In this document: positions 1 to 64,000 of the stretch, piece after piece
How positions within the stretch are numbered: the first letter of the stretch is position 1
How the letters are laid out: each line of letters begins with the position of its first letter
NCBI RefSeq assembly: GCF_030814015.1
Contig: NZ_JAUSUL010000004.1
Coordinates: forward strand, 62,001-126,000
DNA length: 64,000 nt
Origin: Amorphus orientalis
GTDB lineage: Bacteria; Pseudomonadota; Alphaproteobacteria; Rhizobiales; Amorphaceae
Direction of reading: 5' to 3'
Notes under the pieces: model-generated
Seen by the model: the letters and a program-made list of their open reading frames with translations, nothing else
Told to the model about the DNA's origin: nothing
The model's database searches: none
Program-made: the position numbers and the translations under genes

Positions 1-187
1 CGCCATCGCGCGCCTGTCCGCAATCGGGCCGCTCACCACGGTCGGGGTTGCGTTCGCGACCCAGGAAGTGGACATCGTGCCCATGGAGCCCCACGACCGG
101 CACCTGGACGCCGTTCTCACCGAGGCGGGGCTGCTGCGTTTCGACACCGAACCCGGAGAACCCGATGCGCCTTCTGTTCCTGGGTGA
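1..187 (+). CDS. 5-formyltetrahydrofolate cyclo-ligase, C-terminal part
   Basis: Only the last 61 codons are inside the window; the frame begins at base 2 and ends at a TGA at 185-187. This end carries the family's substrate-binding segment, PHDRHLDAVLTE, preceded by a VGVAFATQ-like strand, as in the YgfA/MTHFS family. That family uses ATP to convert 5-formyl-THF to 5,10-methenyl-THF in the cytoplasm. The gene overlaps the next one by 23 bases in another frame, so the two are probably translationally coupled. The identification rests on this C-terminal motif alone. Confidence 0.8.
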   Translation, partial: AIARLSAIGPLTTVGVAFATQEVDIVPMEPHDRHLDAVLTEAGLLRFDTEPGEPDAPSVPG

Positions 188-998
188 CGTGGTCGGCCGC
201 ACCGGCCGGGCCGTCGTCGCCGAGTATCTGCCTGCGATCGTGGCCTCGGGACATCTCGATTTCGTCGTCATCAACGGAGAGAACGCCGCCGGCGGTTTCG
301 GCATCACCGAAACCATCTGCCAGGAGCTGCTGGATGCGGGCGCCGACGTGGTGACGCTCGGCAACCACGCCTGGGACCAGCGCGAAGCCCTCGTCTTCAT
401 CGAGCGGCAGCCTCGCCTGATCCGGCCGGCCAACTATCCCGCTGGCACCCCCGGCCGCGGCGCCAACATCTTCACCGCCACCAACGGCGCGCGGGTGTTC
501 GTCGCCAACGCCATGGGCCGCATCTTCATGGACCCGCTGGACGATCCGTTCGCCGTCATCGACCGGAGCCTGGAAGGCCTGGAACTCGGCCGCGACGTCG
601 ACGCGGTGATCGTCGACTTCCACGCCGAGGCCACGTCCGAGAAGCAGGGCTTCGCCAACTATCTCGACGGGCGGGCGAGCCTCGTCGTCGGCACCCACAC
701 CCATGTGCCGACCGCCGACCACCGCATCCTTCCCGGCGGCACCGCCTTCATGACCGACATCGGCATGTGCGGCTCCTACGATTCCATCATCGGCATGGAA
801 AAGGAGGAGCCGATCGGGCGCTTCACCCGCAAGATCCCCCAGGGCCGGTTCGGCCCGGCGACCGGTCCCGCCACGCTCTCCGGCGTCGCCGTGGAGCTCG
901 ACGACACCAGCGGGCTCGCCACCGCCATCGAGCCGCTGCGGATCGGCGGCGAGCTGGCCGAGACCTGGCCCAGCTTTCTGGGCGAAAAGACCGTTTAG
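165..998 (+). CDS. YmdB-type (TIGR00282) metallophosphoesterase
   Basis: This 277-residue protein is a calcineurin-like phosphoesterase of the YmdB family, whose studied members hydrolyse 2',3'-cyclic nucleotides. The metal-binding motifs are in the usual order: GDVVG with Asp8, NGEN at 37-40, GNHAWD at 66-71, a DFHAE segment, GTHTHVPTAD and MTDIGMCG. The ATG at 165 is chosen because the protein then begins MRLLFLGD, the normal start of the family; a longer frame to base 48 adds 39 residues of non-family sequence. It follows the cyclo-ligase gene with overlap. Family membership is clear, the physiological substrate is not. Confidence 0.88.
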   Translation: MRLLFLGDVVGRTGRAVVAEYLPAIVASGHLDFVVINGENAAGGFGITETICQELLDAGADVVTLGNHAWDQREALVFIERQPRLIRPANYPAGTPGRGANIFTATNGARVFVANAMGRIFMDPLDDPFAVIDRSLEGLELGRDVDAVIVDFHAEATSEKQGFANYLDGRASLVVGTHTHVPTADHRILPGGTAFMTDIGMCGSYDSIIGMEKEEPIGRFTRKIPQGRFGPATGPATLSGVAVELDDTSGLATAIEPLRIGGELAETWPSFLGEKTV

Positions 999-1006
999 TC
1001 CCGCCC

Positions 1007-1660
1007 CTACGCCTCCAGCGCCCGCGCGACCCGCGCCCTCAGCTCCGGCAGGAGATCCGTCTCGAACCACGGGTTCTTCCGGATCCAGGCGTTGTTGCGC
1101 CAGGAGGGATGCGGCAGCGGCACCACCACCGGCGCCGTCTGCCCGATGATCTCCCGGTAGCGCCCGACCCGCTCGGTGAGCGACAGCTTCTTCAGGCCCG
1201 GCAGATGGTAGGCCTGGGCGTAGAGCCCCACCGCCAGGATCAGCTCCAGGTTCGGTAGCGACGCGAAGACCCGGTCGTGCCAAGTTCTGGCGCATTCGCG
1301 CCGCGGCGGAAGGTCGCCGCCCTTGGCGTCCTGGCCCGGGAAGCAGAACCCCATGGGCACCACGGCGACCCGCTCGAAATCGTAGAACGTGTCCACGTCG
1401 ACGCCCATCCAGTCGCGCAGCCGGTCTCCCGACGGGTCGGTGAAGGGCTGACCGCTGGCGTGGACCCGCGTGCCCGGCGCCTGACCGCAGACGGCGATCC
1501 GGGCGCTTTCGGTGGCGCGGATCACCGGACGGGGTTCGTGGGGCAGCGGCGCCCCGATCGGCCGCTCGACGCAGATGCGGCAGGCACGGATCTTGCCGGT
1601 CAGGCCTCCCAGCGCGCTGTCGGGAGGACCGGTCAGTCCGGTCCAGTCGGAACGGCTCAT
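1007..1660 (-). CDS. uracil-DNA glycosylase family protein
   Basis: This 217-residue protein resembles the uracil-DNA glycosylase superfamily (COG1573-like). The N-terminal half has the active-site segment GQAPGTRVHASGQPF followed by D-SGDRLRDW, and the C-terminal half has the HPS strand (PLPHPSWRNN) that contacts the DNA minor groove in the family. A CRIC pair near residue 28 is present, but the four cysteines that would ligate an iron-sulphur cluster in family 4 enzymes are not all visible. The gene converges on the phosphoesterase gene with 8 bases between the ends. It probably acts in base excision repair; the precise base specificity cannot be read. Confidence 0.8.
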   Translation of the reverse strand: MSRSDWTGLTGPPDSALGGLTGKIRACRICVERPIGAPLPHEPRPVIRATESARIAVCGQAPGTRVHASGQPFTDPSGDRLRDWMGVDVDTFYDFERVAVVPMGFCFPGQDAKGGDLPPRRECARTWHDRVFASLPNLELILAVGLYAQAYHLPGLKKLSLTERVGRYREIIGQTAPVVVPLPHPSWRNNAWIRKNPWFETDLLPELRARVARALEA

Positions 1661-1685
1661 CTCAGCTCGATCATCATCCGGAAAG

Positions 1686-2297
1686 CTACAGCACGACGCA
1701 CGGGCGGCTTGAGACCCGGTCGTACCAGGACTTCAGACGGGTGAGATCCTCGGGAATGCGGATCTTGGACAGCTTGAGGGAATCGATGGCGACCAGCGCG
1801 GTGATGTCGGCAATCGAGAAGGCATCTCCGACGACGTAGCCGTCCGCCGACATCTCCCGGTCCAGAAAGCCCAGGAACGACATGATCTTCGGCTTGTTGG
1901 CCTCGCCCCATTCCGGGATCTGAGGAACCTCCAGCTCCCGCATCGCCGGATGGGTGTGCCGGAAGGCGAACTGGGAGGGAAACAGGAGCCCGAACTCGAC
2001 CCGGCGCTGCCACATCTCCACCAGCGCCTTTTCCTTCGGATCCCGACCGAACAGCGGCGGATCGGGATGCACCTCCTCGAAATAGCGGCAGATGGCGATC
2101 GACTCCGTGATCACGGTTCCGTCGTCCAGAACCAGGACCGGCAGCCGGCGCAGCGGATTGAGCCGGGCGAACGGCTCCTCCAGATGCTGCTTCGACATGA
2201 TGTCCACCGGCTCGGTGTCGATCACCACGTCCTTCTCGGCGAGGAAGATCCGCACACGCCGGGGGTTCGCCGCGCGCGGCGCATCGTAGAGCTTCAT
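1686..2297 (-). CDS. glutathione S-transferase family protein
   Basis: This 203-residue cytosolic GST has an N-terminal thioredoxin-like domain (MKLYDAPRAANPRRVRIFL, then LPVLVLDDGTVITESIAICR, where the VI-ES step binds the glutathione glutamyl group) and a C-terminal all-helical domain with the conserved SIADITALVAID segment. The start at 2297 is chosen because GGAGGCGACC lies just upstream and MKLYDAP is the usual beginning; an upstream ATG at 2357 has neither. Substrate unknown; detoxification is the usual role. The gene runs toward the glycosylase gene on the same strand with a 25-base gap. Confidence 0.87.
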   Translation of the reverse strand: MKLYDAPRAANPRRVRIFLAEKDVVIDTEPVDIMSKQHLEEPFARLNPLRRLPVLVLDDGTVITESIAICRYFEEVHPDPPLFGRDPKEKALVEMWQRRVEFGLLFPSQFAFRHTHPAMRELEVPQIPEWGEANKPKIMSFLGFLDREMSADGYVVGDAFSIADITALVAIDSLKLSKIRIPEDLTRLKSWYDRVSSRPCVVL

Positions 2298-2478
2298 CGG
2301 TGGTCGCCTCCCGCCTTCGAACCCCGCCACAATGCCGGATGACGCGCAGGAGATCACCCTTTTCCGACATGCGGATCACAAAAGCCGGACCTTCAACCCT
2401 CAGTGTCATAATTTATTGAGGTTGAACGTACAGGGTGCGCAGCTTGCGTAAGAAGAGACAACAATCCGGAGGAACCCC

Positions 2479-2607
2479 ATGCTGAACGAACTCATCCTCG
2501 GGCGAGCGCTCTATTGCCGGCGCGCACGGGAAGACAAGCCGGCCCGTCCCGTCGCCCCGACCGGCGTGACGCGGCTGTGGGCCTGGAACCGTTCGCCGGG
2601 GCGCTGA
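2479..2607 (+). CDS. possible small basic protein, 42 residues
   Basis: A 42-codon frame starts with ATG at 2479, five bases after a strong ribosome binding site (GGAGGAACCCC), and ends with TGA at 2605. The peptide begins MLNELILGRALYCRRARE and ends WAWNRSPGR; it is arginine-rich and has no membrane segment. Two things argue that it is real: the ribosome binding site, and a family A hairpin that begins three bases after the stop in the same orientation as behind four other genes here. I do not recognise the protein. It could be a decayed gene end, and conservation has not been tested. Confidence 0.42.
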   Translation: MLNELILGRALYCRRAREDKPARPVAPTGVTRLWAWNRSPGR

Positions 2608-2610
2608 CCC

Positions 2611-2710
2611 GCAAATCCCAGGAAAAGTGGGAACCGGTTTTCCGTCCGGGATTTGCGTGGAAAAAAGCAAATCCCAAGAAAAGTGGGCACCGGTTTTCTG
2701 TCCGGTCCCC
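2611..2710 (-). repeat. family A hairpin repeat, tandem pair
   Basis: Two family A units start at 2611 and 2667, 56 bases apart. The first is complete, with a GCAAATCCC/GGGATTTGC outer stem, an inner GGAAAA/TTTTCC stem and a conserved ACCGG loop. The second has lost its right outer arm near 2705, where a family C hairpin begins. Both lie in the orientation that reads GGAAAAGTGGG on the plus strand. Confidence 0.85.
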
Positions 2711-2713
2711 CAG

Positions 2714-2873
2714 ATTCCGCTCACTCCCGCGAAAGCGGGAGTCCAGGGGGGCGGCCAAGTATGGCCGGCCGACAGTCGTCGGCTGCTGGGTGCCGTCCGG
2801 ACAGGCGGCGCGTGCGACTTCGCGTCGTCGACCCCCCGAACTCCGCTCACGCCCGCGAAAGTGGAAGTCCAGG
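2714..2873. repeat. two copies of the CTCCCGC-GAAA-GCGGGAG hairpin
   Basis: At 2714-2746 a perfect 7-base stem, CTCCCGC/GCGGGAG, closes a GAAA tetraloop and is flanked by TTCCGCTCA and TCCAGG. A weaker copy at 2840-2873 has two stem mismatches. Two better copies lie inside the 170-base direct repeats at 3028 and 4162. The unit resembles widespread short palindromes of the dRS3 kind; relatedness is not tested. Confidence 0.7.
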
Positions 2874-2906
2874 GCGACACGACGGGGTTGAGCCCCTGTT
2901 TCCTTT

Positions 2907-3080
2907 GCGCTCACGCGAGCTCACTTCGTTCGCCGCTCCGCGGGGGCGGCCTGACGGCCGGCGCGCGGTCGCGCGCTGGCTGGAGTGATGCGGAAAGGGC
3001 GGTCGAGGGAGTGTTGGCGCCAGCCCCAATCTCCGCTCACTCCCGCGAAAGCGGGAGTCCAGGGCGACACGACGGGCCTG
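2907..3080 (+). repeat. family C direct repeat, left copy
   Basis: This 174-base block is repeated at 4047-4217 in the same orientation, with about nine in ten bases identical by eye and one 3-base gap. It joins a CCGGCGCGC/GCGCGCTGG stem-loop, a GGAGTGATGCGGAAAGGGCG spacer and the GCGGGAG hairpin, ending GGGCGACACGACGGG. A truncated further piece lies at 3094-3135. The two copies flank the parDE module. Confidence 0.85.
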
Positions 3081-3351
3081 AGCCCCTGTTTTCTTTCGCT
3101 CACGCCGAGTGCGCTCCGCGAGGGCGGCCTACTCTGCGCCTCAGAACAACCCTTTCGAGCGACCGGCAAGACAAGTTTTCCCTGCCTCGGCCGAGCAGAT
3201 ATGCAACGCATTGGCCAACAATTCCGGCACTGGGCACCCCACGCCCGGCACTTGGTGTTTCGCCCTGTTTTGGCCACCTGAGACAATGTAAATAGTTGCC
3301 ATCAGTTTTTAAATCCGTCCCGCTTCATGCGGAGTGCAACGAGGTGGCACC

Positions 3352-3594
3352 ATGAACTTCTCGCTCGGAAAAAAGCTGGAGGAGTATGTGGCTGAGCAGA
3401 TTGCGCACGGCCCTTACAACAACGCCAGCGAGGTCGTGCGCGATGCGCTGCGGCTGCACGAGGAACACCATGTGAAGCTCGAAAGCCTGCGCCGTGACGT
3501 CCAGGCAGGGGCTCAGTCGGTACGAGCCGGTCGCATCAGTCGGGTCACCCCGGAGGACGTGGTGTCAAAGGCCAAGGCGAAAAAGCAGGCGTAG
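3352..3594 (+). CDS. parD: ParD-family antitoxin of a type II toxin-antitoxin pair
   Basis: This 80-residue protein has the ParD/CopG-like ribbon-helix-helix pattern: MNFSLGKKLEEYVAEQI, then GPYNNASEVVRDALRLHEEH, followed by a charged toxin-binding tail. ParD binds and neutralises ParE and represses its own operon. The ATG at 3352 is chosen over a GTG at 3334 because the protein then begins with the family's DNA-binding strand; the upstream GAGGTGG is a modest ribosome binding site. parE follows 111 bases later, an unusually wide gap for this pair, and that gap is filled by a family B repeat. Confidence 0.87.
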   Translation: MNFSLGKKLEEYVAEQIAHGPYNNASEVVRDALRLHEEHHVKLESLRRDVQAGAQSVRAGRISRVTPEDVVSKAKAKKQA

Positions 3595-3703
3595 GGCTTC
3601 TCCGCTCGATTGGACCTATCTGAGCGATTGAAAATCGTTCCGGATTAAATTTTTGAGCAAGTCCTTTTCGTTCAAACTGACTCTGTCAGAACGGGACATG
3701 CTT
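3595..3703 (+). repeat. family B two-hairpin element, copy 1, between parD and parE
   Basis: The element starts directly after the parD stop codon and ends two bases before the parE start codon. The first hairpin is worn (CGCTC...GAGCG); the second is GTTCAAACTGAC-TCT-GTCAGAAC inside GAGCAAGTCC/GGGACATGCTT. Removing it would leave parD TAG, two bases, then parE ATG, the normal layout of such operons. It contains no open frame. Confidence 0.8.
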
Positions 3704-3705
3704 CG

Positions 3706-3987
3706 ATGTCTGGATATTTTCTCTCGATCGAAGCAGACGAGGATATCCAGGATATCTACGTCTATTCGAATGCGAAATGGGGCGAAGATCAGGCTCGCGC
3801 CTATGTGTTCAGCCTTTTCGACACATTTGAAGCCATTGCTCGAAACCCGCGCATCGGACGTCTTCGCAGCGAGCTCGGCGACGGCATTCGCAGCCTCCCG
3901 CACGCCTCACACCTCGTGTTTTTCATGGAGTGGCAAGACGAAGTTGCCGTTCTTCGCGCAGCGCCGGACCGTTTCCGCGCACGCTGA
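3706..3987 (+). CDS. parE: ParE/RelE-family toxin
   Basis: This 93-residue protein has the ParE fold pattern: an N-terminal strand (MSGYFLSIEADEDI), DIYVYSNAKWGEDQA in the first helices, NPRIGRLRSEL, then SLPHASHLVFFMEWQDEVAVLRAA. ParE toxins poison DNA gyrase, although the target of this one is not shown. Length is normal, but the last residues (APDRFRAR) do not match the usual R-M-D end. The start is the only ATG after the repeat. The upstream family B element removes the expected coupling to parD, so toxin translation may be reduced or independent. A family A hairpin starts three bases after the stop. Confidence 0.82.
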   Translation: MSGYFLSIEADEDIQDIYVYSNAKWGEDQARAYVFSLFDTFEAIARNPRIGRLRSELGDGIRSLPHASHLVFFMEWQDEVAVLRAAPDRFRAR

Positions 3988-3990
3988 CAA

Positions 3991-4034
3991 GCAACGCCGG
4001 GAAAAGTGCTCTTCCGGTATTCGCCCGGCGTTGC
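3991..4034 (-). repeat. family A hairpin, divergent copy behind parE
   Basis: A perfect 11-base stem, GCAACGCCGGG/CCCGGCGTTGC, encloses GGAAAAGTG and TTCCGG remnants of the family core. Its outer stem differs from other copies on both arms at once. It begins three bases after the parE stop and may act as a 3' end signal. Confidence 0.65.
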
Positions 4035-4046
4035 GCCGATAAAATC

Positions 4047-4217
4047 GCGCTCGCGCGAGTTCGCTTCGCTCACCGCTGCGCGGCGGCCTGACGGCCGGCG
4101 CGCGGTCGCACGCTGGCTGGAGTGATGCGGAAAGGGCGGTCGAGGGACTGTTGGCGCCAGCCCCAATTTCCGCTCACGCTCGCGAAAGCGGGAGTCCAGG
4201 GCGACACGACGGGTCTG
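4047..4217 (+). repeat. family C direct repeat, right copy
   Basis: This is the partner of the block at 2907-3080. It continues with CGCGAGGGCGGCCTACTC, also found at 3117-3134, and in this copy that sequence runs into the cobT gene and supplies its TAG stop codon (minus strand, 4232-4234). Confidence 0.85.
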
Positions 4218-4231
4218 CCCGCGAGGGCGGC

Positions 4232-5263
4232 CTACTCGCCGCCCGGCCCCGCCACGCCGGCGTCGGAGAAGGTTGACATGCCGCGATGGGTCTGGATGGC
4301 GGCGCGGATGAGACCGGCGGCCAGCGCCGCGCCCGTCCCCTCGCCCAGACGCATGCCGAGATCGAGCAGCGGGTCCGCGCCCAGCCGCTCCAGCGCCGCC
4401 CGGTGGGCCTTTTCCGCCGACACGTGACCGAACAGGCAGTGGGCGATGGCATCCGGTTCGATGGCATGGACCACCGCGGCGGCCGCCGTCGTCACGAAGC
4501 CGTCCACCACGACGGGAATGCGCTGCTGGCGGGCGGCCAGGATCGCGCCCACCATCGCCGCGATCTCGCGCCCGCCGACGCGCTGCAGCACCACCAGCGG
4601 ATCGCGTTCGCCGTCCAGCCGGGCAACCGCGCGGCCCACCACGTCCGCCTTGTGGGCGAGGCCCTCGTCGCTCACGCCGGTGCCCCGGCCGACCCATTCG
4701 TCGGCCGTGCCGCCGTAAAGCGCATGGAGCACGGCAGCCGCGATCGCGGTGTTGGCGATCCCCATCTCGCCCAGGCAGAGCAGATCGACCTCGCCGGCGA
4801 TCGCCTCCATGCCGTAGGCGATGGTCGCCGCGCACTCGCGTTCGGAGTCGAAGGCATCGGTCAGCAGGATGTCGCCGGTCGGCCGTTCGAGCGCGAGTTC
4901 GAACACCCTGAGCGCCAGATCGTTGGTCAGGCAGATCTGGTTGATCGCCGCCCCGCCCTTGCGGAAATTCTCCACCATCTGCTTGGTCACGCTGGCCGGA
5001 AACGCCGACACGCCCTGGTCCGCCACGCCATGGTTGGCGGCGAACACGGCGACCGTCGGCGACGACACTTCCGGCGGCGCCTTGCCCTGCCAGCCGGCGA
5101 CGAAGGCGGCGATCTCTTCCAGGCGCCCGAGGGAGCCCGCGGGCTTTGTCAGGTCCTGCTCGCGGGCGCGGGTGGCCGCAATCGCGTCGGCATCCGGCGC
5201 GGGCCGGCTCGTCACCAGGGCGCGAATGTCGTCGAAGGGGCGCGGGGCGGTCGGATCGGACAT
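4232..5263 (-). CDS. cobT: nicotinate-nucleotide--dimethylbenzimidazole phosphoribosyltransferase
   Basis: CobT transfers phosphoribose from nicotinate mononucleotide to 5,6-dimethylbenzimidazole, giving alpha-ribazole phosphate for the lower ligand of vitamin B12. The 343-residue length is typical. Visible motifs are KPAGSLGRLE at 40-49, the NHGVADQGVS strand at 77-86, GEMGIANTA, and LGEGTG with the catalytic-base glutamate at residue 308. It diverges from cobS, 184 bases away. The leader has a perfect 8-base hairpin (5295-5302 with 5315-5322), but I see no B12-box, so a cobalamin riboswitch is not supported. The stop codon lies in repeat-derived sequence. Confidence 0.95.
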   Translation of the reverse strand: MSDPTAPRPFDDIRALVTSRPAPDADAIAATRAREQDLTKPAGSLGRLEEIAAFVAGWQGKAPPEVSSPTVAVFAANHGVADQGVSAFPASVTKQMVENFRKGGAAINQICLTNDLALRVFELALERPTGDILLTDAFDSERECAATIAYGMEAIAGEVDLLCLGEMGIANTAIAAAVLHALYGGTADEWVGRGTGVSDEGLAHKADVVGRAVARLDGERDPLVVLQRVGGREIAAMVGAILAARQQRIPVVVDGFVTTAAAAVVHAIEPDAIAHCLFGHVSAEKAHRAALERLGADPLLDLGMRLGEGTGAALAAGLIRAAIQTHRGMSTFSDAGVAGPGGE

Positions 5264-5447
5264 GATGCCTCTGATACTGATGGACTGTGGAGCGGCGCCC
5301 GGCCGAATCCCGGACCGGGCGCAGGTGCCAGCGTCATACAGCCTGACCGCTGCCGCGTAAAATTGGTGAGCTTTGCCGAAGCCGGTTGCCTGATCGCCCG
5401 GATCGGTGCAACCGTCTGGGCATGATCAACCAGCCCCCGCACTCAGC

Positions 5448-6260
5448 ATGAGCGATCGTCGATCGGACGGCCCCGTTGCGGCCTATCTCGCCGACAGCGT
5501 CGTCTGCCTGCGCTTCTTTTCGCGGCTGACACCGGCGCTGCCGGCCTCCGTCTCCGCCCTGGCCGGCCGCCGGCGCATGGTCGGCGCCGTTCGGGCTCTG
5601 CCGGTGGCAAGCCTCGCCATCGCGCTCCCTGCCGCGATCGCGCTGGTCGTGGTGCTGCTCGTCGGCCTGCCGCCGCTGGCCGCCAGCGGCATTGCGCTTG
5701 CCGTGCTGGCGGTCACGACCGGAGCGCTGCACGAGGACGGTCTGGCCGATGTGTGCGACGGCTTCTTCGGCGGCCGCGATGCGCCCCAGCGCCTGGAGAT
5801 CATGCGCGACAGCCGCACCGGCGCCTTCGGCGCGCTCGGTCTTGCGCTGACCGTCCTGGTCCGGGCGAGCCTTCTGGCCGCCGTCGCGGAGCAGGCCGGG
5901 GCCCTTTCCGCCGGGCTCGCGCTCCTTGCCGCCGCCGTGGCCAGCCGCACCGCCCTCCTGTGGCCCTGGATCAAGACCCCGCCGGCCCGGCCGGACGGCC
6001 TCGCCCGGCTCGTCGGACGCCCCGACCCCTCGGCGGCCGCGCTCGCCGCCGCGACCGCGCTGGTGCTCGTCCTGGTCATGACTCCCGGCTTCGCTCCCGT
6101 CGCCGTGGTCCCGGGCGCGATCGGCGCGCTCGCCGTGGCCTGGGGGATGAGCCGGGCGGCGGAATGGCGGATCGGCGGACATACCGGCGACGTGCTCGGC
6201 GCGACCCAGCAGCTGGCGGAGATCGTCATGCTCGCCGCCATCGTCGTCACCCTGACCTGA
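5448..6260 (+). CDS. cobS: adenosylcobinamide-GDP ribazoletransferase
   Basis: CobS (CobV) is the membrane enzyme that joins adenosylcobinamide-GDP and alpha-ribazole, the last step of the nucleotide loop pathway. The 270 residues show the family motif [16 protein letters not shown], then [16 protein letters not shown], several hydrophobic segments, and the C-terminal [15 protein letters not shown]. The ATG at 5448 is preferred; a GTG at 5406 would add 14 residues with no better ribosome binding site, and neither has a clear one. It pairs functionally with the divergent cobT. Confidence 0.92.
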
Positions 6261-6348
6261 CCGCTCCGAAACCCTATATCCGGCATTCCTGAGCGAACGC
6301 TGCCACCGGCCCAGGGCCGCGGGCCGAACCCCGGAGGACATTCAGGCC

Positions 6349-7050
6349 GTGCGCCGGTTCGCCATCCTCGTCATCGCCGTCGCCTGCGCGGCGGCCGTCG
6401 GCCTCTGGCTCATCCAGGGCGCGCCGTCGGACCCGGCCGAGCTGGCCGCAAGCCTCGACACGACCTGGCCGCGGACCGTGGCGCTGGTGCTGCTCGCCGC
6501 CGTGCTTCTGGTATCGGTGGCCGCCGGGGGGCCGCGCCTGAAGGAGGTGGCGCGCGCGGTGCTCCTGTGGGGCGCGCTGGCGCTGATCCTGGTGGCCACC
6601 TACGCCTACCGGAGCGATCTGGAGCGCATCGGCCGCACCACCCTCTCCGCGGTGATCCCCGGCCTTGCGGTCGAAACCGGCGGCGGCGTCACCGTCTCGC
6701 GCGGCGCCGACGGCCATTTCCGCATCAACGGCTCGGTCAACGGCGCGCCGGTCACGTTCCTGCTCGACACCGGCGCGACCATGGTGCTGCTGACCGCCGA
6801 AGACGCCCGGGCGGCCGGCATCGATCCGCCGCGCTCGGCCTATTCGCTGCCGGTATCCACCGCCAACGGCATCGCCCGGGTCGCGCCTGCCTCGCTCGAC
6901 AGCGTCACGGTCGGATCGATCGAGGAGAGCGACGTGGGCGCGGCGGTCGCGCCGCCGGGCCAGGTCTCGTCCAGCCTTCTGGGCATGAGTTTCCTGTCCC
7001 GGCTCTACCGCTTCGAGATCACCGGCGACCGGCTGATTCTGGAAAAGTGA
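6349..7050 (+). CDS. retropepsin-like aspartic protease, TIGR02281 family
   Basis: This 233-residue protein has three N-terminal membrane segments (about 4-23, 43-60 and 70-86), then a single clan AA protease domain with the catalytic LLDTGAT motif (Asp140), a PVSTANG flap-like stretch and SSLLGMSFL near the end. Single-lobe enzymes of this type work as dimers, here probably on the periplasmic side. The start is GTG at 6349, after CCGGAGGACA. Substrate unknown. It converges on the MBL gene with a 10-base gap. Confidence 0.85.
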   Translation: MRRFAILVIAVACAAAVGLWLIQGAPSDPAELAASLDTTWPRTVALVLLAAVLLVSVAAGGPRLKEVARAVLLWGALALILVATYAYRSDLERIGRTTLSAVIPGLAVETGGGVTVSRGADGHFRINGSVNGAPVTFLLDTGATMVLLTAEDARAAGIDPPRSAYSLPVSTANGIARVAPASLDSVTVGSIEESDVGAAVAPPGQVSSSLLGMSFLSRLYRFEITGDRLILEK

Positions 7051-7060
7051 GCGGCGCCGA

Positions 7061-7924
7061 TCACGCCGCGGTAGCGGGCACGCTGCCGGCGACCAGTTCC
7101 ATCCCCTGCCTGGCGACCAGCGCGCCGGGATGGCGCGAGCGCGCCTTCTCCAGGATCCGGTCGAGGTCGTCGTCGGTGCGGCGCGGATCGTGGTGGAAGA
7201 TCACCGGGTGGGCGACGCCGGCCTTGTCGGCGAGCGCCACGCCCTTCTGCCATGTCGAATGCCCCCACCCGACATAGTTCTCGTATTCCTCGTCGGTGTA
7301 GGTGGAATCGTAGATCATGATGTCGGCGCCCTCGACGAACTTGGCGACCGCCGCGTCGATGGCCGGATCGCCGTGCTCGTGGTCGGTGATGACGGCGAGC
7401 ACCCCGCCGCCCCACTCGATCCGGTAGCCGGTCGCCCCGCCGGGATGGTTGAGCGCGATGGTCTTCACCGTCAGCCCGGCGCGCAGGCCCACGGACTCGC
7501 CGGCGAAGAAGCGGCGGAACTGGCAGCCCCTGAGCGCCGAGGTCGGAACCGGGAAAAGCGGCGGCGACATCAGCCGGCCCAGCATCTCCTCGAGCGACCC
7601 GTCCCGGGGCACGTGCCCGCCCCACACCCGCACGTCGAATTCCGCGCTGTAGGCCGGGCAGAAGAACGGCAGGCCGCAGATATGGTCCAGATGGGTGTGG
7701 GTGAACAACAGATCGCTCGGCGCCACCGGCCGCTTGGTCATGTCGATGCCGAGCTGGCGCGCGCCGGACCCGCAATCGATCAGCACCAGATGCGGCCCCG
7801 CCTGGACCTCCAGGCACGTCGTCTCGCCGCCATAGCGCAGGGTGTGGGCGCCCGGCGTCGGGATCGTCCCGCGTGCACCCCAGATTTTCACACGAAGCGC
7901 CGTGTTCGGGTCTGCCGTCGTCAT
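7061..7924 (-). CDS. MBL-fold metallo-hydrolase, possible cyclic-nucleotide phosphodiesterase
   Basis: This 287-residue protein has the metallo-beta-lactamase fold: a WGARGTIPTPG start, LIDCGSGAR, the zinc motif HTHLDHICG (His76 to Gly84), then NHPGG, ITDHEH and a late IFHHDP. HxHLDHxxG is also the signature of class II cyclic-nucleotide phosphodiesterases, though the rest of that signature is not matched. It is the last gene of a coupled operon (ATGA overlap with the cNMP-binding gene), which makes a nucleotide-related substrate a fair guess but no more. MBL enzymes of the COG1235 kind with other phosphoester substrates are equally possible. Confidence 0.82.
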   Translation of the reverse strand: MTTADPNTALRVKIWGARGTIPTPGAHTLRYGGETTCLEVQAGPHLVLIDCGSGARQLGIDMTKRPVAPSDLLFTHTHLDHICGLPFFCPAYSAEFDVRVWGGHVPRDGSLEEMLGRLMSPPLFPVPTSALRGCQFRRFFAGESVGLRAGLTVKTIALNHPGGATGYRIEWGGGVLAVITDHEHGDPAIDAAVAKFVEGADIMIYDSTYTDEEYENYVGWGHSTWQKGVALADKAGVAHPVIFHHDPRRTDDDLDRILEKARSRHPGALVARQGMELVAGSVPATAA

Positions 7925-8385
7925 TCCGCCGATCCAGTCGACCCGGCCCGCAGCCGGCCGACCTCGCGAGTGGTCCGTTCCAGCCGATGCGCCAGCACGC
8001 GCATCACCTCAATAGCCATATCTGGGAAATTCTTGAGCAGCTTCAAGAAATTGTCCTTGGCGACGGCGAGCGCGAGCACCTCGCTGGTGGCGACCACGCT
8101 GGCGGTGCGCGGCACGTCGATCAGGATGGCGATCTCGCCGACCACGTCGTTCTGCTTGACGGTCGCCACCGTCTCCCGGCCGCCGTTGGTGCCGATCTGG
8201 ATGTCCGCCTCGCCGCCCAGGATGATGTAGGCGACGTCGCCCCGCTCGCCCTGCTCGCACAGCGTCTCGCCGGGCCGGAAGCTGACACGTTCGCTGATGA
8301 AGGCCAGGAGCCGCAGCTTCGCGTCGTCGACGCCGCGAAACAGGGGCACCTTCTTCAGAGCCTCAACCTCGTTGTCCAGGCTCAC
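7921..8385 (-). CDS. cyclic nucleotide-binding domain protein
   Basis: A 154-residue stand-alone cNMP-binding domain: PGETLCEQGERGDVAYIIL, then the phosphate-binding cassette GEIAILIDVPRTASV at 83-97 with both the glutamate and the arginine that contact the cyclic phosphate. A short C-terminal helix (LAHRLERTTREVGRL) follows, and there is no helix-turn-helix, so it is not a CRP-type transcription factor. The GTG start overlaps the ABC gene stop (GTGA) and its stop overlaps the MBL start (ATGA), so the three are made together. It may tie the operon's membrane protein to cAMP or cGMP level; this is inference. Confidence 0.87.
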   Translation of the reverse strand: MSLDNEVEALKKVPLFRGVDDAKLRLLAFISERVSFRPGETLCEQGERGDVAYIILGGEADIQIGTNGGRETVATVKQNDVVGEIAILIDVPRTASVVATSEVLALAVAKDNFLKLLKNFPDMAIEVMRVLAHRLERTTREVGRLRAGSTGSAE

Positions 8386-11060
8386 GACGTCTCCTCCTTG
8401 GCTTCCTCGGCTTCGGCAGCGGCTTCGTTTCCGGCATCGGGCTCGGTGTCGCCATCGTCGTCGTCATCGTCATCGTCCGACATCGAGCTTCGCACGCTAG
8501 CGTACTCCCCGTCCGCCACCAAGCGTCCGTCTTTGAGGACGAGGACCCGGTCGAACCGGCGCGCCACCTGCTGCGATCCCGTCCCGACAAGAAGCATCCC
8601 TTCGCCCACCACACTGCGAACTTCGTCGGCGAGCCGAGGTTCCTCGTCGATCGTGCCGTCGAGCATGAGGATCTTCGGACGCTTGATGAGGGCGCGGACG
8701 AGACCGACCCGCCGGCGCTGGACCGGAGAGAGCCGCGAGCCGCCGACGCCGACCTGATAGTTGAGGCCGGCCCGGGCGATCGGGTCGCGCGCCTGCAGCT
8801 CCGTCAGCGTGTCGCGGATGAAGCCCTCGATCCGCTCGCGCGCCCCGCGGCGGTCGACCCGCGGCTTGCCGAACAGGATGTTCTCCTCGACCGTCAGCGG
8901 ATCGATGTAGCGCTCCTCGTCGAAGATCGTGTAGCGGCCGTCGAGCTTGGCCAGCCGTTCGCACACCGTTTGCCGGCCCTTCACGAACCGCGCGGCCTGA
9001 TCCTCGCCGATCTCGGTCAGTCGGTGGCGGGCCGGTATCAGGCGGAACGCCAGCCCGACGAGTTCGGCGCTCTGGTCGGCCGACAGCGCCGACACCCCGC
9101 CGTTGTGGAACGCCCGCACATAGGGCTCGAACGCGGGCAGCTGGTCGCTCGACAGGAGGCTGAAATCCCCCATCAGGCTGTCGTCGACCGCCATCTCCGA
9201 AAACAGCTCGATCATCGTCTCGGCGACCTTGGCGCCGATCTCGACGAGATCGTCGTGGACGTCGGCCTCCGTCAGGGCGGCGATGACGTCGGGGTCGTGC
9301 GCCGCCGCCTCGATCGGTTCCGCCGGATCGGTCGGCAGGGCGAACATCACGTTCTCCGCCAGCGTCCCGCTGGGATTGAACGCATCGATCCGCCACAGCT
9401 CGACCAGATCCTGCAGCTTCTCGTCGGAGCGGATGCGCTCGCGCACCGCCTTGCGGGCTTCCAGGACCCGATCGGCCAGATCCGGGACCTCGTTCGGGTC
9501 GACATTCGACTGCAGCCCCATCCGGACCAGATCGTTGCCGAGACCGGTGCGCTCGAACAGATCCAGCACGTGCTGATCCAGATCGCCGACGTCCTCCACC
9601 CCGGCTTCGGTCAGGTCCACCCACGGCGCGTCGAAGTCGTACTTGCTGTTGCCGGTCAAGCCGGCTTCTGAGATGCGGAACTTGTGCTCGTCGTCGTCGA
9701 CCTCGGCATCGCCGATCGGCCGGTGACGCAGCGAATAGATGACGTTGCCGCGGATGGTGTCGTTGAACATGTAGGGCGCGGCGCCGACATAGCCGATCTC
9801 GCGTCCGAGCACGGATTCCGGCAGATCCGAGAGGTCCCGGCCGCCGATCTCGACGCGGCCGCTCTGCGGGTCCATCAGCCCGGCCGCCAGCAGGAGCACT
9901 TCCGTCCGTCCGCTCGACCCGGTCCCGAACACGGCGACCTGGCCCTCGATGGTGGCATCGAAATCGGCCACCTCCTGACCGCTGCCGAACACCGCGGACA
10001 CGTTGGAGAACGCGATGGCGCCGTCCAGCTTCACGTCCGGCTCGCCGTCCGCCTCCAGCCGTCCCGCCGGGTACATGTTCGGCGGATCGAAGTTCTCCAC
10101 CACCGTCTCGTACTTCACGTTCATGTTCGACAGGTTCTGGTAGTAGGTGATCAGTTCCTTCCAGGGCCCGGCGAGATCCTTGTAAGCCGCAAGCACCGCG
10201 ACCAGCGCGCCGAACGACAGATCGCCGATGATAACCAGATATCCGCCGACCGAGTAGAAGAAAAACGGCGGGAGCTGATTCATGAAGTTGTTGATGAACT
10301 TGATCATGTACTTCCGCTTGTAGATCTCCAAGCGGATGCGATAGTTCGTCAGCAACTTGTCGGTGATGTCGGCAAGGTGCCACTGGGCGGTGTCGTTGGC
10401 GTGGATCTCGGTGACGCCGGCGACGCTCTCGCCGACCTTGTCGGAGATCTTGCGAACGTTCTTCACCCGTTCGCGCACCAGAATGACGACCTTCTGCTGC
10501 AGCTTCGGGATGATGTAGCCCTGGACCGGGTAAAGCAGCACCGCGGCCGCACCGAGGAGCGGGTCCTGGGCGAAGATGAAGACGATGTAGACGATCAGCG
10601 TGCCGCCCTGGAAGGCGGGCGTGGCGATGGCGTCACCGATGAAGACGCCGAGATCCTCCACCTCCGCGATCATCATGGAGATCAGCTCGCCGGCGCTCAC
10701 CCCGCGGAACTGGGGCAGCCGGAAGCGCAGGATCTGGTTGTAGAGCTTGTAGCGCAGCCGGCGCAGCATCCGCTCGCCGACGATGCCCTTGTAGACGTTG
10801 AGGACGAACTTGACGACGTTGTTGAGAACGACCAGCCCGAGGAAGATCCCGCACAGCGCCATCAGATAGGGGATCTGGTCGAGCTGGTAGCCGGCGATGG
10901 TGCGGGGAAAATCGGAGCCGTCGATCGCGTCGTTGACGATCCACTTGGGCAACTCCAGCGTCATGTACAGGATCGGGAACGAGACGACCGTGATCGCCAG
11001 GATCGTCAGCTGCTGACGCTTGCTGTACGCCCAAATGAAACCGAACAGGCTCTTCTGCAT
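8382..11060 (-). CDS. ABC-transporter-like protein with degenerate nucleotide-binding domain
   Basis: This 892-residue protein has an ABC exporter-type membrane domain (about 1-330, helices near 18-36, 64-85, 150-180 and 260-295) and a C-terminal ABC domain. The catalytic motifs are eroded: Walker A is GTGSSGRT at 379-386 (lysine to arginine), the signature is RLSPVQRRR near 776-784 in place of LSGGQ, Walker B is ILMLDG with glycine where the catalytic glutamate belongs, and the H-loop reads GTGS. About 300 residues separate the Q-loop region from the signature and contain two further Q-loop-like segments (near 561-574 and 717-731). The tail is aspartate-rich (862-869). It is probably a membrane scaffold or a slow or dead ATPase; substrate unknown. 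Confidence 0.8.
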   Translation of the reverse strand: MQKSLFGFIWAYSKRQQLTILAITVVSFPILYMTLELPKWIVNDAIDGSDFPRTIAGYQLDQIPYLMALCGIFLGLVVLNNVVKFVLNVYKGIVGERMLRRLRYKLYNQILRFRLPQFRGVSAGELISMMIAEVEDLGVFIGDAIATPAFQGGTLIVYIVFIFAQDPLLGAAAVLLYPVQGYIIPKLQQKVVILVRERVKNVRKISDKVGESVAGVTEIHANDTAQWHLADITDKLLTNYRIRLEIYKRKYMIKFINNFMNQLPPFFFYSVGGYLVIIGDLSFGALVAVLAAYKDLAGPWKELITYYQNLSNMNVKYETVVENFDPPNMYPAGRLEADGEPDVKLDGAIAFSNVSAVFGSGQEVADFDATIEGQVAVFGTGSSGRTEVLLLAAGLMDPQSGRVEIGGRDLSDLPESVLGREIGYVGAAPYMFNDTIRGNVIYSLRHRPIGDAEVDDDEHKFRISEAGLTGNSKYDFDAPWVDLTEAGVEDVGDLDQHVLDLFERTGLGNDLVRMGLQSNVDPNEVPDLADRVLEARKAVRERIRSDEKLQDLVELWRIDAFNPSGTLAENVMFALPTDPAEPIEAAAHDPDVIAALTEADVHDDLVEIGAKVAETMIELFSEMAVDDSLMGDFSLLSSDQLPAFEPYVRAFHNGGVSALSADQSAELVGLAFRLIPARHRLTEIGEDQAARFVKGRQTVCERLAKLDGRYTIFDEERYIDPLTVEENILFGKPRVDRRGARERIEGFIRDTLTELQARDPIARAGLNYQVGVGGSRLSPVQRRRVGLVRALIKRPKILMLDGTIDEEPRLADEVRSVVGEGMLLVGTGSQQVARRFDRVLVLKDGRLVADGEYASVRSSMSDDDDDDDDGDTEPDAGNEAAAEAEEAKEETS

Positions 11061-11349
11061 TCATCAGCCCCTGGCCGCCGGCATGCGCCCGGCGTGGAAA
11101 GTGTGCGCGGCCCGACGCGCACCCGCAACCCATATCGCGAAAGCCCCGCCAGCGCATATCCCGCCTTTGCCGGGCGCTCAAGCGCTCCGTGCCGCTGGAC
11201 GCAGCATTCCATTCCGGATTAGGGTTCAGCGCGGAAGACCTTCGATTTCGGCGACACGCCCCTTATCAAACCCGACCGCTTTTCGAGCCGCAACCGCAAT
11301 TGAGCCGCGTCGGCGCAGACCCCTCCTGTATCGAACCAGGCAGCACTGG

Positions 11350-12564
11350 ATGCGCACCCAGCAACCGAAGATTTTGATCTACAGCCACGATTCCTTCGGG
11401 CTGGGGCATCTGCGCCGCTGCCGGACGATCGCGCATTCGCTCGTGGGCACGTTCGACGATCTGTCCGTGATCATCCTGTCTGGATCGCCGATCATCGGGT
11501 CGTTCGATTTTCGCAGCCGCGTCGACTTCGTCCGCGTGCCCGGCGTCATCAAGCTCCGAAACGGCGAATACAGCGCCCATTCGCTGCCGCTGGGCATCGA
11601 GGAGATGCTGGAGCTGCGCGCGTCCATCATCGAGCACACGGCCGACGTGTTCGATCCCCAGGTCTTCATCGTCGACAAGGAACCGCTCGGCCTGCGCGGC
11701 GAGGTCCGCTCGACCCTGGAGCGGCTCGGCAAGCGCGGAACGCGGCTGGTCCTCGGCCTGCGTGACGTGATGGACGACCCGGACGTCCTCAAGGAAGAAT
11801 GGGAGCGCAAGGGCGCCCAGGAGGCGCTCGACCATCTCTATGACGACGTCTGGGTCTACGGACGTCAGGAGATCCACGACCCGCTGGCGGGGATCGGGGT
11901 GAGCGACCGGGTTCACGACAAGGCGCTGTTCACCGGCTATCTCCGCCGCGAGGCGCCCGCGCTCACCGCCCAGACGCCGCGCTCCCCGTTCGGCGAAGAG
12001 CCCTACATCCTGGTCACGCCGGGCGGCGGCGGCGACGGCGTCGAACTGGTGGACTGGGTGCTGCGGGCCTATGAAGCCCATTCCCGCCCGCTCTTTCCCG
12101 CGATCATCGTGCTCGGCCCGTTCATGGGCACCGATCATCAGGAAGACTTCGTGGAGCGCTCGCAGCACCTGCGCGACGTCCACGTCATCCGCTTCACGCC
12201 CACCATCGAGAACCTGATGGACGACGCGATCGCGATCGTCGGCATGGGCGGCTACAACACCTTCTGCGAGATCCTCTCCTTCGACAAGCCGACGCTTCTG
12301 GTGCCGCGCATCGAGCCGCGCCGCGAGCAGGCGATCCGGGCGAGCAAGGCGGAGGCGGCCGGACTGGTCAGCGTCCTGCCGATCGAGCACTATCCCAAGG
12401 TCGAGCCGATGGTCGAACAGCTCGCCCGCCTGCCGCTCCAGAACCGGCCGTCGGTAGCCAGGCTGGACGGCCTCCTCGGCGGGCTCGACGTCATCGGTAA
12501 CCGCGTCTCGGAGTTTTTCGCGGAAAGCGAAGCGCTTCCGGCCCGCGCGGCGGCCGGCCAGTAG
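11350..12564 (+). CDS. MurG-like glycosyltransferase (COG4671 type)
   Basis: This 404-residue protein begins KILIYSHDSFGLGHLRRCR, the nucleotide-sugar glycosyltransferase start with the GHLRR loop, and has a C-terminal GT-B half with TPGGGGDGVELV and VGMGGYNTFCEIL, the sugar-nucleotide binding loop. The ATG at 11350 is chosen because family similarity begins there. It heads a five-gene plus-strand run, 7 bases before the next glycosyltransferase. The donor and acceptor sugars cannot be read. It diverges from the ABC operon across 289 bases, in which I see no clear regulatory site. Confidence 0.85.
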   Translation: MRTQQPKILIYSHDSFGLGHLRRCRTIAHSLVGTFDDLSVIILSGSPIIGSFDFRSRVDFVRVPGVIKLRNGEYSAHSLPLGIEEMLELRASIIEHTADVFDPQVFIVDKEPLGLRGEVRSTLERLGKRGTRLVLGLRDVMDDPDVLKEEWERKGAQEALDHLYDDVWVYGRQEIHDPLAGIGVSDRVHDKALFTGYLRREAPALTAQTPRSPFGEEPYILVTPGGGGDGVELVDWVLRAYEAHSRPLFPAIIVLGPFMGTDHQEDFVERSQHLRDVHVIRFTPTIENLMDDAIAIVGMGGYNTFCEILSFDKPTLLVPRIEPRREQAIRASKAEAAGLVSVLPIEHYPKVEPMVEQLARLPLQNRPSVARLDGLLGGLDVIGNRVSEFFAESEALPARAAAGQ

Positions 12565-12571
12565 GAGCGTC

Positions 12572-13804
12572 ATGGGACGGGTTGCCATCGTCGTCAAAGG
12601 GTATCCGCGGCTGTCGGAGACCTTCATCGCCCAGGAGATTCTCGGGCTGGAGCAGCGCGGCATCGAAGCCCTCATCGTGTCGCTGCGCCATCCGACGGAT
12701 CCGGCTCGCCACGACCTGCACGACCAGATCGCCGCCGACATCCTCTACCTGCCGGAATATCTGAAGGACAATCCGGCCCGGGTCCGGGCCGGCCGGCGGC
12801 ATGCGGAGACGCTTGAGGGCTATTCCGACGCCCGCCGCGCCTTCGAGGCGGACCTGGCCCGCGACCGGTCCAACAGCCGCTATCGCCGCTTCGGACAGGC
12901 CTGCGTGCTCGCCAACGAACTGCCGGCCGACGTCACCCACCTCCACGTCCACTACCTGCACACTCCGGCCTCCGTGGTGCGCTACACGGCGCTGATGACC
13001 GGGATGGACTGGTCCTTCTCCGCCCACGCCAAGGACATCTGGACCACCCCGGAATGGGAGCTGCGCGAAAAGCTGGCGGAGGCCGACTGGGGCGTCACCT
13101 GCACGGCCGTCAACACCGACTATCTCAAGCGTCTGTCCAGCCGGCCCGACAGCGTCGAGCTCGTCTATCACGGCCTGCAGCTCGACCGGTTCCCCGCCGT
13201 GCCGTCGCGCACGCCGAGGGATGGGCGCACCGGGGAGCCCGTCCGCATCCTCTCGGTCTGCCGGGCCGTGGAGAAGAAGGGCCTGGACCAGCTGATCCGG
13301 GCGCTTGCGAAACTGCCGCGCGACATGAACTGGCGCTTCGAGCACATCGGCGCCGGACCGCTCACCGGGAAGCTCCAGGCCCTCGCCGACCGGCTCGGAA
13401 TCGGCGCGCGGGTCGCCTTCCTCGGCGCCAAGTCCCGCGACGACGTGATCGCTGCCTACAAGGCCGCCGATCTGTTCGTGCTGAACAGCCGGATCGCGAA
13501 GTCCGGCGATCGGGACGGCCTCCCGAACGTGCTGATGGAGGCCGCCTCCACCGGGCTCGCGCTCCTGGCGACCGACGTCTCCGCGATCCCGGAACTGGTG
13601 CGCGACGGCGAGACCGGCCTGCTGGTGCCGCCGGAGGACGAGGCCGCCCTCAATACCGCCCTTGATCGCCTGATCTCCGATCCTCAGCTGCGCAAGCGTC
13701 TGGGCACGGCCGCCGCCGCCGATGTCCGGAAGCGCTTCTCCAGCGAGCCCGGCTTCGATCATCTGGCCGCCCGGCTCGGCGGCCGCGATCGGAAGGCGGC
13801 ATGA
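12572..13804 (+). CDS. GT4-family glycosyltransferase, WcaL-like
   Basis: A 410-residue GT-B glycosyltransferase: KGYPRLSETFIAQEIL at the N-terminus is typical of colanic-acid type (WcaL/AmsK-like) enzymes, SVCRAVEKKGLDQLIRAL opens the C-terminal domain, and DGLPNVLMEAASTGLALLATDV with ELVRDGETGLLVPP is the donor-binding region containing the EX7E-type glutamates. It sits second in the glycan operon. Its TGA stop overlaps an ATG that opens a 15-codon mini-frame leading to the next gene. Confidence 0.88.
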   Translation: MGRVAIVVKGYPRLSETFIAQEILGLEQRGIEALIVSLRHPTDPARHDLHDQIAADILYLPEYLKDNPARVRAGRRHAETLEGYSDARRAFEADLARDRSNSRYRRFGQACVLANELPADVTHLHVHYLHTPASVVRYTALMTGMDWSFSAHAKDIWTTPEWELREKLAEADWGVTCTAVNTDYLKRLSSRPDSVELVYHGLQLDRFPAVPSRTPRDGRTGEPVRILSVCRAVEKKGLDQLIRALAKLPRDMNWRFEHIGAGPLTGKLQALADRLGIGARVAFLGAKSRDDVIAAYKAADLFVLNSRIAKSGDRDGLPNVLMEAASTGLALLATDVSAIPELVRDGETGLLVPPEDEAALNTALDRLISDPQLRKRLGTAAAADVRKRFSSEPGFDHLAARLGGRDRKAA

Positions 13805-13844
13805 CCCCGAAGCCGGGAGCCGCTGGCCCGACGGCCCGGGTTCG

Positions 13845-14960
13845 ATGACGACCGCCCTCTACTGTCCGATGAAGCCGCCGGATCATCCCGTCGCGTCGGG
13901 CGACCGGGAGATCGGACGCCTCGTCCTGCGCCTGCTGGAGGACCTCGGCGAAGCGCCGGTCCTCGCCTCCCGCCTCTCCACCTGGCAGGGATCGCCGGAC
14001 CCGGACCGGTTCGCCGAGCTGGAGCGGGCCTCGGCTGCGGAAGCGGACCGGCTGATCGACGCCTGGCACTCGTCGGAGGATCGGCCCGACGCCTGGGTCA
14101 CCTACCATCTCTATCACAAGGCGCCGGACCATCTCGGTCCCCGGGTCGCCGACGCCCTCGGGCTCGCCTACGTCGTGATCGAGGCGAGCCGGGCAAAGAA
14201 GCGTGCCGAAGGCCCCTGGGCCGAGGGGTTCCGGGCCGCCGACCGCGCGCTGGCCGAAGCCGACGCGGTCTGCGCCATGCACGAGACCGACCGCGCGGGA
14301 CTGGCCGAAATCGTGCCCGCCGACCGGCTCACCACGCTGGCGCCCTTCATCGACACCACCCCGTTCGCGGCGATCGAGCGTGGCCCAAGGCCTCCGGACG
14401 CCCCGGTGCGGCTGCTCGCGGTCGGCATGATGCGGCACGGCAACAAGGAGGCATGCTACCGGGTCCTGGCCGACGCCGTCCGGCAGCTCGATGGCGGGAA
14501 CTGGCACCTTTTCATCGCCGGCGACGGCGAGGCCGCCGACGACCTCAGGCCGCTGTTCGATGCCGAGCGGACCACCTTCCTCGGCCGGCTTGACCGTCCG
14601 GAGCTCATCGCCGCCTACTGCGACGCCGACATCTTCGTCTGGCCCGCCGTGAACGAGCCGTTCGGCCTGGTTTTCCTGGAGGCTCAGGCCGCCGGACTGC
14701 CGGTGGTGGGCGGGCGAAGCCGCGGGGTTCCGGAGATCGTCCGGGACGGCGAAACCGGCCTGCTGACCGATTCGACCGACGCCACCGCCTTCGCCCGGGC
14801 GATCACGAGCCTGATGGCCGATCCGGACCGGCGCGCCCGCTTCGCCGATGCGGCCCGCACCCATGCCATCACCCGTCACGACATTGCCCGGGCCCGGGCG
14901 GACCTCGGGGCGGTCCTGAAGGCGGCCCGGGCACGACGGGCGGCGAAGGGGACCGGATGA
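13845..14960 (+). CDS. GT4-family glycosyltransferase
   Basis: This 371-residue protein starts MTTALYCPMKPPDHPVASGD, a form seen in GT4 enzymes that open with a CPxKPPxHP loop. The C-terminal domain has LLAVGMMRHGNKEACY, FIAGDGEAADDL, and NEPFGLVFLEAQAAGLPVVG with GVPEIVRDGETGLL. The ATG at 13845 overlaps the stop of a 15-codon frame that itself starts on the previous gene's stop (ATGA at both ends), so coupling could pass through that mini-frame. It is third in the operon and its end overlaps the fourth gene (ATGA at 14957). Confidence 0.87.
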   Translation: MTTALYCPMKPPDHPVASGDREIGRLVLRLLEDLGEAPVLASRLSTWQGSPDPDRFAELERASAAEADRLIDAWHSSEDRPDAWVTYHLYHKAPDHLGPRVADALGLAYVVIEASRAKKRAEGPWAEGFRAADRALAEADAVCAMHETDRAGLAEIVPADRLTTLAPFIDTTPFAAIERGPRPPDAPVRLLAVGMMRHGNKEACYRVLADAVRQLDGGNWHLFIAGDGEAADDLRPLFDAERTTFLGRLDRPELIAAYCDADIFVWPAVNEPFGLVFLEAQAAGLPVVGGRSRGVPEIVRDGETGLLTDSTDATAFARAITSLMADPDRRARFADAARTHAITRHDIARARADLGAVLKAARARRAAKGTG

Positions 14961-16111
14961 GGGCGCTGATCCACGTCCAGCATCTGCTCGGGTCGGGCCA
15001 CGCGGTCCGGGCGGTGGCGATCGCCCGGGCGCTGGCGGACCGGGGCGCCGATGTCCTTCTGGTCACCGGCAACACGCTGCCCGCGACCCTCGACACCGGC
15101 GGCCTGACCGTCGCCGAGCTGCCGCCGGTCCGGGCCGCCGATGCCAGCTTCCGGGATCTGGTGACGCCCGACGGGGCGGCCGCCGACGATGCGGTCTGGT
15201 CGGAGCGGCTCGACCGGCTTCTCGACCTCGTCTCGCAGCACACTCCGGACGTACTCCTGACGGAAACCTTCCCGTTCGGCCGGCGTCCGTTCGCCCGCGA
15301 ACTCCTGCCCGCCATCGACCGGGTGCACGAACGCAATGCGCGCGCGATCGCGGCGGTGTCCTTGCGCGATATTCTCGTGCGCAAGACGGACATCGAGAAG
15401 GAGCGGCGGATGGCGGACCTCGCCCGCCGCAACTACGATCTGGTGCTGGTCCACGCCGATCCCGACCTGGTGCGGCTGGACGACTCCTTTCCCTTTGCGG
15501 CGGAGATTTCCGACCTGATCCGTTACACCGGCTACGTCTACACCCCCTCCGACCGGTCTCCTCCGCAGGGGGACGGTGACGGCGAGGTGATCGTCGCCTG
15601 CGGCGGCGGCGCGGTCGGTGCGCGCCTGCTTGACGCGGCGGTGCGTGCCCGCGCTTTATCCGCGCGCGCGCAGGGGCGATGGCGCGTCTTGGCCAGTGCC
15701 GGCCACGGGGCCAACAAGCTCACCGAGCTGCAGGCGGCCGCCTGCGCCGGCACGATCGTGGAGCCCAACCGGAACGACTACCCCGGCCTTCTGAAGCGGG
15801 CGGCTGCATCGGTCAGCCAGGCCGGCTACAACACCGTGCTCGACGTGCTGGCCGCGGGCTGCCCGGCCGTGCTGGTCCCGTTCGCCGACGGCAACGAGAC
15901 CGAACAGACCCAGCGCGCCGACATACTGGCCGCGCGCGGCGTGGCGGAGGTTCTGCCGGAGACGGACGTCACGCCGGAGAGCCTGGCCGCAGCCGTGGAC
16001 AGCGCCCTCGCCCGCCCCACGCGCGACACAACAATCGGTATCGATGGCGCCCGCCGGAGCGCCGAGATCCTCGCCGACGCGGTTCGGCACAAGAAAGGCC
16101 GTCCGACATGA
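14957..16111 (+). CDS. MurG-like glycosyltransferase (second COG4671-type paralogue)
   Basis: This 384-residue protein opens RALIHVQHLLGSGHAVRAVA, a GSGH nucleotide-sugar loop like that of the first gene of the operon, and carries a VACGGGAVGARLLD loop and SQAGYNTVLDVLAAGCPAVL in the C-terminal donor-binding half. The two COG4671-type enzymes at 11350 and 14957 bracket the two GT4 enzymes. It overlaps its neighbours on both sides by ATGA junctions. Specificity unknown; addition of successive sugars to one glycan is the simplest reading. Confidence 0.84.
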   Translation: MRALIHVQHLLGSGHAVRAVAIARALADRGADVLLVTGNTLPATLDTGGLTVAELPPVRAADASFRDLVTPDGAAADDAVWSERLDRLLDLVSQHTPDVLLTETFPFGRRPFARELLPAIDRVHERNARAIAAVSLRDILVRKTDIEKERRMADLARRNYDLVLVHADPDLVRLDDSFPFAAEISDLIRYTGYVYTPSDRSPPQGDGDGEVIVACGGGAVGARLLDAAVRARALSARAQGRWRVLASAGHGANKLTELQAAACAGTIVEPNRNDYPGLLKRAAASVSQAGYNTVLDVLAAGCPAVLVPFADGNETEQTQRADILAARGVAEVLPETDVTPESLAAAVDSALARPTRDTTIGIDGARRSAEILADAVRHKKGRPT

Positions 16112-16863
16112 CCGGTCCCCGAGAGGGCTTCGCCGACCGACTGACCGCCCTGCTCGACGCGGCCGCGGACCGATCCGCTCCGCTGTCGTTCTGGTGGCGC
16201 GACGACGACGCCGTTAAGCCGACGCTCGCCCTCGATCGGCTCCTGGCGCTCGCCGAGGCGTCCGGCGCACCCCTTTGCCTCGCCGTGATCCCGGCCCGGG
16301 CGGACCGGGCGCTCACCGATCGCCTCGCCGCCACCGACGCCACCGTGCTCCAGCACGGCTGGGCCCACGCCAACCATGCGGCAGCGGATGCGAAGTCGGC
16401 CGAACTCGGCCTCGACCGGCCGATCGACACCATCCTGGGAGAGCTGAGCCGGGGCCATCAGCGCCTGCAGCGGCTATTCGGCGAACGCTTCCTGCCGGTC
16501 CTGGTGCCGCCGTGGAACCGGATCCATCCGGACGTGGCCGACCATCGCGAAGAGGTCGGGCTCGCCGGGCTGTCCTGCTTCAAGAGCCTGTCGACCGAGG
16601 CGCACCGGCTCGACACCCATGTCGATCCGGTTGCCTGGCGGTCCGGTGGCGGGTTCATCGGATGGGAGGCGGCGGCAGCCGCGCTGGAGACGGAAGCCGG
16701 CCGGCGTACGGACGCGCCCGTCCCGATAGGCATCCTGACCCACCACCTGGTCCAGGACGCCGAAACCTGGTCATTTCTGGAAACGCTGCTGGAGGTCACC
16801 TCCGACCATCCCGGCGCCCGGTGGCCCCGGCCGGAGGAGGCCTTCGACCTCCCCCGCCGCTGA
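16108..16863 (+). CDS. polysaccharide deacetylase family protein
   Basis: This 251-residue protein has a carbohydrate esterase 4-like layout: SFWWRDDDAVKPT near the N-terminus carries the metal-binding or catalytic Asp pair, LQHGWAHANHA gives the His motif, PVLVPPWNRIHPDV is the R/P-P-W strand, and ILTHHLVQD carries the late histidine. It has no signal peptide, so it would act in the cytoplasm on a lipid- or nucleotide-linked glycan. ATGA overlap with the preceding gene ends the operon. The stop is one base before a family A array. The exact deacetylated sugar is unknown. Confidence 0.84.
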   Translation: MTGPREGFADRLTALLDAAADRSAPLSFWWRDDDAVKPTLALDRLLALAEASGAPLCLAVIPARADRALTDRLAATDATVLQHGWAHANHAAADAKSAELGLDRPIDTILGELSRGHQRLQRLFGERFLPVLVPPWNRIHPDVADHREEVGLAGLSCFKSLSTEAHRLDTHVDPVAWRSGGGFIGWEAAAAALETEAGRRTDAPVPIGILTHHLVQDAETWSFLETLLEVTSDHPGARWPRPEEAFDLPRR

Positions 16864-16864
16864 G

Positions 16865-17074
16865 GCATTCCCCCGGGCGGAAACCCGGTTCCGACTTTCC
16901 CTGGGATTGTTTGTTCCTTCGCAATCCCAGACGGAAAACCGGTGCCCACTTTTCCTGGGATTGCTCTTCCCTCCCGCAATCCCGGACGGAAAACCGGTGC
17001 CCACTTTTCCTGGGATTGCTCTTCCCTCCCGCAATCCCGGACGGAAAACCGGTGCCCACTTTTCCTGGGATTGC
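16865..17074 (+). repeat. family A hairpin array, four tandem units of 55-56 bp
   Basis: Units start at about 16865 (worn), 16921, 16976 and 17031. The last three are near-identical: GCAATCCC, GGAAAACCGG, TTTTCCTGGGATTGC, then a CTCTTCCCTCCC spacer. Each folds as GCAATCCC/GGGATTGC plus GGAAAA/TTTTCC. The array fills the gap between two convergent genes, ending two bases from the stop codon of the gene at 17077. There are no distinct spacers, so it is not a CRISPR array. Confidence 0.92.
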
Positions 17075-17076
17075 TC

Positions 17077-17778
17077 TTACGCCTCGAACGGTACCATCGG
17101 CTCCGGGACCTTCACCCGGCCGCTGTTCTGGCCCATCTCGCGCAGGAAGCCGTCGGCGCTCTGATCGATGATCGGGAAGGTCTTGTAATGGCACGGAATC
17201 ACGGTCTTGAACCCGAAATAGCGGGTGCAGGCCAGCGCCGCCGTGCGCGCGCCCATGGTGAACCGGTCGCCGATCGGCACGATGCCGATATCCGGCTGGT
17301 AGAGCTCGTTGATGAGCGCCATGTCGGAGAAGATGTCGGTGTCGCCCATGTGATAGAGCGTCGGCTGACCTTCCGCCGTCAGGATCACGCCGAGGGGATT
17401 GCCGAAATAGACCGAGGCCCCGTCCCGGCGCACGCCGGAGGAATGGTCGGCGCGCACGAAGGTGACGTTGAAGGCGCCGCAGTCGACGGTTCCGCCGGTG
17501 TTGCCGGGATTGATGTTTTCGATGCCGTGGACTTCCGACAGCCACATGCAGATCTCGAAATTGGCAACCACCTGGGCGCCGGTCGCCTTGGCGATGTCGA
17601 CGGTGTCGCCGAGGTGGTCGTCGTGGCCGTGGGTGAGAACGATGTGGGTGCAGCGTTCCTGGGCTGCCTCCACGGTGCCCGTGAACACCGAGTTTCCGGT
17701 GAGGAACGGATCGATCAGAATGACCGCTTCGCCGAGTTCGACGCGAAACGCGGAGTGTCCGAGCCAGGTGATCTGCAT
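17077..17778 (-). CDS. UPF0173-type metal-dependent hydrolase (MBL fold)
   Basis: A 233-residue metallo-beta-lactamase-fold protein of the UPF0173 (YtkL) group: MQITWLGHSAFRVEL, LIDPFLTGN, the HGHDDH zinc motif after VLT, ADHSSG, LYHMGDTDIF and a C-terminal CHYKTFP. The start at 17778 follows GGGAGCACC and gives the standard family beginning. The substrate of the group is not established. It diverges from ruvX and ends against the family A array; its TAA is followed by two bases and a unit in the stop-linked orientation. Confidence 0.9.
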   Translation of the reverse strand: MQITWLGHSAFRVELGEAVILIDPFLTGNSVFTGTVEAAQERCTHIVLTHGHDDHLGDTVDIAKATGAQVVANFEICMWLSEVHGIENINPGNTGGTVDCGAFNVTFVRADHSSGVRRDGASVYFGNPLGVILTAEGQPTLYHMGDTDIFSDMALINELYQPDIGIVPIGDRFTMGARTAALACTRYFGFKTVIPCHYKTFPIIDQSADGFLREMGQNSGRVKVPEPMVPFEA

Positions 17779-17949
17779 GAAAGGTGCTCCCGTTGTGATC
17801 TCTGTTCCGGCCGCCGCATGCCGTGCGGGTGGCGAGGACGACCGCCCGAAGCTACAACATCGGTCCTTGTCGTGACGCGACAGAGACCTCTGCGCAAGGG
17901 CCCGGGCGCGGCAGACCCACCGAACGCCCCGGAACCGGAGACCAACGCA

Positions 17950-18438
17950 ATGACCGCCCGCCCGGATCCGCTGCTGTCGATCGAAGATTTCGTGGAGAGG
18001 TCCCCGACCGGCAGCGCCCTGTTCGGCCTCGACCTCGGCACCAAGACGATCGGCATCGCCGTTTCGGACGGAGGACGCCGGATCGCCAGCCCTCTGGTGA
18101 CGCTCCGGCGCAAGGCCTTCAAGACCGATTCCGCCGAGCTGCTGCGGCTCGCGCGCGAGCGGTCGATCGGCGGCATCGTGCTGGGCATGCCCTTCAACAT
18201 GGACGGCAGTGCCGGCCCCAGAGTCCAGGCCACGCGGGCCTTCGCCCGGAACCTGTCCGAGCTGACCGACCTGCCGATGCTGGCCTGGGACGAGCGCCTG
18301 TCGACGGCCGCCGTGACCCGGACGCTGATCGAAGCCGACGCCTCCCGGGCACGGCGCGCGGAACTCGTCGACAAGGTGGCGGCCGCCTACATCCTTCAGG
18401 GGCTGCTCGACCGGCTCGCAGGGCTCCGCCCGCTCTGA
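17950..18438 (+). CDS. ruvX: Holliday junction resolvase-like RuvX/YqgF
   Basis: This 162-residue RNase H-fold protein has the YqgF motifs: FGLDLGTKTIGIAVSD with the first catalytic Asp, GGIVLGMPFNMDGSAGPR, and WDERLSTAAVTRTL followed by KVAAAYILQGLLD with the last acidic residue. Family members process the 5' end of 16S rRNA precursors and were first predicted as Holliday junction resolvases. The ATG at 17950 leaves a 20-residue extension before the domain, which is common in Alphaproteobacteria. Confidence 0.93.
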   Translation: MTARPDPLLSIEDFVERSPTGSALFGLDLGTKTIGIAVSDGGRRIASPLVTLRRKAFKTDSAELLRLARERSIGGIVLGMPFNMDGSAGPRVQATRAFARNLSELTDLPMLAWDERLSTAAVTRTLIEADASRARRAELVDKVAAAYILQGLLDRLAGLRPL

Positions 18439-18486
18439 CGGCAAGTCTGGCGCGGCTGGTGACTTCGGAAAATCCGTCTTCCAGCC

Positions 18487-20172
18487 TCAGGCGTCGGGCA
18501 CGATGAAATCGATCAGGGCGGTGGCGTTGTAGCGCCCGTCGAGCATGCCGTAAGACGCCCGCCAGGACGCGTTCAGCCGCGCCGACACGAAGGCGTCGGC
18601 CACCACGCGCGGCGCGTTGCGGCGCAGCGCGGAGGCAGCCGCCAGAAGGGCCAGGCGTTCGATCAGCGGGCGCACCAGCCCTTCGTCGGTGTCCTCGTCG
18701 GTCAGCGCGGAGCGGAGCGCGACCACGTCCTCCTCGACGAGATCGCCGAGTTCGGCGCGGAAGCTTTCCAGCAGCGTTCCGACCACATCCGGCATCCGCA
18801 CCCCGAGCCGCCTGAGATCGCGGGCGAGCACGTTGCCGGGCCCCTCGGCGAGCATGGCGGCCGGCGCTTCGCGATAGAGCCGCGGCAGCACATGCTCCTC
18901 GACATAGGCGTTGCCGCCGACGCACTCCATGGCCTCGGCGATCAGACCCGGCGCCGACTTGCAGATCCAGTATTTGGCGGCCGGCGCGACAAGGCGGGCG
19001 AAGACCTGCTCCTCTTCGTCGTCGGCCGCCTTGTCGAAGGCTTCGGCAAGCCGCAGCGCAAGGGCGGTGGCGGCTGCGGAATCGAGCGCCATGTCCGCCA
19101 GCACGCGCTGCATGAGCGGGGCCTCGATCAGGGTCTCCTCACCCACCGTCCGGTGGCGCGCATGATGGACCGCCTCGACGAGCGCCGCCCGCATCAGGCC
19201 CGCCGACGTCACGGCCCCATCCAGCCGGGTGAGCGTCACCATCTCCAGCACGGTGCGGATGCCGCGCCCTTCCTCGCCGACGAGGAATCCGGTCGCGCCG
19301 TAGAACTCCGCCTCCGCCGTCGCGTTGGACGAGTTGCCGAGCTTGTTCTTGAGCCGGTGGAACTGGATCGTGTTGAGGCTTCCGTCCGGACAGAAGCGCG
19401 GCATCAGGAAACAGCTCAGCCCCTGCTCGGCCTGGGCCAGGACCAGAAACGCATCGGACATCGGCGCTGAAAGGAACCATTTGTGGCCGATCAGCCGGTG
19501 GGCGCCGTCCATGTCGCTCCATTCCGCGACGGTGCGGCAGGCCCGGATGTCGGTTCCCGCCTGCTTTTCGGCGAAGCCGGTGCCGAGCGTCGCGCCGACC
19601 TTCTGCTCGATGGGCTGGAACCGGTGGTCGTAGCGGCGGGAGACGACCGCCGGCAGCCACTCCTCGAAAAGGGCGGGGGTCGTGGCAAGGGCCGCAAGCG
19701 CGGCGTTGGTATTGGACAGGGGGCCGGTGTGGCCCGGCTCCGTCTGGGCGGTGAGATAGAGACGCGCGGCGCGCAGCCGGTGCTGCTGCCGATCCGCGTC
19801 CGACGGGCCGTCCCAGATGGAGGCATGCAGACCAGCGGCGACCGAGCGGTTCATCAGCGCATGATAAGCCGGATGATACTCGACCATGTCGAGCCGCCGG
19901 CCGAAGCGGTCGTGGGTGCGCAGCACCGGCAGATCGGTGTTGGCCAGCCGCGCCACGTCCCGGGCGTCCCCCGACCCCCAGTAGGCGCCGGCCCGATAGA
20001 GTTCGTCCTCCGTCTCCGGCTCCAGCACCTCTTCCAGCAGGGCGACCAGGACCGGATCGCCGTCGAAGAGGTTTCGACCGTCCGAAGGCGGCACCTGATT
20101 GGTCACGCGATGTGTTTCGAACGGACCGAGCCAGTCCGCTTCGGCTTCGCCGCTGTATTCGGACGTCGACAT
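18487..20172 (-). CDS. AidB-like acyl-CoA dehydrogenase family protein
   Basis: This 561-residue flavoprotein is close in length and pattern to AidB, the DNA alkylation response protein: LYLTAQTEPGHTGPLSNTNAA, then GTGFAEKQAGTDIRA, HKWFLSAPMSDAFLVLAQ, FHRLKNKLGNSSNATAEAEF, and the C-terminal ECVGGNAYVEEHVLPRLYREAP. The family binds FAD, and AidB also binds DNA and protects it from alkylation. The start at 20172 is chosen because AAGGAG lies about eight bases upstream; an ATG at 20190 has no ribosome binding site. It could also be an ordinary acyl-CoA dehydrogenase. Confidence 0.87.
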   Translation of the reverse strand: MSTSEYSGEAEADWLGPFETHRVTNQVPPSDGRNLFDGDPVLVALLEEVLEPETEDELYRAGAYWGSGDARDVARLANTDLPVLRTHDRFGRRLDMVEYHPAYHALMNRSVAAGLHASIWDGPSDADRQQHRLRAARLYLTAQTEPGHTGPLSNTNAALAALATTPALFEEWLPAVVSRRYDHRFQPIEQKVGATLGTGFAEKQAGTDIRACRTVAEWSDMDGAHRLIGHKWFLSAPMSDAFLVLAQAEQGLSCFLMPRFCPDGSLNTIQFHRLKNKLGNSSNATAEAEFYGATGFLVGEEGRGIRTVLEMVTLTRLDGAVTSAGLMRAALVEAVHHARHRTVGEETLIEAPLMQRVLADMALDSAAATALALRLAEAFDKAADDEEEQVFARLVAPAAKYWICKSAPGLIAEAMECVGGNAYVEEHVLPRLYREAPAAMLAEGPGNVLARDLRRLGVRMPDVVGTLLESFRAELGDLVEEDVVALRSALTDEDTDEGLVRPLIERLALLAAASALRRNAPRVVADAFVSARLNASWRASYGMLDGRYNATALIDFIVPDA

Positions 20173-20552
20173 GACCGCCGGCTCCTTCATGCGATGAGGC
20201 TTACTGGCCTATCATGACAAAACCGAATCCCACGTTAAGTTTAGCGGCGTCACGAAATCTTCGCATGATGCAAAGCGCCAGGCCGCAGATTGGCGTGGAC
20301 AGGCCGCCCGGCGCGGCGCAAACCTGCGCCCCGTCTCGCCTCGGCGCGGTGATTCCACGGGATCGGAAAAGGCGCTTGAGCACCTGGCGTTCAGGCTGAA
20401 CCCGTCAGAGCGAAAAGGAAGTGCTCAAGCTATTGAATCTGTAGCCATTTCTTGTCGATCAGGTGTGTTCCACCTGACCGGAAAAGGCTCTAAAGTCTGA
20501 TCCCGACCCGGGATCTCCATGACATCACACGGATCCGCGACAAAGGAGCCCC
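20173..20552. other. intergenic region between aidB-like gene and plsY
   Basis: These 380 bases separate two divergent genes. The right half is a family B element on the minus strand (20374-20491). The left half, 20173-20373, has no open frame or hairpin that I can support and presumably holds the promoter of the AidB-like gene. AAAGGAGCCCC just before 20553 is the plsY ribosome binding site. Confidence 0.6.
20374..20491 (-). repeat. family B two-hairpin element, copy 2
   Basis: Read on the minus strand this begins AGAGCCTTTTCCG, forms a first hairpin TCAGGTG/CACCTGA, passes through ATGGCTAC, and forms a second hairpin closed by TTGAGCAC/GTGCTCAA. The conserved frame matches copies 3 and 4, while both stems differ in sequence but still pair, so structure is kept better than sequence. 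Confidence 0.75.
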
Positions 20553-21167
20553 ATGCCCGATCCGATCAGCTGGTCCTATGCCCTGCCCTATTTTCTCGGC
20601 GCTTTGCTCGGCGGCTACCTGCTTGGCTCGATCCCGTTCGGACTGCTTCTGACACGCCTGACCGGCGCGGGAGACCTGCGCAAGATCGGGTCCGGCAACA
20701 TCGGCGCCACCAACGTGCTGCGCACCGGGCGCAAGGGGATCGCCGCCCTGACCCTGCTGGGCGACGCCGGCAAGGGCGCGGTCGCCGTCCTGATCGCGGC
20801 GCACTGGGGTCCGGATATGGTGGTGTTCGCTGCCCTGGGCGCGTTCCTCGGTCATCTCTTCCCGGTCTGGCTCAAGTTCCGGGGCGGCAAGGGGGTCGCG
20901 ACCTATCTGGGCATCCTGATCGCGGTGGCCTGGCCGGGGGCGCTCGTCTTCGCGGTCGTGTGGCTCGCCGTCGCCTTCCTCACCCGCTACTCCTCGCTGG
21001 CCGCGCTGACGGCGACGGTCGCGGCCGTCATCTTCCTGTTCTTTTTCGCGCGGCTGCAGTGGGCGGAACTCTTCCTGGTGCTGACGGCGCTCTCCTGGGC
21101 CAAGCACTGGCGCAACATCGCCCGGCTCGCCAGCGGCACCGAGAGCAAGATCGGCGCGGCCTCATGA
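20553..21167 (+). CDS. plsY: acyl-phosphate:glycerol-3-phosphate acyltransferase
   Basis: PlsY makes lysophosphatidate from acyl phosphate and glycerol-3-phosphate, the first step of phospholipid synthesis. The 204 residues show five hydrophobic segments and the three family motifs: GSIPFG with [32 protein letters not shown], and the late [10 protein letters not shown]. The start has a clear AAAGGAG site. The stop overlaps the dprA start (ATGA). Confidence 0.95.
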
Positions 21168-22294
21168 CCGAGGCGGGCCGCGGCATTCGTCTCAACGATC
21201 AGCAGCGGCTCGCCTGGCTCCGTCTCATCCGCTCCGACCGGGTCGGCCCGGCCACCTTCCGGGATCTGCTCAACCATTACGGCACCGCCGCCGCCGCCCT
21301 GGAGGCGCTTCCGGAGCTGTCGCGGCGCGGCGGCGCCATCCGCGGCCTGCGGATTGCCGCGCGCGAGGACGCGGAGGCCGAAATCGCCGCGCTTTCAAGG
21401 CTCGGCGGCCGGCTGGTGGCGATCGGCGAGCCCGGCTACCCGGCCCATCTGCGCACCATCGACGCGCCGCCCCCGCTCCTGTCGGTGTTCGGCCCGGAGG
21501 AGATCGCGGCCCGGCCCGCCGTTGCCATCGTCGGCGCGCGCAACGCCTCGCTCGCCGGCCGCAAGATGGCCCGGAAGATCGCCGAAGGCCTCGGCGAGGC
21601 CGGCCTGGTGGTGGTCTCCGGACTGGCGCGCGGGATCGACGCGGCCGCCCACGAGGCAGCCACCGAAACCGGCACCATCGCCGTTCTGGCCGGCGGCCTC
21701 GACCATATCTATCCGCCCGAGAACGAACCGCTGCTGCAGGCGATCGTGGCCTCCGGCGGCGCGGCGGTCACCGAGATGCCGCTGGGCTGGTCGCCCCGGG
21801 CCCGGGACTTTCCACGCCGCAACCGCCTGATCTCCGGGATCAGCCTGGCGGTCGTCGTCGTCGAGGCGGCCAAGCGATCCGGCTCGCTGCACACCGCACG
21901 GTTCGCGGCCGAGCAGGGGCGCGACGTGTTCGCCGTTCCGGGCTCGCCCCTCGACCCGCGGGCGGAAGGATGCAACCATCTGATCCGCGAGGGCGCGACG
22001 CTGACGGTCGGGGCCGACGACGTGATCGAGGGCATCGCGCCGCTCCTGGGTCGACCGCCGGCGCCCCCGCCGCAGCTGGAGGATGCCGACACGCCGATGG
22101 CCACCCGCCCGGAGGAACCCGACGACACCGCCCGCGCCCGGATCATCGAGGCACTCGGACCGACTCCCACCTCCGTGGACGAGATCATCCGCGAGACGGG
22201 GGTGGCGCCGGCCGCGGTCCAGCTTGTCCTGCTGGAGCTCGATCTCGCCGGGCGGCTGGAGCGGCATGGCGGCGGGGCCGTCTCCCTGGCGTGA
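21164..22294 (+). CDS. dprA: DNA-processing protein DprA
   Basis: DprA protects incoming single-stranded DNA and loads RecA during natural transformation. The 376-residue protein has an N-terminal SAM-like domain, the Rossmann core ([68 protein letters not shown]) and a C-terminal winged helix that begins near ARIIEALG. The ATG at 21164 overlaps the plsY stop. plsY-dprA is a common alphaproteobacterial pair. Confidence 0.94.
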
Positions 22295-22397
22295 TCCCGC
22301 CGGCCGGCGGTTTCGTAGACGGGAAGGGAACGAACACCGCCGGTCTGCGCTGGTTCAGCGAACCACGCAGCGCCGGACGAGCGAAGGAGGACGGACC

Positions 22398-23207
22398 ATG
22401 GCCTGTCGACCCAACAGCACCTACCAGCGCGCGCTGATCACGGGGGCGTCGCGCGGTCTCGGCCGCGCCTATGCGGAAGGGCTTCCGGAGACGACGGAAC
22501 TGCTTCTGACGGGAAGGGACGCGGAGGCGCTCGAGGAGACCGCGGCTGCGCTGCGCGATGCCGGCCGGACGGTGGAGACGGTGGTTGCCGATCTGGCGAC
22601 GGCGGACGGCCGCGACGCCGTGATCGCGGCGGCCAAGTCGAAGGGCATCGACCTTCTGATCAACAATGCCGGCCTCGGAGCGTTCGGCGAGTTCGCCGAT
22701 GTGCCGATGGAGCGCCACGAGGCCGTCGTGTCGGTCAACGTCACCGCGCTCCTGACCCTCACCCACGCGCTGATCCCGACCCTGGTCGAGCAGGCGGATT
22801 TCGGGGGCTCGAAGGCCGCGATCGTCAACCTGGCGTCCAGCATCGCCTTCGTACCGGTGCCCGGATTCGCGACCTATGCGGCCAGCAAGGCGTTCGTGCT
22901 GTCGTTCGGCGAAGCGCTGGCGGCGGAGCTCGCGGATGACCCGATCGACGTGCTGACGGTCTGCCCGGGCCCGACGAAGACGGAGTTCGGGACCAATGCC
23001 GGATACGAGCGCGCCCATCTGCCCGGCGCGATCGAGCCGGAGCGCGTGGTCGATGCGACCCTCGCCGCGATCGGGCGCCAGCGCACCCTGGTGATCGATC
23101 CGCTCTCCAAGGTGGCGTTCACGCCGGCTGCCTTCGCCCGCAACGCCATCAGCGAGGTGGTCCGCCGCACCAGCCGGTTCGCGGCGCAGCGCGGCGAAGC
23201 CGGGTGA
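22398..23207 (+). CDS. short-chain dehydrogenase/reductase
   Basis: A 269-residue classical SDR: ALITGASRGLGRAYA (TGxxxGxG cofactor loop), DLLINNAGLGAFGEF, NLASSIAFVPVPGFATYAASK with the catalytic Ser, Tyr and Lys, and PGPTKTEF. An arginine after the second strand (LLLTGRDAEAL) suggests NADP(H). The start has a strong GAAGGAGGACGG site. Substrate unknown. It stands alone, 82 bases before the convergent tRNA gene. Confidence 0.9.
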   Translation: MACRPNSTYQRALITGASRGLGRAYAEGLPETTELLLTGRDAEALEETAAALRDAGRTVETVVADLATADGRDAVIAAAKSKGIDLLINNAGLGAFGEFADVPMERHEAVVSVNVTALLTLTHALIPTLVEQADFGGSKAAIVNLASSIAFVPVPGFATYAASKAFVLSFGEALAAELADDPIDVLTVCPGPTKTEFGTNAGYERAHLPGAIEPERVVDATLAAIGRQRTLVIDPLSKVAFTPAAFARNAISEVVRRTSRFAAQRGEAG

Positions 23208-23288
23208 GAGCCCGGCCGGATGCGAGCGGCGAGACGCCCGCCGGACCAGCCGCGGCTGCGGGAGGATGGCGCGAATGTCGGAAAAGGG

Positions 23289-23365
23289 TGGTACCGCCTC
23301 CCCGGTTTGAACGGGGGACCTCTGGATCCACAATCCAGCGCTCTAACCAACTGAGCTAAGGCGGC
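23289..23365 (-). tRNA. tRNA-His (anticodon GTG), alphaproteobacterial form
   Basis: The minus strand folds as a full cloverleaf: acceptor GCCGCCT/AGGCGGT, D arm GCTC/GAGC, anticodon arm CTGGA-TTGTGGA-TCCAG, variable AGGTC, T arm CCCCG-TTCAAAC-CGGGG, discriminator A and an encoded CCA. The base before G1 is C, so there is no genomic G-1; the first pair is G1-U72 and the discriminator is A73. This is the non-standard tRNA-His known from many Alphaproteobacteria. Confidence 0.95.
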
Positions 23366-23494
23366 GAAAACCGGCCGGCACCGTAGTTTCAATGCTCGGC
23401 AATGGCAAGACGTCTCTGGGGCGTCCGCGCCCCATATGCGCTCGAAATTCACAAAAGAAAAGGGGGACCCCGACGCGCCGGTCTGCCCGGCCCG

Positions 23495-24133
23495 TCAGTC
23501 CGCCGCCGCGAAATGCGCCATCTGATCGGCGTAGGCCCTGGCGAAGGCGGGCCGGTCGGTGGCGCGGGCGACATAGGCCCGGCAGGCCGGATAGTCGATC
23601 AGCCCGTCGAACCGGTCGACCAGGCGCAGCACGTCGGACATGGCGATATCGGCGACCGAGAAGCCGCTGCCCAACCACACGCGATTCGCCAGCACCGCTT
23701 CCATGTGCCCGAGCCGCGCACTCAGGAAGCCGTCCAGCGCCTTTCGGCCGGGCGTCTGCTCCTCGTCGTCGGAGAACTTGAAGATCGCGAAGGGCAGCGC
23801 GGCCATCTCGACGGAATTGAGTGCCGCGAAAAGCCACTGGACGATTTCGCTGCGCGCCTGCGGAGACTCCGGCATCAGCGTCTTCGATTGCGAGGCGACA
23901 TGCAGCAGGATCGCGCCGCTCTCGAAAATGGAAACATCGCCATCGGTGAGCCAGGGCACCTGACCGAAGGGCTGGTGCGCAAAATGCGCGTCGGCCCGAT
24001 CCCGGAACGGGACGCTGGCGACGCGGTATTCCCGCCCAGCCTCCTCCAGCGCCCACCGGATGCGAAGGTCGCGCACGAACCCGCGCGGCAACGGAGGCAC
24101 CCAGTCGAAGGTGGTCAGGACAATGTCGCTCAT
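23495..24133 (-). CDS. glutathione S-transferase family protein
   Basis: This 212-residue protein has an N-terminal thioredoxin-like domain (LTTFDWVPPLPRGFVRDLRI, FGQVPWLTDGDVSIFESGAI with the ES step) and a helical C-terminal domain with the GFSVADIAMSDVLRLVDRFD capping motif. It is unrelated in detail to the GST at 1686. A weak terminator-like sequence, GACC...GGTC followed by CCCCTTTTCTTTT, lies downstream at about 23455-23481 on the minus strand. Confidence 0.87.
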   Translation of the reverse strand: MSDIVLTTFDWVPPLPRGFVRDLRIRWALEEAGREYRVASVPFRDRADAHFAHQPFGQVPWLTDGDVSIFESGAILLHVASQSKTLMPESPQARSEIVQWLFAALNSVEMAALPFAIFKFSDDEEQTPGRKALDGFLSARLGHMEAVLANRVWLGSGFSVADIAMSDVLRLVDRFDGLIDYPACRAYVARATDRPAFARAYADQMAHFAAAD

Positions 24134-24225
24134 TCCGGAGCCCTATCACAGGGCGTCGTCATGATCGACCGACGGCTCGCCTGGAAGGCGATACCGGAGG
24201 CGCCGGCAGCGCATTCAGGGACCGC

Positions 24226-24261
24226 AAAAGAAAAAGGGCGCCCCCGCACAGGGAGCGCCCC
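24226..24261 (-). terminator. intrinsic terminator after the first phasin gene
   Basis: On the minus strand GGGCGCTCCC, a short loop and GGGGGCGCCC form a GC stem followed by TTTTTCTTTT. It lies about 85 bases beyond the phasin stop and is the clearest intrinsic terminator in the window. Confidence 0.8.
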
Positions 24262-24344
24262 ATTCTCAAGTCCTGCGTGCGAGCCGTGGCGCCGGTCTCA
24301 TCGACAGCGCCGCCAGCTCAAGCCGAGGGCTTCGTGTCAGCCGC

Positions 24345-24878
24345 TTACGCGACCTTCATCTTCTCCTGGGTCTTCTCCCAGGCGTCCTTCATCGGAGCGG
24401 AGCTCTCGGAAGCGAGCTTCGTGGTCAGCTCCTGCATCTCCTTCATCTGCGAGGAGAACGACTCGAACTGCTCACGGGCAAACTTGGTCTGCAGCTCGAC
24501 GGCTTCCGACACCGACTTCGCCGCGACGAACTCCTTGGCGAAGGAGAAGGCACGGTCGGTGTTCGACTTGGCGTTGTCGAGCGCCTTGAGGTTCAGGTCG
24601 ACAAAGCCCTGGCGGGTGTTCTCGTAAGCGTCTTCCATCATGTCAGTGGCCTCCTCAGCCGCATTCTTGAGAGTTTCGTAGCTTTTACGCGCCCGTTCGA
24701 CGTGCTGTTCCGCCATCTCGCGGACAGTGTCCGGAATCTCGAGGTTCTGAGTGGCGAAACCCGGGAACGGGGTCACGTTCTCCGCAGAAGGAGCCGCCTC
24801 GATCGCCGCATCAGCGGCCTTGGCCGTCTTCTTCACCGGATCCTTGGTCGCGGTAGACTGAGTCTTCTTCTCGGTCAT
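24345..24878 (-). CDS. phasin family protein
   Basis: Phasins coat polyhydroxyalkanoate granules. This 177-residue protein has a lysine- and alanine-rich N-terminus, then NVTPFPGFATQNLEIPDTVREMAEQHVERARKSYE-like sequence running into long amphipathic helices (SFAKEFVAAKSVSEAVELQTKFAREQ), the phasin_2 pattern. AAAGGA precedes the start. It ends MKDAWEKTQEKMKVA and is followed by a good terminator. A second phasin gene lies 525 bases upstream on the same strand, with its own leader. Confidence 0.88.
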   Translation of the reverse strand: MTEKKTQSTATKDPVKKTAKAADAAIEAAPSAENVTPFPGFATQNLEIPDTVREMAEQHVERARKSYETLKNAAEEATDMMEDAYENTRQGFVDLNLKALDNAKSNTDRAFSFAKEFVAAKSVSEAVELQTKFAREQFESFSSQMKEMQELTTKLASESSAPMKDAWEKTQEKMKVA

Positions 24879-25403
24879 CTCGACTTATCCTTTCGATCTG
24901 CGCTGCGCGCCCGGTTCCGGGTCGCGCGCGATTTGATCCATTGGCCAAGCCGGATCGAAAAGTTCCCAGAACCGCAATCCTAGGTGGTCCCGCTTGGCAG
25001 CCCTCTCGGGCGACAGACTTGATATAGGGAGACCTCTTTCGCGTTGCAACAACTTTTTTGCACTGCAGCAATTTTTAGGGTCAGCAAGCCGGGTCGATGC
25101 GCGAATAACTCGGCACACCAATCACTTAGCCCGAAAAATTTTTCGAATGAACCACGCCGGCGGGCCGGCGAAGCCCCTCTCCAATCGGAAATAAGTCACT
25201 GACCGTGGCGGCCCGAAGGAGACCGTTCCCCGTCGGGCGGTACGGTCCAGGCGACCCTGAAGTCCCGCCTGTCCGGGCCGGCCGGATGGAAAGCGCCCGG
25301 TTCCGAGACGCTTCCGGTCGCCAGACGGCCCTGCGATGATCAGGTCATTCGGACAGACAGCCACTTCCCATCGCCCAGACAGCTCATCCGAGCGGAACAG
25401 GCC
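24879..25403. other. long leader between the two phasin genes
   Basis: This 525-base gap lacks a credible gene. An 80-codon minus-strand frame at 25122-25364 has no family pattern and no ribosome binding site. The part at 25040-25150 is AT-richer than its surroundings and contains TGC-rich operator-like sequence (see 25057-25071), so it probably carries the promoter of the first phasin gene. Confidence 0.6.
25057..25071 (-). promoter_or_regulatory. TGC-rich box, candidate PhaR operator
   Basis: TTTGCACTGCAGCAA, next to TTGCAAC at 25044, lies about 180 bases upstream of the first phasin gene. PhaR repressors of phasin genes bind TGC-rich sites in related bacteria. A related sequence precedes the second phasin gene. 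No PhaR gene is in the window. Confidence 0.42.
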
Positions 25404-25781
25404 TCAGCTGTTGGCGGCCTTGCCCACGTCACTCGCTGCCTTGGCGGCGCTGTCGCCGATTTCGCGGGTCTGCTCCCCGAAAGCGGACATGCGCGCGGTC
25501 ATGAAGTCGGACTGGAGCTTCATGATCTCTTCCATGTCCTTCGCCCGCGCCATCTTCTCGGCGAAGTCGAAAGCCGCGGAGATGTTCTCCTCGGCATAGG
25601 ACAGCATCTTCTTGTTCATGTCCGTCGCGCCAGCCTGCATCTGCTGGGTGGATCCCTCCACCGAGCTCACGGTCGTCTGCGCCACTTTCATGAAGTCTTC
25701 GATCGCCTTGCGCGCCTGCGTGACGCTCTGCTCGGCATAGGTCCGGAGCTGCTCCGGCACCTCGAATTGATTGTCACTCAT
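25404..25781 (-). CDS. phasin family protein, second copy
   Basis: A 125-residue phasin: FEVPEQLRTYAEQSVTQARK at the start, then helical AAFDFAEKMARAKDMEEIMKLQSDF and a short end. It shares the EQ-V-ARK and F-A-K-LQ-F pattern with the gene at 24345 but lacks its N-terminal extension. GGAGG lies before the ATG at 25781; a longer frame to 25838 is unlikely. The two phasins probably bind the same granules with different expression. Confidence 0.85.
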   Translation of the reverse strand: MSDNQFEVPEQLRTYAEQSVTQARKAIEDFMKVAQTTVSSVEGSTQQMQAGATDMNKKMLSYAEENISAAFDFAEKMARAKDMEEIMKLQSDFMTARMSAFGEQTREIGDSAAKAASDVGKAANS

Positions 25782-25903
25782 GGGGAACACCTCCCTCGTG
25801 CACCAACACCACCGTCTGACTGACGCCCACCAACCCACAGAACTATGAAACTATCAAGAATAGCAGGGAAGGCAGAGGATAACCTCACCCTTGCATGAAC
25901 CCC

Positions 25904-25918
25904 TTTGTGCCGCAACAA
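25904..25918 (-). promoter_or_regulatory. TGC-rich box upstream of the second phasin gene
   Basis: TTTGTGCCGCAACAA agrees with the box at 25057 at 11 of 15 positions and lies about 123 bases upstream of the second phasin start. A shared phasin regulator such as PhaR would explain it. Confidence 0.38.
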
Positions 25919-26002
25919 GCGCATCGCGGGTCATTAACTCTTGGAGCAATCGGCCGCACCCCCGGCCGCCGCATTGGTGGACCCGCCGCAAGCGCCCATG
26001 TA

Positions 26003-26017
26003 TTAACGCCAAATTAG
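26003..26017 (+). promoter_or_regulatory. candidate CtrA box upstream of the histidine kinase
   Basis: TTAACGCCAAATTAG matches TTAA-N7-TTAA at seven of eight fixed positions and lies 65 bases before the kinase start codon. The rest of the 301-base gap (25782-26082) holds only the phasin leader and box; I see no further gene. Confidence 0.45.
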
Positions 26018-26082
26018 CGGGATACTGCGCCTTCTAGGCCCCGTGGACGCAGATCAAGACGGTCAAGACCCGCCTAATTGGA

Positions 26083-29016
26083 ATGGACGACGCGTTCGAA
26101 ACCTTTCTCACCTTGTGTGCGCATCCTGAAATCGGGAATGCGGCGGGCGACGCGCGTCCGGTCATCGTAGTATCGACGGCCCGACAGGAAGTGGTGTGGG
26201 CCAACGCTGCCGGCGGCGCCGTGTGCGGTCTGGAGAGTGCGCACGAGCTGGCCGGACCGCCTTCGCGCCGCACGGCGAGGCTCGCCCGCGACCTGAGCCG
26301 GCAGGTCCGCTTCATCGAGGCCGCGTCCGCCCGGCCCGCGCTCGTGCGGCTGCGCATGGGGCTGGAGACCGTCGTCCTGTCGTGCAGCATCGAGCCGATC
26401 GCCGACGGAAACCTCCGGCCGCTCGCCCGCTGTCTGATTCTCGCTCCGCCGTTCCCATCCGCCTCGCAGCCGAACCCCTGGTCCGCCTTCGCGATGTTCG
26501 CCGGAGGCGCGAGCGCAAGCATCGTCAACGCATCGGGCGCCGCGGTCGCGCGAGCCGTGCGGACACCGGCACCCGACGAGGAGATGCGACCGGTCCCACT
26601 CGGGGCCACCGGCCTGATGCTGCGCCTTCCCGCCGAGGAGACGGAGGCCGGCAGCCCCACGGCCTGGAGCCTCCAGGGGGATCTCGAACCGCTCGCCGCA
26701 TCTGATCTCGGGGCCAAGGCGGTGCGCGCGCCGGCCCGGGAGACGGACGACCCGCAGCCCGCGCCGTCCGAACCGCCCGCGACGCCGATGCGGCCGATCC
26801 GCTTCACCTGGCAAAGCGACGAAACCGACCGGCTGACCTACCTGTCTCCGGAATTTTCCGCGGCGCTCGGACCGACCGACCGGGTTGTGGGTCGCGGCTG
26901 GCGCGATCTGACCCGATCCCTCGGTCTCGATCCCGACGGGTCGTTCCAGGCAGCGCTGGCGGCCCGTACGGCCTGGAGCGGAACGACGCTCATGTGGCCC
27001 CAGCCATCGCTCGGGGCTCGGGTTCCGGTCGACATCGCCGGTCTCGCGATCCAGGATCCGAACCGTTCGTTCAAGGGCTTCCGCGGCTTCGGCCTGGTCC
27101 GCCCGGGCGACCTGATCGAAGACCCGGCCCTCGGCCCTGCGGCGCCTCCCGAAGCGCCCCATCCGGCCGACGCGGTCTTTTCCGCTGCCGAAGAGCCGGC
27201 CCTCGAGGCCGTGATCGCGTCCGAGGACGACCAGCCGGGGGAGCCGCCCCATCCCAGCAACGTGGTCCGCCTGCACGGCCACGCGGAGCCGGCCCCCGGC
27301 GAACTGCACCATCTCTCGCGCCCAGAGCAGGAAGCCTTCCGCATGATTGCCGCCGCGCTCGGCGCGCGCTTCGAAGGCGACGAGGCCTCTCCTCTGGACG
27401 TGGACACCGCCGATCTGTCTGCACCACTGGCCGATACGCCCACCATCGTCGAACCGCCGCGATATATGGATGCCGACGAGCCGATGCCGTCGGCCTTCGC
27501 CACCGTCAGCCGCGCGCCGGACATGCGGGTGCTCGACCGCCTGCCGCTCGCCCTGATCGTCTCCCAGCGCGAGCGGATCGTGCATGTGAACCCGGCCGCG
27601 CTGAAGCTTCTGGGCTATGCCGACCGCAGAGCGCTGGAGCGCTCCGGCGGCCTGTCGGGCGTCTTCGCCGAAGTGCCGGCGCCGCCCGAGGCCCAGGACA
27701 ACGCGATCCTTCTGCGCAAGGCGGGCGGCGCTCTCATCCCGGCGGAAGTCCGCCTTCACACCGTTCCATGGGGAGAGGAGCGCGCTCTGCTCGTGATCCT
27801 GCGGGCCCTTCCCGCCGACGCCCGAGGCGAGGAGGCGCGCATGAGCGTGGACGACGACGACGATCGCAACGCAGCACAGTCCGGCATTGCCGCGGATACC
27901 GATGGCGACGCGACCGCCGAAGCTCAGATTTCGGATCTCCTGAATGCCGTCCCCGACGCCGTGTTCGTGCTGGAGCCCGACGGCACCATCGCGCTCGCCA
28001 ACGCCGGCGCTGCCTCCATCTTCCGCCGACCCGCCGAGGCTTTCGCCGGCATGCGGCTCGACGACCTGCTCGACGAGGACGGCGGCGCGGTCGTTCACGA
28101 CCTGATCGAGGAGATCGCCTCCGGCGAGGAGCCCGCCCGTCCCCGGGTGGCCGACGACGTCATGGGCCTCTGCCGGGATCGCGGAAACGTGCCGCTGGCG
28201 CTCTCCGTCGGGCTCGTCGGCACCGGCCCGCGGCTGTGCGCCGTGCTGCGCGACGTGGCGCGCTGGAAGACGGCGGAAGCCCGCTATTCGGAAGCCACCC
28301 GCGCGGCGGAAACGGCGAACGCCCAGAAGTCGGAGATGCTGGCCCGGATCAGCCACGAGATCCGCACCCCGCTGAACGCCATTCTCGGGTTCGCGGACGT
28401 GATGCTGGCGGAGAAACTCGGCCCGCTCGGGAACCAGCGCTACCGCGATTATCTCCGCGACATCTCCATATCCGGCCACCACATCCTCAGCCTGGTGAAC
28501 GATCTGCTGGACCTGTCGAAGATCGAGGCCGGCAAGCTGGACCTGTCGTTCGAGCCGGTCTCCGTCAACGAGATCGCCCGCGACTGCAGCAATCTGATGG
28601 AGCCCCAGGCCGAGGCCGACAAGGTGGAGATCCGCACGCGCCTGCAGGCCGATCTTCCGCGCATCCTGGCGGACACGCGCTCGCTGAGGCAGATCACGCT
28701 CAACCTTCTGTCGAACGCCATCAAGTTCAACCGGACCGGCGGCGTGGTGTCCCTGTCGACCTTCCAGAGCGACACCGGCGCAGTGGTGCTGCGGGTCAGC
28801 GACAACGGTGTCGGCATGTCCGAAAGCGACCTGACGGCGGCGCTGGAGCCGTTCCGCCGGGTGGGCGGCTCCGACAAGGCCGGCACCGGGCTCGGCCTGC
28901 CGCTGACCAAGGCGCTGGCCGAAGCCAACCGGGCCGATTTCAAGATCCGCTCCGAGCCGAACCGCGGCACCGTCGTGGACATCACCTTCCCCGCCCCGCG
29001 CGTGCTGGCGGCCTGA
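26083..29016 (+). CDS. PAS-domain sensor histidine kinase, PdhS/CbrA-like
   Basis: This 977-residue protein has no membrane segment. The N-terminus (ETFLTLCAHPEIGNAAGDAR, VIVVS, VWANAAG) and FTWQSDETDRLTYLSPEF resemble the PdhS/CbrA kinases of rhizobia and Brucella, which set the phosphorylation of DivK and PleD and so control CtrA. PAS-like regions lie near 490-580 and 625-725. The dimerisation helix has SHEIRTPLNAILGFADVM with phospho-acceptor His758, followed by N, G1 and G2 boxes (NLLSNAIKFN, VSDNGVGMS, GTGLGLPL). Acidic, proline-rich linkers join the domains. The upstream CtrA-like box would fit feedback. The choice between PdhS and CbrA is open. Confidence 0.85.
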   Translation: MDDAFETFLTLCAHPEIGNAAGDARPVIVVSTARQEVVWANAAGGAVCGLESAHELAGPPSRRTARLARDLSRQVRFIEAASARPALVRLRMGLETVVLSCSIEPIADGNLRPLARCLILAPPFPSASQPNPWSAFAMFAGGASASIVNASGAAVARAVRTPAPDEEMRPVPLGATGLMLRLPAEETEAGSPTAWSLQGDLEPLAASDLGAKAVRAPARETDDPQPAPSEPPATPMRPIRFTWQSDETDRLTYLSPEFSAALGPTDRVVGRGWRDLTRSLGLDPDGSFQAALAARTAWSGTTLMWPQPSLGARVPVDIAGLAIQDPNRSFKGFRGFGLVRPGDLIEDPALGPAAPPEAPHPADAVFSAAEEPALEAVIASEDDQPGEPPHPSNVVRLHGHAEPAPGELHHLSRPEQEAFRMIAAALGARFEGDEASPLDVDTADLSAPLADTPTIVEPPRYMDADEPMPSAFATVSRAPDMRVLDRLPLALIVSQRERIVHVNPAALKLLGYADRRALERSGGLSGVFAEVPAPPEAQDNAILLRKAGGALIPAEVRLHTVPWGEERALLVILRALPADARGEEARMSVDDDDDRNAAQSGIAADTDGDATAEAQISDLLNAVPDAVFVLEPDGTIALANAGAASIFRRPAEAFAGMRLDDLLDEDGGAVVHDLIEEIASGEEPARPRVADDVMGLCRDRGNVPLALSVGLVGTGPRLCAVLRDVARWKTAEARYSEATRAAETANAQKSEMLARISHEIRTPLNAILGFADVMLAEKLGPLGNQRYRDYLRDISISGHHILSLVNDLLDLSKIEAGKLDLSFEPVSVNEIARDCSNLMEPQAEADKVEIRTRLQADLPRILADTRSLRQITLNLLSNAIKFNRTGGVVSLSTFQSDTGAVVLRVSDNGVGMSESDLTAALEPFRRVGGSDKAGTGLGLPLTKALAEANRADFKIRSEPNRGTVVDITFPAPRVLAA

Positions 29017-29018
29017 AA

Positions 29019-29060
29019 CAATTTCCGGGAAAGTGGGAACCGGCTTTCCGTCAGAAATTG
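29019..29060 (-). repeat. family A hairpin behind the histidine kinase gene
   Basis: CAATTTC/GAAATTG outer arms enclose GGGAAAG, ACCGG and CTTTCC. It begins two bases after the kinase TGA in the same orientation as at the other stop codons. The outer stem differs from other copies on both arms, keeping the pairing. Confidence 0.75.
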
Positions 29061-29103
29061 CGTCCGGACACATGTGCGCCACGCGGCGGGTGCATTCGGC
29101 TGG

Positions 29104-29697
29104 TCAGATGAAAACTGCCGCCATCGACGCGACCAGCAGGCAGGCGAACACGATGTTGACGACCCGCCCCCAGCGCGGCGACGACAGAACGCGGGTGAAG
29201 GCGGAACCGAGCAGCAGCCAGGCCGGGTTCACCACGAACACCAGGGCGACGACCACCGCGACGCGCAGCACGACGAAGGCGCCGGATCCGTCGCCCAGCG
29301 TGGCGGTGGACCCCAGGATCGCGCTGAAGGCGGCATAGGCCTTCGGGTTCGCGATCGCCAGAAGATACCCCGGCAGGAAGGACGGCGCCTTGGTGCCGGC
29401 ATCGCGGGCCACGGTGACCGGCGCGGTCGCGATCTTCCAGGCGAGATAGAGAATGTAGATGGCGGCGGCGATCGTCAGCACCGGCAACAGGCCCGGCACG
29501 GCGAAGACGATGCCGGTCACCCCGGAGGCGACCACGAGCACGACGGTGGAGGTGCCAAGACAGATGCCGGCCACGTAGGCAAGGCCGGCGCGCACCCCGA
29601 ACGCCGAGCCGACGGCCGCCGACGACAGGGTCGACGGGCCCGGGCTTCCCATCAACGGCACGGCGACCGACAGCACCACCAGAACCACTTCGAGCAT
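29104..29697 (-). CDS. LysE/RhtB-family exporter
   Basis: A 197-residue membrane protein with six predicted helices and the LysE-superfamily pattern: VPLMGSPGPSTLSSAAVGSAFG (the GPGP-like motif after helix 1), YLAWKI, and LAIANPKAYAAFSAI. The family exports amino acids or related small molecules. The start follows AGGAGGT. It diverges from an AraC-type regulator 86 bases away, which probably controls it. The substrate cannot be told. Confidence 0.88.
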   Translation of the reverse strand: MLEVVLVVLSVAVPLMGSPGPSTLSSAAVGSAFGVRAGLAYVAGICLGTSTVVLVVASGVTGIVFAVPGLLPVLTIAAAIYILYLAWKIATAPVTVARDAGTKAPSFLPGYLLAIANPKAYAAFSAILGSTATLGDGSGAFVVLRVAVVVALVFVVNPAWLLLGSAFTRVLSSPRWGRVVNIVFACLLVASMAAVFI

Positions 29698-29783
29698 TGC
29701 AGACCTCCTGTTTCGAAGGCCAGACTAGAAGCGGCTGCCAGCATCGTATTGAACGATCCTGGCGCAGATCAGAGGCCGCAGGA

Positions 29784-30584
29784 ATGAAGGATCAGGTCCG
29801 CTACGGCGGTGGCGCGGCGGGCATCGAGCGCGCCGAGATCGTGCTGGTGCGCGAGGCCTACTCGCCGCATCGTCACGACACCTACGCGCTCGGGATGACG
29901 CTCGGCGGCGTCCAGGCCTTCGACTATCGCGGCGCCGCGCGGGCCTCGGTCGAAGGCAACGTGTTCGTGCTCCACCCCGACGAGGTGCACGACGGCCATC
30001 CGGGAACCGAAGCCGGCCTCGCCTACCGCGCCCTCTACGTGGCGCCGCACCTGATCGCCGACGCCCTCGGCGGCGGTGCCCTTCCCTTTCTCGCCGAGCC
30101 GGTCAGCGCGGATCCGCGGCTCGTTCGAGCGATGCGGACGGCGATGGCCGGCTTCGACGACGCGATCGGCGAGATCCAGGCGACGGAGATCGTCACCACC
30201 CTCGCCGACGCCCTCGCCGCGATCGCCCGTCCGGGCGCGCCTTCCGCCCCGGTTCGGACCAACCGCCCGGCGATGGAGCGGGTTGCCGCCCTGATCGACG
30301 GCGAACCGGCGGAGAATGTCGGCATCGCGGAGATGGAGGGGGTGAGCGGCCACGACCGCTGGACGCTGTTCCGGCAGTTCCCGGCCGTCTACGGCGTCAG
30401 CCCCTATCGCTATGCGGTGATGCGCCGCCTCGACCGGGCCCGTGGCCTGATCCGTGCCGGATCGAGCCTCGCGGACGCGGCCGCCGCGGCCGGGTTCTCC
30501 GACCAGAGCCACCTGACGCGGCAGTTCCGCGCCACCTACGGCTTCTCGCCCGGCCGCTGGCGGCGGATGGTGACGGGACAGTAG
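29784..30584 (+). CDS. AraC-family transcriptional regulator
   Basis: This 266-residue protein has an N-terminal cupin-like ligand domain (SPHRHDTYALGMTLGGVQAF, VLHPDEVHDGHP) and a C-terminal AraC DNA-binding domain with SGHDRWTLFRQFPAVYGVSPYRY and AAAAGFSDQSHLTRQFRATY. The ATG at 29784 follows GCAGGA. Placed back-to-back with lysE, it most likely senses the exporter's substrate and activates it from the shared promoter region. Confidence 0.9.
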   Translation: MKDQVRYGGGAAGIERAEIVLVREAYSPHRHDTYALGMTLGGVQAFDYRGAARASVEGNVFVLHPDEVHDGHPGTEAGLAYRALYVAPHLIADALGGGALPFLAEPVSADPRLVRAMRTAMAGFDDAIGEIQATEIVTTLADALAAIARPGAPSAPVRTNRPAMERVAALIDGEPAENVGIAEMEGVSGHDRWTLFRQFPAVYGVSPYRYAVMRRLDRARGLIRAGSSLADAAAAAGFSDQSHLTRQFRATYGFSPGRWRRMVTGQ

Positions 30585-30627
30585 ACGCGGAACGACCTGG
30601 CGTGAGCGGAAAAGACCCATCCTCTCC

Positions 30628-30842
30628 GCAAATCCCGGACGGAAAACCGGTTCCCACTTTTCCGGAGCCTTTTCCGCTCGGACGAAAACGTCCGAGCGAC
30701 GACAAATGGCTCCAGAGTCACTATGTTGAGCAAGTCCTTATCGTTCAGACCAGTTCGGTCTGAACGGGACATGCTCGGGATTTGCTCTCTTCCCCTGCAA
30801 ATCCCGGACGGAAAACCGGTTCCCACTTTTCCTGGGATTTGC
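30628..30842 (+). repeat. family A tandem pair behind gpmA, first unit interrupted
   Basis: Unit 1 runs from 30628 to 30663 and resumes at 30777-30785 (GGGATTTGC) after a 113-base family B insertion. Unit 2 is intact at 30797-30842. With the insertion removed the units are 56 bases apart, the normal family period. Unit 2 ends one base from the gpmA stop codon. Confidence 0.9.
30664..30776 (+). repeat. family B two-hairpin element, copy 3, inside a family A unit
   Basis: This 113-base copy has GAGCCTTTTCCG, a first hairpin CGCTCGGACG-AAAA-CGTCCGAGCG, CGACAAATGGCTCC, then TTGAGCAAGTCC and a second hairpin CGTTCAGACC/GGTCTGAACG ending GGGACATGCTC. Its borders are fixed by the interrupted family A unit, so its length is known to within a base. 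The ends GAGC and GCTC are inverted. Confidence 0.88.
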
Positions 30843-30843
30843 T

Positions 30844-31464
30844 TTAGCCCGCCATGTCCTTTTTCTCGGCGACCGAGCCGTCTTTGTTGAGGCGGTAGAT
30901 GATCGGGACGCCGGTGGCGAGTTCGCGCTTGATGATCTCCTCGCCGGACAGACCCTCGATCTCCATGATCAGGGCGCGCAGCGAATTGCCGTGGGCGGCC
31001 ACAAGCACCTTCTCGCCGGCGAGCACCTTCGGCTTGATCTCCGTCTCGTAGTAGGGAAGCACCCGCGCCGCCGTATCCTTCAGGCTCTCGCCGCCGGGCG
31101 GGGGAACGTCGAAGGAGCGGCGCCAGATGTGGACCTGATCCTCGCCGAACTTTTCGCGGGCATCGTCCTTGTTGAGGCCGGTCAGGTCGCCGTAGTCGCG
31201 CTCGTTCAGGGCCTGGTCCTTGATGACCGGCAGGTTGTCCGCGCCGAGCTCGCCGAGGATGATCTTCAGCGTGTCCTGGGCGCGCTTCAGATCGGAGGTG
31301 AAGGCGACGTCGAATTTGTAGCCGTCGGCCTTGAGGAGTTCGCCCGCCTTCTTCGCTTCCGCCCGGCCCGTGTCCGTCAGACCCACGTCGTGCCAGCCGG
31401 TGAAGAGGTTCTTCAGGTTCCATTCGCTCTGGCCGTGACGGACGAGCACGAGAAGACGGTCCAT
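30844..31464 (-). CDS. gpmA: 2,3-bisphosphoglycerate-dependent phosphoglycerate mutase
   Basis: GpmA interconverts 3- and 2-phosphoglycerate in glycolysis and gluconeogenesis. The 206-residue protein has [10 protein letters not shown] with the phosphorylated His10, [29 protein letters not shown] with Glu88, [16 protein letters not shown], and [11 protein letters not shown] with His158. It is slightly short, as in other Alphaproteobacteria. AGGAGC precedes the start. dapB lies 43 bases upstream on the same strand. A family A pair follows the stop. Confidence 0.95.
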
Positions 31465-31507
31465 TTATTCTGCTCCTGAGACTGACTGTTCGGGCGAAAA
31501 GCGCGGG

Positions 31508-32320
31508 CTAGTCATTGAGGCCCAGCACGTCCGCCATGGAATAGAGGCCCGGCTCCCGGCCATGGGCCCACAGGGCTGCATGAACGGCGCCGCGCGCGAA
31601 GATCGAGCGGTCTTCCGCGACGTGGCCGAGGACGACCCGCTCGCCCTCGCCGGCGAAGATCACCTCGTGCTCGCCGACCACCGTGCCGCCGCGCAGGGTG
31701 GCGAAGCCGATCGCGCCTTCCGGCCGGGCGCCGGTGTGTCCCTCGCGGGCATAGACGGCTTCGTCTTCGAGCGAGGCATCCCGCCCTCGCGCGGCCGCCT
31801 CGCCCAGAAGCAGCGCCGTCCCGGACGGGGCGTCGATCTTCTTGCGGTGGTGCATTTCCAGGATCTCGATGTCGAAGGCCGGCCCCAGCGCGCGGGCGGC
31901 CTTCTCCACGAGGCCTGCGACGAGATTGACGCCGAGGCTCATGTTGCCGGACTTCACGATCGCCGTGCGGGCGGCTGCATCCGCAACGGCCTGCTCGCCG
32001 GACGCGGCAAGGCCCGTCGTTCCGATCACGTGGGCGATGCCCGCCTGGGCGGCGAGTTCGGCAAAGACGACCGTCGCGGCCGGAACGGTGAAATCGAGCA
32101 CGCCGTCGGCCGCGGCGAAGGCCGCCTCCGGGTCGTCGGTGACGGCCACATCCAGCGGCGCGAGGCCGGCAAGGGTGCCGGCGTCCTGGCCGATCTCGGC
32201 CGCCCCCGGACGCTCCACCGCGCCGGCAAGCACGGCACCCTCGGCTTCTGTGACGGCGCGGATCAGCACGCGGCCCATCCGGCCGGCCGCGCCGACGACG
32301 ACGAGACGCATGGCTTCCAT
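31508..32320 (-). CDS. dapB: 4-hydroxy-tetrahydrodipicolinate reductase
   Basis: DapB reduces hydroxytetrahydrodipicolinate in the lysine and diaminopimelate pathway. The 270-residue protein has the NAD(P) loop [42 protein letters not shown], and [19 protein letters not shown] with the catalytic histidine and lysine. Two start codons, 32320 and 32311, are both possible; GAGG sits five bases before the first. It is cotranscribed with gpmA downstream by position. Confidence 0.95.
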
Positions 32321-32452
32321 GGCTTCCTCATTCGGTTGTCAAAGCCGGCCGCACGAGGCGCGACGGCGAAACGGGGTCGCCGCCTTCTATCCCATGGCCG
32401 GCGGTTCCGGCAACGCGGTGCCGGCCGCAAATTCCACCCCGGACCGGAAACC

Positions 32453-32764
32453 TCAGCTCTCTTCAGGCTGAGGGCCTTCGTAGCCTTCGATGACCACGAG
32501 ATCGGCCGCGCCCGCGTTCAGGCGGAACGAGCGCGCGTGCTGATAGGCGTCGGAATGCCAGCAGTCGATGGCGGCCTGATAGGACGGGAACTCGATCACC
32601 ACGTTGCGCTCGCGGCCCTCTCCTTCCGGCACCTCGTAGGCGCCGCCGCGCACAAGGAAGCGCGCGCCATAGGCTTTGAACGCTTCGGCGTTGGCCTCGA
32701 CATATGTCTTGTAGGCGTCGGGGTCGGTCACCGTCACCCGCCCGATCCAGTAACCCTTGGCCAT
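32453..32764 (-). CDS. DUF1330-family protein
   Basis: This 103-residue protein is a dimeric alpha-beta barrel type small protein: [63 protein letters not shown]1330 proteins have no agreed function. The ATG at 32764 overlaps the mutS stop by one base (TGATG), so it is translated behind mutS. A GTG one codon earlier is also possible. Confidence 0.88.
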   Translation of the reverse strand: MAKGYWIGRVTVTDPDAYKTYVEANAEAFKAYGARFLVRGGAYEVPEGEGRERNVVIEFPSYQAAIDCWHSDAYQHARSFRLNAGAADLVVIEGYEGPQPEES

Positions 32765-35517
32765 CACTTCTCCTTGTCTTTGTTGTTAGCCGCTGCCTTC
32801 AGCCGGTAGAGCGCGTCGAGCGCCTCGCGCGGGCTCATGTCGTCGGGATGCAGTCCGGCCAGCGTCTCGCGCAGCAGGTCGTGAGCCGGCGCCGGATCGT
32901 GGCGGGCGAGGGTCGCGGAGAACAGCGGCAGGTCGTCGACCAGCTCGGCCCGCTCCGACTTGCGGTCGCTGGCCTCCAGCTGGGCCAGCACGTCGCGCGC
33001 CCGGCCCACCACCGCCTTCGGCAACCCGGCGAGCTTGGCGACCTGGATGCCGTAGGACCGGTCCGCTGCGCCTGCGACCACCTCGTGCAGGAAGACGACG
33101 TCGCCCTTCCACTCCTTCACCCGCATGGTGACGTTGAAGCAGCGGTCGAGCCGGTCGGCGAGCGCGGTCAGCTCGTGATAGTGGGTCGCGAACAGGGAGC
33201 GCGACCGGTTGACCTCGTGCAGGTGCTCGATGGCCGCCCAGGCGATGGAGAGCCCGTCATAGGTGGCGGTGCCGCGCCCGATCTCGTCGAGGATGACCAG
33301 CGCCCGCGGCCCGGCCTGGTTCAGGATCGCGGCGGTCTCCACCATCTCCACCATGAAGGTGGAGCGGCCCCGGGCGAGATCGTCGGCCGCGCCCACCCGG
33401 CTGAACAGCCGGTCGACGACGCCGATCTCGGCCCTCACCGCCGGGACGTAGGCGCCGGCCTGGGCGAGGATCGCGATCAGCGCGTTCTGGCGCAGGAAGG
33501 TCGACTTGCCGCCCATGTTCGGACCGGTGACGAGCACGATCCGGCCGGCATCGCTGCCCTCCGGCGGCCCGAGATCGCAGTCGTTCGCCACGAACGGATC
33601 GGAGGCGGCGGCGGCAAGCGCCTGCTCCACGACCGGATGGCGGCCGCCCTCGATCGAAAAGGTGAGCGAGCGATCCACATGGGGCCGTGCGTAGCGCTGG
33701 TCGGCGGCGAGTTCGGCGAAGGCGGCGGCGACGTCGAGCCGGGCAAGCCCTGCCGCCGCCTGCTTGATCGCGGGACCGGCTTCGACCACCCGGTCGCGCA
33801 GCCGACGGAACATCGCCGTTTCCAGAGCCAGGGCACGATCGGCGGCGCTCGCGATCTTGGCCTCCAGTTCGGCAAGCTCGACCGTGGTGAAGCGCATCGC
33901 GCCGGCCATTGTCTGGCGGTGGCGGAAGCGGGACTCGCCGGTCTGGACTTCGGCCATGAGTTTCTCGGCGTGAAGCGCCGTCACCTCGACGAACCAGCCC
34001 AGCACGGCGTTGTGCTTGATCTTGAGCGACTTGATGCCGGTCTCTTCGGCGTAGGTCGCCTGGAGCGAGGCGATCACGCGGCGGCTCTCGTCGCGGAGCG
34101 TGCGGGCCTCGTCGAGATCCGGCTCGACGCCCGGCCGGACGAATCCGCCGTCGCGCCCGGTGACCGGCAGCTCGTCCTCCAGGACCCGCTCCAACTCGTC
34201 GGCCACGTCCTCCGGCAGATCCGACAGCGCAGCCGCCACCGTCGCCAGTTCCGCCGGCAGGGGCGCGTCGGCGCGCTTCAGGCGCTCCGCCAGCATACAA
34301 GCCGTGCCGAGCCCCTCGCGCAGCGCGCCCAGATCCCGCGGACCGCCGCGATCCAGCGCCAGCCGGGACAGGGCCCGCGGCATGTCCGGCAGGCCGGCGA
34401 GAAGGCCCCGCACCTCGGCCCGCAGCGCATCGTCGTCCAGGAAGGCCGCAACCGCGTCGTGGCGTTCGGAAATGGCGTCCGGATCGGTAAGCGGGCTGGC
34501 GATGCGCTCGCTCAGAAGCCGGCTGCCCGCTCCGGTGATGGTCCGGTCGATGGCGGCGACCAGGGAGCCCTTGCGCTCGCCGGAGAGCGTGCGGACGAGT
34601 TCCAGATTGGCGCGGGTGGCGGGATCGATCGCCATCGCCGCGCCGACCCCGTCGTGGGCCGGCGGGTCCAGCGGCGGGCGCACCCCGATCTGGGTCTTCT
34701 CCACATAGGCGAGTGCGGCGGCCGCGGCCGACAGCTCGGCACGGGAGAAGGACCCGAAGGCCTCGACGGCTGCGACCTGGAAATAGCGGGCGATCCGCTC
34801 GGCGGCGGTGGCGCCATCGAAGAGCGCGCGGGCCACCGGCGTCACCGCCGCGTCGACATAGGAGACAGCGGCCGCGATCTCCGGCTCGTCGGCGGCCTGC
34901 TCAGACAGCACGACCTCCCGCGGATCGATGCGGGCGATCTCGCCCGAGAGCGCCGTGGCCGTCGTCTCGGCAAGGCGGAAGGCGCCGGTGGAGATATCGA
35001 TCCAGGCGAGGCCGTAGACCGCCTCCTCGCCGCCCGGGCCGGCTTTCAGCCGCGCGACCGCGAGCAGGTTGTTGGCGCGCCCGGCATCGAGCAGCGTTTC
35101 CTCGGTCAGCGTGCCCGGCGTGACGAGACGGATCACGTCGCGCTTCACCACCGACTTGGAGCCGCGCTTCTTGGCCTCGGCCGGATCCTCCGTCTGCTCG
35201 CAGACGGCCACCCGATGGCCGAGCGCGATCAGCTTCTGCAGGTAATCGTCGGCGGCATGGACCGGCACGCCGCACATGGGGATGTCGTCGCCGAGGTGCT
35301 TGCCCCGCTTGGTGAGCGTGATGCCGAGCGAGCGCGAGGCTTCGACCGCATCGTCGAAGAAGAGCTCGTAGAAATCCCCCATGCGATAGAACAGCAGGCA
35401 GTCCGGATTGGCCGCCTTGATCTCGATATACTGCTCCATCATCGGCGTCGCCTTGGCGCCGCCGGCGTTCGCACTCGCGTCCATCATCCCTGCCGTTTCA
35501 TGACCCGTCCCGGTCAT
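32764..35517 (-). CDS. mutS: DNA mismatch repair protein MutS
   Basis: MutS recognises mismatches and recruits MutL. The 917-residue protein has the mismatch-binding domain with [15 protein letters not shown] (the Phe-x-Glu reader), a connector, the lever and clamp domains, and the ATPase with [29 protein letters not shown] and [16 protein letters not shown], then [10 protein letters not shown]. Several starts are possible: GTG at 35541, ATG at 35517 and an internal MMDAS; 35517 is a compromise. It diverges from maeB across about 200 bases. Confidence 0.96.
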
Positions 35518-35718
35518 AGAGCATTTCCCGGCGACTCTCACCGAGTCGCGCGTCCCTCTCCAGCGATTTTCACAGTCCTTTCCGGCATCGCTCCTATTTT
35601 CCGTTCCCGCTTGTGAGGCCCGGACCGCGCAAGTAAGGTCCCGGCTCCTTGCGGAGACGGCCCCGCCGACAAGAGGCCGCTTCGCAGCTTTCGACGGTTT
35701 TCAGGGAAACGCGACCCC

Positions 35719-38001
<2,283 letters not shown>

Positions 38002-38016
38002 GATTTCTTTTGTGTC

Positions 38017-38089
38017 CTCACGCGAAGCGGCGTCGCCGCTTCGCTCCGGACGGGGCGGCCTGACCGGCCGGCGCGCAGTCGCGCGCTGG
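38017..38089 (+). repeat. family C fragment between maeB and trmB
   Basis: CTCACGCGAAGCG, a GGCGGCCTGACCGGCC part and the CCGGCGCGC/GCGCGCTGG stem-loop match the left half of the 170-base direct repeats at 2907 and 4047. The GCGGGAG hairpin half is missing. It fills most of the 114 bases between convergent genes. Confidence 0.7.
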
Positions 38090-38115
38090 TTGCTGATTTC
38101 AGGCGCGGGAGGACC

Positions 38116-38871
38116 TCACACCCGCTCGAAGGTAAGGTACGCTGGCACGCGGCCGGCCTCGATCGCCTTGGCCTCGTAGCGGGTGCCGGGCCAGCCGGGA
38201 TAGGGCTTGCGCCAGTCGTCGGCGGTCTGCGCGGTCCAGCGGAACGCCGGGTGCACCCACAGATGGTTGAGCGTCCACTCGATATAGGACGGGATGTCGC
38301 TCGCGAACCGGAACGTGCCGCCGGGCGTAATCACGCAAGCCAGCCGGTCGAGATTCTCCGGCCCGACGAAGCGGCGCTTCCAGTGGCGCTTCTTCGGCCA
38401 GGGATCGGGATAGAGCAGATCGACGCGCTCGATCGAGGCCTCCGGCAGGAGGTCGAGCACTTCGGCGGCATCGCCGAAATGAAGCCGCACGTTGGTGAGG
38501 CCGCCGGCATCGACCGCGGCCAGCGCCTTGGCCATGCCGTTGACGAACGGCTCGCAGCCGATGAAGCCGACGTTCGGAGCACCTTTGGCTTCATGGATCA
38601 GATGCTCGCCGCCGCCGAAGCCGATCTCCATGCGCACGGCCCGGACAGGGTCCGGGAACAGGCGCGCGGGATCGGCGATCGGACCGTCGAGCGGCACGGC
38701 GAGCGGCGGCAGCACGGTGTCGAACAGCGCCGCCCGCGTGGCGGTCAGCGGATGGCCCTTGCGGCGGCCGAACAGCGTACGCTGCGACCCCTCCGGCCCA
38801 TCCGCGGACCCGGGACCGGAGCGGTCTCCTTGGTGCTGGTCGTCCTTATCGGACGGCGTCGCGCAGGGCAT
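38116..38871 (-). CDS. trmB: tRNA (guanine(46)-N7)-methyltransferase
   Basis: TrmB methylates G46 in the variable loop of tRNA using SAM. The 251-residue protein has [16 protein letters not shown] (SAM loop), [26 protein letters not shown], and [19 protein letters not shown], the family's YPDPWPKxRHxKRR motif. The start at 38871 lies inside the metK gene, a 26-base overlap; the frame stays open further upstream but without family sequence. SAM synthesis and a SAM-using enzyme are thus coupled. Confidence 0.92.
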
Positions 38872-40018
38872 GGACGAGATCGATGTTCTCCCAGGAGAAG
38901 CCGCCATCGGCTTCGGCGGCCCGGCCGAAATGGCCATAGGCGGCGGTGCGCGCATAGATCGGCCGGTTGAGGCGGAGATGCTCGCGGATGCCCCGCGGCG
39001 TCAGGTTCATGACCTCGCGGCAGCCCTTCTCCACGGCCGCTTCCGTCACGTTGCCGGTTCCGTGCAGGTCCACATAGACGGCCAGAGGCTCCGAAACGCC
39101 GATCGCGTAGGCTAGCTGGATGGTGCACTTGTCGGCGAGATCCGCGGCGACGACGTTCTTGGCCAGATAGCGCGCGGCATAGGCCGCCGACCGGTCGACC
39201 TTGGTCGGGTCCTTGCCGGAAAAGGCACCACCCCCGTGGGGCGCCGCACCGCCATAGGTGTCGACGATGATCTTGCGCCCGGTCAGGCCGCAGTCGCCGT
39301 CCGGCCCGCCGATGACGAACTTCCCGGTCGGGTTGACGTGCCAGACGGTGTCGCCGTCGATCCAGTCGTCCGGCAGCGTCGCCTTGATGTAAGGCTCGAC
39401 GATGCCGCGCACGTCGGCGGACGTCAGCGACGGATCGAGATGCTGGGTGGACAGCACCACCTGGGTGCAGCGCACCGGCTTGCCGTTCTCGTACTGGATC
39501 GTCACCTGGCTCTTGGCGTCCGGGCCGAGCGCCGGCTCGCGGCCGGACTTGCGGGCATCGGCGAGAGACTTGAGGATCCGGTGGGAATAGTAGATCGGCG
39601 CCGGCATCAGCTCCGGCGTGTCGCGGCAGGCGAAGCCGAACATGATGCCCTGGTCGCCCGCGCCCTCGTCCTTGTTGTCGGACGAATCGACGCCCTGGGC
39701 GATGTCCGCCGACTGGGCGTGAAGCAGTACGTCCACGTCCGCCGTCTCCCAGTGGAAGCCGTCCTGCTCGTAGCCGATGTCGCGGATCGCCATGCGCGCG
39801 AGGTGAGCGATGTAGTCCGGCGTCAGGGTGTCGGGTCCGCGCGTCTCGCCGGCAATCACGACCTGGTTGGTCGTCGCCAGGGTCTCGCAGGCGACACGGG
39901 CCTCGGGCATTTCCGCCAGGAAGGCGTCGACGATGGTGTCGGAGATGCGGTCGCAGACCTTGTCGGGGTGTCCTTCGGAGACGGACTCGCTCGTGAAGAG
40001 ATAGTTCTCGTGCGGCAT
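38846..40018 (-). CDS. metK: S-adenosylmethionine synthetase
   Basis: MetK makes SAM from ATP and methionine. The 390-residue protein has [68 protein letters not shown] and a C-terminal AYGHFGR. The ATG at 40018 gives the standard start. An XRE-type regulator is the next gene upstream, as in other Hyphomicrobiales. The 188-base leader shows no SAM riboswitch that I can recognise. Confidence 0.96.
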
Positions 40019-40158
40019 GGCCTGATCCTTGGAGCGACGCGCCGACGCAAGACGGCGCCACTGGATGGAGCCTGGAGAGCTGATTTCGGCCGCGACGGGA
40101 CGCTGAGCGGGTGCTGAAACGCCGCGCCTGGACGCGGATCCCGCCACCAAGCCGCGCT

Positions 40159-40186
40159 ATCTGACAAGGTTGCCGATGCCAGTCAA
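40159..40186 (-). promoter_or_regulatory. weak promoter candidate for metK-trmB
   Basis: On the minus strand TTGACT and CAGATA are separated by 17 bases, about 140 bases upstream of the metK start. The -35 match is good and the -10 match is poor. Confidence 0.25.
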
Positions 40187-40206
40187 GCAGGAGGCACCGA
40201 GCGCGC

Positions 40207-40626
40207 CTATCGGGCGGGCTTCCCGTCCTTGTCGGCAAGCGCCTCGACCAGTTCGATCACACGCCGTCGCACGGTGGCATCGCCGATGCGGACGAACGCC
40301 CTGTTCAGCGACAGGCCCTCCGAGGAGGTGAGGAAATCGGTCACGAATCCGGACGACTGGCTCTCGCCGAAACCGGAAGCCGTGTTGGTGTCTCCGGGTG
40401 CATCTTCGAAGAAGAACGCGACCGGCACCTGGAGCACGCGCGCGATCTCCTGGAGCCGGCTCGCCCCGATCCGGTTCGAGCCCTTTTCGTATTTCTGGAC
40501 CTGCTGGAAAGTGACCCCGAGTTGCTCGCCAAGCCGCTCCTGGCTCATGGACAGCATCATCCGGCGCATCCGAACCCGGCTGCCGACGTGTACATCGACC
40601 GGGTTTGGCGTCTTCTTCGGTGCCAT
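40207..40626 (-). CDS. XRE-family helix-turn-helix regulator
   Basis: This 139-residue protein has an N-terminal HTH_3 domain (VGSRVRMRRMMLSMSQERLGE, LGVTFQQVQKYEKGSNRIGA, ARVLQVPVAFFFE) and a short C-terminal part ending VELVEALADKDGKPAR. AAAGGA precedes the start. The gene lies between lnt and metK in a gene order conserved in Hyphomicrobiales, and it may regulate metK; its target is not shown here. Similar proteins are common as orphan regulators in this group. Confidence 0.9.
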   Translation of the reverse strand: MAPKKTPNPVDVHVGSRVRMRRMMLSMSQERLGEQLGVTFQQVQKYEKGSNRIGASRLQEIARVLQVPVAFFFEDAPGDTNTASGFGESQSSGFVTDFLTSSEGLSLNRAFVRIGDATVRRRVIELVEALADKDGKPAR

Positions 40627-40726
40627 TTACGGGTCCTTTCAAGGCCGCAGGTTCGTCGGCGCGACGGCCGATTTATTCGTCAATTGCCTGCGCGTGCGGG
40701 ATAGTGTGCGTTGTGAGCACTACTCG

Positions 40727-42388
40727 TCAATCATGACCAAAACGGCGCAAATTGACGCTTACGAGACCGACCGCCGCCAGAACCAGCACAACAAGGGCCG
40801 GTCCGTCGCCCAGGCGCGCGTAGACGGTCGCGGCGGTGGATGCCGGCAGCCGCGTGTCGATCGTTCCGGTCGCGCCCAGATCGAGACGCTCGAGAATCCG
40901 CCCGAACGGATCCACGACCACCGAAATGCCCGTATTCGCGGCGCGCACCAGAGGCAGTCCTTCCTCGACGGCCCTGATCCGGGCCTGGCGAAGGTGCTGG
41001 TAGGGTCCGGGGGTGCGCCCGAACCAGGCGTCGTTTGTGAGGTTCAGCAGCCAGTGTGGCCGCTGGCCGGGATCGATGACGGCGCCCGGAAAGATGATCT
41101 CGTAGCAGATCTGGGCGGAGAACGGCGGCACGCCCGGCAACCCCACGGGACCTTGATCGCGGCCCGGCGAAAACCCGCCCGGGAGCTGGGTCAGCTGCTC
41201 GAGACCGAGGCTTTCGAAGGTTTCCTGGAACGGCAGATACTCGCCGAAGGGAACCAGATGGACCTTGTCGTAGACGACACTGACCTCGCCGTCGGGGACC
41301 ACCTGCAGGATGCTGTTGTAGAAGTCCGTGCGCGTGGCATCGGGGCCGGTGCGTTCGTAGCGGGCCGCGCCGGTCAAGAGCCGCCCACCGGTCGGCAGGC
41401 CGGCGCCGATGGCCTCGGCCGCCGCGGAAGCATCGGTCAGGAAGAACGGGATCGCCGATTCCGGCCAGATCACCAGAAGGCCTTCCGGGAGCTCTCCGCC
41501 CCCTCCCCACGGCCGCCTCGACAGATCCAGATAGCTGTCGAACACCTGATCGCGGAAATCCGGGTTCCATTTCAGGGCCTGGTCGATCGACGGCTGCACC
41601 ACGCGGATCGCCTGCTCCGGCTCCGCGTAGGCGACGGGCCCGGCCCGGTCGAGACGCACGGCCCCGAAGATCGCGATCCCCGCCAGAAGCACCAGCGCCG
41701 CTGCGCTCGCCATCATCCCGGACCGCGGCGTGATGCCGGCGCGGCCGAAGAATGCAGCCGGAGCGGCAAAGATCAGAACGGCGAGAAAGGCGAGGCCGTA
41801 GACGCCGACGATCGCGGCCGACTGCATGGTCCAGGCGTGGGCGGCCAGGGCATAGCCGAGCCCGTTCCAGGGAAAGCCGGTGAGCACGTGGCCGCGCAGC
41901 CACTCGCAGGCCGCAAGCCCGACGGCAAGAGCGAGGATACGTGCGGCCCCCGGACGCCAGAGGAGAATCGCAATCGTCGTCCCCAGAGCCGGAAACAGCG
42001 CCAGACCGGCCGGCAGTCCGGCGACGGCGAAGGGCAGCATCCAGGCGAAGGTGTCCGCATCGACCAGAAAGGCACTGCCGATCCACCACAGCCCGGCCAG
42101 AAAATAGCCGAAGCCGAACCACCAGCCGACGGCAGCCGCCATCTGGATCCGACGTGATCGGGTCGGGGCGGCCGCAGCCCCATCCAGGAGCAGAACAAGC
42201 GCCGGCAGCGTCGCGAACAGGACCGGCACGGCATCGACGGGTGGCATCGCGCCCGCCGAGGCGAGCCCTGCAATCCACGCGGCAAGCCAGCGGCGCCAGC
42301 CGGACAGCCTGGAAAGCGCGGTCACCCTCGCCGGCAGCGACCGTCCCCGTTCCGGCCCGGAGGCGGACGCCGCGTCGCCACCGCTCAC
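40727..42388 (-). CDS. lnt: apolipoprotein N-acyltransferase
   Basis: Lnt adds the third acyl chain to outer-membrane lipoproteins at the inner membrane. The 553-residue protein has an N-terminal block of six to seven membrane helices, then a nitrilase domain with the catalytic triad in order: VIWPESAIPFF (Glu), YDKVHLVPFGEYLPF (Lys) and AQICYEIIFPG (Cys). A last helix is at the C-terminus. The GTG start overlaps the corC stop (GTGA). Confidence 0.95.
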   Translation of the reverse strand: MSGGDAASASGPERGRSLPARVTALSRLSGWRRWLAAWIAGLASAGAMPPVDAVPVLFATLPALVLLLDGAAAAPTRSRRIQMAAAVGWWFGFGYFLAGLWWIGSAFLVDADTFAWMLPFAVAGLPAGLALFPALGTTIAILLWRPGAARILALAVGLAACEWLRGHVLTGFPWNGLGYALAAHAWTMQSAAIVGVYGLAFLAVLIFAAPAAFFGRAGITPRSGMMASAAALVLLAGIAIFGAVRLDRAGPVAYAEPEQAIRVVQPSIDQALKWNPDFRDQVFDSYLDLSRRPWGGGGELPEGLLVIWPESAIPFFLTDASAAAEAIGAGLPTGGRLLTGAARYERTGPDATRTDFYNSILQVVPDGEVSVVYDKVHLVPFGEYLPFQETFESLGLEQLTQLPGGFSPGRDQGPVGLPGVPPFSAQICYEIIFPGAVIDPGQRPHWLLNLTNDAWFGRTPGPYQHLRQARIRAVEEGLPLVRAANTGISVVVDPFGRILERLDLGATGTIDTRLPASTAATVYARLGDGPALVVLVLAAVGLVSVNLRRFGHD

Positions 42389-43530
42389 GAGATGGCGGAT
42401 TCTGCGGCCGTCTGCCCGGCTTCGATGCGGCGGCGCGGAACGCGCGCGCTGGCGCGCCTGCGGTAAAGCCGGAGCCGCCGGATCCGACGGGGGTCGGCGT
42501 CGAGAACCTCGAACTCGAAGCCGGGAAGCTCGACCGACGAGATCAGCTCGCCCCTGACGGGGATCCGCCCGGTCAGCGAGAAGACCAGACCGCCGAGCGT
42601 GTCCACATCCTCGCCGAGATCACCGAGCGCGAAATCCTCGCCGATCGCCTCTTCCGCATCGTCGAGAGCGACCCGCGCGTCGGCGACCCAGACGTCTTCG
42701 CTGATCTTGACGATCATCGGATCGTCGGTCTCGTCGTGTTCGTCCTCGATGTCGCCGACCACGGTCTCGACCAGATCCTCGAGCGAGGCCAGTCCGTCGG
42801 TTCCGCCGTATTCGTCGATGATGAGCGCCATCTGGATGCGCGTGGCCTGCATCTTGGCCATCAGATCAGCGACGGGCATCGACGGCGGCACGAACAGGGC
42901 GGGCCGGACGATATCCATGTCGGACAGCGTCATGTCCAGATCGACCTTGCGCAGGTCGAGCCCCGGACCCTCGCCGTTCATGGTGATGGCATGCTCGGAG
43001 ATGAACGCCATCACGTCCTTGATGTGGACGATGCCGATCGGGTCGTCGAGGGTTTCGCGGTAGACCGGCATGCGGGAGTGACCGGCCTTGCGGAAGGTTC
43101 CCAGAAGGTCGCCCAGGCCGATATTTTCGTCGACGGACTCGATATCGGCGCGCGGCACCATCACGTCATCCACGCGGATCTCCCGCAGATGGAGGATGTT
43201 GCGCAGCAGATGGCGTTCTTCGGGGGTGAAGGCCTCGGGATCGTCAGTTTCCTCCGCGAGCGCGGAGGCGAGACTGTCGCGCAGCGAGCCGTTCGCCTTG
43301 AAGCCCACGGCGGTGCGGAGCCTGTCCAGCCACCCTTCCTGGGCGCGTTCCGGCTCCGCGGTCTCTTCGTTCCTGGGCGGAACGGATTGGTCGGTGTCTT
43401 CGGGGCGCGGCTCGGCCGCGCCGGTACTTTGAGGCTCGTCGTTCATTCCCGCTTCGTCCGTCACTCCTTCGTCGGCGCCTTGCGCATCGATACGATCTTC
43501 GGAATCCATCTGTTTCCAGGACATCGTCAT
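42385..43530 (-). CDS. CorC/HlyC-type CBS-domain protein
   Basis: This 381-residue cytoplasmic protein has an acidic N-terminal extension of about 65 residues, the DDVMVPRADIESVDEN start of a CBS pair (about 115-265, with GHSRMPVYRETLDDPIGIVHIKDVM), then the CorC_HlyC transporter-associated domain. The family is tied to magnesium and cobalt efflux. The context ybeY-corC-lnt is widely conserved. Its ATG overlaps the ybeY stop (ATGA). Confidence 0.92.
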   Translation of the reverse strand: MTMSWKQMDSEDRIDAQGADEGVTDEAGMNDEPQSTGAAEPRPEDTDQSVPPRNEETAEPERAQEGWLDRLRTAVGFKANGSLRDSLASALAEETDDPEAFTPEERHLLRNILHLREIRVDDVMVPRADIESVDENIGLGDLLGTFRKAGHSRMPVYRETLDDPIGIVHIKDVMAFISEHAITMNGEGPGLDLRKVDLDMTLSDMDIVRPALFVPPSMPVADLMAKMQATRIQMALIIDEYGGTDGLASLEDLVETVVGDIEDEHDETDDPMIVKISEDVWVADARVALDDAEEAIGEDFALGDLGEDVDTLGGLVFSLTGRIPVRGELISSVELPGFEFEVLDADPRRIRRLRLYRRRASARVPRRRIEAGQTAAESAIS

Positions 43531-44030
43531 GGGGCGTAAGGGTCCGCAATACCAAGACTGGCTAGAGCCGAGCTTTCCACCTGCTCCATCTCCTCCGCTT
43601 CAGCCTCCTCCATATGATCATAGCCCATAATATGGAGAAAGCCGTGCATAACGAGATGGGCAATATGATGGTCCAGCGGCTTGCCTTCCGCATTCGCTTC
43701 CGCGGTGACCGTCTCCAGGGCGAGCACCACGTCCCCCAGATGGGGAGCGCCATCGTCCATTGCATCAGGCGGCGCCGGAAAGGACAGCACGTTGGTGGGC
43801 CTGTCCTTGTCGCGGAACCCGGCGTTCAGCGACTGGACGCGGGCATCGTCGGCGAACAGGACCGCGATCCCCGCCCCTTCCGGGACATCGAGGTCGGCGA
43901 CGGCGCAGGCGGCAGCGACGGCCGCCTCCGATATGCGGACCAGATCCGGCTCGTCGGGCCAGCCGTCGGCTTCGCGGATCACGTCGACGAGAAGACCGGC
44001 CTTACCGGACATCCCGGCCTGCGCAGTCAC
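43527..44030 (-). CDS. ybeY: endoribonuclease YbeY
   Basis: YbeY is a zinc-dependent RNase involved in 16S rRNA maturation and ribosome quality control. The 167-residue protein has NVLSFPAP, then the metal motif HLVMHGFLHIMGYDH, in which three histidines bind zinc, followed by an acidic MEEAEAEEMEQVE tail. It overlaps phoH upstream and corC downstream by ATGA junctions. Confidence 0.95.
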   Translation of the reverse strand: MTAQAGMSGKAGLLVDVIREADGWPDEPDLVRISEAAVAAACAVADLDVPEGAGIAVLFADDARVQSLNAGFRDKDRPTNVLSFPAPPDAMDDGAPHLGDVVLALETVTAEANAEGKPLDHHIAHLVMHGFLHIMGYDHMEEAEAEEMEQVESSALASLGIADPYAP

Positions 44031-45088
44031 GACCCTTCGCGCTCCGCCGCATTGGTCGGCGCGGCCGGGGCCGCCGGCGACAGCGTCTCCGCCCGACGGG
44101 CGATGGAATCCCGGCTGGTGCTGTCGTAGGCGCGCACGATCCGCGCCACCAGTTCGTGCCGGACCACGTCGGCATCGGTGAACCGCACCGTGGAGATGCC
44201 GGGCACGTTGTCCAGCACCGACACCGCTTCCTTCAGCCCGGACACCTGGCCCGGCGGAAGGTCGACCTGGCTCGGATCGCCGGTCACCACCATCTTGGAG
44301 TTCTCGCCGAGCCGGGTCAGGAACATCTTCATCTGCATGGACGTGGTGTTCTGGGCCTCGTCCAGGATCACCACGGCGTTCGACAGCGTGCGGCCGCGCA
44401 TGAAGGCGAGCGGCGCGACCTCGATCATGCCGGACTGCAGTCCGCGCTCGACCTTCTCCGGCGGCATCATCTCGTAGAGCGCGTCGTAGAGCGGCCGGAG
44501 ATAGGGGTCGATCTTCTCGCGCATGTCGCCGGGCAGGAAGCCGAGCCGTTCGCCGGCCTCCACGGCCGGACGCGACAGGATCAGCCGGGCGACGTCGCCG
44601 CGTTCCAGAAGCGTCGCGGCATAGGCCACGGCCAGGAACGTCTTGCCGGTGCCGGCCGGGCCGAGCCCGAACACGAGATCGACCCGATCCATCGCCCGGA
44701 TATAGGCATCCTGGGCGGGCGAGCGGGCCACGACGGTGCGCTTGCGGGTCGACACCTGGGCAAAGGCGAGCCGCCCGTCCTTCTCCAGCGTCGGCAGGCT
44801 GAGCTGGCCTTCCGCCGCCTGCGCCATGCGCAGCGCCCCCTCGATGTCGCCCGGGTGGAGCTCGTGCCCCTTCTTCAGACGCTGATAGAGCGCTTCCAGC
44901 GCGGTGCGGGCGGTTTCGCAGGCGTCATGGGCGCCCTTGATGGTCACCTGGTTGCCGCGCGCCACGGCATCGATGCCGAGGCGCTGCTCGATCAGCGCCA
45001 GGTTCTGGTCGAACTGGCCGAACAAGTCGCCGACCAGTCGGTTGTCGTCGAAGGCGAGGACGATGTGGGTCGTATCCGAAGCCGGCAC
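44027..45088 (-). CDS. phoH: PhoH-family ATPase
   Basis: PhoH-like proteins are cytoplasmic P-loop ATPases associated with RNA metabolism and found next to ybeY. The 353-residue protein has an N-terminal KH-like part (DNQ-ALIEQRLG, RGNQVTIKG), then GLGPAGTGKTFLAVAYA with Walker A Lys149, SRPAVEAGERLGFLPGDM, LSNAVVILDEAQN and VVTGDPSQVDLP. The GTG at 45088 is chosen because a GGAGG lies upstream and the protein then begins at the domain; it is 35 bases from the miaB stop. Confidence 0.93.
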   Translation of the reverse strand: MPASDTTHIVLAFDDNRLVGDLFGQFDQNLALIEQRLGIDAVARGNQVTIKGAHDACETARTALEALYQRLKKGHELHPGDIEGALRMAQAAEGQLSLPTLEKDGRLAFAQVSTRKRTVVARSPAQDAYIRAMDRVDLVFGLGPAGTGKTFLAVAYAATLLERGDVARLILSRPAVEAGERLGFLPGDMREKIDPYLRPLYDALYEMMPPEKVERGLQSGMIEVAPLAFMRGRTLSNAVVILDEAQNTTSMQMKMFLTRLGENSKMVVTGDPSQVDLPPGQVSGLKEAVSVLDNVPGISTVRFTDADVVRHELVARIVRAYDSTSRDSIARRAETLSPAAPAAPTNAAEREGS

Positions 45089-45123
45089 GCTGGGTCGCCC
45101 CTCCTGCGGGCGCTTGCCCGCGG

Positions 45124-46521
45124 TCAAGCGGGACCTCCGAGAACGAGTTCCGGGGTCGCGGCCGCGCGCGGCGGCTCGAGCGCTTCCGCGACCAGGCTGT
45201 GGCCACCGGCGTCGCGGATCACCGCCTGGACCAGATCGCCGACGGCGCCGGCCGATACGTCCAGATGAACCGGCTGGAGATAGGGCGAGCGCCCGGTGAT
45301 CTGGTCGGAGCGGCGGCCGGGCTTCTCCAGAAGCACCTCCATGGTCCGGCCCACCATGGCCTTGTTGAAGTCGGCGGACTGGCTGTTCAGGAGCGCCTGC
45401 AGCCGCTGCAGCCGCTCGCTCTTGACGTCTTCGGGAACCTGCTCGTCGCGACCCGCCGCCGGCGTCCCCGGACGCTGCGAGTACTTGAACGAATAGGCGG
45501 ACGCGTAGCCCACATCCTCGACCAGACGCATCGTGTCCTCGAAATCGCTGTCGCTCTCGCCGGGGAAGCCGACGATGAAGTCGCCCGACAGCGCGATGTC
45601 CGGCCGGGCGGCGCGGATACGGTCGATTACACGACGATAGTCGTCGGCCGTATGACGCCGGTTCATGGCGGCGAGCGTCCGGTCGGAGCCGGCCTGCACG
45701 GGCAGGTGCAGATAGGGCATCAGCGCCGGCAGGTCGCGATGGGCGGCGATCAGCCCGTCGGTCATGTCGAGGGGATGGCTCGTCGTGTAGCGCAGCCGGG
45801 CGAGGCCGTCGATTTCCGCCAGCCGCATCAGGAGACGGCCGAGATCCCAGTCGCGGCCGTCCTCGCCCTCGCCGTGATAGGCGTTGACGTTCTGGCCGAG
45901 GAGCGTGATCTCGCGCACCCCGGAGGCGGCGAGCTGTTCGGCTTCCGCGATCACCGCGGCGACCGGGCGGGAGACTTCCGCGCCGCGGGTATAGGGGACC
46001 ACGCAGAACGCGCAGAACTTGTCGCAGCCTTCCTGCACGGTCAGGAAGGCCGTCGGTCCGCGCGCGATCAGCCCCGGCTTGGCGCGGCTGGGTAGCGCGT
46101 CGAACTTGTCCTCGGCGGGAAAGTCGATGTCGACCACGCCGGGTTTGTCCACCGCCTCGCGAGTGAGCTGCGGCAGCCGGTGATAGGATTGGGGTCCGAC
46201 GACGAAATCGACGCTGGGCGCCCGGCGCACGATCTCCGCGCCCTCCGCCTGGGCCACGCATCCCGCCACGCCGACGGACAGACGGCCACCGCTGCGCGCC
46301 CGATCCTCCTTGAGCTGCCGGATCCGGCCGAGCTCGGAATAGACCTTCTCCGCCGCCTTCTCGCGGATATGGCAGGTGTTGAGCAGGATCAGGTCGGCCT
46401 CCTCCATGGAGTCCGTCGCCCGATACCCGTCGGCCGCGAGCGCCTCGCCCATGCGCTCTGCGTCATAGACGTTCATCTGGCACCCGTAACTCTTGATGAA
46501 GACCCGTTTCGTACCTGTCAT
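45124..46521 (-). CDS. miaB: tRNA-2-methylthio-N6-dimethylallyladenosine synthase
   Basis: MiaB is the radical SAM methylthiotransferase that modifies A37 of tRNAs. The 465-residue protein has the UPF0004 domain ([43 protein letters not shown]) with three cluster cysteines, the radical SAM motif [17 protein letters not shown], and a C-terminal TRAM domain. The ATG at 46521 begins the conserved [11 protein letters not shown]. The GGDEF/EAL gene upstream is separated by 97 bases. Confidence 0.96.
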
Positions 46522-46618
46522 TGCCACCGCTTCTGCTGCTTCTTCCGGGGTGCCGCAGATCGCCCGCGAACGCAAGGACGAAGCGTTGCTCGGCCGATCC
46601 GGATCGGTTGCCGCGCGC

Positions 46619-48208
46619 TCAGATGATCGCTCCGCGCCGCGGCGTCTTCGCACCCTTCAGGAGATCCGGCACGTCGGCTGCCGGCACCGGCTCGGAAAAT
46701 AGGTATCCCTGACCGAGATCGCAGCCCCTTTCCTTCAGCCAGAGCGCGTCGTCGAGGGTTTCGATCCCCTCCGCGGTGACCGTCAGCCCCAGGCTGTGCC
46801 CCAAGACGATGACGAGATCGACCACGGTGGCGGCCGCCTGTCCGGTGCGGCGCTGGACGACGAAGGAGCGGTCGATCTTGATCTTGTCGATGGGGATCTC
46901 GTGCAGATGCCGCAGGCTGGAATAGCCGGTGCCGAAATCGTCGAGCGAGATGCGGATCCCGACCTCCTTGAGGGCCGAGACGATCTCCAGGGCCAGCGGA
47001 AAGTCCTGAACGAGGGCGTCCTCGGTGATCTCGATCTCCAGCCGCGAGGCGGGGAGCCCGGTCCGCTCGAGCGACTCCAGCACGATGCCGATCATGGCCC
47101 GCTCGCCGAGCTGGGTCGGGGACGCGTTGACCGCGATCTGCACCGGATCCGGCCACTCCATCGCCACCGTGCTGGCCTCTTCGAGGATATGGGCGAACAG
47201 GCGCCCAATCAGCCCGGCATCGTCAGCCACGGCGACCAGTTCCTCGCCCGCGATCAGGCCGTGCTCAGGGTGGTTCCACCGCGCCAGAACCTCGAACCCG
47301 ACGACCTCGCCGCTGGCGAGCTCCACGAAGGGCTGAAAATAGGGGACGATCTCGCCGTCGCTCAGAGCCCGGGGCAGCTCCGCTTCCAGGGTCAGCCGGT
47401 GGCGGGCTTCCGTGTCGACCACGGCATCGAAGGCGGCGTAGCTGTTGCGCCCGCGTTTCTTGGCCCGGTCGATCGACAGGTCCGCCCGCTGCATGAGCAC
47501 TTCCCGCTGGGTGCCGTCCTGCGGGGCGAGCGCCACGCCGATGCTTCCCGTCACCCGGATGTCGCCATCGCCGAGATCGATCGGCGCGCGCACCTCGCTC
47601 AGGAGGCGCCGGATGAGCCGCAGGAGCTGGGATTCATCGCCTCCGGCGATCAGGATGCCGAACTCGTCGGCGCCAAGGCGGGCCACGAACTGGGGCGGAC
47701 GGACGACCTTGGTCAGGCGCCTGGCAACCACCTGCAGGACACGGTCGCCGCCCGAGTGGCCATGGAGGTCGTTGACCACCCGAAACCGGTCGACGTCGAA
47801 GACGACAAGGGCCAGCCGCGACCGCTCCTTCATCGCCACGTCCAGCCACTGATCGAAGGTCTGCACGAAATTGCGCCGGTTCGGCAGCCCGGTCAGCGGG
47901 TCGTAGAGGGCGAGTTGGACGGCGGTGCCTTCCGCTTCCCGGCGGCGGACGATCTCCCGATTCAGATCGCGCGAGTAGACCGCGAGCACCGCCACCAGCG
48001 CGACGGTCGCCACGATGAACAGATTGACGAAATGGGCGAGCGGCCCTGCCGGCGTGATGTAGTCGTGAAGCGACCCGATGAAGTCGAGCCAGGTGAGGAC
48101 GGCGAAGCCTGCGACGGCCAGCGCGCCGATCACGGCATAGAGGCGCCGCCGGGCGCGACGCCACGTCAATTCCGGATCCTGTTTGGGTGTGGCGCGCGTC
48201 CAAGCCAT
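46619..48208 (-). CDS. GGDEF/EAL domain protein, probable c-di-GMP phosphodiesterase
   Basis: This 529-residue membrane protein has two helices (about 23-45 and 60-79), a GGDEF domain (about 95-262) with [12 protein letters not shown], so the signature is GADEF, and an EAL domain (about 275-520) with EVL at 306-308, [29 protein letters not shown] and DKIKIDRSF. The EAL metal and catalytic residues look intact, so phosphodiesterase activity is likely, while the GGDEF part may be weak or regulatory. It sits inside an otherwise conserved housekeeping run. The start at 48208 lacks a good ribosome binding site. Confidence 0.87.
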
Positions 48209-48284
48209 GCCAGCGACGGTCCCCGCAAACGCGGTCAAAAGCAAGACGTCCGCAGCGACGGCCGACCCGCCCGCAGCCGTGCCG

Positions 48285-49094
48285 TCAGCCGCCGGTTGCC
48301 GCCACCTCGTCGGCGCGCCCGGTGAGCGCGCGAACCGTCGAGCGGCGGACGATTTCCTCCGCCTTGCGTGCGATCTCCTTGCGATCGGTACCGGGGCCGA
48401 AGGCCACCGCCTCGCCCCAGGTGATCTCGACGTCGATCGGCCCCTTCTTGAGGATACGCCAGAGATGCGGCGCCATGTCCATGTCCCCGTACCAGGCGAC
48501 GAGCGGACGGCGGTACCGGCCGAGGGGAATGCCGTAGAGGCGGGTGTAGGCGATGGCGAGCGGCTGCACCCAGATCCGTTCGCCCTCCTCCGCAACCGCC
48601 TCCTTCGCAGCCCCCAGCAGCGCCGTGCGGAAAGGCAGAACGAAGGTTCCGCTGGAGGACGTACCCTCGGCGAACAGGACCATCACGTCGCCGTGCTTGA
48701 GCCGCTCGGCGATCTTGCCGGCGACGGCGCCGGTGGCATGCCGCCGGGTGCGGTCGACGAACACCGTGCGCTGGAGCTTGGCGAAAAGGCCGAACACCGG
48801 CCAGCCGGCGACCTCCGCCTTGGCAATGAAGGACAACGGCATCAGCGATCCCAGGACCGTGATGTCGAGCCAGGACACGTGGTTGGCGGCAACGAGCAGC
48901 GGCCGGTCCGGGGTCGGTGCCCCCCGCTCCAGCACCCGGATCCCGAGAAGCCGGGTGGTGATCCGGTGCCACAGGAGCGGGATGGTGGCGACCTTTTCCG
49001 ACTTGAGCCACATCGCAAAGTACTGGGCCGGAATGAGGACCAGCGTCACGCAGGTCAGCGAAATGATGATCAGGACCGCCCGGATTACGCCCAT
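48285..49094 (-). CDS. 1-acyl-sn-glycerol-3-phosphate acyltransferase
   Basis: A 269-residue PlsC-family acyltransferase: an N-terminal membrane helix, then NHVSWLDITVLG (the NHx4D motif), FIAKAEVAGWPVFG, VFVDRTRRHATG and LFAEGTSSSGTFVLPF. It makes phosphatidate from lysophosphatidate; OlsA, which acylates lyso-ornithine lipid in rhizobia, has the same motifs and is an alternative. The gene at 49101 (fur) ends six bases upstream. Confidence 0.9.
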   Translation of the reverse strand: MGVIRAVLIIISLTCVTLVLIPAQYFAMWLKSEKVATIPLLWHRITTRLLGIRVLERGAPTPDRPLLVAANHVSWLDITVLGSLMPLSFIAKAEVAGWPVFGLFAKLQRTVFVDRTRRHATGAVAGKIAERLKHGDVMVLFAEGTSSSGTFVLPFRTALLGAAKEAVAEEGERIWVQPLAIAYTRLYGIPLGRYRRPLVAWYGDMDMAPHLWRILKKGPIDVEITWGEAVAFGPGTDRKEIARKAEEIVRRSTVRALTGRADEVAATGG

Positions 49095-49100
49095 GGTTGC

Positions 49101-49547
49101 TCAGCGCGCCTTTTCGGTATCATCGAGGGGCACGCCGTAGAGTTCCAGCCGATGGTCGACCAGGCGGTAGCCCAACTCGCGCGCGATGCGCTCCTGCAAC
49201 TGTTCGATCTCCTCGCGGCGGAACTCGACGACCTGACCGGTGCGCAGGTCGATCAGGTGGTCGTGATGCTCGTCCGGAACGGTCTCGTAGCGGGCGCGGC
49301 CATCGCGAAAGTCGTGCCGCTCGATGATACCGGCATCCTCGAACAGCTTCACGGTCCGGTAGACGGTGGAGATGGAGATGCGCGAATCGACGGCGGCCGC
49401 GCGACGGTGCAGTTCCTCCACATCGGGATGATCGCTCGCCGCCTCGATCACGCGGGTGATGACCCGGCGCTGCTCCGTCATCCGCATCCCCTTGGCGACG
49501 CACTGCTCTTCCAGAGTGAGCGCATCATGGTTGTCCTGTCCGGCCAC
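49101..49547 (-). CDS. Fur-family metalloregulator (Fur/Mur)
   Basis: This 148-residue protein has the Fur winged helix (GMRMTEQRRVITRVIE, SISTVYRTVKLFEDAGIIERHDF) and the dimerisation domain with HHDHLIDLRTGQVVEF metal ligands. In rhizobia the orthologue at this place acts as the manganese regulator Mur, so the metal is uncertain. The GTG at 49547 is chosen because GGGAGG lies seven bases upstream; an ATG at 49571 in the same frame has no ribosome binding site. Confidence 0.9.
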   Translation of the reverse strand: MAGQDNHDALTLEEQCVAKGMRMTEQRRVITRVIEAASDHPDVEELHRRAAAVDSRISISTVYRTVKLFEDAGIIERHDFRDGRARYETVPDEHHDHLIDLRTGQVVEFRREEIEQLQERIARELGYRLVDHRLELYGVPLDDTEKAR

Positions 49548-49639
49548 CGGCCAACCTCCCGGTTCTTTCATCCCATGACGCCGTGCCGCCCCGGCCCTCG
49601 CCGCTGGGTGACACCGATACGTAGCCCTTTCCGGCGCGA

Positions 49640-50131
49640 TTATCCAAGATCGCAGCGCATGACAAGCGCGAGGCCTTTCCGCTTGCCCTCCCGGGCATAG
49701 TAGGACGGCCGCTCGCCCACCACTTTGAAGCCAAGCTTAGTATAGATCGCCAGGGCGGGCGCATTCTCCGAATCCACCTCCAGAAAGACCTGGGTGACCC
49801 TGGCCTTGTAGAGATGCCTGAGGGCAGCGGACACCAGGCTGTGTCCGGTGCCGCTCCGCCGATGGGTGGGTCTGACCGCGATGGTCAGGATCTCGCCTTC
49901 GTCCGCGGCGCTGCGCAGGATGACGAAGCCGACCGGCCGCGAACTCGACCACAGGCTTCCGCGCCGGGCGACCAGCGCCTCCACGCCGGGCTTGGACAGA
50001 AGGGCGGCGATCTCGTCGCTGGTCCACTCCTGGGAAAAGCAGGCAGCGTGGATCGCGGCGATTTCGGCCACGTCATCCGACGTCGCCATGTCGACGATCC
50101 GCGGCGGAGGTCCGAAGAAAAAATCGATCAC
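49640..50131 (-). CDS. rimI: ribosomal protein S18 alanine N-acetyltransferase-like GNAT protein
   Basis: A 163-residue GNAT acetyltransferase: AIHAACFSQEWTSDEIAALL at the start, EILTIAVRPTHRRSGTGHSLV with the R-x-x-G-x-G acetyl-CoA loop, and FLEVDSENAPALAIYTKLGFKVVGERPSYY, the RimI C-terminal pattern. RimI acetylates the N-terminal alanine of S18. It overlaps tsaB (ATGA), as in many Alphaproteobacteria, which supports the name. Confidence 0.9.
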   Translation of the reverse strand: MIDFFFGPPPRIVDMATSDDVAEIAAIHAACFSQEWTSDEIAALLSKPGVEALVARRGSLWSSSRPVGFVILRSAADEGEILTIAVRPTHRRSGTGHSLVSAALRHLYKARVTQVFLEVDSENAPALAIYTKLGFKVVGERPSYYAREGKRKGLALVMRCDLG

Positions 50132-50805
50132 GGTGCAGGTCCGACCAGCGACCGGGCGGGTTTGGCGTCCGGCACCTTGAGATAGGCCGGACGCGGCGGC
50201 GACGTGTCGACATCCGCTGCCAGCGCCAGGGCGACAAGCGCGTCCGGCTCGGCCGCCGCCAGCGGCATCACCGGTCCTGCCCGGCGGCCGGCGGCGGCGA
50301 AGATCTCCGCCGCAAGGGGGGCGCCGGAACCGATCAGCACGGCATCGTCCGGCACATCCCCGGCGAGCTCCGCGAGACGGACATGGCGGGCGTCGGAGAG
50401 CGGCTGAAGCGCTTCGTCGAAGATCCGGGCGAAGACCGCCTCATGGCGGGCGTCCACCATCGCGACGCGCACCCGTGCCGCTGCCTCGTCGGACGGGCAA
50501 CTGGCGGCGAGTGCTTCGAGGCTCGACAGCCCGACGACCGGGCAGCCGGTGACGAGACCGATCCCACGCGCCGCGGCGACGCCGATCCGCACGCCGGTGA
50601 AACTGCCCGGGCCCACGACGACGGCAATGCGCTCGATGTCGCGGAAGCCCGCTCCGGCCCTGGCAAGCGCGGCCTCGGCCATCCCGACGATGGCTTCGGC
50701 CTGGCCGCGGGCCGGCTCGCGCCGCTCGCACGCGAGCACCGTCCCCGGCGTTCCCACCACGGCCTGGCAGGCGTCGAGCGCCGTATCGACAACGAGAGAA
50801 AGCAT
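50128..50805 (-). CDS. tsaB: tRNA threonylcarbamoyladenosine biosynthesis protein TsaB
   Basis: TsaB is the inactive partner of TsaD in making t6A37 in tRNA. The 225-residue protein begins MLSLVVDTALDACQ and has IAVVVGPGSFTGVRIGVAAARGI, GLSSLEALA and a C-terminal RPAYLKVPDA. The start at 50805 gives the standard beginning; a longer frame to 50856 has no support. The pair tsaB-rimI is typical. Confidence 0.93.
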   Translation of the reverse strand: MLSLVVDTALDACQAVVGTPGTVLACERREPARGQAEAIVGMAEAALARAGAGFRDIERIAVVVGPGSFTGVRIGVAAARGIGLVTGCPVVGLSSLEALAASCPSDEAAARVRVAMVDARHEAVFARIFDEALQPLSDARHVRLAELAGDVPDDAVLIGSGAPLAAEIFAAAGRRAGPVMPLAAAEPDALVALALAADVDTSPPRPAYLKVPDAKPARSLVGPAP

Positions 50806-50829
50806 GCGCAACGATCCGACAGACGCGGT

Positions 50830-50854
50830 GAGAGGTCCGGGTGCCGGACCTCTC
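50830..50854 (-). other. perfect 11-base hairpin between nfu and tsaB
   Basis: GAGAGGTCCGG, three bases and CCGGACCTCTC form a perfect stem-loop 25 bases upstream of the tsaB start. There is no T-tract, so it is terminator-like at best and could instead protect the tsaB mRNA 5' end. Confidence 0.45.
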
Positions 50855-50927
50855 ATATCCCAGACGCGACCGAGGTCAAACGTCTGCAGAGACGCGCCGG
50901 AGCGCGGCGATCATCGCGCCCCGTGCG

Positions 50928-51488
50928 TCACGCCTCGACGGCGCGAACCTCCTGCACTTCCGGTACGAAATGCCGCATCAGGTTCTCGATCCCCATGCGC
51001 AGCGTCGCCGTGGACGACGGGCAGCCGGCACAGGCGCCGCGCATCGACAGGAACACGACGCCGTCGCGGAAGCCTTTGAACGTGATGTCGCCACCGTCGT
51101 TGGCCACGGCCGGGCGGACACGCTCATCGAGGAGTTCCTTGATCATGGCCACGGTGCCTTCGTCCTCGGAGTTGTAAAACTCCTCGGAGCTTTCCTCGCC
51201 GGAATTCTCCAGGAGGACCGGCGCGTCGGACAGGTAGTGCTCCATGATCGCGCCGAGAACGGCCGGCTTCAGGTGCTGCCAGTCGTCGTCGTCCTTGGTC
51301 ACCGACACGAAATCGGAGCCGAGGAAGACGCCGGTCACGCCGGGAACGGCGAACAGGCGCTGGGCCAGCGGCGACACGGACGCGTCGTCGGGCGAGCGGA
51401 AATCCCGCGTACCCTCGCCGAGCACGGGCTCGCCGGGCAGGAACTTCAGGGTCTGCGGATTGGGGGTGGCTTCGGTCTGGATAAACAT
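50928..51488 (-). CDS. NifU-family iron-sulphur cluster scaffold (Nfu)
   Basis: This 186-residue protein has the two Nfu parts: an N-terminal domain that starts MFIQTEATPNPQTLKFLPG and includes LFAVPGVTGVFLGSDF, and a C-terminal NifU-like domain with RPAVANDGGDITF and GACAGCPSS, the CxxC cluster-binding motif. It carries Fe-S clusters to target enzymes; MiaB in the same region is one possible client. GGAGG precedes the start. Confidence 0.93.
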   Translation of the reverse strand: MFIQTEATPNPQTLKFLPGEPVLGEGTRDFRSPDDASVSPLAQRLFAVPGVTGVFLGSDFVSVTKDDDDWQHLKPAVLGAIMEHYLSDAPVLLENSGEESSEEFYNSEDEGTVAMIKELLDERVRPAVANDGGDITFKGFRDGVVFLSMRGACAGCPSSTATLRMGIENLMRHFVPEVQEVRAVEA

Positions 51489-51592
51489 GGTGCCTCCGTT
51501 GCGGTTCAAGGCCGCACTGATGGACCGGGTACAGTCTGGATCTGTTATCGGGTGCGTGTCGGCCGCATTCAAGAGCGCGCGGACAGGTCGGG

Positions 51593-52441
51593 CTATTTCG
51601 CGGCCGTCTTCGCCCCCGGCCGGCGCGGGACGAGCCCGGACGCGGCCAGCTTCTTCTCGAAGACTTCGACCCAGGCCCTGAGTTCCGCAAGCCCGGACGT
51701 GGCCTCCCAGATGTCGATGTCGTATTTCTCGACGAGGTCGTCCGGATCCCATTCCAGCGCCTCGGCGAGGGATTTCGACTGGATCTCCGTGAGGCGCCAG
51801 ACCTCTGAATCGCAGAAGGGCAGCCGCACGAAGTCGATCTTCGGATGCTCCCGGAGCGCGAGCAGCTTCGCCCGCGCCGGCTCGGTGAGAACCTTTCCGT
51901 CGGCCTCGTTGATGACGATGACGATCTTGCCGACGGGCAGCAGGTCCCCGTTGAGAAGGGTATTGGCGAGACTGGCCGCCTGTTCCACGGAGTGCATCGT
52001 CGACTTGCACACGACGCACACATCGACCGGCGGCGCATTGCGGTTCTTCAGGACCGTGTTGGCGTGGCGCAGTTCCGCCCATTCCAGCATCCGGTCGATG
52101 ACGTTTGCACCGAGATCGATCAGCGCGCTGCCGCGCACGAGGACGTCGCCGACACGATCCCAGTACCGGATCGACTGGTTCAGGTCGTCGCTGATCTTCA
52201 GTTCGCCATAGGTGGCTCCGATACCCAGTTCCGTGACCCGGTTCGGATAGAGCTTGCCGAGTTTGGAGCTCTCGCCACTGCCCATGAAGTCGGCCGAATA
52301 GAGCTGGCGGGGCGCGCCATTCTTCTGCGCGATCACGTGAATCATCTGGGCGACGGTGGTCTTTCCCTGACCGCCGCTGCGCGCCGCGCAAATGATCGAG
52401 CGAAGCTTCGCGTCCTCAGACCCGGCCCCTCCGTTCGACAT
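51593..52441 (-). CDS. ParA/StbB-like P-loop ATPase, chromosomal orphan
   Basis: This 282-residue protein has ICAARSGGQGKTTVAQM near its N-terminus: a Walker A with Lys27, but serine in the place of the ParA signature lysine. ALIDLGANVIDRMLEWAE and VVCKSTMHSVEQAA suggest the switch regions, and IVIVINEADGKVL the nucleotide-base region. The YSADFMGSGESSKLGKLYP and W-DRVGDVLVRGSALIDLG segments recall StbB/TraL-type proteins of plasmids. No ParB or centromere-like repeat is near. It may position a cell structure; a bactofilin gene is the next gene upstream. Function unknown. Confidence 0.72.
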   Translation of the reverse strand: MSNGGAGSEDAKLRSIICAARSGGQGKTTVAQMIHVIAQKNGAPRQLYSADFMGSGESSKLGKLYPNRVTELGIGATYGELKISDDLNQSIRYWDRVGDVLVRGSALIDLGANVIDRMLEWAELRHANTVLKNRNAPPVDVCVVCKSTMHSVEQAASLANTLLNGDLLPVGKIVIVINEADGKVLTEPARAKLLALREHPKIDFVRLPFCDSEVWRLTEIQSKSLAEALEWDPDDLVEKYDIDIWEATSGLAELRAWVEVFEKKLAASGLVPRRPGAKTAAK

Positions 52442-52707
52442 AGGTACATCCCTCTGCTTGCGCGGCGGCACCCGGGCGAACGGCCCTGCGACGCCGCTGC
52501 GTCATGTCCACACCTCATGTGCGGCGAACGTCGAGAGAAGCCGCAGCGCGATCCGGGCATTGCCCGGCCCTGCGGCCCCCGTCAGATTTCAGGTCTCGGC
52601 AACCGGCGCCGGCCCGGCCCCTGCGGGCGCGACCCGGCGTCGTCCGCTTGGCACCCCTCCGATCCCCGGACTTCGAGAGCCCGGGTCCTGACCGATGCCA
52701 TCGTCTT

Positions 52708-53157
52708 CTAGATGTCGTCCGTCTTCTTTGACGAGGAGTAAATGTCGTCGTCGCTGCGCTCGGAAGACGTCGTCCTGCCGGCCGGAGCGGACGTCCGCGA
52801 GGCGCCGCCGGACCGGCCGCTGGTCTGGGTCTCCTCGGTGGCGAGGTCGCCGATCAGCCGCGCGCCCGCATCGACCGCGAGCGAACCGTAATTGACCTTG
52901 CCCTTCAAAAGCCCCGTGGCGCGGATCGTGAGTTGCCCGGTCAGGGAGACGGTCCCCTCGACCCGGCCGAGGATCTCCGCGGTCTCGCCGGAGACCGTGC
53001 CGGACACGAACCCGTTCTCGCCGATGATCAGATGGGTCGCCTTCAACTCGCCGTGGAATTCTCCGTCGATCCGGGCCGTGCCGTCGACCTCGACGCCGGC
53101 GTTCTCGACCTTGGTGTTCGTGCCGACATAAAATTGCTGTTCGCTCAAATCAGCCAT
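52708..53157 (-). CDS. bactofilin family cytoskeletal protein
   Basis: Bactofilins form nucleotide-free beta-helical filaments. The 149-residue protein has the central repeat domain (about 10-105) with regular strands such as VEVDGTARIDGEFHGELKAT, VSGTVSGETAEILGRVEGTV and GLLKGKVNYGSLAVD, and a serine- and aspartate-rich tail. MADLSEQQ at 53157 is the likely start; an ATG four codons earlier is possible. It lies 266 bases upstream of the ParA-like gene on the same strand. Confidence 0.9.
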   Translation of the reverse strand: MADLSEQQFYVGTNTKVENAGVEVDGTARIDGEFHGELKATHLIIGENGFVSGTVSGETAEILGRVEGTVSLTGQLTIRATGLLKGKVNYGSLAVDAGARLIGDLATEETQTSGRSGGASRTSAPAGRTTSSERSDDDIYSSSKKTDDI

Positions 53158-53280
53158 TGGAATATCCATTCCTTGGATCCTGCTGACACGACGGCTGACA
53201 TCATGCGTCCCGCGGCAGGTCGTTCGGCCACAGCCTCGTCGCCCCCGCGTCGAGCACCGCTGTTAACCCGGTTTCACCTA

Positions 53281-53393
53281 GAGCCTTTTCCGCTCGGATG
53301 GAAACAGTCGAGCGATAAGAAACGGCTCCAGTTCCATTAGGTTGAGCAAGTCCCTTTCGTTCAAGCTGAATTCAGCCTGGACGGGACAAGCTC
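53281..53393 (+). repeat. family B two-hairpin element, copy 4
   Basis: This copy lies in the 388-base gap between the bactofilin and stress-protein genes (53158-53545), where I see no other feature. It starts GAGCCTTTTCCGCTCGGATG, has the first hairpin CTCGGATG/AGTCGAG with one weak pair, CGGCTCC, then TTGAGCAAGTCC, GTTCAAGCTGAA/TTCAGCCTGGAC and GGGACAAGCTCC. The ends GAGC and GCTC are intact. Confidence 0.85.
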
Positions 53394-53545
53394 CAGAGCG
53401 AGGTAGCAACTCCCCGGCGGACAGGCAATGTACTCAGGGCCCGCAGAGTGGTGTCGGGCCCGAATATGCACCGCACCTTCGCGTGCCGTCGCGCCGGCGA
53501 CGCACGCCGTGCGGTTCAGCGAGGCGGACGCGCGCTGATCGAGAA

Positions 53546-54037
53546 TCAGGCGAGGCCGGCGATCTCCTCGTCGGACAGGTCGCCCGGCACGATGGTCACC
53601 GGGATGTGGAAGCCGCCGGAGGCCGAGGCGATCGAACTGACCAGCGGTCCGGGTCCGTCGGATCCGGTGCCGGCGGCAAGCACCAGAATGGCGATCTCGG
53701 CATCCTCGTCGATGAGCTGGCGGATCTCTTCGGAGCGGGTGCCCTCCCGGATCACGGTTTCCGGGTCCACCTTGGCCACCGCGCGCGCCCGATCCACGAA
53801 GCGCGAGAGCGTGGCCCGCGCCTCCTCTTCCTTCTCCGCACGCATGATGCTTTCCACGCCGAGCCAATGCTGGAACTCGGCGGGCGAGATCACGTAGAGA
53901 AGCACGACCATGCCGCCGGTGTGTTCGGCGCGCTGGGCGGCATAGAGCACGGCCCGTTCGCACTCGGGCGTCTCGTCGATAACCACCAGGAACTTGCGCT
54001 GGTGGCCCTGCTGGTGGCTCGTTCGAGGGCTAATCAT
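53546..54037 (-). CDS. universal stress protein (UspA family)
   Basis: A 163-residue UspA-domain protein: KFLVVIDETPECERAVLYAA, VVLLYVISPAEFQHWLG, and a C-terminal AILVLAAGTGSDGPGPLVSS that stands in for the ATP-binding G-2x-G-9x-G-S/T loop, which is only partly matched. Nucleotide binding is therefore uncertain. Such proteins act in stress survival; the specific trigger is not known. A divergent promoter region of 140 bases separates it from lolA. Confidence 0.87.
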   Translation of the reverse strand: MISPRTSHQQGHQRKFLVVIDETPECERAVLYAAQRAEHTGGMVVLLYVISPAEFQHWLGVESIMRAEKEEEARATLSRFVDRARAVAKVDPETVIREGTRSEEIRQLIDEDAEIAILVLAAGTGSDGPGPLVSSIASASGGFHIPVTIVPGDLSDEEIAGLA

Positions 54038-54177
54038 GGAGCAACCTTGCCATCGGCCGCGGGTCGCGACAAGCAGACACTGAGCCGCCGCGCACAGGGT
54101 ATCGCTGCCCCTGTACGGCCCCGCATATGGCTACGAAGACGCGCGCTACCCAACCCGGATCCGCAACGGGGCGCCGC

Positions 54178-54849
54178 CTATCTGCGATTGTTCACGCCTT
54201 CGCGGATGATCGTGTAGTCGATCTTGAACAGGTCCGGGTCGACCGGCCTGTCCAGGGCGACGTTGTAGATCGAGACTTCGGTCGTCTGGCCCTGGGCGTC
54301 GGTCACTTCCCACTTCTTCAGTTCGCTGGTGCCACGGTCGAAGATCAGCTTCAGGGTGCCGTCGCCGAAGGCGGTGTCTTCCTCGATCGTGATCTCGACC
54401 ACGTCCGGCCGCATCTCCAGCCGCGACACCTTGGCGTCGGTGGTCAGATCGATGTCGTCGGACAGAAGGAAGCGCAGCGGCGTGCGCTTCAGCGGCCAGA
54501 TGTCCTGGGAGGCGCGCTTACGATTGCGCACCGCGACAGAGGTGCCGTCGGCGATGATGTCGAGCTGGGAGGGCGGATTGTAGAAGAAGCGGACCTTGCC
54601 CGGACGCTTCAGGGCGAACTGGCCGTCGGTGCGCTGGCCGTTCGGTCCGACCTGCACGAACTCGCCGCGCATGGTCTCGATGTCGTTGAAGTAGGCGTTG
54701 ATGTTGCGCAGCGCCTCGTCCGGGCTCGTCTCGGCGCGCGCGGCGGTTGCTGCGATGGTCAATCCGGCCAGGGCGGCGAGCATCGCCACTATGCGAATCC
54801 AGAAGCCGGGGCCGCCATGGGACGGGTGGCGGTTAACGGAGCCAGTCAT
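54178..54849 (-). CDS. lolA: outer-membrane lipoprotein carrier protein LolA
   Basis: LolA carries lipoproteins across the periplasm from LolCDE to the outer membrane. The 223-residue precursor has a signal peptide with a hydrophobic core (IVAMLAALAGLTIAATA) and a likely cut after AARAE, then NINAYFNDIETMRGEFVQVGPNG, RPGKVRFFYNPP and a C-terminal IYNVALDRPVDPDLFKID. It follows ftsK on the same strand, 120 bases later, a common alphaproteobacterial order. Confidence 0.92.
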   Translation of the reverse strand: MTGSVNRHPSHGGPGFWIRIVAMLAALAGLTIAATAARAETSPDEALRNINAYFNDIETMRGEFVQVGPNGQRTDGQFALKRPGKVRFFYNPPSQLDIIADGTSVAVRNRKRASQDIWPLKRTPLRFLLSDDIDLTTDAKVSRLEMRPDVVEITIEEDTAFGDGTLKLIFDRGTSELKKWEVTDAQGQTTEVSIYNVALDRPVDPDLFKIDYTIIREGVNNRR

Positions 54850-54969
54850 GGGTGAGGATCTCCTCGTGCCGGGCCCGGAACATGCCTCGGGCCCGATCGG
54901 TCATGGCGCGAATCAACGCGCTCTCTTGACTGTGCTTTACGTGCCGCTTTTGACGAAGTTGCGGCAGGA

Positions 54970-57810
54970 TCATGCCTCCGCGCCTTCGTGATCCGGCACC
55001 AGGATCTCGCGCTTGCCGGCGTGATTGGCCGGCCCGACAAGACCCTCGTTCTCCATCCGCTCGATGATGGAGGCGGCCCGGTTGTAGCCGATCGAAAGCC
55101 GCCGCTGGATGTAGCTGGTGGAGGCCTTGCGATCGCGGAGCACGATGGCCACGGCCTTGTCGTAGATGTCGTCGGATTCCGACAGGTTGTCGATACCACC
55201 CGAGCCGGAATCGGACGCGGTCTCGCCGTCCTCCTCCGTCACCTGGTCGAGATAGTCCGGCACGCCCTGGGCCTTCAGGTGGGCGACGATCTCCTCGACC
55301 TCCTCGTCGGAGACGAACGGGCCGTGGACGCGCTGGATGCGGCCGCCGCCGGCCATGTAGAGCATGTCGCCCTGGCCGAGGAGCTGTTCGGCCCCCATCT
55401 CGCCGAGGATCGTGCGGCTGTCGATCTTGGAGGTGACCTGGAAGGAGATCCGGGTCGGGAAGTTCGCCTTGATCGTGCCGGTGATGACGTCGACGGACGG
55501 ACGCTGGGTCGCCATGATCAGGTGCAGGCCGGCGGCGCGGGCCATCTGGGCGAGACGCTGGATGGCGCCCTCGATGTCCTTGCCGGCGACCATCATCAGG
55601 TCGGCCATCTCGTCGACGATGATAACGATGTAGGGCATCGGATCGAACTCGAGGGTCTCCTCCTCGAAGATCGCCTCGCCGCTCTCGCGATCGAAGCCGG
55701 TCTGCACGACCCGGGTCAGGACCTCGCCCTTCTTCTGGGCCTCGGCCAGCCGGTTGTTGTAGCCGTCGATGTTGCGCACGCCAAGCTTGGCCATCTTGCG
55801 ATAGCGCTCCTCCATCTCGCGCACGGCCCATTTCAGCGCCACGACCGCCTTCTTCGGATCGGTGACGACCGGGGTCAGCAGGTGCGGCACGCCGTCATAG
55901 ACCGACAGTTCCAGCATCTTCGGATCGATCATGATCAGCCGGCACTGTTCCGGCGTCATCCGGTAGAGCAGCGACAGGATCATCGTGTTCACCGAGACCG
56001 ACTTGCCCGAGCCGGTGGTGCCGGCGACGAGCAGATGCGGCATCCGCGACAGATCGGTGATGACCGACTCGCCGCCGATGGTCTTGCCGAGCGCCAGCGC
56101 CAGCCGGGCCTTGGAGCGCTCGTAGTCCGCCGACGCAAGGAGTTCGCGCAGGAACACCGTGTCCCGGCGTTCGTTCGGCAGTTCGATGCCGATGGCGTTC
56201 TTGCCGGAGATCACGGCCACGCGGGCCGAGACCGCGCTCATGGAGCGGGCGATGTCGTCGGCCAGACCGATCACGCGGGACGACTTGATGCCGGGCGCCG
56301 GCTCAAGTTCGTAGAGCGTGACCACCGGGCCGGGACGGACGTTGATGATCTCGCCGCGCACGCCGAAATCGTCGAGCACGCCTTCCAGGATCCGCGCGTT
56401 CTGCTCGAGCGCCTCCGGCGTCATGCTGGTGTCGCGACGCCCGGCCGGCGGGGCGGCCAGGAGATTGAGCGGCGGGTGTTCGTATTCGCCGGAATTGCTG
56501 AGCAGCGAGGGCTGCGCCTCGCGAATGATCCGCTTGCCCGCCTTGGCCGGCGCCGCCGGCGGCGTCACCCGGGTCGTGGTGGCCGGCGCGGACTGGGGCT
56601 CCGATTCGCTGCGGCGCTGCCGGGGCTCCGGCGCGGGCGCCCGTTTTGCCGAATAGGCGGCCACCCCCGCCTCACGCTCGTCCGCCGGGTCGGCGAAGGG
56701 ATCGTCGTCAAAGGGGTCGCCGTCGAAGCCCGCGAACGGATCGTCGTCCCGCTCGTCGTCATCGTGGTCGTGACCCGCCCCCTCGCCGGCGGCAGCGCGG
56801 ACGTCCTCCACGGCGCCCTCGACCTCGTCGCTCCAGGCGCCGAGATCGAAACGCGGCTCGACGCGGCTGCGGCGCCGGGGAGCCGGCTCCTCGGCTTCGT
56901 AATTTGCGACCTGGAGATCGTCCTCGTCAGACTCCGCCACGTTGAGGAGCGCGTCGCGCAGCCGCGACCCCGTGCGCAGCTTGGGGCCGGGTGCGGCGGG
57001 TGCCGCATCCGATCCGAACCGCCGCTTGAAGCGGGCCCGGGTGGAGAGCATCCAGTGGGCGAGCCAGCCTGCCAGGGCGGAGAAGAAGCTGCCGCCCTCG
57101 TCCTCCTCGACCTCCTCCGCTTCGTAGGTCTCGGGACGCGAAGGGGACTTGTGGCGGCGTCCGGAGGTGGTCGTCATGGCGTCCGGCTCGACGCGCCGGA
57201 TCTGAAACCCCTCGTTGCCGACGGCGCGGGATGCCAGCCGGTGGCGCGGGCGCGGCAGCAGCGTCCGGAACACGCAGAAGGCCGACAGCGCGGCGAACAG
57301 GGCGAAGGATGCGAAGGCTAACAGACCGGACGCTGCCCCCAGCGGCGCCGCGGTCACGGCGACGAGCCCGTCGCCGAGCACGCCGCCCAGCCCGGTCGGC
57401 AGCGGCCAGTGCCCCGAGACGGGCAGGAGCGCCAGCGCGCCCGACGCGGCGACGATCGCAAGGATCGCATGGGCGAAGCGGGGCCAGTGCAGAAGCGGCG
57501 GGCGACGGCGCAGCAGGCGGACGGAAACAGCGAGTGGCAACGCGACGACAAGGGGGGCGGCCAGGCCGACCGTCTGCATCATCAGGTCGGCGACCACCGA
57601 GCCCGGCCAGCCCATCCAGTTCTCGATCGGGGATGCGGCCGCGTAGCTGAGGCTCGGATCGGAGACCGACCACGTCGCCAGTGCGACCAGAAGCGCAAGC
57701 GAGCCCGCGGCGAGCGCCGCGCCGACCAGCCGCGCCAGCGACCCGGCGATGGCTTCGGCGACCGGGCTGTCGGCGAAATCGTCGAGGGGGAGCGCGCGCA
57801 GCATCGTCAT
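54970..57810 (-). CDS. ftsK: DNA translocase FtsK
   Basis: FtsK anchors at the septum and pumps chromosome ends during division. The 946-residue protein has four N-terminal membrane helices (about 25-200), an acidic, proline-rich linker with repeated DDDPF-like segments (about 230-430), the RecA-like motor with [13 protein letters not shown] (Walker A Lys603) and [16 protein letters not shown], and a C-terminal winged-helix gamma domain ([21 protein letters not shown]) that reads KOPS sites. The ATG overlaps the aminotransferase stop by one base (TGATG), so ftsK is coupled to that gene and to its CtrA-type promoter region. Confidence 0.95.
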
Positions 57811-59042
57811 CACCAGGTTCCAAACATGTCTGCGAGACGGCGGACCGCCTCTTCCGTCGCGGTCTCGTCCTGCACCAGGGCAAGGCGGACCCGCCCTGCC
57901 CCGGGGTTCGATCCGTCGGGCATGGGGGCGCCCAGATAGGAGCCGGGGACCGACCGAACGCCGGCCTCGGTCCACATGCGGCGGGTGACCTCCGCATCGT
58001 CGCCATAGGCGGAGACATCGAGCCAGAGAAAGAAGCCCCCCGGCGGCGTCAGGCCGGAGAAGAGCGCGCCGAGCGCCAGCTCCGCCTTGGCGAACTTGGC
58101 GTCATAGAGACGGCGGTTTTCCGCCACGTGGGCCTCGTCGCGATAGGCTTCGGCGGCAACCGCCTGCATCGGGGCCGGCACCTGGGGCGCCGCGACGTTG
58201 CGCAGCCGCGCCCAGTGGGCGAGGAACGCCGGATCGCCGGCTGCGAACCCGCACCTGAGGCCGGGCAGCGACGAGCGCTTGGAGAGGGAGTTGAAGACGA
58301 CCAGATTGTCGAGCGAGCCCGTCTTCGCGGCCGCGTCCAGCGCCCCGGCCGGCGGCCCGGCCGCCTCGCGGTAGATCTCCGAATAGCATTCGTCGGCAAA
58401 GACCATGAACCGGTGGGCGCGGGCGCGCTCGAGCAGATCCGCCCAGTCCTGCCGGGTGGCGCAGGCCCCCTGCGGGTTCGACGGCGACCCGACGAAGACG
58501 GCGACGGTCCGATCAAGGACGGCGGGATCGATGGCGCCCCAGTCGGGCATCACCCCGCCCGGTTCGGACGGCACGTAGGGGATCACTTCCGCGCCAATGC
58601 CGTAGGCGCCGACCGCGTAAGCCGGATAGCCGGGGTTCGGAACGAAGACCACCGGCTGCTGCCCGGCCTCCTTCCGGAGATAGCCTGCAGCCCCCAGGCT
58701 GGCGAAATAAAGCCCTTCCCGGCTGCCGTTGAGCGGCAGGATCGAAGTCATGGGATCGATGAGGGAGCCGGTTGCGAACCGACGGTCCAGCCAGCCGGCC
58801 ACAGCGGCGCGGAACTCCTTCGTGCCCTTGATCGCCGGGTAGGGGCCGAAGCCGCTAGCCTGGGCCGCGATCGTCTCCGCCACGAACGGCGGGATCGCGT
58901 GGCGCGGTCCGCCGACGGCGAGGTCGATCGGCTGCGCGCCCGGCTGATGGTCTGCGATCAGCGCCGCCAGACGCTGGAAGGGGGAGTCGGCAACGTGCGC
59001 CGGAAACTCGAAACGGCTGGGTCCGGTCATCGTCGGTCTCAT
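57810..59042 (-). CDS. class I/II aminotransferase, DapC-type
   Basis: A 410-residue PLP enzyme: [14 protein letters not shown] at the start, [52 protein letters not shown] and [16 protein letters not shown] with the PLP lysine. The SLSKRS-LPGLR form is that of N-succinyldiaminopimelate aminotransferase (DapC) of the lysine pathway; the substrate is not proven. Two starts, 59042 and 59030, lie inside a perfect 14-base inverted repeat, and neither has a ribosome binding site. The coupled downstream gene is ftsK. Confidence 0.86.
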
Positions 59043-59065
59043 TAATGGTTCGAGACCGACGATGA
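59027..59065 (-). promoter_or_regulatory. perfect 14-base inverted repeat over the aminotransferase start codons
   Basis: TCATCGTCGGTCTC and GAGACCGACGATGA are exact reverse complements separated by 11 bases. In the mRNA the first AUG lies at the loop-stem border and the second lies in the stem, so folding could hide initiation of the aminotransferase-ftsK transcript. It could instead be an operator. Confidence 0.75.
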
Positions 59066-59073
59066 CCCAACAA

Positions 59074-59092
59074 GGTTAAATCCGCTTTAACC
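59074..59092 (-). promoter_or_regulatory. CtrA-type box upstream of aminotransferase-ftsK
   Basis: GGTTAAATCCGCTTTAACC contains TTAA, exactly seven bases and TTAAC, the full CtrA recognition pattern, and reads as TTAA-N7-TTAA on both strands because it is a 7-base palindrome with a 5-base centre. It lies 34-50 bases upstream of the start at 59042. Confidence 0.7.
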
Positions 59093-59127
59093 GGGCCGGC
59101 AGGCCGCCCAGGAAGCGGTCGCCACCC

Positions 59128-61056
59128 CTACCCTGAAGCCGCGGCGTCGGTTCCGGCGAACGCCTGCTCCATCATGGAGAGCAGACGCTTGTTGAAGTCG
59201 GCCGGATCGCTCGGCGCTTCGCCGTCGAGGATCTCCGCGCTCGCCAGGAGCAGGAACGCCGCCTCGGTGAGCTCGCTGGCCGCGCCGCCGGCACTGGCCT
59301 TTTCGGAGAGGCTGCGCACCAGCGGATGGCGCGGATTGAGCTCCAGCACCGGCGGCATCCGGCCGCGTCCGGAGGACTGGCGGGCCATCAGCCGCTCGAA
59401 CTGGCGGTCCGGGCCGAGATCCGGCGCCACGAGACAGGCCGGGCTGGTCGCCAGCCGTTCCGACGGGCGCACATCGCTCACCCGGTCGCCGAGCTCCTGT
59501 TTGAAGAGCGCGGTCAGGGCCGCAAGGTCGCCTTCGCGCGCGGCTTCCGGTTTGTCCGTGTCGCTGTCGTCGAGCGGGATCGCGTCGAGATCCGCCTTGC
59601 CCTGGGTGACCGACTGGAGCGGCTTGCCCTCGAAATCGGTGGCCGCCTGGACCCAGAAGGAATCGACCGGATCGGTCAGGAGCAGAACCTCGATCCCGCG
59701 GGCCCGGAACCCTTCCAGATGCGGCGAGGCGGCGAGTTTTTCCGGATCGTCACCGATGGCGTAGTAGATCGCCGTCTGGTTCTCCTTCATCGCCCCGATG
59801 TAGTCAGACAGCGAACGCCACCCCTCCGGGTCCGTCGTGGTGTGGAACCGGGAGAGCTTGTAGAGGGTCTCGCGCCGTTCGCCGTCCTCGTAGATCCCCT
59901 CCTTCAGGACCGCGCCGAAGGCCTCCCAGAACTTCGCGTAGGCGTCCGCGTCGTTCTCAGCCATCTTCTCAAGCTCGGAGAGCACGCGGTTGGTCACCGC
60001 CTTGCGGATGGAGGCGAGCACCGGATTGGTCTGCAGCATCTCCCGCGACAGGTTCAGCGGCAGGTCCTGGCTGTCGATCACGCCGCGCACGAAGCGAAGC
60101 CACGAGGGCAGAACCTCGGCGTCGTCGGTGATGAACACCCGGCGGACATAAAGGCGGACGCGCCCCTTGCGCTCCGGATCGAACAGGTCGAACGGGCGCG
60201 TCTCCGGCACGAACAGCAGGACGGAATATTCCTGCCGGCCCTCCGCCCGGTAATGGATCGTCAGCGCCGGGGCGTCCCAGTTGCCGGAAACGAAGTGGTA
60301 GAACTCCTTGTACTCGTCGGCGGAGATCTCCTGCTTCGGCTTCACCCAGAGCGCCGTGCCGTCGACCACCTCCTTGCCGGCCTCCGCGTCCGCCGCATCG
60401 GGTGTGCGGACGACGACGGGGACCGGAACGTGGGCCGAATAGTGCCTGATGATACGCTCGACGGTGGCCTGTTCGCCGAACTCCTTCGATTCGTCACCGA
60501 GAATCAGCGTCACCCGGGTGCCGCGCGCCGGCGCCTCGTCGCCGGCGGGCTCGACCGTGAAGGAGCCCGTTCCGTCGGAGCGCCAGGTCCAGGCCTCGTC
60601 CGAACCGGCAGCCCGGCTGGTGACCACCACTTCGCTGGCGACCATGAAGGCGGAATAGAAGCCGACGCCGAACTGGCCGATCAGGCCGGACCCGTCGCCC
60701 TTGCCGGCGGTCGCGTCCAGAAAGGCGCGGGTCCCCGAGCGCGCGATGGTGCCGAGATTCTCGACCAGATCCTCCCGGCTCATCCCGATGCCGTTGTCGG
60801 CGATGGTCAGGCGGCCGGCCTCTTTGTCGGGCTCGACCACCACCTTGAGCGCGGAGTCGGAGCCCATCACGGACGGATCGGTCAGCGCGCGATAGCGCAG
60901 CTTCTCGCAGGCGTCGGCCGCATTCGAGATCAGTTCGCGGAGGAAGACGTCCTTGTTGGAATAGACCGAATGCACCATGAGGTGCAGCAGCCGCGCCACG
61001 TCCGCCTCGAAGGCACGGGTCTCGGTGGCTGGCGCGTTTTCTTGTTGGTCGCTCAT
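59128..61056 (-). CDS. htpG: molecular chaperone HtpG (Hsp90)
   Basis: HtpG is the bacterial Hsp90. The 642-residue protein has the GHKL ATPase domain (FLRELISNAADACEKLR, IADNGIGMS, GTIARSGTRAFL, GLIGQFGVGFYSAFMVA), the middle domain (YVRRVFITDDAEVLPSWLRFV, GVIDSQDLPLNLSREMLQ) and a C-terminal dimer domain ending DAAASG. The ATG at 61056 is preferred to a GTG three codons earlier. A heat-shock-like sequence, CCTTGCACC...CAATTAAAT, lies 150-185 bases upstream (61207-61242) but is too weak to call. Confidence 0.95.
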   Translation of the reverse strand: MSDQQENAPATETRAFEADVARLLHLMVHSVYSNKDVFLRELISNAADACEKLRYRALTDPSVMGSDSALKVVVEPDKEAGRLTIADNGIGMSREDLVENLGTIARSGTRAFLDATAGKGDGSGLIGQFGVGFYSAFMVASEVVVTSRAAGSDEAWTWRSDGTGSFTVEPAGDEAPARGTRVTLILGDESKEFGEQATVERIIRHYSAHVPVPVVVRTPDAADAEAGKEVVDGTALWVKPKQEISADEYKEFYHFVSGNWDAPALTIHYRAEGRQEYSVLLFVPETRPFDLFDPERKGRVRLYVRRVFITDDAEVLPSWLRFVRGVIDSQDLPLNLSREMLQTNPVLASIRKAVTNRVLSELEKMAENDADAYAKFWEAFGAVLKEGIYEDGERRETLYKLSRFHTTTDPEGWRSLSDYIGAMKENQTAIYYAIGDDPEKLAASPHLEGFRARGIEVLLLTDPVDSFWVQAATDFEGKPLQSVTQGKADLDAIPLDDSDTDKPEAAREGDLAALTALFKQELGDRVSDVRPSERLATSPACLVAPDLGPDRQFERLMARQSSGRGRMPPVLELNPRHPLVRSLSEKASAGGAASELTEAAFLLLASAEILDGEAPSDPADFNKRLLSMMEQAFAGTDAAASG

Positions 61057-61882
61057 AATCGTCACACCGTCGGGTCTGCGTCCGGCTCGCCCGCGCCCGC
61101 GGAACGGCGGTCCGCCCGCTGGGCAAGCCCATGGACTGGGGAAGACGTTCCCGAATGCCCTGGCGGCGGGATCGGAGGGATCAGCCGGCCGCCAGGCGGG
61201 TCGGGACCATTTAATTGCCGACGAGGCGGGCCCGGTGCAAGGGCTGGAGGCTGGGGAAATGAGACACGGAGCGGGTCCGCCGCATCGACCGACCCGGCTG
61301 ATGTCCGGTCGGTTGCGCGCACGAAAAAGGGCCGGTCCCGGGGACCGACCCTTTAAGTTCCGTTGGGGGCGACCCGGCCGCGCAATCAGCTTCGGGGGGC
61401 TGGGGGGCTGACGATTGCCAAAGCTGCGCGCGGCCGGATCAACCGGGAAACGCTAGAATACGGTGCTGGTTCCCGATGGCATCGCAAAGTCTGAAATAAG
61501 GCGAAGGCGTGAATTTTCCAGATCAACCCGAAGTCGCGGAATTTCAGCCGACACCCTTCAACTCAGTGCCACGGAACCGAGGCTCCCGGCGGCCTGACAG
61601 GCCGCCTTCGCACCGGATCCCGAATTCGCATCGGACGTCGACAGATGCCCTGTCTACCGCCGATGGAGCGTCATATAAGTGCGATTGAATGCACTTCAAT
61701 CCACCTTTATTCGGGGGAGCCGCTGGCCATGGTTCGCCGCGGCTCTGGCGCCGCCACGTCCCGGACTCAAGACCGGCTGGCAACGCGCGGCAGGCCGGTT
61801 TTCTTCGCTGCGGCCTCACCCACCCCTTGATGCGTCCCGCCTTTGGCTTGATCATGAAAGATCAGTGACGGCAGGAGGCGCT
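61057..61882. other. long intergenic region upstream of htpG
   Basis: These 826 bases have no gene with a family pattern; a 103-codon minus-strand frame at 61544-61855 looks random. Contents are the htpG leader, a strong terminator and structured segment at 61324-61440 (candidate small RNA), a perfect GGCGGCCTG/CAGGCCGCC hairpin at 61588-61606, and the leader of the DUF2794 gene, whose ribosome binding site is GCAGGAGGCG. Confidence 0.65.
61324..61440 (-). ncRNA. candidate small RNA with intrinsic terminator
   Basis: On the minus strand a long stem (61428-61440 with 61371-61383, 13 pairs counting one G-U) encloses a second stem CAGCTT/AAGCTG and a loop holding AGCCCCCC twice in a row. Then comes GGGTCGGTCC-CCG-GGACCGGCCC and TTTTT at 61351-61324, an intrinsic terminator. 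No minus-strand gene lies between this terminator and the plus-strand gene at 61883, so the terminator needs a transcript of its own. The C-rich loop could pair with G-rich ribosome binding sites. The 5' end and promoter are not located. Confidence 0.45.
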
Positions 61883-62266
61883 ATGAGCGATACGGAAGAA
61901 AGCCGATCCCAGGCCGGTGTGGTGCCTTTCGCGCCATCGACCCCGTCGAAGTCCGCACACCGGCTGACGAGCTTCCATCGCGACGAATTGGGTATCATTC
62001 TGCGGGTTTACGGCCGCAAGGTCGCCGAAGGCGAATGGCGCGACTACGCCATCGACCATGGCCGCGACGAAGCGACCTTCTCCATTTTCCGGCGCACGGC
62101 GGAGGTGCCGCTCTACCGCATCACCAAGACGCCGGCCAACGCCCGCAAGCAGGGCGCCTATGCGGTGGTGAACGCCGGCAACGTGGTGCTGAAGCGCGGT
62201 CACGATCTCGCGAAGGTGCTGCGCGTCTTCGAAAAGAAGCGCGATCTGAGGCTGGTCGGAACCTGA
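61883..62266 (+). CDS. DUF2794-family protein
   Basis: This 127-residue protein matches the DUF2794 pattern of Alphaproteobacteria: a short variable N-terminus, then FHRDELGIILRVYGRKVAEGEWRDYAIDH-like sequence, FSIFRRTAEVPLYRITKTP and KQGAYAVVNAGNVVLKRGHDL. GCAGGAGGCG lies before the ATG at 61883. The function of the family is not known. It converges on the M20 hydrolase gene with 22 bases between. Confidence 0.88.
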   Translation: MSDTEESRSQAGVVPFAPSTPSKSAHRLTSFHRDELGIILRVYGRKVAEGEWRDYAIDHGRDEATFSIFRRTAEVPLYRITKTPANARKQGAYAVVNAGNVVLKRGHDLAKVLRVFEKKRDLRLVGT

Positions 62267-62288
62267 TCCGGCCAGTTCGGGACTTGGG

Positions 62289-63467
62289 TCAGGCTGCCTG
62301 CCGGATCGGCATGGCGGTCTCCGCCAGGCGAACCCAGTACGAGCAGCCGTAGGGGATGACCTCGTCGTTGAAGTCGTAGGCGGGGTGATGCAGGCCCGCG
62401 CTGTCGCCGTTGCCCACGAACAGGAACGCCCCCGGCCGCGCCTCGAGCATGAAGGCGAAATCCTCAGCCCCCATCATCGGCGTGGCATCGCCATCGACGT
62501 TGTCGGCGCCGGCCACGTCCGTCGCGACCGCAGTGGCAAACTCCGTCGCCGACGGATCGTTGACGACCACCGGGTAGCCGCGCCGGTAGGTGAACTTGGC
62601 CGTTGCGCCGTAGGCCGCCGCCGTGGCGGTCACCAGATCCCGCAGACGACCTTCCACGAGATCCCGGACGCCGGGATCGAGAGTGCGCACGGTGCCGCTC
62701 AGCTCGGCGCGGGGCGGAATCACGTTGTCGGTATCGCCGGCATGGAACTGGGTCACGGAGACGACCGCCGACTGCAGAGGATCGACCGAGCGCGCCGCGA
62801 CCGACTGGATCGCCGTCACGATGGCGGAGCCGACCAGGATCGGATCGACGCCCTTGTGGGGCCAGGCCGCATGGCCCCCGACGCCTTCCACGACGATCCG
62901 GATTCCGTCCGCCGACGCCATGCACGCCCCCGGCCGCGCCCCGAACGCCCCCACCGGGACCCCGGGCAGGTTATGCAGGCCGTAGACCTCCTGGATGCCG
63001 AACCGGTCCATCAGCCCGTCCCTCACCATCGCCCGGCCGCCGGCGCCGCCTTCCTCCGCCGGCTGGAAAATCACGACGACGGTGCCGTCGAAATTGCGGG
63101 TTTCGGCCAGATAGCGCGCCGCCCCGAGCAGCATCGCCGAATGGCCGTCGTGGCCGCAGGCGTGCATCTTGCCGGGCACCGTCGAGGCATAAGGCTTTCC
63201 GGTGGTCTCCTTGATCGGCAGGGCGTCCATGTCGGCCCTGAGCCCGATCACACGGCCGGAGCCTGAGGCGCGTCCGCGGATCACGCCGACGACGCCCGTC
63301 CGGCCGATGCCGGTCGCCACCTCGTCGACCCCGAAGCTCTCGAGCAGCTCCGCGACACGGCCGGCGGTGCGGTTCACGTCGTACTGCAGTTCCGGGTGTC
63401 GGTGGAAATCGTGCCGCCAGGCGGTGATTTCGGGCAGCATTTCGGCAAAACGGTTCAGGATCGGCAT
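62289..63467 (-). CDS. M20-family amidohydrolase
   Basis: A 392-residue zinc amidohydrolase of the M20D group (hippurate hydrolase / N-acyl-amino acid hydrolase type): WRHDFHRHPELQYDV, LRADMDALPIKETTGKPY, KMHACGHDGHSAMLLGAA, IFQPAEEGGAGG with the catalytic glutamates, the lid domain GHAAWPHKGVDP, and MMGAEDFAFML near the end. It removes an acyl group from an amino acid or related amide. Substrate unknown. Confidence 0.92.
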   Translation of the reverse strand: MPILNRFAEMLPEITAWRHDFHRHPELQYDVNRTAGRVAELLESFGVDEVATGIGRTGVVGVIRGRASGSGRVIGLRADMDALPIKETTGKPYASTVPGKMHACGHDGHSAMLLGAARYLAETRNFDGTVVVIFQPAEEGGAGGRAMVRDGLMDRFGIQEVYGLHNLPGVPVGAFGARPGACMASADGIRIVVEGVGGHAAWPHKGVDPILVGSAIVTAIQSVAARSVDPLQSAVVSVTQFHAGDTDNVIPPRAELSGTVRTLDPGVRDLVEGRLRDLVTATAAAYGATAKFTYRRGYPVVVNDPSATEFATAVATDVAGADNVDGDATPMMGAEDFAFMLEARPGAFLFVGNGDSAGLHHPAYDFNDEVIPYGCSYWVRLAETAMPIRQAA

Positions 63468-63551
63468 GGATGAAGCCTCGGAGGAAGACCGGTCGATCTC
63501 GCCGCATTATCGCAGGGCGCAGGGTCGGCGTCGACCGGTGCGCGCGCCGCG

Positions 63552-64000
63552 TCAGGACGGATCGGGACGCCGGTCGGACAGCAGCAGCTGGCGGTGGTTG
63601 AGGGTCGAGGACGCCACCTGCCAGGCGAAGGAGAACGAGGTGAGCGACTTCTCCTCGATCCGGTCCGTGTCCAGGTCGACGATCACCTTCTGGAAGATGG
63701 CGAAGAGTTCGCGCCGCAGTTCCTCGAGTTCGTCGCTCGTCGTCGCCGCCTCGATCCTGTCCACCAGGGCGGCGATCTCGAGATTGTGGTGATCCGCGCG
63801 ATTCTTGCGGGCGTTGGCCAGCCAGATCCGGGCCTGCCAGAGCAGCGACAGGAGCAGCGCCAGGAAGGAGAGCGCGAAGGCCATCGGCTCGGCATATTCC
63901 ACCACGAACAGCGGATCGTCCTTGGAATAGTAGGCCTCGGCGCCGGGATGCACGCCGAACGCCAGCCGGTCCGTCTCCGTAGGCGGCGAGATGAACGCGA
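63552..64000 (-). CDS. TAXI-type TRAP transporter binding protein, C-terminal part
   Basis: The frame is open to the window end, so only the C-terminal 149 codons or so are seen. The reading ISPPTETDRLAFGVHPGAEAYYSKDD gives the HPGA-YY motif of TAXI-family TRAP solute-binding proteins. It is followed by a membrane helix (AFALSFLALLLSLLW) and a long charged helical tail, as in the large alphaproteobacterial TAXI proteins. TRAP systems import organic acids and similar solutes. The start lies beyond base 64000. Confidence 0.75.
   Translation of the reverse strand, partial: AFISPPTETDRLAFGVHPGAEAYYSKDDPLFVVEYAEPMAFALSFLALLLSLLWQARIWLANARKNRADHHNLEIAALVDRIEAATTSDELEELRRELFAIFQKVIVDLDTDRIEEKSLTSFSFAWQVASSTLNHRQLLLSDRRPDPS

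Follow-up and report, generated by a model that had tools for sequence, protein, structure and literature searches.

The RIMEs (Rhizobium-specific intergenic mosaic elements) of S. meliloti are about 108 bp long and contain two palindromes. Elements of the IS200/IS605 type are not known to duplicate their target when they move. In Brucella, Bru-RS1 and Bru-RS2 are palindromic repeats of 103-105 bp (PMC2267715). Repeats of the RIME and Bru-RS types have been on record since the 1990s, going by the titles of papers from 1994 and 1995. Within the literature at our disposal, which largely lacked subscription papers, nothing was found on how they move or that joins them to REP or REPIN sequences. 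A REP is a hairpin that follows a tetranucleotide, and BIMEs and REPINs are inverted pairs that occur mostly between genes (PMC8266576, PMC3116915, PMC3733652). The enzyme that moves them is the RAYT (TnpA-REP); its loss is possible and has been noted for other species (PMC3733652), and in one case a RAYT kept a reduced cutting activity on a CTAG variant (PMC8266576). The RUP element of S. pneumoniae, 107 bp long, gene-less and structured, has ends like those of IS630-Spn1 (PMC3049150).

The element described here is of a kind already known, i.e. RIME/Bru-RS-like. The window, by which we mean the whole stretch of 64,000 nucleotides of Amorphus orientalis DNA that was analysed, carries two families of short repeats, A and B, and at one place a family B element lies within a family A unit. 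The features of this locus, in window coordinates, are as follows.

29697-30584, + strand: gene for an AraC-type regulator, flanking the repeat stretch
30628..30663, + strand: left part of the interrupted family A unit (36/36 identity to the intact unit, 30797-30832)
30664..30776, + strand: inserted family B element of 113 nt, GGAGCC...CATGCTC (sequence match; the 118-position model matches at 30662-30779)
30664..30713, + strand: hairpin 1 of this B element (fold and covariation)
30714..30727, + strand: spacer between the two hairpins (fold)
30728..30776, + strand: hairpin 2, whose family consensus is related to the reverse complement of hairpin 1 (fold and alignment)
30777..30785, + strand: right part of the interrupted family A unit, 9 nt (sequence match)
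30797..30842, + strand: intact neighbouring family A unit, a paralogous empty site (sequence match)
30844-31464, - strand: gene for a histidine-phosphatase-superfamily protein, which we take to be a phosphoglycerate mutase, flanking the repeat stretch

An earlier note on this DNA had proposed that a two-hairpin insert of 113 bases splits a family A unit, and the A flanks of 36 and 9 nt, together with the fold of the insert, bear this out. Both as DNA and as RNA the insert folds much more stably than shuffled sequences (z of -8.7 and -7.4, respectively), and GGGATTTGC follows directly after it. The further proposal, that removing the insert restores both the unit and its 56-base spacing to the neighbour, holds for the spacing: from A core to A core the distance across the insert is 169 nt, i.e. 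56 + 113, and A-A spacings below 60 are 54-58 throughout the genome. It does not hold fully for the unit, as the flanks joined without the insert make 45 nt, which differ from the intact unit of 46 nt by the absence of one T and in nothing else. A T is thus missing at the junctions, where an extra G is also present, and the missing T points either to an insertion that was not entirely clean or to a later loss of the base. The edges of the 118-position model at this copy read CCGG/AGCC...GCT/CGGG. Two convergent genes enclose the element on their 3' sides, and there one B copy would have entered a family A hairpin unit. Among the matches listed (79 B places and 90 A cores), no other B comes as close as 400 bp to an A core. 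A 20-mer of the insert matches itself and one other place at up to three mismatches (0.02 expected). A reading of the 169-nt spacing as tandem A units was rejected; among other A-A gaps of 167-171 nt, the two read forward (L204 and L206, by our own numbering of loci) contain a different repeat and not B.

In the congener G001, the genes flanking this locus are present with about 576 nt of other sequence between them, and the joined flanks of the focal copy matched paralogous A arrays. There is no orthologous empty site here, so the empty version is represented by paralogous A units only. An A unit that was assembled around B, having arisen or been converted later, would agree with this and with the one T that sets the interrupted unit apart from the intact one beside it and from other A units that were read, but we consider such a history scarcely credible: apart from that T the two A halves match the intact unit exactly, the array spacing returns to 56, and B is inserted elsewhere too.

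A search of the element against Rfam gave nothing at gathering level. Sub-threshold matches to BASRCI27 (Brucella sRNA CI27) lie on the minus strand at 30668-30786 (29.0 bits, E 1e-4) and 30787-30849 (15.8 bits), the gathering score being 59.8; they are not taken as a classification of B, and the sRNA model may include a hairpin of B's class.

Further copies of family B in the window are the following.

53281..53393, + strand: copy with 78% identity over 113 columns, 120.9 bits with the model
20378..20490, - strand: copy with 74% identity, 99.4 bits
3597..3702, + strand: more degraded copy, 72% identity over 107 columns, 96.8 bits
25359..25402, - strand: possible hairpin 1 fragment, 73% identity over 45 columns (44 nt), weak (E 0.006)

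Across the genome (4.71 Mb, 13 contigs), BLAST with the 113-nt element gives 40 matches. The covariance model R1 (118 positions, built from 28 copies) gives 89, the same element being counted on both strands where both match, and at least 79 distinct places are occupied among the matches listed, weak ones included. The copies are old: median pairwise identity is 67% and the best pair reaches 92% (38 copies), while the nearest relative of the focal copy is 80% identical to it. No overlap with a predicted gene was seen for any of 40 copies checked (genes were predicted by a crude method based on codon usage, and one copy lay in a stretch too short for it). The strand of the element does not follow the local GC skew (24 of 53 positive), so no lagging-strand bias is seen in this weak test. 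Pairs of B copies were considered as possible ends of composite transposons (C1 438833-439819 and 205823-207656) and rejected, with no evident transposase among the ORFs read, which covered the second interval in part. Two copies stand about 90 nt apart (L028 1460-1784), and at the left flank of L009 and the right flank of L016 B copies adjoin apparent pieces of other B hairpins, which suggests that B entered or neighboured other B copies.

The element is about 112-118 nt long and consists of two related hairpins of about 50 nt, each of which folds on its own. Its ends are sharp, CTRG/AGC...GCT/CYAG in the 38 best of 57 copies. In these copies, the first nine positions at the left end carry 0.70-1.77 bits against 0.04-0.11 in the ten positions outside, and the right end carries 1.08-2.02 bits up to GCTC, 0.32-0.80 in the last three positions (YAG) and 0.02-0.23 outside. 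The ends GAGC...GCTC, as the note had fixed them from the focal copy, are family-wide, and the CTR and YAG beyond them are less conserved. Exact CTAG is found in 27 of 86 left 4-mers and 25 of 86 right 4-mers, and GTAG at three of 86 left ends. Both RNAalifold and a count based on the named structure support the two hairpins, and their base pairing has been maintained. Over 28 copies, 87% of cells are paired (24-46% for slid versions of the structure) and 66 cells are double-changed, against 31 in shuffles, none of 500 of which is as high; by a weaker measure, 15 pairs have a double change against 11.5 in shuffles, a count that 28 of 500 shuffles reach. Aligned to hairpin 1, consensus hairpin 2 scores 22 as its reverse complement, compared with 8 in the direct orientation and a maximum of 2 in 1000 shuffles. 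The element is therefore an inverted doublet, which explains why the model matches both strands at one place.

It is quite improbable that the moving unit is a single hairpin and that doublets arise by neighbouring insertion. Single-hairpin matches do occur (L022, L025, L026 and L034, plus two of 52-56 nt in G001), and in many of 20 Ancylobacter copies each hairpin has its own CTRG-like and CYAG-like bounds; against this, doublets dominate the good matches, the first 39 of those listed comprising 38 of 114-122 nt and one of 88.

The joined flanks of 37 of 39 B copies from this genome, whole or part, were compared with the congener. Apart from the focal copy, ten of 36 have a flank match there; all ten were examined, and with them the congener locus of the gene adjacent to the focal copy. 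Both sides align at eight of these eleven congener loci (L001, L008, L011, L020, L030, L150, L151 and L188) and one side at three (L003, L005 and L016). No full-length B is present at any of the eight, and a model search found ten of the eleven loci without any B match and none with a full element. The congener locus of L188 (L256 1340-1396) has a weak match of 57 nt ending in GCTCTAG (14.7 bits, E 0.004); it is consequently not a clean empty site, and may carry a single-hairpin remnant of B. In the congener as a whole, BLAST finds no B, and the model with stricter filters finds two pieces of 52-56 nt.

These comparisons bear on the reading of B as a structured RNA or DNA-binding site, i.e. 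a terminator, an sRNA or a protein-binding palindrome, kept by selection, with its spread secondary or due to recombination. Compensatory pairing, the position of copies between genes and the sub-threshold match of the Brucella sRNA model would suit it. We nevertheless find it improbable as an account of the family, since eight syntenic congener loci lack full-length B, the flanks of copies are unrelated beyond the sharp ends, and the at least 79 places in this genome (among the matches listed) compare with two pieces in the congener. A function of B after insertion is possible.

A similar comparison, of the joined flanks of 20 Ancylobacter amanitiformis copies, was made with A. sonchi, A. aquaticus and A. 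defluvii. The cleanest site is L312, where A. amanitiformis has an insert of 108 nt and A. sonchi one of 91 nt, and A. defluvii has none, its empty allele reading GTAG-CTGATC-GGCGGG. Both inserts begin at GTAG; on the right the target sequence resumes, and neither GTAG nor TA is repeated there. An alignment shows the inserts to be homologous, with identity at 68 of 110 columns and a score of 26 where shuffles reach 9 at most. Each folds as two hairpins, although the A. sonchi insert is not matched by R1. The two probably represent one old insertion, and the empty allele of A. defluvii could be a precise loss. L308 resembles L312, with CTAA in the filled allele, GTAA or ATAA in the empty ones, and no copy of TA or of the tetranucleotide on the right. 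That B moved as a discrete unit, as proposed earlier, is well supported by its nesting within A, by the sharp drop of conservation at its ends, by the eight congener loci and by these vacant sites. The empty sites that the note had suggested looking for thus exist in Ancylobacter and in the congener, though not in orthologous form at the focal locus.

Target duplications, also suggested there, were not seen at the two clearest sites, L312 and L308. A permutation scan of 86 copies, which is blind to an invariant TA or CTAG, showed nothing beyond shuffles at 2-4 nt and a borderline 3-copy match at 5 nt (z 2.66 against 2.52 in the best of 20 shuffles). L317 can be read as a duplication of GCCGG, the site being ambiguous. 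On the left, the 4-mer in the orientation of the element equals the empty allele at three or four positions in five of seven readable sites (L312, L011, L003, L030 and L308), and at two of four positions in L008 and L020. The chance of five in seven is 3e-5 if the offset is fixed and 0.0045 with three offsets, before allowing for site choice, as the seven were picked by eye out of 18 aligned sites (10 from this genome, 8 from Ancylobacter). The other eleven stand outside this count: L304, L317 and L151 are ambiguous, the left junction of L005, L016, L150 and L188 is unalignable, and L299, L302, L313 and L316 are one-sided or unclear; A. aquaticus continues with CTAGAGC at L302, so that this site may be filled.

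Our preferred reading, to which we give a probability of about 0.5, is that B is a non-autonomous inverted hairpin doublet of the RIME/Bru-RS kind that is inserted 3' of a CTRG-like tetranucleotide without duplication, as it would be by an HUH (Y1-type) enzyme. The target would lie directly 3' of the tetranucleotide (CTAG, CTGG, GTAG and the like), no target-site duplication would be made, and the enzyme would recognise the folded single strand of B, as in the IS200/IS605 and REP/RAYT systems. For the HUH mechanism as such we see about even odds. Several observations count against the preferred reading, namely the lack of a Y1 enzyme in the genome and the relatives searched, the lack of an insertion sequence with matching ends at 18 transposase loci of relatives, the missing T and extra G at the focal copy, and the strand bias that the weak test did not show.

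The strongest competing reading has B moved as a classical MITE, by an IS630- or IS5-type DDE transposase that targets CTAG or YTAR and duplicates TA. The CTRG and CYAG at the two ends, with the exact CTAG counts given above, invite this reading, as do IS711, which duplicates TA at YTAR and is reported to favour Bru-RS (PMC2266754, PMC3163539), and RUP, which B resembles in its size of about 107 bp, its structure and its lack of genes, and whose ends are like an IS630 element of the same species. We regard it as rather unlikely, however, on account of the right sides of L312 and L308, which have no copy of TA or of the tetranucleotide, and of the transposase searches. DUF4096 and DDE_3 both gave no hit in the genome of A. 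orientalis, DDE_3 gave none in G019, a genome with 21 matches to the B model, and none of 18 loci from relatives, out of 25 DUF4096/DDE_3 hits, showed an insertion sequence with the element's ends in an inverted-repeat check.

The Y1 transposase family (PF01797) has no member in the genome or in the six relatives, from its genus and family, that were searched. A transposase or TnpA-REP-like gene with matching ends, which the earlier note had named as a check, was therefore not found in these genomes and loci. Its suggestion that the enzyme is supplied from elsewhere is consistent with a genome that lacks all three transposase families searched. An HUH enzyme may have been lost, and without a Y1 enzyme in their own genome the B copies here are probably immobile remnants. 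The sharp ends, the doublet plan and a vacant Ancylobacter site yield a concrete rule that can be tested, insertion 3' of CTRG without duplication, and direct the enzyme search towards HUH proteins. What is new is this proposed rule and the inverted-doublet plan, and with moderate confidence we see in them a tie between repeats of the RIME and Bru-RS types and the spread of REPs and REPINs. B is tagged by a tetranucleotide, doubled in inverted orientation and placed between genes, as those are. It differs in its tag, which is CTRG-like rather than GTAG (or CGTC), in a genome without RAYT (no PF01797), and in hairpins of about 50 nt that each fold alone.

Matches to R1 at E 0.001 occur in 14 of 41 genomes, A. 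orientalis included, and at E 0.01 in 10 of 18 genomes that were accessed by way of named loci. The latter, with matches on both strands included, are as follows.

Ancylobacter amanitiformis: 35 R1 matches
Tepidamorphus MAG: 15 R1 matches
Azorhizobium oxalatiphilum: 13 R1 matches
Pseudoxanthobacter soli MAG: 6 R1 matches
Six further genomes: 1-3 R1 matches each

The best Tepidamorphus copy (132.7 bits) is near the best copy of A. orientalis (135.2 bits). Between genera the stems diverge and the CTAG-like ends are mostly kept; blastn with the consensus found no match on plasmids, where the covariance model was required. With it, one clear match was obtained in the 400 kb searched of the 1683-kb S. 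meliloti pSymB. This element, at 334494-334599, has 106 nt, the form CTAGAGC...GCTCTAG and two palindromes (E 6.5e-6); the record has no annotation there, and we take it to be a RIME. Its ends and two-palindrome plan are like those of B, whereas its stem sequences differ. In Brucella pseudogrignonensis the model gives two weak matches, 107-108 nt long (E 4e-4 and 4e-3). The ends of one are CTAGAGC...GCTCTAG and those of the other TTAGAGC...GCTCTAA, and from their length and form the two would be Bru-RS repeats. To Bru-RS1 and Bru-RS2 B is alike in length class and in being palindromic, with weak sequence similarity. It is because of the similar elements in Ancylobacter, Tepidamorphus, Brucella (Ochrobactrum) and Sinorhizobium pSymB that we file B with the RIME/Bru-RS kind, which it fits in its length of about 100-120 bp, many copies, intergenic position and two large palindromes (fold and covariation); this placement is a judgement, the named families being compared indirectly, via matches without annotation.

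Family A is found in the window in two further arrays, and also at 29016-29059.

2611..2705, - strand: family A array of two units
16872..17072, + strand: family A array of four units, with a spacing of about 55 nt

Genome-wide there are 90 A cores with up to three mismatches, 45 forward and 45 reverse (control 0), and units are often arrayed at 54-58 nt. Over 26 distinct units the two sides of the outer stem change together (AATCC/GGATT, AAAGC/GCTTT, ACGC/GCGT, AATTC/GAATT), so family A looks like a maintained hairpin. The second half of the pSymB element (L351 34494-34599) is identical to family A at 27 of 32 nt, with a score of 22 against a shuffle maximum of 12; its second hairpin resembles family A. 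Marginal scores were given by a second pSymB element (L355 16747-16850, CTAG-bounded, with two hairpins; 17 against 14) and by a Brucella pseudogrignonensis hairpin (17 against 15). An Ancylobacter hairpin (10 against 12) and the two focal B hairpins (9 against 12 and 7 against 13) do not rise above shuffles. The likeness of the pSymB second hairpins to A means that hairpins of the A type may serve as modules in elements like these. As a tentative extension, which we think possible rather than probable, B, RIME and Bru-RS could form one alphaproteobacterial superfamily of CTAG-tagged doublets, sister to the GTAG-tagged REP/REPIN sequences and spread by a single-strand HUH enzyme that carrier genomes have lost or in which it has gone unrecognised, with A as a second, shuffled module that makes mosaics of the RIME type.

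Between or beside A units there is a further repeat, CAGCGCGCGACCGCGCGCCGGCCGGTCAGG ... GTGAGCGAAGCGAACTCGCGTGAGCGCT, with variants (L190, L192, L198, L204, L206 and L246).
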